Below are positions 1-64,000 of a stretch of 64,000 nucleotides of DNA, piece after piece. The stretch spans positions 781,747 through 845,746 of the forward strand of contig JAMWET010003618.1 of NCBI GenBank assembly GCA_024036415.1. Direction: 5' to 3'. The first letter of the stretch is position 1. Every line of letters begins with the position of its first letter. Origin of the DNA: Prochilodus magdalenae. Its lineage: Eukaryota; Chordata; Actinopteri; Characiformes; Prochilodontidae. The position numbers were made by a program, and so were the translations under genes. The notes under the pieces were generated by a model that had not been told where the DNA came from, did not search any database, and saw only the letters and a list, made by a program, of their open reading frames with translations.

Positions 1-461
1 TTACTGCGTACAGAGATACGTTTAAGCCTCAATTAGGTGCACGTTAACCTAGCCAAGGATAGCACTGAGCCTCGTGGGGATAGCTAGCCCTGGACATGTT
101 TGGTTAGCAAAGCCAAGCTTTATCGTGTCCGACCCGAGCTCAAGACCTCGCCTGTTCACCAGACACTCAGAATAACCGGTAAGCTAGCGGTTAGCCATTC
201 TGGCCAGCCGAACTTGTGGGAGACTGGACTATTAGCCTAGCCACCCCAAGCTAACCCCCGTCGCCCGAGCAGCCCCACCCGTGCCGTTGCAGAGAGAGGG
301 AGAGAGACAGAGCTTTTAGCCCAGTGAGGTTCAGTCACAAACTGAGGTGGGATTCTATTTTAAAACATTTTATTTTGCTCGAAAGAGTGAAGAGTGTGTT
401 TTATTTTCTGGGCCACAACGCATGCCAGCAACGAGTCCAGGCCTGCAACGAGTACTGAAGT
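1..461 (+). mobile_element. partial Ty3/gypsy LTR (window begins inside it)
   Basis: Positions 1-461 are the reverse complement of 17940-18810, which belongs to a complete solo LTR, apart from a ~400-nt segment present only in that copy. The match ends near AACGAGTACT; the next bases belong to reverse transcriptase (EAGLKVSLD), so LTR and mid-pol were joined by deletion of the 5' internal region including gag. Confidence 0.8.
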
Positions 462-1250
462 ACTGAACAAGAAGCTGGACTTAAGGTCTCGCTGGATATG
501 TGTCAGTTCTGTCAGCCCCGTGTCAAGTATGTGGGTCATAATGTGTCGGCCGAGGGCATAGCCACCGATCCCTCAAAGGTGGAAGCTGTCACCAACTGGC
601 CCCAGCCCTATGATATAAAGTCCTTAAGGTCATTCCTGGGGTTCTGTGGATACTATCACCGTTTCTTTGCCAATTACTCCTCCATCGTAAAGCCTCTAAC
701 AGACCTAACTCGAGGTTATGCTCCTTTAAGAAAAGAAAGGAAACCGAACAAAGGAAGAAACGTCCAGCATTTCAAAGAGTCCGAACCGTTTGGACAGAGT
801 TGGACGGAAGCTAGCACCAAGGTGTTTGAGCAGATTAAACAGTGTCTTACACAGGCCCCCGTACTGGCTTTTGCTGACCCAGACAAACCATTCATCCTTC
901 ATGTTGACGCTAGCCCAAGTGGCCTGGGAGCAGTGCTAAATCAAGAACATCAAGAAGGGCTGCGACCAGTCGCTTTCGCCAGCCGAGGATTGAGCAGTTC
1001 TGAGAGGAATTATCACATTCACCAGTTAGAATTCTTATCGCTGAAATGGGCAGTAGTGGATAAATTCCATGATTACTTGTATGGTGCCCGCTTCACTGTG
1101 AGGACAGATAATAATCCTCTCACCTATGTTTTGACTACAGCAAAGATAAACGCTATAGGTCATAGGTGGTTTGCAGCTTTGACAACCTATGATTTTGACA
1201 TTAAATACCGACCTGGAAAGATTAACATAGATGCTGACCTTCTATCCTGA
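462..1250 (+). pseudogene. Ty3/gypsy pol fragment: end of RT, RNase H
   Basis: The open frame starts mid-RT at LKVSLDMCQFCQPRVKYVGH, followed by SLRSFLGFCGYYHRFFANYS, both typical of the gypsy RT palm/thumb. RNase H follows (FILHVDASPSGLGAVLNQ, ELEFLSLKWAV-like block, TVRTDNNPLTYVL), ending IDADLLS and a stop. The catalytic YVDD portion of RT is missing, so the element cannot be autonomous. Confidence 0.88.
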
Positions 1251-1264
1251 TGTACTCTGGGAGA

Positions 1265-2670
1265 TGGCCCCAATGTAGAGTGGAAAAGCATATACCTTCC
1301 TGGGATCAAAGCGATCTGCAATGGAGTTTGTGTCCAAGACTCGAAAGAGATGCCTTTCAGATTGGCCGAACAGCTATGCACCCCTGCAGAAGCCATACCT
1401 ACAGCTTATGCTTTCCCTACTTCATTGAAAGGAGAGCAGATGGAGCTGTTGAGCAGAGAAGACATTGAGGCCGCACATGAAAGTGACCTGGTCATAAAAG
1501 CTGTGAAACAGGCCGTCAACACTAGCAGCTGGCCCTCAGAATTGACTCCTGAGCTGGGTCGGATGAAACGTGAAGCAGACAAGTTGGTCACCAAAGATGG
1601 GTTGCTGTATCGAGTAAAGAAACGACCATCTGGTTCAGAGACCCACTAGCTTGTGCTACCGCAGAGATACAGACAAAAAGTGATGACTGCACTTCATGAT
1701 GATCTGGGACACTTAGGGGTCGAGAGAACCCTCAAGGACCTCAGAAGTAGATTTTACTGGCCAAAAATGGCACATGAAGTTTAGCAGTATGTAAGGAACT
1801 GTGGAGAGTGCATTGTGCGAAAGAGCAGTAGTCCACAAGCAGCGCCTCTTCATCAGATCACAAGCAGTGGTCCCATGAACCTTGTATGCATAGATTTTCT
1901 CTCATTAGAAGCTGATTCCTGTGGTTTCACAAGTATCTTGGTAGAGACAGATCACTTCCTACAATACTTACTGGCCTTTCCCACGAAGAATCAGAAGGCG
2001 ATCACAGTGGCTAAATTCCTAGTGGAAAAGTATTTCGTTCACTATGGACTGCCTGCTCGCATCCACTCAGACCAAGGTCGAGATTTTAGAACTTTTGAAG
2101 CTCATTCGGGAACTTTTGAAGCTGTTAGGAGTGAGAAAGTCAAGGACCACGCAAGGTGATCCGCAGCCAGAGCGCTTCAACCGAACTCTTCTTTCAATGC
2201 TTGGAACGTTGTCAACTTCCCAGAAGCGTCAGTGGAGTCTTCATGTTGCTAGTTTGGTCCACGCCTACAATAAAAATGACGCAACAGGGTATTCCCCTTA
2301 CTTCCTGATGTTTGGCAGAGAAGCTCGTTTGCCAGTGGAAGTTTGGTTTGGCAGTTCTCTAACAGATGATAATGAAGTCACACATTCCCAGTATGTAAAG
2401 AAGCTGAGACAGGACTTAGAAAGTGCCTACCAATTGGCAGCTGAAGCAGCAGACAAGAGCCATCAAAGGAACAAAAACTGTATGACAAGTTAGTTCGTTT
2501 CCAGACCTTTGACCCTTTACCATGACAGAGTCCTTTTCAAGAATCTTCGATTGAAAGGGCAGCACAAATTGCACAGCCGATGGAATCCTGTTCCATACGT
2601 GGTAATTGGGAAGATGCCGAATCTCCCTGTCTATCAAGTGAAACCTGAGAAAGGCATAGGAAGTGTGAAA
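1265..2670 (+). pseudogene. Ty3/gypsy integrase region, copy 1
   Basis: Frame pieces at 1350-1649, 1815-2159 and 2044-2493 give an HHCC zinc-binding motif (HDDLGHLGVERT then CGECI), the integrase core (VCIDFLSLE and HSDQGRDF carry the first two acidic residues; PERFNRTLL carries the Glu) and TGYSPYFLMFGREARLP. Stops at 1649 and about 1784 and a frameshift after HSDQGRDF, where a short TTTTGAAGCT repeat is duplicated, make it non-functional. Confidence 0.88.
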
Positions 2671-2876
2671 ACCTTCTTCTCAGGCCTCTCTTTCCCCACT
2701 TCCTCCTTCTCTGACCCGCCCCTTTTCCCAGCAGACTCCCAACGCAGAGAGCTATGGGACAAAAAAATATATAATAAAAGCCAGGAAATTTAAGAACAAT
2801 TAGATGAACTATTTAAAGAACTAATTATTAACCTGGAAACTATTATCACTCCCGCTAATTATTTAGCAGGGTTACA
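2671..2876 (-). repeat. inverted fragment of the gypsy LTR start
   Basis: This is the reverse complement of the first part of the LTR at 4864-5100, ending exactly at the LTR terminus (GGGTTACA at 2869-2876). It separates two direct copies of the integrase region and has a ~23-nt internal deletion relative to the 3' LTR. Confidence 0.8.
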
Positions 2877-2880
2877 TTGA

Positions 2881-4697
2881 TGGCCTCAATGTAGAGTGGA
2901 AAAGCATATACCTTCCTGGGATCAAAGCGATCTGCAATGGAGTTTGTGTCCAAGACTCGATAGAGATGCCTTTCAGATTGGCTGAACAGCTATGCACCCC
3001 TGCAGAAGCCATACCTACAGCTTATGCTTTCCCTACTTCATTGAAAGGAGAGCAGATGGAGCTGTTGAGCAGAGAAGACATTGAGGCCGCACATGAAAGT
3101 GACCTGGTCATAAAAGCTGTGAAACAGGCCGTCAACACTAGCAGCTGGCCCTCAGAATTGACTCCTGAGCTGGGTCGGATGAAACGTGAAGCAGACAAGT
3201 TGGTCACCAAAGATGGGTTGCTGTATCGAGTAAAGAAACGACCATCTGGTTCAGAGACCCACTAGCTTGTGCTACCGCAGAGATACAGACAAAAAGTGAT
3301 GACTGCACTTCATGATGATCTGGGACACTTAGGGGTCGAGAGAACCCTCAAGGACCTCAGAAGTAGATTTTACTGGCCAAAAATGGCACATGAAGTTTAG
3401 CAGTATGTAAGGAACTGTGGAGAGTGCATTGTGCGAAAGAGCAGTAGTCCACAAGCAGCGCCTCTTCATCAGATCACAAGCAGTGGTCCCATGAACCTTG
3501 TATGCATAGATTTTCTCTCATTAGAAGCTGATTCCTGTGGTTTCACAAGTATCTTGGTAGAGACAGATCACTTCCTACAATACTTACTGGCCTTTCCCAC
3601 GAAGAATCAGAAGGCGATCACAGTGGCTAAATTCCTAGTGGAAAAGTATTTCGTTCACTATGGACTGCCTGCTCGCATCCACTCAGACCAAGGTCGAGAT
3701 TTTAGAACTTTTGAAGCTCATTCGGGAACTTTTGAAGCTGTTAGGAGTGAGAAAGTCAAGGACCACGCAAGGTGATCCGCAGCCAGAGCGCTTCAACCGA
3801 ACTCTTCTTTCAATGCTTGGAACGTTGTCAACTTCCCAGAAGCGTCAGTGGAGTCTTCATGTTGCTAGTTTGGTCCACGCCTACAATAAAAATGACGCAA
3901 CAGGGTATTCTCCTTATTTCCTGATGTTTGGCAGAGAAGCTCGTTTGCCAGTGGACATTTGGTTTGGCAGTTCTCTAACAGATGATAATGAAGTCACACA
4001 TTCCCATTATGTAAAGAAGCTGAGACAGGACTAAGAGAGTGCCTACCAATTGGCAGCTGAAGCAGCAGACAAGAGCCATCAAAGGAACAAAAAGCTGTAT
4101 GACAAGTTAGTTCGTTTCCAGACCCTTGACCGTGGTGACAGAGTCCTTCTCAAGAATCTTGGATTGAAAGGGAAGCACAAATTGCAAAGCCGATGGAATC
4201 CTGTTCCATACGTGGTGATTGGGAAGATGCCGAATCTCCCTGTCTATCAAGTGAAACCTGAGAAAGGCATAGGAAGTGTGAAAACCCTCCACCGAGATCA
4301 CCTCCTGCCTATAGGACAGCTTGTGAGGTTACCACCTACTGCTGATGAGGAGCCATTGCAAAGAAAAACACGTGGGTCCGGTGAACCCATTACATATTCA
4401 AGTGACTCTGAAAGTGAGGAAGACCATGAGATCTATTACACCATTGACATGGATCTCCCTTCTGCCAAGAACAAAGAGACCACACCCAGCTATGAAATAG
4501 CTCATGATGGTGAGGAGCAAAGAAATGATGCTTATGTGCAAGATGATGTGGTTGTGAGTGACCAAGAGGTCAACGATGGCCTTTTGATGCCGTTGGAAAT
4601 GAATCCTGATACAGAGGGCGAAGGCAGCTGGAGACATTGCCCCAAGTTCTTGCTCTCCGGTTCACCCAGATGTCACTCTGTCAGCCAATGCACATGA
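2881..4697 (+). pseudogene. Ty3/gypsy integrase region, copy 2, with pol C-terminus
   Basis: Positions 2881-4284 repeat 1265-2668 at an offset of 1616, nearly base for base, including the same two stops and the same frameshift. This copy extends further: 4050-4697 encodes the C-terminal integrase part (LVRFQTLDRGDRVLLKNLGL, LQSRWNPVPYVVIGKMPNLP, VKTLHRDHLLPIGQ) and an acidic tail. Shared lesions mean the duplication followed inactivation or was made from an already broken template. Confidence 0.88.
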
Positions 4698-4850
4698 TTA
4701 AGAAAGCACACAGTCAAGCAAAGATAAGAGTCCTGCTCATAATAGTTCATAGGGGGGTAATTAATAGGTTTGAGGGACTAGAATTTGAACATGCCCGAGA
4801 TACCATTCCCCTAATGTAAGGTTAGGTCATATGGGGACATCCTGACCATT

Positions 4851-4863
4851 AGTGGGGGGAGGA
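4851..4863 (+). other. polypurine tract of the gypsy element
   Basis: AGTGGGGGGAGGA lies immediately before the LTR start TGTAACCC, the expected plus-strand priming site. It identifies the following LTR as this element's 3' LTR. Confidence 0.75.
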
Positions 4864-5734
4864 TGTAACCCTGCTAAATAATTAGCGGGAGTGATAATAA
4901 TTTCCAGGTTAATAATTAGTTCTTTAAATAGTTCATGTTATTGTATTAAATTAGCTCTGTTCAGTCTCTATATTTTCTGGCTTTTATTTTATTTTGTCCC
5001 AAAGCTCTCTGCGTTGGGGGTCTGCTGGGAAAAAAAGGGGCGGGTCAGAGAAGGAGGACGCAGGGAAAGAGAGGTCTGAGAAGAAAGTTCAAAGGGGGTC
5101 TAGGTGGCGAACGGAGAAATATACAGTCCTGCAGTTGTGTTATTAGCTCAATATCAGGATAAACTGTAAAGTCGTGGCTTTAAGATAAGTGACATGACGG
5201 TAATGTTTTGTTATCACTTGTGTTTTACTGCGTACAGAGATACGTTTCAGCCTCATTTACGAGTCCAGGCCTGCAATGAGAACTTTAACTAGTTAAATGC
5301 CGGCTTAGGAGTGTGTTTGTGTGTGTGTGGGCCCACTACACAGGTTTAAGATTGAAGTTTGGATTCCCAACCATTTGAGTGAATTGTACTGAAGAGTTTA
5401 GATTTACTATACATATACGTTAAAAAGTTTGGTTTAATTAATATACATATGTTTTAGTCTGGGGTGTATTAAAATACAAGCCAATTACATCCTATACTGT
5501 GGTTTAAAGTGTGTATTTTTATTGCGTTTCATTCAGTGAAATAGGACTAGTGTAAATACAGCCCTTGTACATATTGGAGGCACCGCCATTGCACTTAAAA
5601 AAATCTGTAAAACTCATATTATTGGTAAAATTATAATTTTTTCTTTAACATAAACCAAGTGAACCCAGGGCACTCTTATTGGTTATATTAGTCAGTCGAG
5701 TAAAATCACTAATACCTTGTTTAGGAGCACTACA
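4864..5734 (+). mobile_element. 3' LTR of the gypsy element (internally deleted)
   Basis: 871 bp from TGTAACCC to CACTACA. It matches the reverse complement of the solo LTR 17513-19181, but about 680 bp between the TACGTTTCAGCC and ACGAGTCCAGGC blocks are absent, as is the CA/GT microsatellite expansion. The window's first 461 bases carry the part missing here. Confidence 0.82.
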
Positions 5735-7415
5735 AAGATATTTTGGATTAACATCTTACTGAGTCCTGCTCTCTGACCGGAACCTCCTGTTTCTGAGATC
5801 AGCGCTTCAGAAGCGCTTAAAGGTTAAAGAAATAGAACTGGAAAAAGCACGACTCATTGCAACCTTCCTTAAAGGTTCAGAGATAGAGCCTTCGGAGCAC
5901 TCTACACCAAATACACCAAAAATTTCCCAGTCCAACACATTCAGTCTTCTGATTACACAGTTCCAGTTCCATGCTACAAGATGACTCCCATTGATCAAGT
6001 ACCTCCATCAGTAGCTGGACAGCAGTCGTCTCCTGCTCCTCCTGTCCAACAGGGCGCTCCCCAAAGTCCAGCTAGAATTCATCAAGTGGCTCAGATTCAT
6101 ACTGAAATACCGACTAATGAGACCTCTGATCTTCATATGCAGTCGCCATGGGCCCCACCCTTTGCATCTACACGTCTCCCTAGTGTGCCCCAAGGGCAGT
6201 CCTTAGTTCCTAGCCAGCCTCCATCTGGTTTGGCACAGCCTCCTAGATGGTACAAGGCTCCAGATCAAACATGCAACCATCAAAGAAACGTAACTGGGTT
6301 GCATGTGAAAAATCAAGCCCAGTCACACCCTGTGATGCAAAGCAACCTGAACATGGGACCCAATCTGCATCATCATGCTCCTCAGCCATTATTTTCCCAA
6401 CATAGGCTGAGCACATCAAACCTAAGCCAAGAATCACCATCAGCACGAAATACTAGCTTGATGGATTTACTGATTGCTACTTCCTATGGAATACCCGAGC
6501 CATCTTTGCCCACATTCAGCAGTGGTAAAGAATCATATTTTGCCTTGCTAAAAATGGGGTTAGACAGTCTCATTGGTGCCCACAGTCACTTAACAGAGAC
6601 TTTCAAATATCAAGTTCTCTTTGATCACTTGAAACTGCCAAGTGCTTACAGGCTGGCTCAGGCCTACCCCCTACACTACAGCCCTGTATGCTCTCCAAGA
6701 AAAGTATGGGCAACCACGCCAGCTTGTCCAGAGTGAATTAGGAACTATCCTGAATGCCCCTTCCATCAGAATAGGGGATACTGAAGGCTTTGATAACTTT
6801 GCACTGTCAGTACATGCCCTGGTTGGCATGCTCTGCTCTTTGGAGGGTAAGAATGGCTATGAGTTGAAATGTGGCTCGCATGTAGATAGATTACTAAGTA
6901 AGCTTCCTGCATATTACCGTGATGGATTTGTGGAATATTGCTTCAGTCATGGCATACTGCAGACTGGAACTGATAGAACCTATACCCTTCCTGAGTTTTC
7001 TGCATGGCTCCAGCTGAAATCACAGGCCAAGCGCATCTCAAGTCGTGCTGCTGACCTGTTCCACGAGTCGGTTAAACCAGTGAAAAGGACACAAAGAACT
7101 CCGAAGATGACATCCGCTATCTACTATGGTGCCGAAAACAGTGTTGTGAGTGAGCCCACATTATCACCTATTGCAAGGGAAGCCTTCACAAAGGTTAAAG
7201 ACAAACCTAAACCATGCTTCCCTTACTGTAACACGCAGGAACACTATCTCAGCGTCTGTGCTAAGTTCAAGTCCCTGACCCCCAGCCAGATCTCAGAATT
7301 GCTAAAGGACAAAGGCTGCTGGCGCTGTGGACGAAATCATAAGCCAGAGAGTTGTACCCTTAAGAAACATTGTAACATCTGTAAGTTTTGGATGAAGGTT
7401 CGGAGCGAACGATAA
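5735..7415 (+). pseudogene. BEL/Pao gag remnant
   Basis: A coiled, charged segment (RLKVKEIELEKARLIATFL, ~5812) is followed in another frame by a Pro/Gln/His-rich region (5981-6640), then, after a frameshift near 6650-6700, the BEL gag core (ALYALQEKYGQPRQLVQSEL, LLSKLPAYYRDGFVEYCF, FSAWLQLKSQAK) and cysteine clusters CFPYCNTQEH and CWRCGRNHKPESC. Gag packages the element RNA; two frame changes make this copy dead. It begins exactly where the gypsy LTR ends. Confidence 0.8.
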
Positions 7416-8709
7416 TCCTTTCTCCCGCTGTCCAGCATCTGGGTCTGAGGAAAGAGCCTCTTTAAGAACCATCCGCTATGATGTCATACAACTGCAAGGA
7501 TCATCAGTCTCGTTTGACATCTCACCTGCTCACAACCTAGACAAGAGATTCAAAATTCATCCAGCATTCACTGCAGATGAGCTTGGTCTGTCTGAGCATA
7601 CCCCCCAGTAAAGGCTCTGACTGCAAAATACCATCACCTACAGGGTTTACCCCTGTGATCTATAGACAGAGTTCACCCAGTAGTACTTATTGGGTCAGAT
7701 TTCCCTCACCTGCTCCTTCCTACCCAGCCAGTCAGAGTCAGACCACCCATCAAACTTGGTTCATTTGACTACAAGTGATCAACAATGTCTCTTCACCACA
7801 GTCACGTCTCCTGCTTCTGATCTCCTGCGCCATGTAGAGAAACTGTGGCAATTAGACACACTGCCCTATGTTGGAAGGGAAGTTGTCACACGCTCAAAGT
7901 GGGATCAGCAAGCTCTGGCTCTTTTGGAACAACACACAGCCCAAGTAGAAGTGGATGGAATAAGGAGATACGCTACACCTCTTCTGAGGTGCAAGGACTC
8001 ACCACTCCTCAAAAAACCCACAACCGCCTGTCTTGCCTTATTACGGAGCACAAAGCGCCGAAATGCTAAAAATGCAAAGCAAGCCCAAGACTACCAACAA
8101 GAAATGGAGAAACTGGAGAAAAGTCTGACTAAAGTCATCATACAAGATCTGTGGAAGACAGAGATTAGCTGGGATGAGCTTCTCCCAGCTGGCTTGCTGG
8201 AGCAATGGAGAGATTGGGAAGCTGAGCTTGTGTACCTACCTTCAGTCGAGATCCCTCGATGCTATGTTCCCCCATGTACAGATAAAGAAGCAGCAAGTAG
8301 AGAGGCACATGTATTCTGTGATGCTTCCAAAAGGGTGTACGGGTCAGTAGTCTATCTTCGTACACAGTGTGCACAGAAGCATGTTCATTTGTCATTTGTG
8401 ACGGCAAGATCCAGGGTTGCTCCTCGCAAACAAATTTCAATGCCACGCCTAGAATTGTGCGCCGCAGTCACTGGAGCACAGCTGGCAGGAGTTCTTAATA
8501 CAGAGCTGGCCATTCCTGTCAGTGACATAACTATGTGGACAGACTCAACTACCGTACTGAACTGGATCCAGTCCGATTCATGTCGCTATAAGGTGTTTGT
8601 GGGTACCTGCATCTCTGAAATCCAGACTCTCACAGAGGTAACCAACTGGAGATATGTCAAAACGGCTGATAACCCAGCAGATGACCTGACCAAAGGAAAT
8701 GCACAGTAG
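7416..8709 (+). pseudogene. BEL/Pao pol remnant lacking the RT core
   Basis: Protease-region debris to ~7690 is followed by an open frame: LRHVEKLWQLDTLPYVGREV and VDGIRRYATPLLR (N-terminal RT region), then an abrupt join to DLWKTEISWDELLP, then the BEL-type RNase H block (AHVFCDASKRVYGSVVYLRT, MPRLELCAAVTGAQLAGVL, MWTDSTTVLNWIQ, NPADDLTKG). The RT catalytic region between KSLTKV and IIQDLW and all of integrase are missing. Confidence 0.85.
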
Positions 8710-8737
8710 ACCATAATTTGTGTGCGGCAATTTGACC

Positions 8738-8740
<3 letters not shown>

Positions 8741-8792
<52 letters not shown>
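8741..8792. repeat. (AC)n microsatellite, ~26 units
   Basis: Uninterrupted dinucleotide run at the 3' edge of the BEL remnant. Confidence 0.97.
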
Positions 8793-8794
<2 letters not shown>

Positions 8795-10180
8795 AAAACC
8801 AGACATATTCCATTCACATACCAGCTAAGTCAATATACAAGTTCATTGTACTCATCACCAAATCGACCATTGAAGATATTTTGGATGAACATGAGCCTCC
8901 TGTTTCTGAGATCTACCAAGCCAGCACCCCCAGAGTTCATACTCTATTTCAAGCACTTCAATATATACATCGCTTCAGACAATATCCATTTCTTTGTACA
9001 TTTACATATTGTATTATCTTCAACAACAAACCTCTTGCATTTAGTAGCGCTAAATTAGCTTAGCCTAGTGCATGGCCGAGTAACTAGGCCACAACCACTA
9101 TGCACGTTAGCGCTACGTATCTTGTTCCGCTATTTTAGCTATCTTAATGAAAAATACAGATAAATGAGGTCTGTACTCACCGAATCCAATCCGAGTTATA
9201 TTTCGTCACCATGTATGCAGATCGCAATTAAGTTTTCACCGCAGGCAGTGATGCAGACATCTAAATCAGAATGATTCAAGCGCTAACACGCGTAGCAAAA
9301 TGTTAAGCTGTTTTACACTTAACTTCACGGACTTTCTCCAAGCCCTAAGCCTTGTGCATTGCCGAACTTTTAAAACCAAACTCTGAAGTTACAGACTCCT
9401 AACATCCAGTGGAAGTCTCTACCCGTTCAGCTCGTGGAGTACTCTCCCCACTCTCCCCTCCCGAGGGGGGGAGTGAAAGGGTAAAAAGAGGCGGAGCTAA
9501 CACTTCCTTGCCGTTTTATTGGCTATTAACACCGTCTGATGTAATAATCAAAATATTTACTTTGCATTGTTCCTGCTTTTGTTTTTGAATAACTAATGTT
9601 TGATTTAGTTTCAACACGCCACTGTTTAATGTCTTTTCAGAAATAAATTACCACTTGTCCCAGTGTCTTTTAGTGACACGTATGCGACCTGGGTTACACC
9701 TGTGTAACAATCACGCCCTTTTTGCAAATTTGGCCCGTCTCCACAGCAGGTTGGGGTCAAAAACTAAACCCCTGTCTGCATCTGCCGCATAACAGTCGCC
9801 CTCAATCCGAGCTTTCAATATGATTTCGGGACGGAGTCAGATACCATACTACGAGCAGGGTAAAAGTAAACCTCCCAGGAGCGTTATTATGAGGAAATAT
9901 GTTGTTAAAATGACAAAATATGTGCACTAAAATACAGACAGTAGCAGGCTAGTAGCTGTGTCTGACTCTGTGGTTCAGTGTGTTACTGTAGTTCAGATTA
10001 AACTACACCTGAATATTTAGACCAGTTCACTGCAGAAGCGGGAACCGCATCATGACGAGGCTTCAGTACGTGAAGCGAAATAGCTCAAACCCTGTTCAGA
10101 CAAGAGAGCCAAAGTCCCTGTCAATACCTTTGATTTCAGGAGAGTTGCTGGAGGAGTGTCTGTTGGCTGTTTGCATACAG
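8793..10180. other. unassigned DNA, possibly BEL flanks
   Basis: No coding region found. Positions 8877-8920 share two blocks (AAGATATTTTGGAT and CCTCCTGTTTCTGAGATC) with 5734-5797, so part may come from the BEL 5' end. The stretch 9000-9716 has an AAATAAAT signal at ~9641 and ends GTGTAACA, vaguely LTR-like, but no second copy is visible. Confidence 0.3.
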
Positions 10181-10231
10181 TCTACATGATCTGGTGAATT
10201 TGGTGTGAAGGTTGACTGCCCTCAGCACCAC
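10181..10231 (+). mobile_element. Tc1-like transposon remnant, left part of a split copy
   Basis: GGTGAATTTGGTGTGAAG and CTGCCCTCAGCACCAC correspond to the transposase region just before the NPIEHLWDE motif of fish Tc1-like elements. The sequence resumes at 16745 with CTGAACACCTTTGGGAT, so a hAT insertion split it. Confidence 0.6.
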
Positions 10232-10832
10232 CATGGCTGGATTACTGACCGGGCCAGTGGGGCCAGCGCCCAGGGGCCCCTGAGGTCAGGAGGCCCCGGC
10301 CCAAAACATTTTGCGATGCCTATCAACATTTATGACACAATATATATTTTTTCCGAGGGCCCTCCATTTTTAGGATCCTCTGACTGTTAGGGATATTGAC
10401 CCCAGGGCCTCTTGGGGGCCCTAGCCATGCTTTTGGGCCCCTTATGAAAATGGATGAGGCGTTATGGCACTGCTCTGACTTCGGGTTCTGGCTATTAGGG
10501 GTCCTAGGAAAGAGGGGAGAATATATTTAGAGGGCCCTGGTTATGAGAGCCCCTGCTATGGGGCCTTTGACTTCCATAGAAGTCGTTTACCATGGCTCCT
10601 TGACTTTCTGGGGACCTACAAACTGCCAGACAAGCTACCATATTTCATAACAGACGTTTTGTTGCAAATATGCGATTTTGATTTGAGACTTAATGTTTCT
10701 GAATTTGTATTGTTTCAAAATTATTATGTTCAATTTCTTTTGAGCGCGGAGACACAAATTAACAGTTTGACATGACTTGACATGTTTCAAGGCAGTGTGA
10801 AGCGGTCTCGACAATAATTAAACATGATTTAA

Positions 10833-10925
10833 TTAGATTAGATTCACCTTTATTGTCATTGTGCAGAGTACAGGTACAGAGCCATTGAAATGCAGTTAGC
10901 ATCTAACCAGAAGTTCAAGTACAGT
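10833..10925 (-). repeat. LINE 3' tail fragment
   Basis: On the minus strand it reads GCACAATGACAATAAAGGTG followed by AATCTAATCTAATTAA, the common 3' end of fish L2/Rex-type LINEs with short terminal repeats. No coding part is attached. Confidence 0.6.
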
Positions 10926-11762
10926 ATTATTTACAAAAAGAGCTGAAATAATAATATCATTAACACAGCATTTTTAATATACTCAAAACCTTCCCGCTGT
11001 CTCCCTCTCCATGCCTCTCTCTCTACACACACACACACACAAAACAGAATTTTTTGTAGTAGATAGTGGCTGCGACTCCCCCAGTCTCTCACTCAGTGGT
11101 GAAAAATTGTTAAATTCCCACGGGGGCTGAGCCAAACAGGTGTTGCAAGAACTTCCAAGTGAATATGCAAGATCTGTATAAAACCCCCTGCCAGTATCAA
11201 AACTCCTCACATTCAGACAGTTCAGCTTGCAAACTTGCTCTGTGCTTTTACTACAACTTTTATCTTGATATTACCAGATCAGCAAACAACAGCCTTTTTA
11301 AAAGGCTCATTGCCCTTTATACTGCATTATATTATTTTATAATATATATAAATAGCTTTATATTATACTATACTGCATATATTCTGTTACATTCTTTTCA
11401 AAATCTTTTCAAAGGCTTATATATTATATTACTATATATAGTATATTAAACTTTGAAAGGTTCACAGCCTTTTTCAAGGCTAGTGTAATGTTGCTAACTA
11501 GCAACTCGCACCTTTTTTAAAAGCATATTTTTATTTGAATATTACATTTTTGATAATCGTAGAAGTGTAAGCTTCATAATATTAGTACATACATACAATA
11601 CATTTACAATAACAACAATTTATAGCTAAATATATATATTTTTCCTGTATTTTTTTCCTGAACATACAATATAGAAACAACATAGTAAGTATTGGATAGG
11701 AATAGGAATTTGCAGGACAAGCTTCTATATTTGCATCTTAAGAAACACTTGCCATTAATAAC

Positions 11763-13703
11763 ATGGATCCCAAACCAAAAAGTGGTGCCTCAAAAAGAAA
11801 AGCAAAAAAGATTAAGAAAGCAAACCAGGCAGATTTCCTGAAAAGCGTTCCTTTAATCTCAAACTGCTTTGAGAAACCGCTGGATATGAGTGAGACAAGT
11901 ATTGCTAATGTTAGCAGTGATCAGAGTTCTAGCAATGAAGATGTGATCACCACTAGCTTAGTGTCACCTGTCAGTGACTATGTATCTTTGCAGACCCAGT
12001 CAGGTGCAGAGCAGGAATGCCAGCCCTGCCAGGCTACCACAGACCAGCAGCAGAAAGACCATGAAAGTTGCAGGTGTGTCAGACCAACAATCAGACCAGC
12101 CAGCTGCATCGAGTGTCATTTTTCAAATGAGGTCCTTCTAGTATGAAATGGTCAACGACGCTGCTTTATGGCCCAGTACCATTACAGAGCAAGTCAAGTC
12201 AATTCCTGTTAGCAGAGGAGAAGCTGAATTCCAAAACAGAAGTGCTAAGCACCCAGCCTCAGTCAGGGATAGAGGCATTGGGGGTACCAGTAGGAGCTTT
12301 ACAAATGCTCTACTCAGTTGTTCTCCACCCAACGGGCAAACTGTGACAGTGGCTACTTTACTCTGTGTGTACTGTTTTGCTTGCAAACTGTTTTCCAGTA
12401 AGCGCAATACTTTTGTTCATGGATTTTCTGACTGGAAACATTCAGAGCGGATTGGTGAGCATGAGGGGAGTGTGAAGCATAGGGCTTGCATGCTAGCATT
12501 ATATAATCGCTCCAGAGGCACAGCAACAATTGATTCCGATATTGTCAAACAAATTGATGCAGAAAGACAATACTGGCAGGAAGTTTTGAAAAGAGTGGAT
12601 GCAGTCATCCAGTTTTTGGAGGGAGAGGGGACTTGCTTTTAGCTTTTAGGATCAGCCCACAATGGTAATTTTTGGGGCATCATAGAACTCTACCTACAAA
12701 GGTTTGGAGGTAAGGGAAAAGGTTCTGTGTCCTACTTATCATCGACAGCATGTGAAGAATTTATCCGTTTGATGGGACAGAGAACAAAGCAGGCAATTGT
12801 TAATGAGATAAAAGAATCTAAATACTTCCCTGTTATAGTTGAATCCACTCCAGGCCTTGCTGATGTGGACTAACTTACTTTTATTTTCAGGTTTGTTTTT
12901 TTTGTAGTTGAGCGTTTTCTAGCTTTTGAGCCTATTGAAAACCATAGCGGGGACAATTTGTCAGAGTGTGTCATTGCTATGGTGGAGAATCTGGGCCTAG
13001 ATTTATCCAACTGTAAGGGCCAGTCATTTGATAATGCAAGTAACATGTCGGGAAAGTACAATGGAGTCCAAGCTCATCTTAAACAAAGAAACCCTTTGAT
13101 TTGTTATGTCCCCTGTGCAGCACATTCACTGAATTGAGTTGGTGTCAATGCTGTTGACAGTAGCCCAGAAGCTGGACGTTTATTTGACTTTGTACAGGCA
13201 ATGTACACATTTTGTGCATCATGTGAAAAGGTTTTCCGTGATACTGATATCAAACTCACACTGAAATCACTGTCAGGTGCTCGATGGAGCGCACGAGCTG
13301 AGCCAACTAAGGCTCTTTGGAAACATTGCGCACAAAATGATATGTCTAAAGATATGGAGGAGAAATGTGTAACTTGAAGTGAAGCCTCTGCACTCTGTGA
13401 CAAATTGGACACGTTGGAGATGGCCTTCATGGCATACTTCTGGGACACAATACTACAGAGGTTCCAAGCCACAAGACTGCAGCTGCAGAAGCATGATATT
13501 GACATATGTACAGCTACACAACTTCTCTTGTCTTTACGAGACTTGGCAGCACAGAGAGATAGCTTTGAGGTGTTTGAAGGGGCAGCTTTAAATGTCACCA
13601 CTGCTGTCTCCCAAGAGTACAGGCATGACCTCCAGCATACAAAGAAGCGCAAAATTATGTCTGATCATAGTGCAGAGTCAGGTGTAGCATTGAACTGTAA
13701 GCG
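11763..13703 (+). pseudogene. hAT transposase, N-terminal and central part
   Basis: MDPKPKSGASKRKAKKIKKA starts a basic N-terminus (to ~12140). After a frame change comes the TTF-type zinc finger region (DAALWPSTITEQ, LCVYCFACKLFSS, GFSDWKHSERIGEHEGSVKH), then GKGSVSYLSSTACEEFIRLM, GQSFDNASNMSGKYNGVQAH and PCAAHSLN of the RNase H-like core. Stops interrupt it at 12640, ~12870, ~13137 and ~13376. It belongs to the zinc-finger MYM-type 1-like hAT group. It would bind the element ends and cut DNA; this copy cannot. The frame is cut by the L2 at 13703. Confidence 0.82.
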
Positions 13704-14063
13704 GTGAGCCTCCGTCCATATTACATGCTGCGGGAGCTCTCACACGCCATTGTTGTCTGTGTTTACATTCCGCCTCGGGCGGAAGTGCAGGCGGCGTGTG
13801 ACGTCATTCACTCCACCGTCGCAGCGCTACAGACACAACACCCTGACGCATTCTATGTGATTTCTGGTGACTTTAATCACGTTACATTGGACTCTACCCT
13901 GCCTGCCTTTTTCCAGTTTGTGGACTGTCCCACCAGGAAAAACAGGACCATCGACCTGCTGTATGCTAACATGAGGGATGCATACAGGGCTACCCCACTA
14001 CCACCGCTGGGGACATCAGACCACAACCTGGTTTTCCTACAGCTTCAGTACAAACCACTGTAG
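13704..14063 (+). pseudogene. L2 LINE endonuclease (APE-type), C-terminal part
   Basis: VVCVYIPPRAEVQAACDVI, YVISGDFNHVTLDSTLPAFF, NRTIDLLYANMRDAYRATPL and GTSDHNLVFL are the GDFN and SDH blocks of LINE apurinic-type endonucleases. The catalytic N-terminal motifs are lost by 5' truncation. A frame change separates it from the RT. Confidence 0.88.
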
Positions 14064-14101
14064 AAGCCCTCAAGGACTGCTATGATACCACTGATTGGAG
14101 C

Positions 14102-15418
14102 GTGCTGCTGCACCCACACGGAGAGGACATTGAGGGGGTGACGCACTGTGTTACGGACTACCTGAATTTTTGTATGGATGTTGCTGTTCCCACAAAAACT
14201 GTACGCTGCTTCCTAAACAACAAGCCCTGGATTACCAGTGACGTCAAGGACATCCTCAACCAAAAGAAGAGGGCTTTCAAAGATGGAAACTGGACAAAGC
14301 TGAAGCGTGTACAGGGGGAACTCAAGGTTCGACTTAAAGAGGCCAAGGAGTCCTACAGGAAAAAGGTGGAAAGGAAGCTGCAAGACAACAACATGAAGGA
14401 GGTCTGGGGAGCAATGAAAACCATCACAGGCTGCAAGAACAGCAGCGGCAGCTCAGTAGATGGGGGTGTGGACAGAGCAAACCAGTTTAACAACTTCTAC
14501 AACAGGTTTGACTGTCCTGCTCCTGCTGCCCCTTCCTCCGACCCGCCTGCAGTATTCACCACCCTGTCTTCACCACCATCACCCTCACCTCCACCATCTC
14601 CGTCACCTTCACCACCATCACCCTCACCTCCACCATCTCAGTCATCACCACCACCAACACCATCATCAGCAGGAAGACAAAGCAACTCCCACAGTTCCCA
14701 CTGTCCCCCAACCTTCACGGCAGACCAAGTCAGGAGACAGCTGAGGAGACTACACCCCAGGAAGGCGGCCGGCCCAGACAAAGTGTGCCCCAGAATGCTT
14801 AAGGCATGTGCTGCCCAACTGGGGGAGCCCCTCCAACATGTCTTTAACCTGAGTCTACGTCTCGGGAGGGTTCCTGCCACGTGGAAGACAACCTGCCTCA
14901 TTCCAGTCCCCAAGAAGGCACACCCGAAGGAGCTGAATGACTACAGGCCAGTTGCTTTGACATCTCACGTGATGAAGACCATGAAGCGACTGCTGCTGAA
15001 CCACCTCAGACCTCAGGTCCACCATGCTGAGGACCCACTGCAGTTTGCGTACCGGGAGAAGGTGGGAGTGGAAGATGCCATCCTCTATCTTCTACACAGA
15101 GCTCACTCTCATCTGGACAAGGGGGGTGGTGCTGTGAGGGTCATGTTTTTCGACTTCTCCAGTGCCTTCAACACCATTCAGCCCCTACTACTGAGAGACA
15201 AGCTGATGAAGATGGAGGTGGACATGCACCTGGTCACCTGGATCACTGACTACCTCACCAGGAGACCACAACATGTCAGGATCAGGGACTGCTCCTCTGA
15301 TATGGTGATCAGCAGCACAGGAGCACCACAGGGGACTGCTCTCTCTCCAGTCCTGTTCACCCTGTACACATCGGACTTCAAGTACAACTCGGAGTTATGC
15401 CACATGCAGAAGTTCTGA
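14102..15418 (+). pseudogene. L2 LINE reverse transcriptase, N-terminal and palm
   Basis: The linker EDIEGVTHCVTDYLNFCMDV and NNKPWITSDVKDILNQKKRA is followed by an unusual Ser/Pro run (14560-14690), then RT motifs RKAAGPDKVCPRML, LNDYRPVALTSHVMKTMKR, DPLQFAYREKVGVEDAILYL, VMFFDFSSAFNTIQPLLLRD and GAPQGTALSPVLFTLYT. It ends at HMQKF because a single missing base shifts frame exactly at the catalytic F-x-DD box. Confidence 0.92.
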
Positions 15419-16060
15419 TGACACTGCAATCATGAGGTGTGTGCGTATTGGTCAGGAGAGGGAGTACAGAAGCCTCTTTGAGGACTTTGTGGAGTGGTGC
15501 ACTACCAACCATCTGAAGCTGAACATCACCAAAACCAAGGAGATGTGTATAGACTTCAGGAGGTCCAGGCCCTCTCAGCAGCTAATCTCCATCAAGGGGG
15601 TCGATGTGGAGGTGGTCAGGTCCTACAAATACCTTGGTGCCTTGGTGTGCACCTGGACGAGAGGCTGGACTGGTCAGTAAACACTGACATAGTCTACAAG
15701 AAAGCACAGAGCAGACTGTACTTCCTCAGGAGGCTGGGGTCCTTCAGGATCTGCCAGAAATTCCTGCTGATGTTCTACCAGTCTGTGGTGGTCAGCGTCC
15801 TCTTTTATGCTGTGGTGTGTTGGGGAGGCAGTATCAGCAGGAGGGATGCTGGACGACTCGACAGGCTGGTGAGGAAAGCTGGTTCTGTACTGGGACTAGA
15901 GCTGGAGTCCTTAACACCATTGGCGGAGAGGAGAGCCCTCAACAAGCTGCTGAACATCATGGACAATGTTCACCATCCTCTGCAGAGCACGATCATCAGG
16001 CAGAGGAGCTCATTCAGTGGCAGACTGCTGTCCCAGTCCTGCTCCACAGACAGACTCTGA
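15419..16060 (+). pseudogene. L2 LINE reverse transcriptase, C-terminal part
   Basis: DDTAI of the catalytic box, then LFEDFVEWCTTNHLKLNITK and TKEMCIDFRRSRP, SYKYLGALVCT; a second frame change near 15650 leads to KAQSRLYFLRRLGSFRICQ and FLLMFYQSVVVSVLFYAVVC, ending SCSTDRL. These are the thumb and C-terminal blocks usual for this clade. Confidence 0.88.
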
Positions 16061-16496
16061 AAGTCTTTTGTCCCTCAGGCCATAAGACTATTCAACTCCT
16101 CTCAGTACAGCAAATGAAAAACTCTGGACACTCTTTCATTCCGGTCCCTCCAATGGACACACCCCCATCTCCGCACACACTCCCTCCTAAATGCCCTATT
16201 TATATTTATATTGTATTATTCTACTCCATTCTGTACTGTTTACACATTTTGCACTGATACATTATTTATATTACTGCGCACTTGCACTGTCTGTATGGCT
16301 GACAACAGCCATCTTCTTAATTTGCTCAGCACCACTAACCTCCCATTTACACTTTATACTTTACACAGACACTAAGGACCCCCATACTTTCTCCCATCTC
16401 TGTCCTACAACTCTTATCTTGCTTCTGTTGTTACTTCTGTATAGTTTGTATATCTGCTACCGGATGCCTTGAATTTCCCTCTGGGATCAATAAAGT

Positions 16497-16498
16497 AT

Positions 16499-16532
<34 letters not shown>
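16497..16532. repeat. (ATCT)n tail of the L2 LINE
   Basis: About nine tandem tetranucleotides directly after AATAAAGT; this is the LINE 3' end rather than an independent microsatellite. Confidence 0.9.
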
Positions 16533-16533
<1 letters not shown>

Positions 16534-16690
16534 ACGAAAAGAACAATTTTCGGATCGAAACTTTCAGTGTTGTCATTGACAAACTTGTGTCCTGCCTCAA
16601 CCACCGTTTGAAAGCATACACACACTTAACTGAGCTATTTGATGTTCTTTTCATGCCTGACAATATGTCCAACAGTGAGCTCACTTTAAA
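16533..16690 (+). pseudogene. hAT transposase, part downstream of the L2 insertion
   Basis: Reading resumes after the L2 as NEKNNFRIETFSVVIDKLVS and LNHRLKAYTHLTELFDVLF, in register with ALNCKR before it. The C-terminal hAT dimerisation domain is absent: the frame runs straight into the right terminus. Confidence 0.75.
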
Positions 16691-16744
16691 GGCACCTTAA
16701 GGACTCTTTGCCCAGGGGCCCAGACTATCCTTAATCAGTCCTTG

Positions 16745-16960
16745 AGTGCCACTGAACACCTTTGGGATTAACTGGAACATCAACTGTGAGCCAGACCTTG
16801 TCTAACATCAGTATCTGACCTCACTTTTGACTAAAAAGGACCTGAATTTTCACATACACACTCCAGAATCTTGTGGAATGTCTTTCCAGCAGTTGGATGT
16901 TCAGCAAGCACATATGAGTGTGATGATCAGCATTATATGTGATTATATGTGAGTGTGATA
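16745..16960 (+). mobile_element. Tc1-like transposon remnant, right part of a split copy
   Basis: GAACACCTTTGGGATTAACT and the following GAGCCAGACCTTGTCTAACA parallel, in reverse complement, 50940-51030 of the better-preserved Tc1-like element in auts2. It degenerates downstream and no terminal repeat is recognisable. Confidence 0.6.
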
Positions 16961-17512
16961 TAGCATTTATTTTTGCATTGCCCAACTCGGAACAGATCCA
17001 GGACAGCACTGGCTCTGATTTCTAGTTTTTCATGCGCCTTCTGTCACAAATAAGGACCAGAACCTCTTACCGTCACCCACCTCTGGATCGGCTCTGACTC
17101 AGTTGTGGTCTCCGCACTTTCATCTAGACCTTGTAATTACACTCCACACTTTTATCTACAACTTGTATTGACGCTCGCTGTCCATTTCATCAGCTCCACT
17201 GACCATATAGGAGCACTCTGCCATTCTACAGTTACAGACTACATTCCACCTGTTTACTGTTACCCTGTTCTTTGTTATGCAGCAAATCACAAGCCAATTT
17301 ATTTCATAAAATAGTACACAAATGTGCTGATTTAAACATATTACTGAAAGTATAATTTTAACTATTACGCCAGTTTTTCTATTTTTCCTGATATTCTGAG
17401 GTGTTACCATATAATGTGCACCAGTTCAAAGACATGATATTTAAATGTTATCAGCTTTTGTAAATGCACACTAATTCTGAAACTGAGGATGCAACATGTT
17501 TCAAAAAAGTTA
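16961..17512. other. unassigned DNA with a foldback-repeat fragment
   Basis: Positions 17165-17282 (CAGCTCCACTGACCATATAG then ACAGACTACATTCCACCTGT) match the left arm of the foldback element at 57100-57800. The rest shows nothing recognisable. Confidence 0.5.
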
Positions 17513-17879
17513 TGTAGCGCTCCTAAACAAGGTATTAGTGATTTTACTCACGTGACTGATATAACCAATAAGAGCGCCCTGGGTTCACTTGGTTTATGTT
17601 AAAGAGAAAATTATAATTTTACCAATAATTTGAATTTTACAGATTTTTAAAAGTACAATGGCGGTGCCTTCAATATCTACAAGGTCTGTATTTACACTAG
17701 TCCTCTTTCACTGAATGAAACACAATAAAAATACACACGTTTAGCTCCAAATGAAAATAATCTTTTATATAATAATTATATTAAACCAAACTTTTCAACG
17801 TATATGTATAGAAAATGTAAACTCTTCGATACAATTTACTCAAATGGTTGGGAATCCAAACTTCAACCTGCGTAGTGGG

Positions 17880-17916
<37 letters not shown>

Positions 17917-19181
17917 AAGCCGGCATTTAACTAGTTGAAGTACTCGTTGCAGGCCTGGACTCGTTGCTGGCATGCGTTGTGGCCCAGAAAATAAAACACA
18001 CTGGCCTCTTCATTCTTTCAAGTGTGGTGAACTAAAGATGATGCGATGGTGTTCAAGATGTCTCTGAAATACTGTCTTGGTAGAATAGATCATTTTATTA
18101 CAGACAGCATTCTACAAGCACCCGGGTTGCTTGGGAGAGCCTCACTAAATTCTGACTCTCTCCCAAACGCAGACACACCCTAGGTTTTTATAGACTGAAC
18201 ACATGGAATATGTAAATGTGGAATTTACCCCCTCTGTGTACTTCTCAGAACGAGAGAGAGAGATTTCCCCGAATCCCTCACTCCTAACCTCACATGTTTT
18301 TCCGTGGCCCCAGTCACGGGTCATTTCCTCCGGTCAAAACATTTCATCCTATGCATGCATTGGAAACTTTCCGATACATCATATTCATGCACTATGGAAA
18401 CTTTCAGATACATCACGAGCAAAACAAAATGTTTTTAAAATAAAATCCCACCTCAGTTTGCAACTGAACCTCACCAGGCTGAAAGCTCTGTCTCTCTCCC
18501 TCTCTCTGCAGCGGCAGCAGCGGCGCTGCTCGTGCGACAGGGGTTAGCTTGGGGTGGCTTGACTAATAGTCCAGGCTCCTACGGTGCTGGTGGAAGTTCG
18601 GCTGGCCGGACTGGCTAACCGCTAGCTTACCGGTTATTCTGAGTGTCTGGTGAACAGGCGAGGTCTTGAGCTCGGGTCGGACACGATAAAGCTTGGCTTT
18701 GCTAACCAAACATGTCCAGGGCTAGCTATCCCCACGAGGCTCAGTGCTATCCTTGGCTAGGTTAACGTGCACCTAAATGAGGCTTAAACGTATCTCTGTA
18801 CGCAGTAAACACAAGTGATAACAGAACATCACCGTCATGTAACTTATCTTACAGCCACAACTTTACAGTTTATCGTGATATTGAGCTAATAACACAACTG
18901 CAGAACTCTATATTTCTCCCTTCGCCACAGAGACCACTCTTTAGTACTTTCTTCTCAGACCTCTTTTTCCCCGCTTCCTCCTTCTCTGACCCGCCCCTTT
19001 TTTCCCAGCAGACCCCCAACGCAGAGAGCTATGGGACAAAATAAAATAAAATAAAAGCCAGAAAAATATACAGAGACTGAACAGAGCTAATTTAAGAACA
19101 ATTAGACGAACTATTTAAAGAACTAATTATTAACCTGGAAATTATTATTATTGCTTTTGCTAATTATGTAGCAGGGTTACA
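17513..19181 (-). mobile_element. solo LTR of the window's gypsy family
   Basis: 1669 bp with termini TGTAGC and GGTTACA (TGTAACC to GCTACA on its own strand), flanked by GTTA on both sides (17509-17512, 19182-19185). It is the most complete LTR copy here and is inverted relative to 1-461 and 4864-5734. It holds an (AC)n run at 17881-17911 and an extra ~400-nt segment (about 18005-18420) absent from the first LTR, which may be an insertion here or a deletion there. Confidence 0.85.
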
Positions 19182-21084
19182 GTTACAATTTAAGATATAA
19201 AACATTATGAAATGTCCAATAACATCTTGAAAAAAATCATGCTTGGATATTAAGGAGACCTCCAGAAAAATACATAAAAGTATTAAAGAGTCCAGTATGT
19301 CCAGAAATGCGGCAAGGCAGCATGTTAGTAAAAAAATTTCAGGTTTTATAGATGTATATTTGATTGGATGCATATTTACATAAAAAAAATGATTTTGCCT
19401 TTGGATTCCACAGATTTAAATTTTGTACTTAACAATTTAAATTGTACTTAAACAATTCACATATAATGAAGGGCCATGCGCTTAGACTTTTAAAGGGGAC
19501 ATTTATTTAAATATGATTGTATTTAAACCATTTTAAAGTACAGCAATTTGTTTTTTCTCGCCATCAGATCAAAGACATGTTCAGTTGTAGATTTAGCCGG
19601 CAGGGCTAAGGGTGAAGGAAGCACTTTCAATGTGAAACCGGTTCCTGGGGGCGGCCATTTTTAAGGTGCATTTCCATCCCGTGGTAGAACGTTTAAGGGG
19701 AGATGGAGACTTTTAATATGAAAATCACTCCTGATGGTCGCCATTTTGAATGGATATATTAGTCCCGCGAAAGGTAGTTAAGGCATTGTTTGGTCTCCTC
19801 GTTGCCCTGTTAAAAGGCTATGAATTAAGTAATTTCTCTGCTCTTGCGCATTTTAAGGTTAGTTAGCAAAAGCAGAAAGTGGAGGGCGGGTGGCGGAAGC
19901 TGCTGTTGTAGCGCTTGAATAAAGATCATTCCCTGAGTGTGTGGAGTGGCCCACGCTTGGTTTGGACGTGCGGGATAGCATGGATGGACCAGTTACCGGA
20001 GGACAGTAGAGCGTGTTGGCAGATTCAGCGCTGGAGGTTTAGCACCTGTAGCCACTAACAAGCAGTTTGAGCCAGATTCAGGTGGCTTAACAGAACCTGG
20101 AGAACCTGGTGAACTGGGCCTAACACCGCTGTTATACAGACTGTTTTTATATATAGCCACTGTTTTATTTTTGTTGTATTCTTTTGATTGTTTTGGATCG
20201 TTTTGTTTGGACCGTGTTGTCTGTGTTTTCTTTTACTTATTATCTGAGCGTATGATAATACGTGTATATTGAAGCTAAAATATACCAAGTTTCCTTCTTG
20301 CTAAATAGTGTGGCCTTACCTAATACGCCAAGTGATTGTCGTTCACCTCAGTGTACTGTTTGTATTTAACCCTAAGCTGGAGAGTTACTTGTGCTGTGTA
20401 TTTGGTTTTGAAGTGTACGGTTATTTTCCGTTGAAACTGAACTTTCTTTGTGTGTTGATTTCAGTTGTTTGCCCAAAAGTGATAGTGGACTGGGTTTCCA
20501 CTTGGTGAGGGTCACATATACACAGCAAGTGACTGGCATGGTCAGTCAGGAATTTTCTACTTTTAGCTTCAAAAAACTCTTTGTTGCATTGGTAGTACAA
20601 ACAGTAACTGGGCCAATGTGTATTTATGGTTAGTGTACGAGTGTACACATGTATTAGTCTTTCTTAGCAAGCTGTTTTAATTAAACTAATCATCATTATC
20701 TAGTTCTGCATCAATTCCATTCACAACAGGCTCTGGGGAGAGGGGAAAAGAGAAATATTCGCAGGTTGAGGTTGTTTCTGAATCCCTGGCTCTTTTCCTG
20801 CTCAGTGCTGCAGTCTCCGAAAATGGCTATTGTGTAAATGAAAACAAAGAACATCTTCAGAAGCCAAATACAATTTAAATCATTACATCTTAACATAATA
20901 TATTGAGTATTTATAAGCAAAACAAAGTTAAATGAAAAGCATTTAGAATGCTCCCACAGGCTTTATAACTGCCTAAAAGCTCTAACATGTAATGAAAACC
21001 TGTTTCTGACTGAATAATGTTTTCTGACATGGATACTGGCAAAATGTGGACAAAATAGTTTTTTCACCCCACTTGAAGCTTAGA
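19182..21084. other. unassigned DNA
   Basis: No convincing coding region. Around 19620-20100 base composition rises in G+C (GGCGGCCATTTTTAAGG, AATAAAGATCATTCCC), resembling an LTR or promoter, but no partner copy exists in the window and I assign nothing. Confidence 0.3.
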
Positions 21085-21960
21085 TCCAAATTTACATTTA
21101 CCAAACGGATTTGGCCGTAACTCCCTGACCTTTAAGCCTAGAGTCACCAAACTCTGGCCAGGTCATCAGAGTGTGGTGATTTTAAGGTCTAACCACTCTG
21201 GTAACTGTAGGAGCTTCTATGCCCTCGCCAGGCATTGTATGTTTTTTTCCCCACTTAAAGTCCATATTTACAATTACCAAAAGGACCTTCCCTGCCCTTG
21301 CTAGGGCTTAGGTCACGTGATTAGAGTGTGAAGTGCACCAAATCTGATAACTGTAAATCATTCCTTTCCCATTTACCAAATGGAGTTGGACCTAACTCCC
21401 ATCACCTTTCACCCTAAAGTCACCAAACTTGGATCAACTCATCAGGAAGCAGTGATGTCAATGTATCCCAAGTTAGATAACTCTCTACAATCGTACAATA
21501 GGTTTTTCGCACTTAAGGCTTAAGTCCAAATTCACACTTACCAAATGGATTTGGCTGTAACTCCCTGACCTTTGAGTCAGCAAACTCGGCCACATTATCA
21601 GAGTGTGGTGATGCCAAAGTGTGACAAATCTGATACCTCCACAACTTTCCCTTTTCAGGTCTCCTCCATACACCATTTATCAAACCGAAATCCATGACCT
21701 TTCTCCCTAGATTCACCAAACTTGTATCCGGTCGTCAGGGTCAGGGGCGTAGCAGCAAATTCTGGGCCCTGTACACTCTCAATGTCAGTGGGCAGCTATC
21801 CATGCCAGTACACGAGGAACGTGAGCAAAAAAAATGGGCCCCTCTCCCTACTCGGGCCCTGGGTAGTCAGGTCCACTTTCCCCCCCACTACCATGCCCAT
21901 GGTCAGGGTGTAGTGTTGTCAATGTGTGCCACATTTGTGACCTTATATGGGCTATTGTTT
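21085..21960. repeat. degenerate tandem repeat, about five units of 115-170 bp
   Basis: Recurring blocks TTACCAAAtGGAtTTGG, GTAACTCCCTGACCTTT, GTCACCAAACTTGG and ATCAGAGTGTGGTGATG appear at roughly 21095, 21262, 21371, 21538 and 21676 in one direction. Units differ by many substitutions and indels. A GGGCCCTG-rich stretch with CAGGGGCGTAGCAGCAAATT follows (21745-21870). Confidence 0.6.
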
Positions 21961-22519
21961 TCTACTAAAGTGCCAGTATTTTAGCTAAATTTTTTTAGGT
22001 GGAATATTACAGCTACACCATTGGAAAACTGGTTAGCATTATGCTATAATGGTATTACCATTTTAATAACTTTCTGTCTGGCTCAAAAATGGCACCAAAT
22101 CATCTGCATGGGTCCGTGTAACTGAATGTCTCTTGTTGGTATAAACTTAAACACATGAGTTAAATGAACATACAGTGCTAAACTGTCTGTATGCAGTTAA
22201 CCATAAACATAAAACGCCTGTGGATATTAATGCATTTTAGTGAAAGTTTCACCCACACAGACATTTTAAACCTTACTCTGCCTGTTTAACATGCTATATA
22301 GCTAAATACATATCATTAGCTAAGGTTACAATACCCTCTGTTGACGGGCTGCTCCTGCTTCGCGTAGAGAAATGAGATCATAGAATAAGGTGCAGACAGA
22401 TTTAACATGCTGTGATCTGTGAGTGATAACATACATACACACAGCAGTTAGTGAGGTAGAATAAACAGTGTAAACACAGTGTTAGAAGCAAAGTTCCAGA
22501 TAGGGTAAAGCATCAAAAG

Positions 22520-22521
<2 letters not shown>
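21961..22521. other. unassigned AT-rich DNA
   Basis: No coding region, repeat partner or RNA gene seen. Confidence 0.4.

Positions 22522-22556
<35 letters not shown>
22522..22556. repeat. (GT)n microsatellite
   Basis: About 17 uninterrupted GT units. Confidence 0.97.
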
Positions 22557-22557
<1 letters not shown>

Positions 22558-22561
22558 ATTT

Positions 22562-23275
22562 CAGATCAATCAATTCAATCAATATTTATTTGTATTTATT
22601 TGCTTTTTACAACCAACATTGTCTCAAAGCAGCTTCACAGAAAATCAGTTTGTTATAAAAAGAAAAACACGGAGTTATTGTACAGGCATGGACGACCGGG
22701 TCCAAGCCCCGCCTTGAGCAAGCCAGAGGCAACAGTGGCGAGGAAAAACTCCCTTGAGTAAGGAAGAAACCTCGGGAGGAACCAGGCTCAAGGGGGGAAC
22801 CCAACCTCCTCAGGTCGGACCTGGATGAGAAGAGAAAGACAGAGCTAACAGGAAAAGGAGTTTAGAACATCTATTCGATCTAGTCTGATTAGTCCAGGAC
22901 AGAGTAACTGTAAGATGTAGCCGACCCATAGATAAAGTCCATGATCAGAGCCAGAAGCTGGCTGTAAGGGTTGTGGCCATGCCAGGTGATGAACAGCAGA
23001 AACAGGGCAGGAGACCTATGGTGGAGCTGATGCTCAGGGGCCTCTAGCTGCTCTGAGGGTTCTGATGTGATCACTCCGGAGAAATGTCATTCCAGTGCAA
23101 AGAAGAGGAAGGAAAGAGAGAGAGAGAGAGAGAGATGATTAGGAGGACTAAGAGCTAGACATTGTAACTGGTTGTATGAATTGAGTGCGTGTAGTCCTGA
23201 GAGTCTTGGAGAGAATTCCTCTGCGCTAGCAGCTCCTCAGTGCTATCCAGATCAGTCCTCAGATCAGTCCTTTTG
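22562..23275 (-). mobile_element. LINE 3' untranslated region (no ORF attached)
   Basis: On the minus strand it runs from GCACTGAGGAGCTGCTAGCG, through GACTCTCAGGACTACACGCA and GGTTTCTTCCTTACTCAAGG, to AATAAATATTGATTGAATTG. The same order of blocks appears on the plus strand at 45750-46330, where it follows a LINE RT C-terminus; that identifies it. A (GA)n run lies at 23115-23135. Confidence 0.75.
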
Positions 23276-23289
23276 AGGCAGAGCCAGTG

Positions 23290-24400
23290 ATGTTCAGTGT
23301 TCATCTCCTCATTTTGTCAACATTAAGATTGTTGTTGGTACTGCCCCAGTCCAGCTGCTGTATCTCCTCTCTGTATGCTGACCCATCATTCTTGCCGATC
23401 AGACCCACCACAGTCGTGTCATCAGCTAACTTGATGTGGTTTTAGCTGTACTTTGCAGTACAGTCATGAGTCAGTAGAGTGAACAACAGTGGACTAAGTA
23501 CACAACCCTGAGGGGCGCTGGTGCTTAGTATGGTGGTGCTGGAGATGCTATAGCCTACTCTGACTAACTGAGGACTTTAACACAGGAAATCCAGGACCTA
23601 GTTGCAAAGGGAGGTGTTCAGTCCCAGTAGGCTCAGTTTACCAAACAGCTGCTAAGGAATGGTATTGAATGCTGAACTAATGTCTATGAACAGCATTCTG
23701 ATGTAGGTGTCCTTTTTGTCCAGGTGGGTGAGAGCCAGGTGAAGTGTGGTGAAGATGGTGTCATCTGTTGAGCGGTTGGGGCTAAATGCAAACTGCAGGG
23801 GGTCCAGTGAATGAGGGAGCTGGTCTTTAATGTGCTTCATGACTAGTCTCTCAAAAGACTTCATGATTACGGCAGCGAGTGTAATGGGACGGTAGGCATT
23901 GAGGCACAGGGATAATGGTGGTTGATTTGAAGCGCGTTGGAACGCCTGCAGTGTGTAGAGTACTTTGCACGTCAGCAGTGGGCAGACCTGGATTCTGTGG
24001 CACATGTGCCGTTTGCCAGCTGTGGTTTGAAAATGTTCATGGGTTTTCTTCGAGTAGGCAGGATTAGCCTCTTTGATGGCTCTCACCATGTTTTAAGGCT
24101 TGCTTTGTCTCCTGACTCGAAAGCCTTGTCACGGGTTCTCAGCAGCAGCAGTTTCTGGGTGGGATGAGTTGTGATTTTTGGCACGTCTAATACGTAGTCT
24201 GTATGTTGGATTTAGCATCACAGAGAAGTTGTCTGAGTAGCCGTAGTTGGGGCACAGCTTGGCCCTGTACACACCGGGGATGTTTGTGTAAACAAGGTCC
24301 TGCACGTTAGCCCCCCAGGTTGTAAAGTCCACATACTGGTGAAATTTGGGGAGTACTGACTACAGATTGGCATGACTGAAATCTCCAGCAACAATAAACA
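23290..24400 (-). pseudogene. L2/Rex-like LINE pol fragment with internal deletion
   Basis: Minus-strand reading gives the endonuclease end (FTTWGANVQDLVYTNIPGVY, YGYSDNFSVMLNPTYRLRIR), then skips to RT motifs ([55 protein letters not shown]), frame-broken text and LADDTTVVGLIGKNDGSAYR. The family differs from the L2 at 13704. Deletions and stops make it inert. Confidence 0.82.
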
Positions 24401-25279
24401 GTCCGTCTGGGTGTGTGGGGTTTAGGTTTTTACCTGCCATTAGCAATGTGATATTCTAAGAATCTGCTGTTCAGGAATTTACCCTTTGTGTTAGTGTAGG
24501 ACTCAAATGTTTTAAAAAAAATTAAAATGAAAAAAATCCTAAAGTTATGATCTGTTGTATTATCTGGATGTAATACATAATCATATGCATACATTATCTG
24601 CTGGTCGTACATAAGTACTGACCAGTAATGCCCACTTGAACATGTCTGCCCAGAATGACAAAAACTTGCCCACAATTTATATCGCATACTCTAGAATTGA
24701 AGTCCTTAAATGGGCAAATGGGCTTGTGTTTCAGTTTTAAAACTTTGATTTGTGCATTAATAAGCACAACTTAACGATTGCTGTAATATTTACTGCTTGT
24801 GTATTAGTTTTTAACACTTGATTGTGATGAAAGTGTTCCTCAGTGATCATAAAAGCAATGGGAACTGACACAAATGGTGCTGCTGATGACCAAACTATTT
24901 CGTAAAAAAGACTTTTTAAATATAACTATTTAAAAAGAAGTCTTTTTTGGTTTAGTTTACTGGAGATTATTCCACCGGTCTGATTCTACCTTCTGTGAGA
25001 CAGATGACTTAAAAGGGGACACTTCAATTAGCTGAATGGATCCTTTTAGGGGGTCAGCACCGTTTAATTTTAAAAGGACTTCATCAATGTCTAAAAGCGT
25101 TTTAAATGTGCCTTAAATTAAATTTTCCTAAATCCTGTTGTACTTTTACTGTACACAAACTATTTGCACAGTATCCACTTAATCTAAAATACGGTATTAT
25201 TTTCTTCTGTGAGATGTGCTAAATGAGTGGTTCCTAAACATCAATATTGTAACATGAAGGTTGAGGCAGTGTGCAAGTG
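24401..25279. other. unassigned AT-rich DNA with one near-perfect hairpin
   Basis: No coding region. At 24904-24948 AAAAAAGACTTTTTAAATA and its complement face each other across a 5-6 nt loop with a single-base bulge. Confidence 0.4.
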
Positions 25280-25600
25280 CAACATGTTTTTTTGTTTAGG
25301 GGTTGTCCAGGAAACACCATCAGAAGAGGCAGGGGTCAAAACACAGGCAGGCATCATCAGAGCCATATCCATAAAGACAAAATCTAGAAACCAAAGCAAG
25401 AGTCAAAACCACGTAACCAACACTACAAGATACACAAATCAAGAACAGCGGAAAACACGGCTCAGAACTCTAGTGGGAACACAGAGACTTGGCAACCAGG
25501 CTGAGCAAATAGAGTATAAATGGCAATCCTGATGAGTCCTAGACCAGCTGCAGGTGTGAGTGGGCAAGTGTAGGGTCAGGAGAATCACCTTTAAATCTGC
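25280..25600 (-). repeat. dispersed repeat, possibly a gypsy solo LTR
   Basis: Composition and phrasing (AGGCAGGGGTCAAAACACAG, AAACCAAAGCAAGAGTCAAA) resemble the minus-strand gypsy LTR at 37432-37824, and opposite-strand reading suggests LTR-like CTCACACCTGCAGCTGG. Ends are not defined. Confidence 0.35.
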
Positions 25601-26056
25601 ATTCTTGTGGCTCTATTGTTTTCATTCAGTGCTCTCAAAACATCAGGTTCCCTGTCTGAAGACATTTTTAATTTTTCAAATGTACTGTCAACTCTGAAGG
25701 ACTTTTTGATTATCTTTTTTGAATGCATTGTGCGTATTATGTTATATTGAACAATGATAGGATCTTAAATTGCAATCTCACTATTAATCTTTAAAGGATG
25801 CCTAACAGGGTTTTGGGGCTGACAGTATTGCAATCCAAACAATGATCTCCTTTAGGCTCAAAATTAACTGATTTGAAAATTTCATGGTTCCCAATGTCAA
25901 TGTTTACCTACTTATCACCCTTACTGTCATCATTCTCACTGTCAGTAATAGTTAGGGACTGAATCTGTTGCTGGAACAGTTTTGTTGTATAACTTTAATT
26001 GTATAACCTTTTTTAATGGTTGTATTTTTACCTTGCATGTGTTTGAAGTGCAGATA
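25601..26056. other. unassigned AT-rich DNA
   Basis: Nothing recognisable; ends at the TA (26055-26056) used by the Tc1-like insertion. Confidence 0.4.
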
Positions 26057-27651
26057 CAGTGGGGAAAATAAGTATTTAGTCAGTCACCAATTGTGCAAGT
26101 TGTCCCACTTAAAAAGATGAGAGAGGCCTGTAATTGACATCATAGGTAGACCTCAACTATGAGAGACAAAATGTGGAAAAAAATTGAGAAAGTCATTTTG
26201 TCTGATTTTTAAAGAATTTATTTGCAAATAATGGTGGAAAATAAGTATTTGGTCAATAACAAAAGTTCATCTCAATACTTTGTTGTATATCCTTTGTTGG
26301 CAATGACAGAGGTCAAACGTTTTCTGTAAGTCTTCACAAGGTTGGCACACACTGTTGCTGGTATGTTGGCCCATTCCTCCATGCAGATCTCCTCTAGAGC
26401 AGTGATGTTTTGGGGCTGTCGGCGGGCAACACGGACTTTCAACTCCCTCCAAAGGTTTTCGATGGGGTTGAGATCGGGAGACTGGCTAGGCCACTCCAGG
26501 ACTTTGAAATGTTTCTTACGAAGCCACTCCTTTGTTGCCCTGGCAGTGTGCTTGGTGATGCTGAAAGACCCAGCCACGTTTCATCTTCATTGCCCTTGCT
26601 GATGGAAGGAGGTTTGCACCCAGAATCTCACAATACATGGCCCCATTCATTCTTTCATGTACACGGACCAGTCGTCCTGGTCCCTTTGCAGAGAAACAGC
26701 CCCAAAGCATGATGTTGCCACCCCCATGCTTCACAGTTGGTATGGTGTTCTTTGGATGCAACTCCGCATTCACTTTCCTCCAAACACGACGAGTTGTGTT
26801 TTTACCAAATAGTTCTACTTTGGTTTCATCTGACCATATGACATTCTCCCAATACTCTTCTGGAACATCCAAATGCTCTCTAGCAAACTTCAGACGTGCC
26901 TGGATATGGACTGGCTTAAGCAGGGGGACACGTCTGGCACTGCAAGATCTGAGTCCCTGGCGTCGTAGTGTGTTGCTGATGGTAGCCTTTGTAACGTTGG
27001 TCCCAGCTTCCTGCAGGTCATTCACTAGATCCCCCCTTGTGGTTCTGGGATTTTTCCTTACCGTTCTTGTGATCATTTTGACCCCACGGGCTGAGATCTT
27101 GCGTGGAGCCCCAGATCGAGGGAGATTAGTAGTGGTCTTGTAGGTCTTCCATTTTCTGATTATTGCTCCCACAGTAGATTTCTTCACATCAAGCTGCTTG
27201 CCTATTGCAGATTCAGTCTTCCCAGCCTGGTGCAGGTCTACAATTCGGTTTCTGGTGTCCTCCGACAGCTCTTTCGTCTTCACCATAGTGGAGTTTGGAG
27301 TGTGAGTGTTTGAGGTTGTAGGCAGGTGTCTTTTATACTGTTAACGACTTCAAACAGGTGCCATTAATACAGGTAATGAGTGGGGGAAAGAGGAGCCTCT
27401 TAAAAAAGAAGTTACAGGTCTGTGACAGCCAGAAATCTTGCTTGTTTGTTATTGACCAAATACTTATTTTCCACCATTATTTGCAAATAAATTCTTTAAA
27501 AATCAGACAAAATGACTTTCTCAATTTTTTTCCACATTTTGTCTCTCATAGTTGAGGTCTACCTATGATGTCAATTACAGGCCTCTCTCATCTTTTTAAG
27601 TGGGACAACTTGCACAATTGGTGACTGACTAAATACTTATTTTCCCCACTG
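26057..27651 (-). mobile_element. complete Tc1-like DNA transposon (1595 bp)
   Basis: Both ends read CAGTGGGGAAAATAAGTATT inward, flanked by TA (26055-26056 and 27652-27653). The inverted repeats are about 205 bp with an internal second copy of AATAAGTATTTGGTCAA (IR/DR arrangement). The arms are still almost identical, suggesting a fairly young insertion. The transposase is encoded on the minus strand. Confidence 0.95.
26272..27286 (-). pseudogene. Tc1-like transposase, frameshifted, second catalytic Asp lost
   Basis: [20 protein letters not shown] begins the paired-like helix-turn-helix ([20 protein letters not shown]), followed by the bipartite DNA-binding part and DDE core. The first Asp is in [30 protein letters not shown] follows. 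At VFQH an 8-bp deletion, compared with the sister element at 30953-30990, removes the DND that carries the second Asp and shifts frame. The remainder ([20 protein letters not shown] with Glu, [20 protein letters not shown]) continues in another frame from 26577 to 26272. Confidence 0.93.
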
Positions 27652-28160
27652 TATACCCACTTTATTTCTTATTACTTATTACTTTAAACTTTATTTCTTC
27701 ATTTTTTCCCAAAACATTCAAAATGAAACTGTCATGACAAAATGACACTGATAAATATCACATGCAACCATTGTTTTTTTTAATCGTTAGGAGTCTGGCA
27801 GAAACAAAGAAGTTTGTGTTTTTTGAGAGGATGAGTTATCTGCTCATTACTATGGTAAAGTCTGACTGATTGCCTTTTTCTTAATTTACTTTGTACTCCA
27901 AAATGTTCAGATTAAATTAATCATTTATGACATCACAACCAAACTGTTCCACTGTTGTATTTATTTTGTCAACCAAAGTCTGAACCTCACCCTGGTTCTC
28001 CATATTTCTGATGAGTTTTTGGCATTAATGCTTCCTGTCTTTTGTGTGGCCAATGCTAACTTTAATCCTTTCTTACCTAGGTCACCTCTATTTCATTGAT
28101 GAGATCATCTCTCCTTGTATGCTTGCCCTGACAGACCAGAGCCAAGCTCTCAGCAGCAAA
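27652..28160. other. unassigned AT-rich DNA
   Basis: No gene or repeat partner recognised. Confidence 0.4.
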
Positions 28161-28170
28161 TCACAGGGAG

Positions 28171-28200
28171 GTTGTGTGTGTGTGTGTGTGTACCTAAATC

Positions 28201-28240
<40 letters not shown>

Positions 28241-28241
28241 G
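28171..28241. repeat. (GT)n then (CAA)n microsatellites
   Basis: A short GT run (to ~28190) is followed by about 14 units of CAA (28199-28240), immediately before the LINE fragment. Confidence 0.95.
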
Positions 28242-28245
28242 GTGC

Positions 28246-29010
28246 ACTAAAGCTAAAGATGAGTATGCGGAGTCTGTGAAAGGATACATGTCCAAGTGTC
28301 TGGAAATTGTGACTGTTACCAGAAACATTACCACACATGCCAATCCAAAACCCTGGCTCACTGGAGAGGTACATGCACTTCTGAGAGCACGTAATGCTGC
28401 TTTTAAGTCCAATGACAAGGATGCTCTCAGATCTGCTAGAGCTAACTTACACCAGCAAGTAAGAGCAAAGCAAAGCGTGCTTATGGACAGAAAATTCAAA
28501 GTCACTTTACTGAGTCCACAGACTCAGGGTGCTTTTAGCAGGGTATCCAGTAGATCGCAGACTATAGGCCACGCCCACCATCCAGCAATGACAGCACTGA
28601 CATGGACCACACACACCACCTTCCTTGTCAAGAGGGCAAAGCTGCACCTTAACTTCCTACGGAGGACAAGAAGAGCAAACCTTCCCCCTCACAACAGAGA
28701 AACAATACAGAGCATCCTGACCAGCAGCCTCACATGTATAGCAGCTGCACCGCCTCAGACCAGAAAAGACAGCAGAGAGAAATCATCAGGACCTCGCTTC
28801 CACCTGTGCAAGATCTGTACCTGTCACGGTGCAGCAGCAGAGCCACCAAGATGGTCAGAGATCCCACCCATCCAGCTCATGGACTGTTCAGACTGCTGCC
28901 CTGTGGCAAACGCTACCGCAGCATGCGGTGCAGGACCACGAGACTCAGCAAAAGCTTCTTTCCACAAGCCATTAGACTGCTCAACACTGTTTGACATGCA
29001 GACCTATGAG
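28246..29010 (+). pseudogene. L2/Rex-like LINE pol fragment, RT deleted
   Basis: The upstream part (AESVKGYMSKCLEIVTVTRN, NPKPWLTGEVHALLRARNAA, DALRSARANLHQQVRAK) is the linker before RT; it then jumps to the C-terminal part (KLHLNFLRRTRRANLPP, QSILTSSLTC, and in another frame TRCSSRATKMVRDPTHPAHG, SKSFFPQAIRLLN). The whole RT palm is missing. The 3' region continues to ~29450 with GAAGCGCAATCTCGTTCAG, the family's usual ending. Confidence 0.82.
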
Positions 29011-29597
29011 GACTGATCAACTCTTGAACATAATTAACACACACAATGTCAAATACTCAGTACTCATGTGGTTCTCCATAGGCCCACAAACCCATGCATA
29101 TCAGAACTGCACATAGTATTATTAATATATATTATTTATTGCAACTCATCTCAATTATTTTAATGCTCCTCATTTATGTGCAATAATCTCACTGTTTATT
29201 ATAATCAAGAACTATCACTTTCCAGTGTTAAGTTTACAGCTACACTGTTACAGTGTGGAATAATATCACTTAAACATAGCAATTTTTTTTTATACAAAGT
29301 ACACTATTTTTTAAGTGTAATGTATAATTTCCTATTTGTCACTTCACTCCCCTTCCACATTCATACTTATGTCTCGTTTGCACTGTTATGTTACTAGTAT
29401 GTCTTGTGTGTTTGCATAATGTTTATATTTGCAAATTGGAGAAGCGCAATCTCGTTCAGCTATGCACTCCTGTTATACTACATATTTAAATATTTTATTA
29501 TGCACTGCATTTTAAAGTTCTACAGCAGATGTGATTCTAATGATTAAAAGTCAGGGCAGGTAGAACTTAGGTACGTGTTTATAGAAAAAAGCAGGAC

Positions 29598-29805
29598 TCC
29601 TACATGTCTCCTACCAACTACATGTTTTCTGACAGAAGAGGGGCTGATGATTCCATTTGACTATGGGTTTATATAGTTTGGGCAGTAGGAGGCAGTTAAA
29701 ACTATGTCCATCCTTTCTTCTTTTTTTTTTTTATTATTGCAATGGGCCATGAGGAATGTGCTGCCCACAGTATGGGGAACACCTACATATGAGGTGTTGT
29801 GTCAG
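29598..29805 (+). repeat. dispersed repeat copy 1 (TGTTTTCTGACAGA family)
   Basis: CTACATGTTTTCTGACAGA, GATTCCATTTGACTATGG, AGTTAAAACTATGTCCATCC and GTGCTGCCCACAGTATGG recur at 43547-43690 and 43719-43885 in the same direction. Identity unknown. Confidence 0.65.
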
Positions 29806-30159
29806 ATATGTTGTGGCCTTCAAACTATGAACTTTAGCACCACCCTGTGGTGACTTGTGGTAAAGAGTTTAACTTCTAGTGTTTTAACTTCAGTTCATGT
29901 CATGTGGTTAGGGGCTAACCAGGAAGTCCGGCAGTATTCGAAAATCTCTCTATGTAGACAGGCAGACAACTTCCACGTCCTTTCCTCCTTAACGTTTGTG
30001 CTTTGGAGAGCCTTTGCTTTTAAGTTAGTCTTTTTAGCGTAATGAGCATATGATAATGCAGAACAATTATATTTTTAAGCTAAAGGCGAGAAATGATTTT
30101 GCAAAATTCATGTGCTAAGATGTTAAAATAAGCTTAATGCTTTGTTGCAATATATTCAT

Positions 30160-30470
30160 GGAAGTTACCTGTAAGCAATTATGTTATAAATGTTGTAACC
30201 AAAACATTTACGGTTTACAGGCATGCAAAGTAGTGTGTGTCTGTTTCTGTGTGTGTTTGTACTGTGTGAAATGTCACTCTCTGTGCACTGTGAGGTAATG
30301 TAACCAAAGACAAATTCCTTGTATGTGTGAACATGCTTGGCAAAATAAGTTGATTCTGAACATTATACTTTTTTGCCTGATTCAGTTTACAAAAACGGAA
30401 AGAAGAAAAAAGATAACTTAGTAAACACATCTCTGTGTTTGACTTTTTCTGGATTTTAGAGTTATTGGGA
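30160..30470 (+). repeat. possible 5' LTR of a BEL-like remnant
   Basis: TGTTGTAACCAAAACATT and CAGTTTACAAAAACGGAAAG then TTCTGGATT reappear, with a ~160-nt gap, at 32780-32925 on the far side of BEL coding debris. Direct repeats around retroelement coding DNA suggest LTRs, but termini are unclear. Confidence 0.4.
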
Positions 30471-30477
30471 ATTTGAA

Positions 30478-30548
30478 GTGTATATATATATACACACATA
30501 CACACATACATATACACACACACACATACATACATATACATACACACA
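30478..30548. repeat. (TA)n/(CATA)n/(CA)n compound microsatellite
   Basis: Mixed TATATA, CACATA and CACACA repeats abut the left end of the next Tc1-like element and have blurred its TA target site. Confidence 0.85.
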
Positions 30549-32020
30549 CAGTGAGGAAAATAAGTATTTGAACACCTTGCGACTTTGCAAGTTTTCCCAC
30601 TTAAAAATCATGGAGGGGTCTGAAATTTTCATCTTAGGTGCCACTGTGTCCACTGTGAGAGACTTAAAAAAAATCCGGAAATGACAATGTATGATTTTTT
30701 AAATAATTTATTTGTGTGTTACTGCTGCACATAAGTATTTGAAAACCTTTGTTTGCAATTATAGAGGTCAAACTTTTCCCGTAGTTTTTCACCAGGTTTG
30801 CACACACTGCAGCAGGGATTTTGGCCCATTTCTCCACACAGATCTCCTGCAGATCAGCCAGGTTTCGGAGTTTGAGCTCCCTCCAAAGATTTTCTATAGG
30901 GTTTGATTTGCTTCTTACGGAGCCACTCCTTGGTTATCCTGGCTGTGTGCTTTGGGTCATTGTCATGTTGGAAGACCCAGCCACGACCCATCTTCAATGC
31001 TGTAACTGAGGGAAGGAGGTTGTTCCCCAAAATCTCGCAATACATGACCCCGGTCATCCTCTCCTTAATACAGTGCAGCCGTCCTGTCCCATGTGCAGAA
31101 AAACACCCCCAAAGCATGATGCTTCCACCCCCATGCTTCACAGTAGGGATGGTGTTTTTGGGATGGTACTCATCATTCTTCGTCCTCCAGACACGGAGAG
31201 TGGAATTAAGATCAAAAAGTTCTATTTTGGTCTCATCTGACCACAGAACTTTCTCCCATGACTCCTCTGGATCATCCAAATGGTCATGGGCAAACTTAAG
31301 ACGGGCCTGGACGTGTGCTGATTTAAGCAGGGGAACCTTCCGTGCAATGCATGACTTTAAACTATGACGTCTTGGTGTATTACCCACAGTAACCTTGGAA
31401 ACAGTGGTGCCAGCTCTCTTCAGGTCATTGACCAGCTCCTCTCGTGTAGTTCTGGGCTGATTTCTCACCTTTCTTAGGATCATTGATACGCCACGAGGTG
31501 AGATCTTGTGTGGAGCCCCAGTCCGAGGGAGATTGACAGTCATGTTTAGCTTCTTCCATTTTCTAATAATTGCTCCAACAGTAGATCTTTTTTCACCAAG
31601 CTGCTTGGCAATTGCCCCGTAGCCCTTTCCAGCCTTGTGGAGGTCAACAATTTTGTCTTTGGTGTCTTTGGACAGCTCTTTGGTCTTAGCCATGTTAGTA
31701 GTTGGAGTCTTACTGATTGTGTGGGGTGGACAGGTGTCTTTATGCAGCTAACGACCTCAAACAGGTGCTTCTAATTTAGAATAATAAGTGGAGTGGAGGT
31801 GGAGTTTTTAGAGGCGGACTAACAGGTCTTTGAGGGCCAGAATCTTTGCTGATTGGCAGGTGTACTTATTTGCAGCAGTGACACACAAATAAATTATTTA
31901 AAAAATCATACAGTGATTTCCAGGTTTTTTTTAGATTATGTGTCTCTTACAGTGGACATGCACCTAAGATGAAAATTTCAGACCCCTCCATGATTTCTAA
32001 GTGGAAGAACTTGCAAAGTC
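30549..32020 (-). mobile_element. second Tc1-like DNA transposon, right end truncated
   Basis: The left terminus is CAGTGAGGAAAATAAGTATT. The right inverted repeat is recognisable back to CTTGCAAAGTC at 32020, but the last ~30 bp are missing and BEL-derived sequence follows directly. It is related to, but clearly diverged from, the element at 26057. Confidence 0.92.
30757..31693 (-). pseudogene. Tc1-like transposase, frameshifted before the catalytic Glu
   Basis: [20 protein letters not shown] starts the helix-turn-helix region. The DDE core has both Asp ([27 protein letters not shown]). After WLRKKQIK about 35 bp are missing relative to the sister element, removing the WPSQSPDL peptide; the frame then reads [10 protein letters not shown] and stops at 30854. 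The true continuation ([28 protein letters not shown]) survives in another frame to ~30757. Confidence 0.92.
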
Positions 32021-32770
32021 AAAGCATACTGGAATTTGCAAAGATACAAGAAATATAAGAAATACAACATGCTCCAAGATCTGTTTAGCAAAGGTCTGTC
32101 CAGAGGGCTGTCCAGAGAAGGCAATCAAGCTCTACATAATCTTGGATGATCAAAGCAACCATTCGCTCGCCAGACGAAAGATCTTTGACCTAATGGGGAT
32201 AAGTGAGCAAACTCAGCATACAAAAACCACAGGGAGAAGAGCCACAGGTTTCATTGTGAAGTCTTGTGATGGGACGACAAAAATGAAAGGCAAAGTTAGC
32301 TCCTGAAACTGCTTATGTGATTCGAAGACTGGAACTGGAAGCTGCTGTTCTAGCTGCTAAGATAGCAGATGATTACGAGTTAACTAGATCTTACCCTAGA
32401 TGGCACAAATTTCTACACAGACAGCAAAGTTTTCCTAGGGTATATCTATAATCAGACAAGGATTCTCAACTAGGATCTCAACGCTTTGAACAATTCTCTT
32501 CATGGAGGTCACTGGCAAGAGCCATAGCTTCTCATACACATTGTTAAAATCGCACAAAATAATTAAAGATCAGGATAGATCCTGCAGATCATGGCACCAC
32601 TGCACAAGTCCTTGCACAGTAGAGGAACTGACACAACAGAAGCAGTCATAATAAAGAGTCTACAGCAGGAAACATACACAGAAGAGCTTGCCTGCACAGC
32701 CAACGGAAAAGACATCCCAAAGGACAGTGCTCTGAGAAAAGCCCTGTTACAGTATTTTTATAGAAGCTAT
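32021..32770 (+). pseudogene. BEL/Pao pol debris (protease, RNase H and integrase scraps)
   Basis: IKLYIILDDQSNHSLARRKI then FDLMGISEQ is the BEL aspartic-protease region (DDQSN variant). RRLELEAAVLAAKIADDY and FYTDSKVFLGYI match the RNase H region; SWRSLARAIASH and TEAVIIKSLQQETYTEELAC then GKDIPKDSALRKALL match the segment before BEL integrase. The pieces are in order but in different frames with large deletions between them. Confidence 0.75.
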
Positions 32771-32775
32771 AAGCA

Positions 32776-32935
32776 ATTTTAATTCATATTGTAGCTGTTG
32801 TAACCAAAACATTGTGTTCCTGTTTCAGTTTACAAAAAAAGAAAAAAAGAGAAAAGAGAACTCAGTAAAGCACTTCAATTCAGTATGTTAGAATTTCTCT
32901 GGATTCCGTTTGTTAGCTATCTGTCATTGTTGCGT
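32776..32935 (+). repeat. possible 3' LTR of the BEL-like remnant
   Basis: Diverged direct copy of parts of 30160-30470 (TGTTGTAACCAAAACATT, CAGTTTACAAAAAAAG, CTCTGGATT). It ends just before the large inverted-repeat element at 32976. Confidence 0.4.
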
Positions 32936-32975
32936 AGACTGAATTATGGACAGAATATGCAGTGCCGCCTGTTTG

Positions 32976-33190
32976 AGGGTTTAGTCCGTCAGTGGCAACT
33001 CCGCTGTCCAGAAATTGGCACCTAGCGCTTCGCCATTCGTTTTTGTTTTAGTGGCGCCCACCACTTAAAACAAGCAACAGCTCCTGTGAACAAAGCACTT
33101 ACTCTGAACAGCGGCTACTTGGGTAGGCTAACTACAGCGGCACATCGTAGCTCCACCATCATGGAAAACGTGACGAAGTTGAATCAGTTG
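32976..33190 (+). repeat. left terminal inverted repeat of the 10.5-kb element
   Basis: Its two conserved blocks (32976-32997 and 33084-33182) recur inverted at the right end; the middle is diverged. Confidence 0.8.
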
Positions 33191-33226
33191 AAGGCTTTGT
33201 ACAGGTTAAATATAAATGCACTACAG

Positions 33227-34585
33227 GCTGCAAACTAAAGGCCAGTGGCACCTGTCGTTCGGGAGAGGCACTAGCTAAAGGCCAGTGGCACTAGCTAAAG
33301 GCAGTGGCACCTGTCGTTCAGGAGAGGTACTAGCTAAAGGCAGTGGCACCTGTGAGTCAGGAGAGGCACTAGCTAAAAGCCAGTGGCACATGTCGTTCGT
33401 GAGAGGCACTAGCTAAAGGCCAGTGGCAGCTGTCGTTCGGGAGAGGCACTAGCTAAAGGCCAGTGGCACCTGTCTTTGGTGAGAGGTAATAGCTAAATGC
33501 CAGTGGCACCTGTCGTTCGTGAGAGGCACTAGCTAAACGCAGTGGGACCTGTCATTTGGGAGAGGCACTAGCTAAAGGTCAGTGGCACCTGTCGTTCGGG
33601 AGAGGCACTAGCTAAAGGCCAGTGGCACTAGCTAAAGGCAGTGGCACCTGTCGTTCAGGAGAGGTACTAGCTAAAGGCAGTGGCACCTGTGAGTCAGGAG
33701 AGGCACTAGCTAAAAGCCAGTGGCACATGTCGTTCGTGAGAGGCACTAGCTAAAGGCCAGTGGCAGCTGTCGTTCGGGAGAGGCACTAGCTAAAGGCCAG
33801 TGGCACCTGTCTTTGGTGAGAGGTAATAGCTAAATGCCAGTGGCACCTGTCGTTCGTGAGAGGCACTAGCTAAACGCAGTGGGACCTGTCATTTGGGAGA
33901 GGCACTAGCTAAAGGTCAGTGGCACCTGTCGTTCGGGAGAGGCAATAGCTAAAGGCCAGTGGCACCTGTCGTTCGTGAGAAGCACTAGCTAAACGCAGTG
34001 GGACCTGTCAATCAGGAGAGGCACTAGCTAAATGCCAGTGGCACCTGGTGTTCGGAAAAGGCACTAGCTAAACGCAGTGGGACCTGTCATTCGTGAGAGG
34101 CACTAGCTGAATGCAGTGGGACCTGTCATTCGTGAGAGGCACTAGCTGAATGCAGTGGGACCTGTCATTCGGAAGTGGCACTAGCTAAATACCAGTGGGA
34201 CATGTCGTTCGGGAGAGGCACTAGCTAAAGGCCAGTGGAACCTGTCATTCGGGAGTGACACTAGCTAAACGCAGTAGGACCTGTCATTCAGGAGTGACAC
34301 TAGCTAACGGCCAGTGGCACCTGTCGTTCGGGAGAGGCACTAGCTAAAGGCCAGTGGCACCTGTCGTTCGGGAGAGGCACTAGCTAAAGGCCAGTGGCAC
34401 CTGTCATTCGTTAGAGGCACTAGCTAAAGGCCAGTGGCACCTGTCATTTGTGAAAGGCACTAGCTAAAGGCCAGTGGTACCTGTCGTTCATGAATGGCAC
34501 TAGCTAAACGCAGTGGACCTGTCATTTGGGAGTGGCACTAGCTAAAGTCCAGTGGCATCTGTTGTTCGGGAGAAGCACCATCTAC
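33227..34585 (+). repeat. subterminal minisatellite, ~34 units of about 40 bp
   Basis: The unit reads CTAAAGGCCAGTGGCACCTG then TCGTTCGGGAGAGGCACTAG, with frequent variants (ACGCAGTGGGACC, TCATTTGGGAGT). A 337-bp block beginning at 33281 is repeated almost exactly from 33618, a higher-order duplication. Isolated degenerate units occur at ~35175 and, inverted, at ~42840-42870. Confidence 0.95.
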
Positions 34586-35560
34586 AAGATTTTAGTCCCT
34601 CATGGACATCTGGCAACAGGAACTATGCGCTCCTAGTAGTGGCATCTATTATTACCTTAATACAGGCACGTACCAACAGCTCCTGCATGTAAAACAATGA
34701 CTATATGCTAACTACTGACATGTAACTTCACCATCAGATAAGGTGACAGATAACAGGTGTAATGTGTGTGTGTGTGTTTACAATAATGATATTTATTAAT
34801 AATGATAATTGCTTTTTTTATTTTTACTTTTGGACGATGTAGACAAATTTACTTAAACAGTTCATGTGTTCATGTTTTACTGAAGGCTATAATAATAATA
34901 AATAATAATAATAATAATAATTACTATTATTATTATTATTATACTTGTATGCTTTTATCCAAGGCAACTTGTATACATATTTACTTATTCGGGGTTCTGT
35001 TTATCGTCATATGCATTAAACACATGGTGAAATTATGCTTGTATTATTGCTTTTATTTTGTCATTGGTATATGTCATTGTTTGTTTATCAATCTTTAATT
35101 TCACAAACATTACCTTGAAGATTTGATGAATTATCACAATTTATTATTTAGGAATACTACCTTCTTTTATAGGCGTCTAGAAGTGAAAGGCACTAGCATG
35201 TGCATCTCAATTGTGGAACTAATGCTCCATTCAACAATGGCAGCTACTTTTTTTTTTTAATCATACAGCAAAACAAATTTTAAAAATTCAGCCTTATGTT
35301 GTTTATAAGTGAGTCAGTAAGGTTAACCCTCCCAAAAATAACAGTAAATCAAATTCCATACACACATCCATGTTGTCAGAACATTACATCTGTCGATGGC
35401 AGTGTCAGGTAATGTAGATTTTTTTGTTTGAGACCTACTACCCAAACCTATATATTGTATGGAATTTGTTTTTTTGTTGTTGTTGTTGTTGTAGTAATGT
35501 GCGATGTGTCGAACTTCAGCTAACGTCAGCTGTCGAAGCTAAAAACACCTAGCCATTACT
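34586..35560. other. AT-rich interior of the 10.5-kb element with (TAA)n
   Basis: Includes facing (AATA/AAT)n and (ATT)n runs at 34888-34942 that could fold on themselves, and a (TTG)n run at 35471-35492. No coding region. Confidence 0.6.
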
Positions 35561-37431
35561 GTTAAAGTGGCTGCTAGAAGTGCCAATAGGAATGGAAGTA
35601 AAACGAGCCTTCGGATCTGTAAAAGCTGATTCAGCTCGAGGGTTCCAAGCCCAATGCTTGGCATTACCTTTTAGTAGGAAAGTAAGAGTGCTGCGACAGA
35701 AATGCAATTACGAATAAATCGAAAGACGATAGAAATTTGCAAAACCTAGGAACCTCTGGAGATCCCAGACTTTGGAGCCAGCTAGTTCACAATGACATCG
35801 ACCTTACGGTCATCCATAACTACCTCTTCTGGACTAATGACGTAGCCAAGGAATGAGACTGAACTTAAATGGAATTCACATTTCTCGCCCTTCACAAATA
35901 ACTGATATTCGAGGAGACGAGTGAGTGCCAATGACTGGGGTGTGCAGAAGAGAGAGGTCCGACGAGGAACAGGAAATCCATGCTTTAACTGGTCCAACTG
36001 AATGGAAAGAGCTATTAGTTCGTCCCAAGGGTTCTTTACAAGCCAATGGGGTACATGCACACAGGGCTGGTGACGCATTTCCGCTAAAATCTCAGCCAAC
36101 TCAGCCACTTCCGCTATCCACACTGTTGTGTTGAGTTTAGGGAAATCGCGATAATGTCTCAAGCAAAGAAGTTTAAGTTTCAGCAAACTGACAGCGCTAC
36201 AGCTGAACATTGCTGTGTACCTTTATTTTAGGCCTCCAGTAAGTACAACAAAGTACCACGACTACACTTCAGCTCCGGATCCCGCTGATTAAAATTCGTT
36301 TCCTGATTATAAATATACAGTGCAACTTCAAAAATGAGAATATGGTGAAAAGGTTTTTGTTAAAGGGTCATATTTTATATTAATCACAAAGTTTATCGTT
36401 TGAATTTAATTATTAAAAGTGAACTTTTTCCATGATATTTGAATTTTTTGATGTGGTACTGTATGTATCACTACGTTAGCATTGGTTAGTAAACAAACAG
36501 TTTAGCCAAGAGCTACCATTACAAGACCGGATCTTACCTTCATAATTGTGGATGTAGCTTGAAATGTAGAGTTTGAAGCCCTTCTCTTTCATTGTTGCTG
36601 ACGTCTGACACGTCTGAATAATACGAGTGATATCGTTGACCGTAATCCTGGGCAAATCTGAGTGAGTGAAAAACGCCATAGCTGAGCTGTTTAGCAAGAC
36701 AGGAAGTGATGAAGCTGGCTGACTCAGAATGCGGAAGAGAGTGTATAGGCTATTGCCTGAGAATATCGGGATTGAGTCCGTTGCGGAAAATGGTTAGCAA
36801 CGTGGTCTCATTTCAACCGCTACCAGCGGCCATTGTAAGCAATTCTAGTGAATATTCGGCTACGGAACGATTACGTTAGCGAAGGCGATAATATCTAACC
36901 ATAGCATTTACCGTTATGAGAATGATCAAACACGGAATTGAACTCAAAAATGAAAATCATACGCATCATGCTCATAGACAGCCCAAACCGCAGTGGCCCA
37001 ATCGAAAGTCTGACCAGATAAAGGTGAAACGACATGGCAAAGAATTGGCAAAGTAAATGGAACACTGTAACAAGAAACCACGACACTGATTAGGCATCGA
37101 ACATATCTGGTTAGCTAAGTGGACCGAATTAGTGGTTGGACGAGCGACCAATGCATGATCAGTAGCAGATGTACTTACTGAGGGTTGGGCTATCTGAGAG
37201 AAGATACTTCCAAGGATAGCAAGAATTTAAGATAACAGAGAATGTTGTTCTGTTTGTTGCTGTGCCAGATTACCAACCGAGCTACTCAGGGATTCCAGCA
37301 GCTGCTCGTGTTGACCAAGAAGCTGATCCTGGGTGCTACTGGCCTGAAAAAAAATCTTTTAGCTCAGCCATCACTACTTATTTCGGCGAAGTATTTCTGT
37401 GACGATGAAAAAAAAAAAAAAATCGATGTGT
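35561..37431 (-). pseudogene. Ty3/gypsy gag-pol debris, minus strand
   Basis: At 35690-35930 the minus strand reads [20 protein letters not shown] then SFLGYVIS and, frame-broken, FIRNCISVAALL, a gypsy RT fragment. At 36890-37070 it reads LSGQTFDWATAVWAVYEHDA and VFDHSHNGK-like text typical of gypsy gag; near 37270 LLESLSSSVGNLAQQ. Large parts of pol are gone. This is a secondary insertion into the 10.5-kb element. Confidence 0.7.
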
Positions 37432-37824
37432 TGTGACGCGCGCTGAACTAAAAGCAAGGCAGCTTATTAAACAGGTTTGTACTAAAACACAGCAACACCA
37501 AGGAAATATAATCAGAGGGCTAAACCGAGTCAATAAACAGGCAAGAGTCAAACCAAACAGACAATCAGACCAGGCAGAGGTACCAAAGGGAATAAACAAG
37601 AGGAGTAAACCAGAGAATCAAAAATAAAGTCAAAGCAAGAGTAAGATCAAACAGAGAGAACGCTTGGTATGCTACAGAGTGGCAATACTTCGCAATGAGC
37701 CAGTGCGAGAGAGAAGAATTTAAGCAAAAAGACTAAGTAATGTCAGATGACTAATCAATATTCAGGAGACATGGAGATGGAGTCCAGGAGATCGAAGGTA
37801 AGAGGAGAACCAGCAGGCATGACA
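37432..37824 (-). mobile_element. 5' LTR of the minus-strand gypsy fragment
   Basis: 393 bp bounded by TGTGACGCG and GCATGACA (on its own strand TGTCATGC to GCGTCACA). It lies directly upstream, in the minus sense, of the gag-like debris. No 3' LTR partner is evident near 35560. Confidence 0.65.
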
Positions 37825-37943
37825 GTATGGCACATAACAGTTGTCCTTTTTGAAAACATTGATATTAACATATTTCTTTGATTAAAATTATATAATTCAA
37901 TTTATAAATACAATATAATATAAAAATATTTTTTAGGAAAACA

Positions 37944-40900
37944 ATGTCCAGAAACAAAAATCAACCCACTGCTCAGGACCAGCCTAATTCTAAACACCTG
38001 AAGTGTAAAATTTGCCATTCAAAATTCACCAACATTTCACATTTAAGATGACATGAAAAGACACAGAATAAAGAAAGGCAACCAATTACTTGTCACTCCA
38101 AAACACCAGCATCGACCAAGGGTGCCAGTTCATGTTTGCAATTTTGTGCTCTATCAGACAATGTCCTGTGAAGTAGACATTTGCAGAGGCCTCATGTTAG
38201 TCGCTTTAAAAAGCGGTAATCCTGGAATGGACTGCCAGCATTTGGAGAGGACAAACAAAGCATTGGCATATGGTATCTCAAGAACTACCAAACAAAAGGC
38301 AGATTCACAAGAGGTTTGGTAGAACAATTTAATTATTTTTCTGTTATTTTTTCTGTCAAAAAACTGGTGTCAGTTTGCAAGAACCCATGTTACCTTTGAT
38401 AGCCAGTCATGTCAATGGCATTGCCAGTGCAGAGTGAAGAGCAAAATGAGTTGCGTACATAGGTACCTTTCAGTGTGGTACATGTTTCAAGAACATCCAC
38501 ATCATCTCAAAGCAACAGCAGATTTAAATCTGGAGGACACTGATGATATAAAAGAAGAGTCACAGAACTTGAAAAACTCCCAAGGCAGTACAATGGAAAG
38601 TCTGCTGATGTCATTAAAATGACACAATATTTATGGAGAGAAAGGAAAATCCCAGAGGATCTCCCATATGACCTTGCCACAAAAGAACAGCAAATCCCAG
38701 AATCATTTAAGCCATTGGAGGTTGTATGTTCATACTGTCCTGGCCCTTGCCCTCCAGCTTTGGAATTGAAGCAGCTGCTGACAACACATGGGACAGTATA
38801 TTGCATTTTTTGTGAACAAAGGTTAGTTACACACATTTTTTAAATAAACTGATTTAAGCCACTGCTATTTAAATGACTAACTGCAGCTATTATTGAATTT
38901 TTCTAGGTGTTCCTGTTTATGTGAAGATGTGTCCAATTTGTAGAATGCTTGTGAGATTCCAAAATTATAAATCTGGGTTCCACAACTTCAATGACAGTCT
39001 TTCTGTCCCTTCCCTTATGCTCATTTATGACACCTGGACTTTCGGTAAGCACCTGAAAACATTAATATAAATTAATGTTTAATTAATGTTTTCATATTAA
39101 TGGTTTATTAATGATTCAGTTATTGCATGTAACATAAGAAATGCATGATATGTATTTAAGACACTTTTTTAAATTGTAATTAATATTATGCAGTGTGCCA
39201 GGCAAAGGTTTAGACATCAGGTACAGAGGTACAGACTCATCTATATCTATGGGTTTGGTTATCTTAAAGACTACAAGCTTTTACTTAACAGTTCATACTT
39301 ATGTCTGAAACATGTCCTGATATACTACATATACTCTTGATGTTTCACAGTATTATATTTCTGCCATATTTCCACTTCTAATATTTTAGTTTGCAAGAAA
39401 AAGGTCTATTCTGTATTATGGTACTGTATTTAATATAAATTTTCATTTACAGTATTCTACAAATACATTTTCTTGACAGAACCACATTGCAGTGGGCCGT
39501 TTCCTGACAACATTGGAAGATCATTGCAAAGTTATAATTCCTCACAATACAGTCAGATGTGCATTCTACCATTTTTGTGCAATGAGAAGTTTTTGATCGC
39601 TGTGGCCACATTGCACCCATTTTAATTGCAGATGCAAACAGGAAAACCGCATTTGATGTACGTGGTAAGAAAATATGAACAGTAGTCATTTCTTTTAAAA
39701 CATTAAAGCCCCCATTTTCATTGGAAATGAATATCTATAAGGAATTGGTTATAAAGACATTGTAGTTTTATTTAGACATGTCAGATATTATCATGAAAGA
39801 ATAACTTTTTTTTCTAGGTCTGCCTATCACTTCACCTCTTAAAGCTCACGACCACTGCCAATTCTAGTACAGAGGATATACGTATAAGTAAACGTTAAGA
39901 CAAGATAGGAGAGGCTACAAAAGGAAATTATAGCATCTGGTTTGTGTGATGGTGAGCTTTTAGGACGTTACTGTTCAGTGTATTGTGGAAATACAAGTCT
40001 GAAGTTTAGACTTATGGATATTATGGTTAAAATAGTGTCTGAAGCTGGATCCAGAAGTGACCTGATAAATGAGTTTGAAGAGCTTCTTCTTTACAAAGAT
40101 ATTTACCCTAAGAGGTTCATCAAACCGCAGAAAACTGGTGTTAAGGGCAGGGGTATTTAACTCTTTCAGTCATGCAGTCACAACACCAGTGATGTGTTGA
40201 GAAGCCTAAATCCACACTCAAGTAAGAGTGTTATTACTTCAATGAAAGTGAAAGCATGTTATTACAAAGACTTTTGTAAAAACACAAAAGTATTAGGTAA
40301 GCAACTTTAGTGCTGTGTAAATTATAGAATTGTAGTAGAACAAAATTTGTTAGGTGAAATTCTCCTGTTATTGGGGCACTTTTGGCCTAATGTTCAATTC
40401 AGAAGCTCTAAAGTGTTTTGAGCAGTAATAAAGTTTTTAGGAGCTAAATTATTATATACTAAATTATAATGACTAAAATGTCAGTCAGTGAAAGTAGATA
40501 CCATTTTTTCACAATCTTTTGTCAAAGTCACTGACCACTTCATTAGGTACACTTTCTTGCATCTAGGTGTAAATTAGGGGTAACAAGAAACAGATGAACT
40601 ACATTCTGTAATTGTACAACTACAAAATGTACCCATATGGCAGGTGACGCTGATAAAGACAATGAGTGTATATACCAGGTTGGGAGTGCTTAGTGAGTGT
40701 ATGTCTTTGTAGAAGTAGTATTATTTCAAAGTCAAAATCAAAATCCATAACAAATTTACTTTAGTGCATGGAACAAAGTACATGAAGCTGTATCTAGTTA
40801 TTACCCACCTCTGGTAGAAATTATGTTGTGTTTATGCTTCTGTCGCTTGCAAACGCATTTTGTTTTTGCAGTAATTCTGTAAAACTTTTATGAATAATTA

Positions 40901-41600
40901 TTACTTCAATGCTCATTTGTAATTGTGAATGATTGATGTTGTTGTGTGTCCAATTTATAACTATTATTCAGGTGGTGTTTTGCATATGGATTGTATACAC
41001 TGTTTACGAGTCAGCATTATGGTGGCAAGAGTCTGCCCGTGACCATGGGGATGCCCTCTTGAGTTTCCAACACCCTCCTACAGTCTACATTTCAGACATT
41101 GCTGGACGAGTAGCTCGTCAACATCACGTCAATAACCACACAAATCAATGCTTCTTCCAGCCAAATGATGAAAGACTCTGTGCTACTACAGAGAAAACCA
41201 TACAGGAAGCAACCAACAAATGTCTGCAAATACGTTTAGCCTGGGTTTCATGTATTGGCTTTACAAAGGAACCACAGCCACACAAGACAGTTCAGGAGAC
41301 CGGTTTTCCTGCAGTGACCCTGAAACTGGATCCAGTAATAGGCATTCACTGTATGACAGGTTCCACCACAAAAAATAATAAATAAATAAAAAAACCTGAG
41401 GAGCTATTGAGGAGTCTGAAGTTGGTGTCAGACCTGGCAGCTTTGGTCAGTTCATCTTTTGCTGAACAGATAAACAGAGAGCTCTCATTCAGCAAGTACT
41501 CATTTTCCCAGATGAAGGACATTCATTTCATGTTTTCCTTGCATCTTATTTCCACCTGCACAATCAGAGGATAAATAATAAAAAATGAAAGACATGCAAA
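37944..41600 (+). pseudogene. HMGXB3-like / KDZ-type transposase gene, broken, multi-exon
   Basis: Pieces in order: MSRNKNQPTAQDQPNSKHLK then a C2H2-like finger CKICHSKFTNISHL (37944-38050); SKMSCVHRYLSVWYMFQEHP (38430-38490); PEDLPYDLATKEQQIPESFK, VVCSYCPGPCPPALELKQLL and VYCIFCE (38640-38820); after AG at 38906, VPVYVKMCPICRMLVRFQNY then GFHNFNDSLS (38907-39044, GTAAGC donor); NHIAVGRFLTTLEDHCKVII and FYHFCAMRSF (39480-39670); CDGELLGRYCSVYCGNTSLK (39940-40160); YTVYESALWWQESARDHGDA then LLSFQHPPTVYISDIAGRVA (40985-41130); PVIGIHCMTGSTTKNN; PEELLRSLKLVSDLAALVSS then FAEQINRELSFSKY (41395-41510). The order matches, from memory, uncharacterised HMG domain-containing protein 3-like fish proteins. 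Stops and frame mismatches between exons show it is dead. Confidence 0.65.
40527..40700 (+). repeat. fragment of the foldback element family
   Basis: TGACCACTTCATTAGGTACA, AACAGATGAACTACATTCTG and AATTGTACAACTACAAAATG match the right arm of the element at 57100-57800; it sits in an intron-like gap of the HMGXB3-like pseudogene. Confidence 0.6.
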
Positions 41601-43228
41601 GGCAGACCAAAGAAATCTTGCAGATGGGCCCCAGTGGAAAACTTACATTTGGGACAGAAGGTACACTAATGCATACAGAGATTCATAAATGTTATACTTT
41701 TTAGTTATTGTTATACTTATTGTATTTATTTACTATATTAATAAGGGTTCATGTTAATGATTATACTGTAGAATACCTCTCCTGTACAGGAACAGTTCAT
41801 TTCAAACGTGCTTTTGTAGTTTTTAATAGGTCTTTTTTAATAAATATTTTGTCAGCAGTTTTACCCACATCTTTACAGTTACAGGCCATCAAAGAAAAAA
41901 GCTTAGCTGTCTTACAATTGGACAGGTAAATTCCACAGAACACCTCATTTGTTTTAGAGGTCGTGGCTCCAGAGGTATGGTTCAGTCTCAGTTAAGTAAT
42001 TACAGTGCTTGCAAGGCAAGTATTATTTCTATTACCTCTTATTGTTATGCAAGTATTCTTATGCTTTTTCTTCTCCCAAGTGCCCTTTGACAAAGAATAA
42101 TTTAACAAACATCAACAAACCCAAACACTAAGTTAGTTTTCTTTGCAAGCACTGTATGTATTTAAATTTTCAGCAAATGCATTTATTGTTATATTTAATA
42201 TTGTTATACTGCCAAAAAAGCCTACTGTTAAATGATTTATCCTTCGTCAAGATCACTATCCTGATGCTAAAGAAGCTGGAGGGTTTTAACAGATTTTAAA
42301 CTGAAATGATGTTCCCCAAACCTTTGTCATTTTAATGCCCTGTAGTCCATGCTTGAGTTGCTTTTGTTTTTTCATATCTTATCATATTTTTGTATAATAC
42401 TTGTTATTGAGTTCACATTTTAATCACAGTGCTTGCTTTTTACACATACTATACCATACAATTTCTACACGTTTTATATAACTTTGAGTATTCAATGATT
42501 TTCAAATACCATTAAGTCTTGTTGTTGCACTCTCTTAGATTAATTATTCTAGTAAAACATAAGCTGCAAGCTTGTAAGTCCACAATATTCATTTACAAAA
42601 TACATATGTACATTTTTCTACTTTAAAAGTTAGTGTTTGAGTGGCCTTAAAAAATGTTAGTTAATTGAATTTAGAATTGTAAATTAACAGTGTTTAAATC
42701 AGTGTTTTATACCCAAAAACATATTTCAATTTAAAATGCTTCAAAATATCCAGGCAGCCTGGACACTATTTTAAATATAAGACAACTTATAAACATATAT
42801 AACTATATAAACACATGCCAGTGTCTTTCACTGTAGTAAATGGCTAGTGCCACTCCTGAGCTGGACAATGCTGATGGCGAGTCGAGTACAGATGATCAGG
42901 GATCACTAATATATAAAAACTAATATAAAAACAAGAAGGCAATCCTCACTCATTAAGACTTTTAGATTAGCATGAATAACACATACTTGACTCAGTAAAG
43001 AGTATGAATTGGTACGAGTATATCTGTGTCATGTTTTCATTAAATATTTATGCCACAGTAAGCCTACAGCCTATAGTAAAGATTTATAATTTATAAAGAT
43101 TAAGAATTATTAATAATAACAAGCGTATGCCTAAAGTGGCTCCTTTCCCTTAGAATTATTCACCCAACGGTACAACAACAACAAAAAAAACCCACTACAT
43201 TAACTGTACAAAACCTTAAATCGATTTT
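41601..43228. other. AT-rich 3' interior of the 10.5-kb element
   Basis: No coding region. At ~42840 TGGCTAGTGCCACTCCTGAG is an inverted remnant of the subterminal unit. Confidence 0.5.
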
Positions 43229-43518
43229 CTCGTCACTTTTTCCATGACAGAGGGGCTACGATGTGCAGCTGTGTTAGCCTAAGCGAGTAGCCGCTGCTCA
43301 GAGTAACTACTTTGCTCACAGGAGCTGTTGCTGCGTTAATGCATGGCAGGTGTCACTGGCAAGTGCCATTAAACGAGAGGCGACATCGGCAAGTGCCACT
43401 CATTAACAAATATCGATGACAGGTGTCATTCGCGAAGTGGTACATGCCAATATGTGCCATTTCCAGACTCAGGAGTTGCCACTTCCTGCTGCCAGATGCC
43501 ACTGACGGACTGAACCCT
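43229..43518 (-). repeat. right terminal inverted repeat of the 10.5-kb element
   Basis: Inverted counterpart of 32976-33190, about 75 bp longer in the middle, where degenerate relatives of the 40-bp subterminal unit occur (AGTGGCACTTGCC, GACACCTGTCAT on the minus strand). Confidence 0.8.
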
Positions 43519-43546
43519 TGTGAGCTTGTTTGTTACCAAGCTCTAT

Positions 43547-43885
43547 GTTTTCTGACAGAGGCGGGTCTGATGACACTTGCCTGTGGGTTCATGTTGACAC
43601 AACGTATAGTTTAGCAGTAGGCAGTTAAAACTATGTCCATCCTTTATCAGCCATAAGGCACATCCGACCCATAGTATGAGGGATTCCTACATGTGCAGTG
43701 ATGCTTGGTTGATACCAAACTTTATGTTTTCTGACAGAGGAGAGTCTGATGATTCCATTTGACAATGGAATTATGTTGACACAATGTATAGTTTGGGCTT
43801 AAGTTTAAAACTATGTCCATCCTTTATTAATATTAATGCAAAATGGGATGTCCTGCCCACAGTATGACTCCTACATGATTTATAT
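43547..43885 (+). repeat. dispersed repeat copies 2 and 3, in tandem
   Basis: Two direct copies about 180 bp apart (ATGTTTTCTGACAGAGG at ~43547 and ~43725; AAAACTATGTCCATCC in each), matching 29598-29805. Confidence 0.65.
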
Positions 43886-44621
43886 TTTTTTTTGAGAAGA
43901 AAAGCTATAATTATTGATCTGTTAACAAAATAAATAAATTAAAATCGTGTCATTTGTAAACTGTCCTGGTGAGCTACAAACGAGACTCAGAGGTCTCAAA
44001 ATTTCGAATACTCCCAGAACAGTGTCAATTAATATTGAGAAAAACCTCAACACCGTTTCAAAGTTCAGGGAAGGGTCATTGTGCAACCGGGAGGAAGAGA
44101 AAGGGAGAGCGAGTCGTTAAGACCGGGGAATAAGACGGTCCCAACTATAAAACCAGCAGCTCACCACATCACGCTCGTGTGGTAGCAAGGCCCGATGCTT
44201 TACTCCTGCGTTGCAGAGCTCCCGTTTGAGCCCGACTGTCCATGTGCTCTATAGAGACGTCCAACAGCGGAAACCCGTCGTGTGCGCACACTTGTGAACA
44301 GTTAAAAAAAAAAAAAAAAAAAAACCAAAACAAACGAAAAACAGTATAGCTCCAGGTCAGAGAGAAGTTTAGGATCGCAGCCACCATGTCGGTTATCTCA
44401 CTCCCCAGTCTCACTCAACTGCATCACTTAGAAGCAACCTTCTAATTGGCCGACGGTACGATGACGTAGCGAGTGCCGACCCAAAGGGGCAGTTCGTGGT
44501 AATAGCCTAAATCAACCCTTTTATTTACAGGCCTTTTACGCTATATACATTATAAATGAAAACCCAAACAAACCATACGTATTTCTGTCTTGGTGAGTTT
44601 CCGCGCTGGTAGCTCTGCATT
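43886..44621. other. unassigned DNA with an A21 run
   Basis: No supported gene. A poly(A) run occupies ~44303-44324. A strong-context ATG (GCCACCATG at ~44379-44387) opens only 19 codons. Confidence 0.35.
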
Positions 44622-45360
44622 ACGGTGGCCGAGAAAGCCCAACGTACTGCAAGTTAAAAACGCGCTGCAAAGTCTCAAAACACAAGCATCAAAATGACAC
44701 GACTTGCACAACATTAGCCAAACGCGCTGCAAGATCTGAAAGCACAAGCAAAAAGCCTCAAAATACAACGGAAGGGTTTCCGAGGGACACTGAAAGTGGA
44801 CGGACCCATTCGAGAACGGGCTGCGTAAAACACGAGAAACTGGGCAATAAACAGAGAGAATATTTATTAATAAACAGTAAAAACTTAATTTTAGCCACTC
44901 AGTGTACATGGTTTAAGGTGGAACGAAATGTAAACACGAGAAACCGGCCAATAAACCGAATGAAAATTCATTAATAAACAGATAAACTTTTCTTTCAGTC
45001 ATTTGGTGTGCATTGTTTAAGGTGGAACGAAATATAAACACAAAAACCTGGCCAATAACCCGACTAAATATTCATTAACAAACAGATAAAACTTTTGCTG
45101 GAACTGGGGCTTTCTCGGCTCTACGTTCAGGTCCACGCAGCCCGGTTTTGAATGAGCCCGTCCACTTTCAGTGTCCCTCGGAAACACTTCCGTTGTGTTT
45201 TGAGGCTTTTTGCATGTGTTCTCAGTGTTTGCTGCGCGTTTGAGACTTTGCAGCGCGTTCGGTTAATGGTTTGCAAGCGGTCTCATTTTGATGCTTGTGT
45301 TTTGAGACTTTGTAGCGCGTTTTTAATTTGCAGTGCGTTGGGCTTTCTCGGCCCCCGTAC
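44622..45360. mobile_element. foldback (palindromic) element with three internal direct repeats
   Basis: GGCCGAGAAAGCCCAACGTA at the left faces TGCGTTGGGCTTTCTCGGCC at the right; ~200-bp arms are complementary (AAACGCGCTGCAAAGTCTCA versus TGAGACTTTGTAGCGCGTTT). The centre holds three ~115-bp direct repeats, each with CACGAGAAACcGGcCAATAA-like and TTTAAGGTGGAACGAAAT blocks. No coding capacity; a non-autonomous DNA element is likely. Confidence 0.8.
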
Positions 45361-45399
45361 TGCACAGCCACGCCTCTCGCGTTAACCATACGGTGTCGG

Positions 45400-46330
45400 T
45401 AAAGTAACGTTAAAAGATATTGTCCTCATCATTGTCTGTAGATGCATACTTTTCGAAAATTAACATTTTCACTGTGGAACACTCTAGACCCATAAACCAG
45501 AGAATATATCCGAAACTAGTAACTGCAAAGTGGCTAGAGTGTCGAGCCTTTTCTTGCGTAGCTCCGAAACTCTTGAATTTTCTCCCTTTATCCGTTCGGG
45601 AATCAGACACACTCTCTACATTTAAAACTAGACTCAAAACTTACTTGTTTGCACAAGCATTTAGCTGATAACATCTGTTTACCGCTTTAATTTACATTTC
45701 TCCATAAATGGACCAATACCCAAACTTCTCGCTCTTATCTGTCTCCTCTATGAGCGGATCATTCCAGATGGATCACACTGAGGGGCTAAGAGCGCAGAGG
45801 AATCCTCTACAGGACTCTCAGGACTACACACACTCAATTCAACAAGTTACAGTATCTACCTCTTAATCCTTAATCCTCCTAAGTCTGTCTCCATCTCTTT
45901 TTCTATTACTTTCTCTATCTCTATCCTTTTTTCTCTCTTTCTTTCCCCTTCTTTGTTAAGCACTACTGACATGAACACATCAGAACCCCCAGAGTGGCTA
46001 GAGCCACCTGAGCATCAGCGCCACTGTGTGTCTCCTGTCCTGTTTTATCACCCAGCATGACCACAACCTTACACTGACCAGCGTCTGGCCCTGCTTATTA
46101 TGGTCGGCTCCAACTTGCAGTTACTGCCACCTGGACTAATTAGACTGGATCTATTAGATGTTCTTCTATGTTAGTTCTGTCTGTCTCTCTCGTCTCATCC
46201 GGGTTGACCTGAGGAGGTTGGGTTCCGCCCTTGAGCCTGGTTCCTCTTGAGGTTTCTTCCTTACCCAAGGGAGTTTTTCCTCGCCACTGTTGCCTCTGGC
46301 TTGCTCAAGGGGGGCTTGGACCCGTTTTTT
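45400..46330 (+). pseudogene. LINE RT C-terminus with 3' untranslated region
   Basis: Positions 45420-45668 encode KLVTAKWLECRAFSCVAPKL then LNFLPLSVRESDTLSTFKTR and LKTYLFAQAF, the last residues of a common fish LINE polyprotein. The following 660 bp, with GGACTCTCAGGACTACACAC and GAGTTTTTCCTCGCCACTGT, is the same 3' UTR as 22562-23275 in opposite orientation. Confidence 0.78.
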
Positions 46331-46914
46331 CCACCCATAGAACATTATACTAGAACTAGAACATCATTATACTTTTGGTTCTCAGAATATTGTAACAGCA
46401 AAGTATCTTGAAAAAGGTTTCAGGCATTGTGAATTTATATTTTTGTCTTATTGTCCACCTAATTAGATGTAATATTTTTAATTGTTTCTCTCAAAAGTAC
46501 CAGATGGACTCCATGCAGTCCAAATGCATCTCCCACTGGAAGCTTTTGGAGCACAGGTAACAGCATAGGAGCCAGAGGCAGCAATGGAGGTGGGAGGCAT
46601 CCCAGCAGTTATGGAGGTGATTTGGAACAAAATGCATTGAACTTCCTACCAAATCACTTTTGTCAAAAAGTTGGTCAACTAAAATTGAAGGTTTGCAACT
46701 ATTTTTTAAGGTTTTGAAAAAAAAAAAAAACACAACGAGAAGGTAGAAAATGTATTTTGAACATACAGACTGATTTCTTTCTTTTTAAATCACTGCATTA
46801 CTGACCTTAGTTATGGTAGATATGCCACTGTTAAAAGCACAGCTGTGTCTCAGATAAATGCTAATTTGTTAGAGATATTGTCTTTAATTTATATACCGGG
46901 TCAGAAATGTTCAG
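46331..46914. other. unassigned AT-rich DNA between LINE end and auts2 3' UTR
   Basis: No supported feature. A plus-strand exon-like segment at 46497-46556 was considered and rejected. Confidence 0.35.
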
Positions 46915-48555
46915 GCAGAGAAAATTCACATTTTTTTATTAACATGGCACAATTTACATAACACAAGTTTAACTGAGGAGCATGCTGAAGATCCAGTTGC
47001 ATTGCCTTTTCTTCCTTTGTACAAGATTTAGAAAAGGTTTCTGTTTTTACATACATGTTAAACAGCAAAAACGTTTTTAACCATCTTTTTGCAATACATG
47101 ATGTCTACCCACTACATATTTAGTGGACATTTTTAATGCTCGATTTAGAAAAAGAAAAAAAAAAAAAAAACACTGCACAACATCTGAATTTTACAGTTTA
47201 AAGCGCACGTCTAAACCATCAGTAGGCTACTAAAATAGATCTCTGCTCATTAAAAACAAATGGTCTGTATTTTTAGACTTGCTTTTTTGTCTTTTTTATT
47301 TTTGTACATAACTTAATATAGCACTTTTGATACAGTTTTTAAACCAAGGTGAACTAAAATTCTTGTCCATTACACAAAGTTTACACTCCTTGCCATGATG
47401 AAATGTCTTGGTTCTGTTGTGTTCTCACCGTTAAGAGTTCTTATGCTGTCCATTATATTAATACTAATAATAATAAAAACAAATTATTTTTATTGAAATG
47501 GTCAGGATTCAGAAGATTGTCACCACAGGTTCACTTAAGTGAATACACAACTGAAAACAAAAGGGGGCCTTCAAAGTGAGTTTAAGTGATTTTTGTTCCC
47601 CACGCATTTCCCAGCATAGCCTGACGACCCATTTTAATGGGTTTTAAACGGTGCATAAATTGCACTTAATGGACGACTGCATCTTACATCCTCATGTTGG
47701 TATATTTGTTATTTGTCATGGTTTTCCACCTTCAAGCGAACAGTCAGAATTAACACATCAAAACAGCTGCTTAACATAAGGGTATAAAATGCATGAGAAC
47801 ACTTCTTCTTAACTGCCAATTGGAATGGAGTTTCTCGAATGGAATCTCCTCAGGTTGTATTTGCTTTGGGCAGTGATTAGGGATGTGTTTTAAGTTGTGG
47901 AGTGAATATAGCTGTGAGAGTGAGAATGCTGGCCCTCTGAGACATACACGCACACATGCGCACGCAAACAGACGGAGAGAGTCAACTCATAAGTTGCATA
48001 GTTGAAAGGGTGAAAGGAAAGTTTTTGAAAAACGCTGCTGGACCTTTACAAAACAGTCTGACTGCAGCATTGCGCTAACCATTCTGCAAAAAAAAAAAGC
48101 ATTCTGAGTTTTGTCCATTTATTATGTACAACTGTTAAAAGTAAAGCTTTCAAGATAACCATTTGCATATTTGTACCTTGGTTTTACCCTTAATGAGTTA
48201 GCACATTCACTGTACATGTATGTACATTTTCCATGTTTCAATACACTGAGCTACCTGTACATTCCAAAAATTAGCTATGTTTGAATATCCTTGATTTGAG
48301 ACATTTTCATAATTGCTCAAAATCAAACCATTTGAAATAGACTACACTCACAAAACAGGATCAAATTGAACAAAGGGTCCCGTACAGTCTTCATTTTGTT
48401 CAGACCCTTTTCAGTTGTTTTTGTACAAAAACAAATAAAAGCAACAGCAATCGACATTCTATACATAGTTATAGTACTCTCTGTTCTGTCCAGTACCAAC
48501 TTCCTGGTTCCTGTTAGTTCATCAGAATAAGTCATGGGTATGGGGTTGTGTGTTT
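46915..48555 (-). other. auts2: probable auts2 3' untranslated region
   Basis: AT-rich, repeat-poor DNA follows the auts2 stop without coding potential. AATAAA on the minus strand occurs at about 48118-48123, 47489-47494, 47295-47300 and 46935-46940; any could be the poly(A) signal. The end given is the most distal signal and is a guess; an A-run at 47152-47170 lies inside. Confidence 0.45.
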
Positions 48556-63458
<14,903 letters not shown>

Positions 63459-63796
63459 CTGGAATTGAGACAGAGACAGAGAGGCTGTAAAATGAGAAAA
63501 ACAAGGCACCCAGAGAGCCACTTGGAAAACATTATGCATGAACCCTTGAATGTCCATAATAGTCTTTATTTATAAATTTTAAACAACATACAGCAAGCTG
63601 TGAATATGAATATATGCAATATGACAGCATACCAGTACACTGTATGTTTCTTATTTAAACTGTAATGTCCACTTATTCTCAAATCTGCATCATGGTATTG
63701 AAAACAAACCTCAGTATTGATATCTTTTTCACCAGCATAGGCCAGATACATTACATAAAACCAACTTTAATCTCCACAAACATTTTTGGCAATATA
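63459..63796 (-). other. auts2 intron
   Basis: Short pyrimidine stretch at the acceptor, then AT-rich DNA with nothing recognised. Confidence 0.5.
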
Positions 63797-64000
63797 CAGT
63801 GGGGTGCGAAAGTTTGGGCAGCCTTGTTAATTTTCCTGATTTACCTTTATGTACCTTCTGTAAATCATATAAACTTCATTTCACTTCTCAAATATCACTG
63901 TGTTTGTCCCCTATAAGATACATTTAATGGAATTTTTGTGTCCAAACAATCAATGCTTTATAAAGGAATGAAGATATTAATGTTCAAATTCAAACTTTCA
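63797..64000 (+). mobile_element. start of another Tc1-like transposon, cut by the window edge
   Basis: TA followed by CAGTGGGGTGCGAAAGTTTG, the terminus of a common fish Tc1-like family; only the first ~204 bp, within the inverted repeat or subterminal region, are visible. Confidence 0.7.

What the first reader, a model, noticed from the sequence alone, without database searches (positions are those of the whole stretch)
32976..43518. A 10.5-kb inverted-repeat element carrying an HMGXB3-like gene: candidate KDZ/Zisupton-class transposon
Seen: matching outer termini, a longer inner inverted block ~100 bp in from them, an asymmetric subterminal repeat array, and a broken multi-exon gene with Cys-rich CPIC and HNFNDS motifs between them. 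Known: I recall HMGXB3-like proteins being linked to KDZ transposases, and Zisupton as an ~11-kb fish element. Inferred: this is a decayed copy, later hit by a gypsy insertion. If correct it is a rare, poorly catalogued class with a clear end structure.
Basis: partly seen in the sequence, partly recalled or inferred. Interest (0 to 1): 0.8.

Follow-up and report, generated by a model that had tools for sequence, protein, structure and literature searches.

The report
Decayed Zisupton-type DNA transposon in fish
This is a broken copy of a large cut-and-paste "jumping gene" in a fish genome; better-preserved copies, insertion footprints and transposase relatives place it in the Zisupton group, on a branch with a different protein tail from the first one described.

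The parts
32967..32974 (.). left target-site duplication GCCTGTTT
   Evidence: 7/8 match to the right copy; related repeat units carry one 8-mer there
43524..43531 (.). right target-site duplication GCTTGTTT
32975..43523 (+). whole element, decayed copy (10,549 bp)
   Evidence: ends set by the duplications and by alignment to other copies
32975..33210 (+). 5' (A) terminal inverted repeat: outer 32975-33015, inner 33073-33210
43204..43523 (-). 3' (B) terminal inverted repeat: inner 43204-43332, outer 43459-43523, with an extra block absent from the A end
33235..34578 (+). subterminal array of a 40-bp unit (consensus GGCACTAGCTAAAGGCCAGTGGCACCTGTCGTTCGGGAGA), A end only
   Evidence: found at the same place in C7624 and C6658; proposed transposase-binding sites (inference)
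35601..37824 (.). extra sequence not aligned to the sister copies: patchwork of later repeat insertions
   Evidence: pol-like piece about 35785-35928 on - and another high-copy repeat about 36037-36222
38004..38066 (+). C2H2-finger remnant (CKICHSKFTNISHLR*HEKTQ)
   Evidence: sequence; C2H2 and BED hits below cut-off on the same exon of C6658
38068..38601 (+). N-terminal transposase exon remnant; SWIM-like CxCx7CxH at 38422-38460
   Evidence: tblastn with P0001 residues 128-340; the Cys/His columns are kept in at least 35 of 36 rows; no SWIM profile hit
38601..39044 (+). CxC4 region remnant (two exons), with CSYCPGP, CPIC and HNFND motifs
   Evidence: tblastn; Pfam CxC4 19.3 bits on 38897-39070, under the 26.9 cut-off
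39480..39660 (+). exon with the first Asp motif (ILIADANRKTAFDV)
   Evidence: tblastn; aligned column D517 of P0001
40035..40184 (+). SAP-region remnant
   Evidence: tblastn with P0007 residues 261-305; SAP over its cut-off in C6658
40990..41579 (+). exon with the second Asp (VYISDIAGRVAR) and the Glu (FAEQINREL) motifs, frameshifted
   Evidence: tblastn; columns D728 and E848
41735..41762 (.). junction where about 3.1-3.2 kb (Ulp1-like and PHD-like exons of the sister copies) is missing
42252..42296 (+). remnant of the last coding exon (ITILMLKKLEGFNRF)
   Evidence: ORF compared by eye with the C-termini of P0003 and P0010; not found by tblastn at E <= 1e-3

Best explanation
[not shown]
Confidence: 0.9

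Rival explanations
1. A host gene (HMGXB3 or a paralogue) with introns, with inverted repeats beside it by accident.
For: Some homologues are named 'HMG domain-containing protein 3' or '3-like'; the gene has many exons.
Against: Several copies share both ends and lie at unrelated sites, with 8-bp duplications and empty sites; C7624 is mostly 88-95% identical to three other copies in long blocks, and the window copy is broken.
Confidence: 0.01
2. A hAT-, P- or Mutator-like element (also about 8-9 bp duplications) that acquired a CxC4 domain.
For: hAT and P also make about 8-bp duplications (PMC12730594; PMC3706591; passages). A BED finger, recalled as common in hAT, scores 17.4 bits in the C6658 reading, just under its 20.6 cut-off, and hits 1 of 46 homologues. 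The best fold match is ISCth4, recalled as IS256-family, relatives of Mutator.
Against: No hAT, P or MULE catalytic domain among the Pfam hits, nor among the 25 of 32 families shown; P0003 aligns over residues 11-796 with the Xiphophorus Zisupton-type protein.
Confidence: 0.04
3. The HMGXB3-like clade is a KDZ branch that deserves a rank of its own beside Zisupton.
For: Clade of 15 rows with 100/100 support, apart from the 21 rows with the Xiphophorus protein (97/99); PHD-like tail instead of CxC7.
Against: Same domain order through CxC4, SAP and Ulp1, same 8-bp duplication length. No Kyakuja, Dileera or fungal sequence was available to set the rank; the tree is rooted at the midpoint next to a very long branch (P0011).
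Confidence: 0.25

Closest known systems
Zisupton of platyfish (Xiphophorus; UniProt G3KL21 as cited in PMC12062965)
   Different: About 29-31% identity; a PHD-like finger (below cut-off) where P0039 has a weak F-box hit and CxC7; separate clade. Whether platyfish Zisupton has a 40-bp subterminal array was not checked.
KDZ elements of fungi (Kyakuja, Dileera, fungal Zisupton)
   Same: CxC-type cysteine cluster that Pfam describes as KDZ-associated; Dileera and Zisupton make 8-bp duplications (PMC12730594).
   Different: PF18758 not hit; Kyakuja makes 7-bp duplications and has no inverted repeats (PMC12730594). No TET/JBP gene was looked for.
ISCth4 (transposase, PDB 6xgx/6xg8)
   Different: 11-12% identity; the model has a SAP-bearing stretch between the first and second acidic residues; membership is not claimed.
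HMGXB3 (vertebrate gene)
   Same: Name that annotation gives to some homologues; link to KDZ recalled.
   Different: No HMGXB3 sequence was fetched; the element is repeated, has inverted ends and duplications.

Membership tests
Zisupton superfamily (KDZ) | Transposase homologous to the Zisupton protein | tested here: met
   P0039 equated with Zisupton through its CxC7 coordinates (against PMC12062965)
Zisupton superfamily (KDZ) | 8-bp target-site duplication | tested here: met
   3 of 3 copies with both termini; empty sites; rule from PMC12730594
Zisupton superfamily (KDZ) | Terminal inverted repeats | tested here: met
Zisupton superfamily (KDZ) | Large element with a multi-exon gene | tested here: met
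   10.8 and 12.9 kb copies; P0003 residues 7-1278 map in many pieces on C6658; splicing itself not shown
Zisupton superfamily (KDZ) | KDZ-associated cysteine cluster | tested here: met
   CxC4 33.8 bits, cut-off 26.9, in C6658; 42 of 46 homologues; 19.3 bits in the window
Zisupton superfamily (KDZ) | Pfam KDZ transposase domain PF18758 | tested here: inconclusive
   No hit, nor in the 25 of 32 families shown; but the Zisupton-type P0039 is not hit either and the control rang nowhere
Platyfish-type Zisupton family (narrow sense) | F-box and CxC7 C-terminus | tested here: not met
   Full-length P0003 carries only CxC4 in the precomputed Pfam list; CxC7 in 2 of 46 homologues at E <= 0.01, P0039 and P0051; P0039 lies in the other clade, P0051 was not in the tree
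Kyakuja | 7-bp duplication and no inverted repeats | tested here: not met
   8 bp and long inverted repeats; rule from PMC12730594
hAT / P / MULE | Their catalytic domains in Pfam | tested here: not met
   None among the hits (25 of 32 families shown); a BED finger comes just under its cut-off
DDE transposases | RNase-H-like core | tested here: met
DDE transposases | Three acidic residues forming one active site | tested here: inconclusive
   D517, D728, E848 conserved; their geometry in the model was not measured
Dileera | Grouping with Dileera transposases | not tested
   No Dileera sequence was fetched

The most novel reading that the evidence does not exclude
Vertebrate Zisupton-type transposases are DDE enzymes whose RNase-H core is split between its first and second acidic residues by a stretch of about 165 residues carrying a DNA-binding SAP domain. 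They carry a second enzyme, a Ulp1-like protease, with branch-specific tails (PHD-like in this branch, F-box/CxC7 in the platyfish branch). This would place in the DDE world a superfamily that a 2013 paper listed with Helitron and Crypton as lacking a DDE transposase (PMC3706591, passage).
Probability: 0.6. Interest if true: 0.6.

Novelty: new member of a known kind. Interest (0 to 1): 0.45.

Why it matters
The family comes with exact ends, 8-bp footprints, empty sites and short related copies, so it is a well-defined example of the Zisupton superfamily. It also gives a concrete model of the transposase: three named acidic residues with a SAP domain between the first two, which can be tested by mutation or structure. 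The shared architecture with differing C-terminal tails suggests that these elements exchange such modules.

Tried and rejected
Host-gene reading: rejected through paired-end copies, duplications and empty sites.

First structure job (A2, 11 rows, P0007): pLDDT 39.7, not used. Second job (A5, 46 rows, P0001): pLDDT 80. Foldseek against PDB gave no match at E <= 0.001; the second-look aligner placed the core.

PF18758 in the own genome: nothing, and the control rang nowhere. CxC4 in the own genome: 2 matches, on C7069 and C4955, neither in the copies described; the search is exon by exon. A noise-level hit to DDE_Tnp_2 (11.8 bits, cut-off 20.2) on one frame of C6658 was not pursued.

First alignment of C7624 empty sites mixed strands; repeated with the right strand. 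Direct repeats of 20 nt or more in 35300-38000, as LTRs would give: none. The TGGCA density was compared with the interior only, without shuffles.

Rows dropped: 10 of 56 proteins were left out of A5 (P0014, P0025-P0028, P0043, P0046, P0054-P0056); 10 of the 46 were too short in the core for the tree, which has 36 plus the C6658 reading.

Open-paper searches: HMGXB3+transposase 1 paper, about synteny with TIGD6; HMGXB3+domesticated 3, listing only apart from that one; KDZ+transposase+SWIM+SAP 0; Zisupton+Ulp1 0; Zisupton+RNase H 7, listing only except passages on Zisupton in PMC5718144. Searches were further listings. The founding Zisupton paper and the KDZ paper are not held, so I cannot say what they report about fold or ends. 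Repbase could not be searched.

Full report
Observation. The inverted ends, inner block, array and broken gene are all present at the stated places. Left against right end gives a Smith-Waterman score of 151, against at most 34 in 500 dinucleotide shuffles and at most 41 in 104 window pairs of the same spacing.

Other copies. A search of the window's own genome (1.18 Gb, 7,790 contigs) with the left end gave 15 matches, including pairs in opposite orientation on C4629, C7624, C6658 and C5698. A second search with a sister copy's 5' end gave 26 matches, with the same pairs plus a short pair on C7430. C4629 (10,844 bp) and C7624 (12,926 bp) have both termini. C6658 has both inverted repeats but a damaged 3' terminus; C5698 is an element of about 1 kb with a diverged left terminus. 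C2987 shows only the 3' end. C1708 has the same outer flank as the 3' end of C7624 and is probably the same insertion assembled twice. C7624 is mostly 88-95% identical to C4629, C6658 and C2987 in long blocks, with a few blocks at 70-86%; the window copy is 74-86% identical to C7624, with single blocks of 90-92% to C4629 and C2987. So the window copy is on the whole older or from a diverged subfamily.

Footprints. Reading the ends suggested 8-bp duplications; a script confirmed 8/8 for C4629, 7/8 for C7624 and 7/8 for the window. By chance a best-of-25-register match of at least 7/8 comes up in about 1% of random pairs and 8/8 in 0.1%. C4629 and C7624 share the same terminal register; the window's left terminus is about 4 nt shorter. 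Stronger evidence is the empty site. The joined flanks of C7624 match six uninterrupted repeat copies, of 9 matches in all, the other three being the two sides of the insertion itself and C1708. All six carry one TATACAC[AG] where the insertion has two. The joined window flanks gave 12 matches, two of them the window's own flanks. Four of the other ten were aligned: C1073, two units on C2193, and the neighbouring unit in the window itself. They carry one copy of GCTTGTTT or a form one base off; on the left side the similarity covers only about 20 nt.

Gene. ORFs of the sister copies and of the window encode pieces of one protein. A spliced reading of C6658 finds 11 homologues, 10 from fishes and one from Opistho-2, recalled as a unicellular relative of animals. 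Profile searches bring the total to 56 proteins, nearly all named ones from fishes. A carp-family protein of 1,284 aa (P0003) maps piece by piece from residue 7 to 1278 on C6658, while the window keeps residues 12-772 in broken frames and a trace of the last exon. The gap between window positions 41735 and 41762 corresponds to about 3.1 kb in C4629 and 3.25 kb in C7624, which carries the Ulp1-like and PHD-like exons. Domains in the C6658 reading: CxC4 33.8 bits and SAP 24.7 bits, both over cut-off; PHD, BED and C2H2 below cut-off; no hit for the Ulp1-like pieces. Among 46 homologues at E <= 0.01: CxC4 42, SAP 18, Peptidase C48/Ulp1 8, PHD 3. A SWIM-like CxCxnCxH motif is kept in at least 35 of 36 rows, though no SWIM profile was hit.

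Relation to Zisupton. P0039 from Xiphophorus hellerii is 1,393 aa long with CxC4, Ulp1 and CxC7 (1333-1391) over cut-off and weak SAP and F-box hits. [quoted passage not shown] I therefore take P0039 as a Zisupton protein; this is an inference from coordinates. P0003 aligns with it at 31% over 805 aa, E 1e-106; P0001 at 29% over 785; exons of C6658 at 29% over 459 aa and 31% over 248 aa; the window itself only weakly, E 5e-10 and 1e-6. In a 37-row tree the C6658 reading lies in a 15-row clade (100/100), apart from the 21 rows with P0039 (97/99); the root is a midpoint next to one very long branch. Against: PF18758 hits neither branch, although PMC9297572 aligned the original Zisupton with PF18758 sequences (passage). 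That paper found no duplications for its nematode elements; PMC12730594 gives 8 bp for Zisupton. PMC3424704 notes that genes derived from Zisupton exist in fish and other vertebrates (passage); whether HMGXB3 is one was not tested.

What has happened to this copy. Frames are broken by stops and shifts, the Ulp1/PHD-like exons are gone, and 35601-37824 is extra. In the 146-aa ORF there, residues 99-146 match frames elsewhere that are open for up to 1,697 aa, while residues 1-60 match another high-copy repeat, once inside a frame of 1,762 aa (150 matches scored of 669 candidates). 'Gypsy insertion' is thus partly right; pol-like identity rests on those frames and on a recalled motif, since Pfam gave no RT hit.

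Host. P0028 (Prochilodus magdalenae) lies on a contig of 60,866 bases, the length of own-genome contig C7069, which also carries a CxC4 match. The window is therefore probably from Prochilodus magdalenae (inference).

Verdict. It is a family of a known superfamily that I could not match to any named one; whether Repbase already lists it could not be checked.

Noticed in passing
window 459-1250, 7684-8709, 13970-15418: Retroelement remnants: RNase H domains of a reverse transcriptase, Pao peptidase A17, and a reverse transcriptase domain, all over Pfam cut-offs. Described only.
   Followed up: partly
window 26516-27340 (-), 30854-31747 (-), 54936-55838 (+): Three Tc1/mariner-type transposase ORFs with Tc3/Sleeping Beauty-type HTH or DDE_3 domains.
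   Followed up: partly
window 48556-49824 and 62929-63531, strand -: Long open frames that resemble AUTS2-family proteins from recall; Pfam gave no hit at E <= 0.001. The element would lie downstream of that gene.
   Followed up: partly
window 43524-43800 and C1073, C2193 of the own genome: The element sits in a unit of a tandem/dispersed repeat; a second unit follows directly in the window at about 43690.
   Followed up: partly
own genome C4955, C5164, C7069, C6680/C5214 (L028, L030, L031, L033, L034): Further relatives of the catalytic exon at 41-71% identity, four of them in open frames of 232-243 aa, so several such families may live in this genome.
   Followed up: no
L016 (C5698:392423-393457) and L058 (C7430:1405338-1407099): Short elements with parts of this family's ends facing each other, about 1.0 and 1.8 kb: likely non-autonomous derivatives.
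   Followed up: partly
   Followed up: partly
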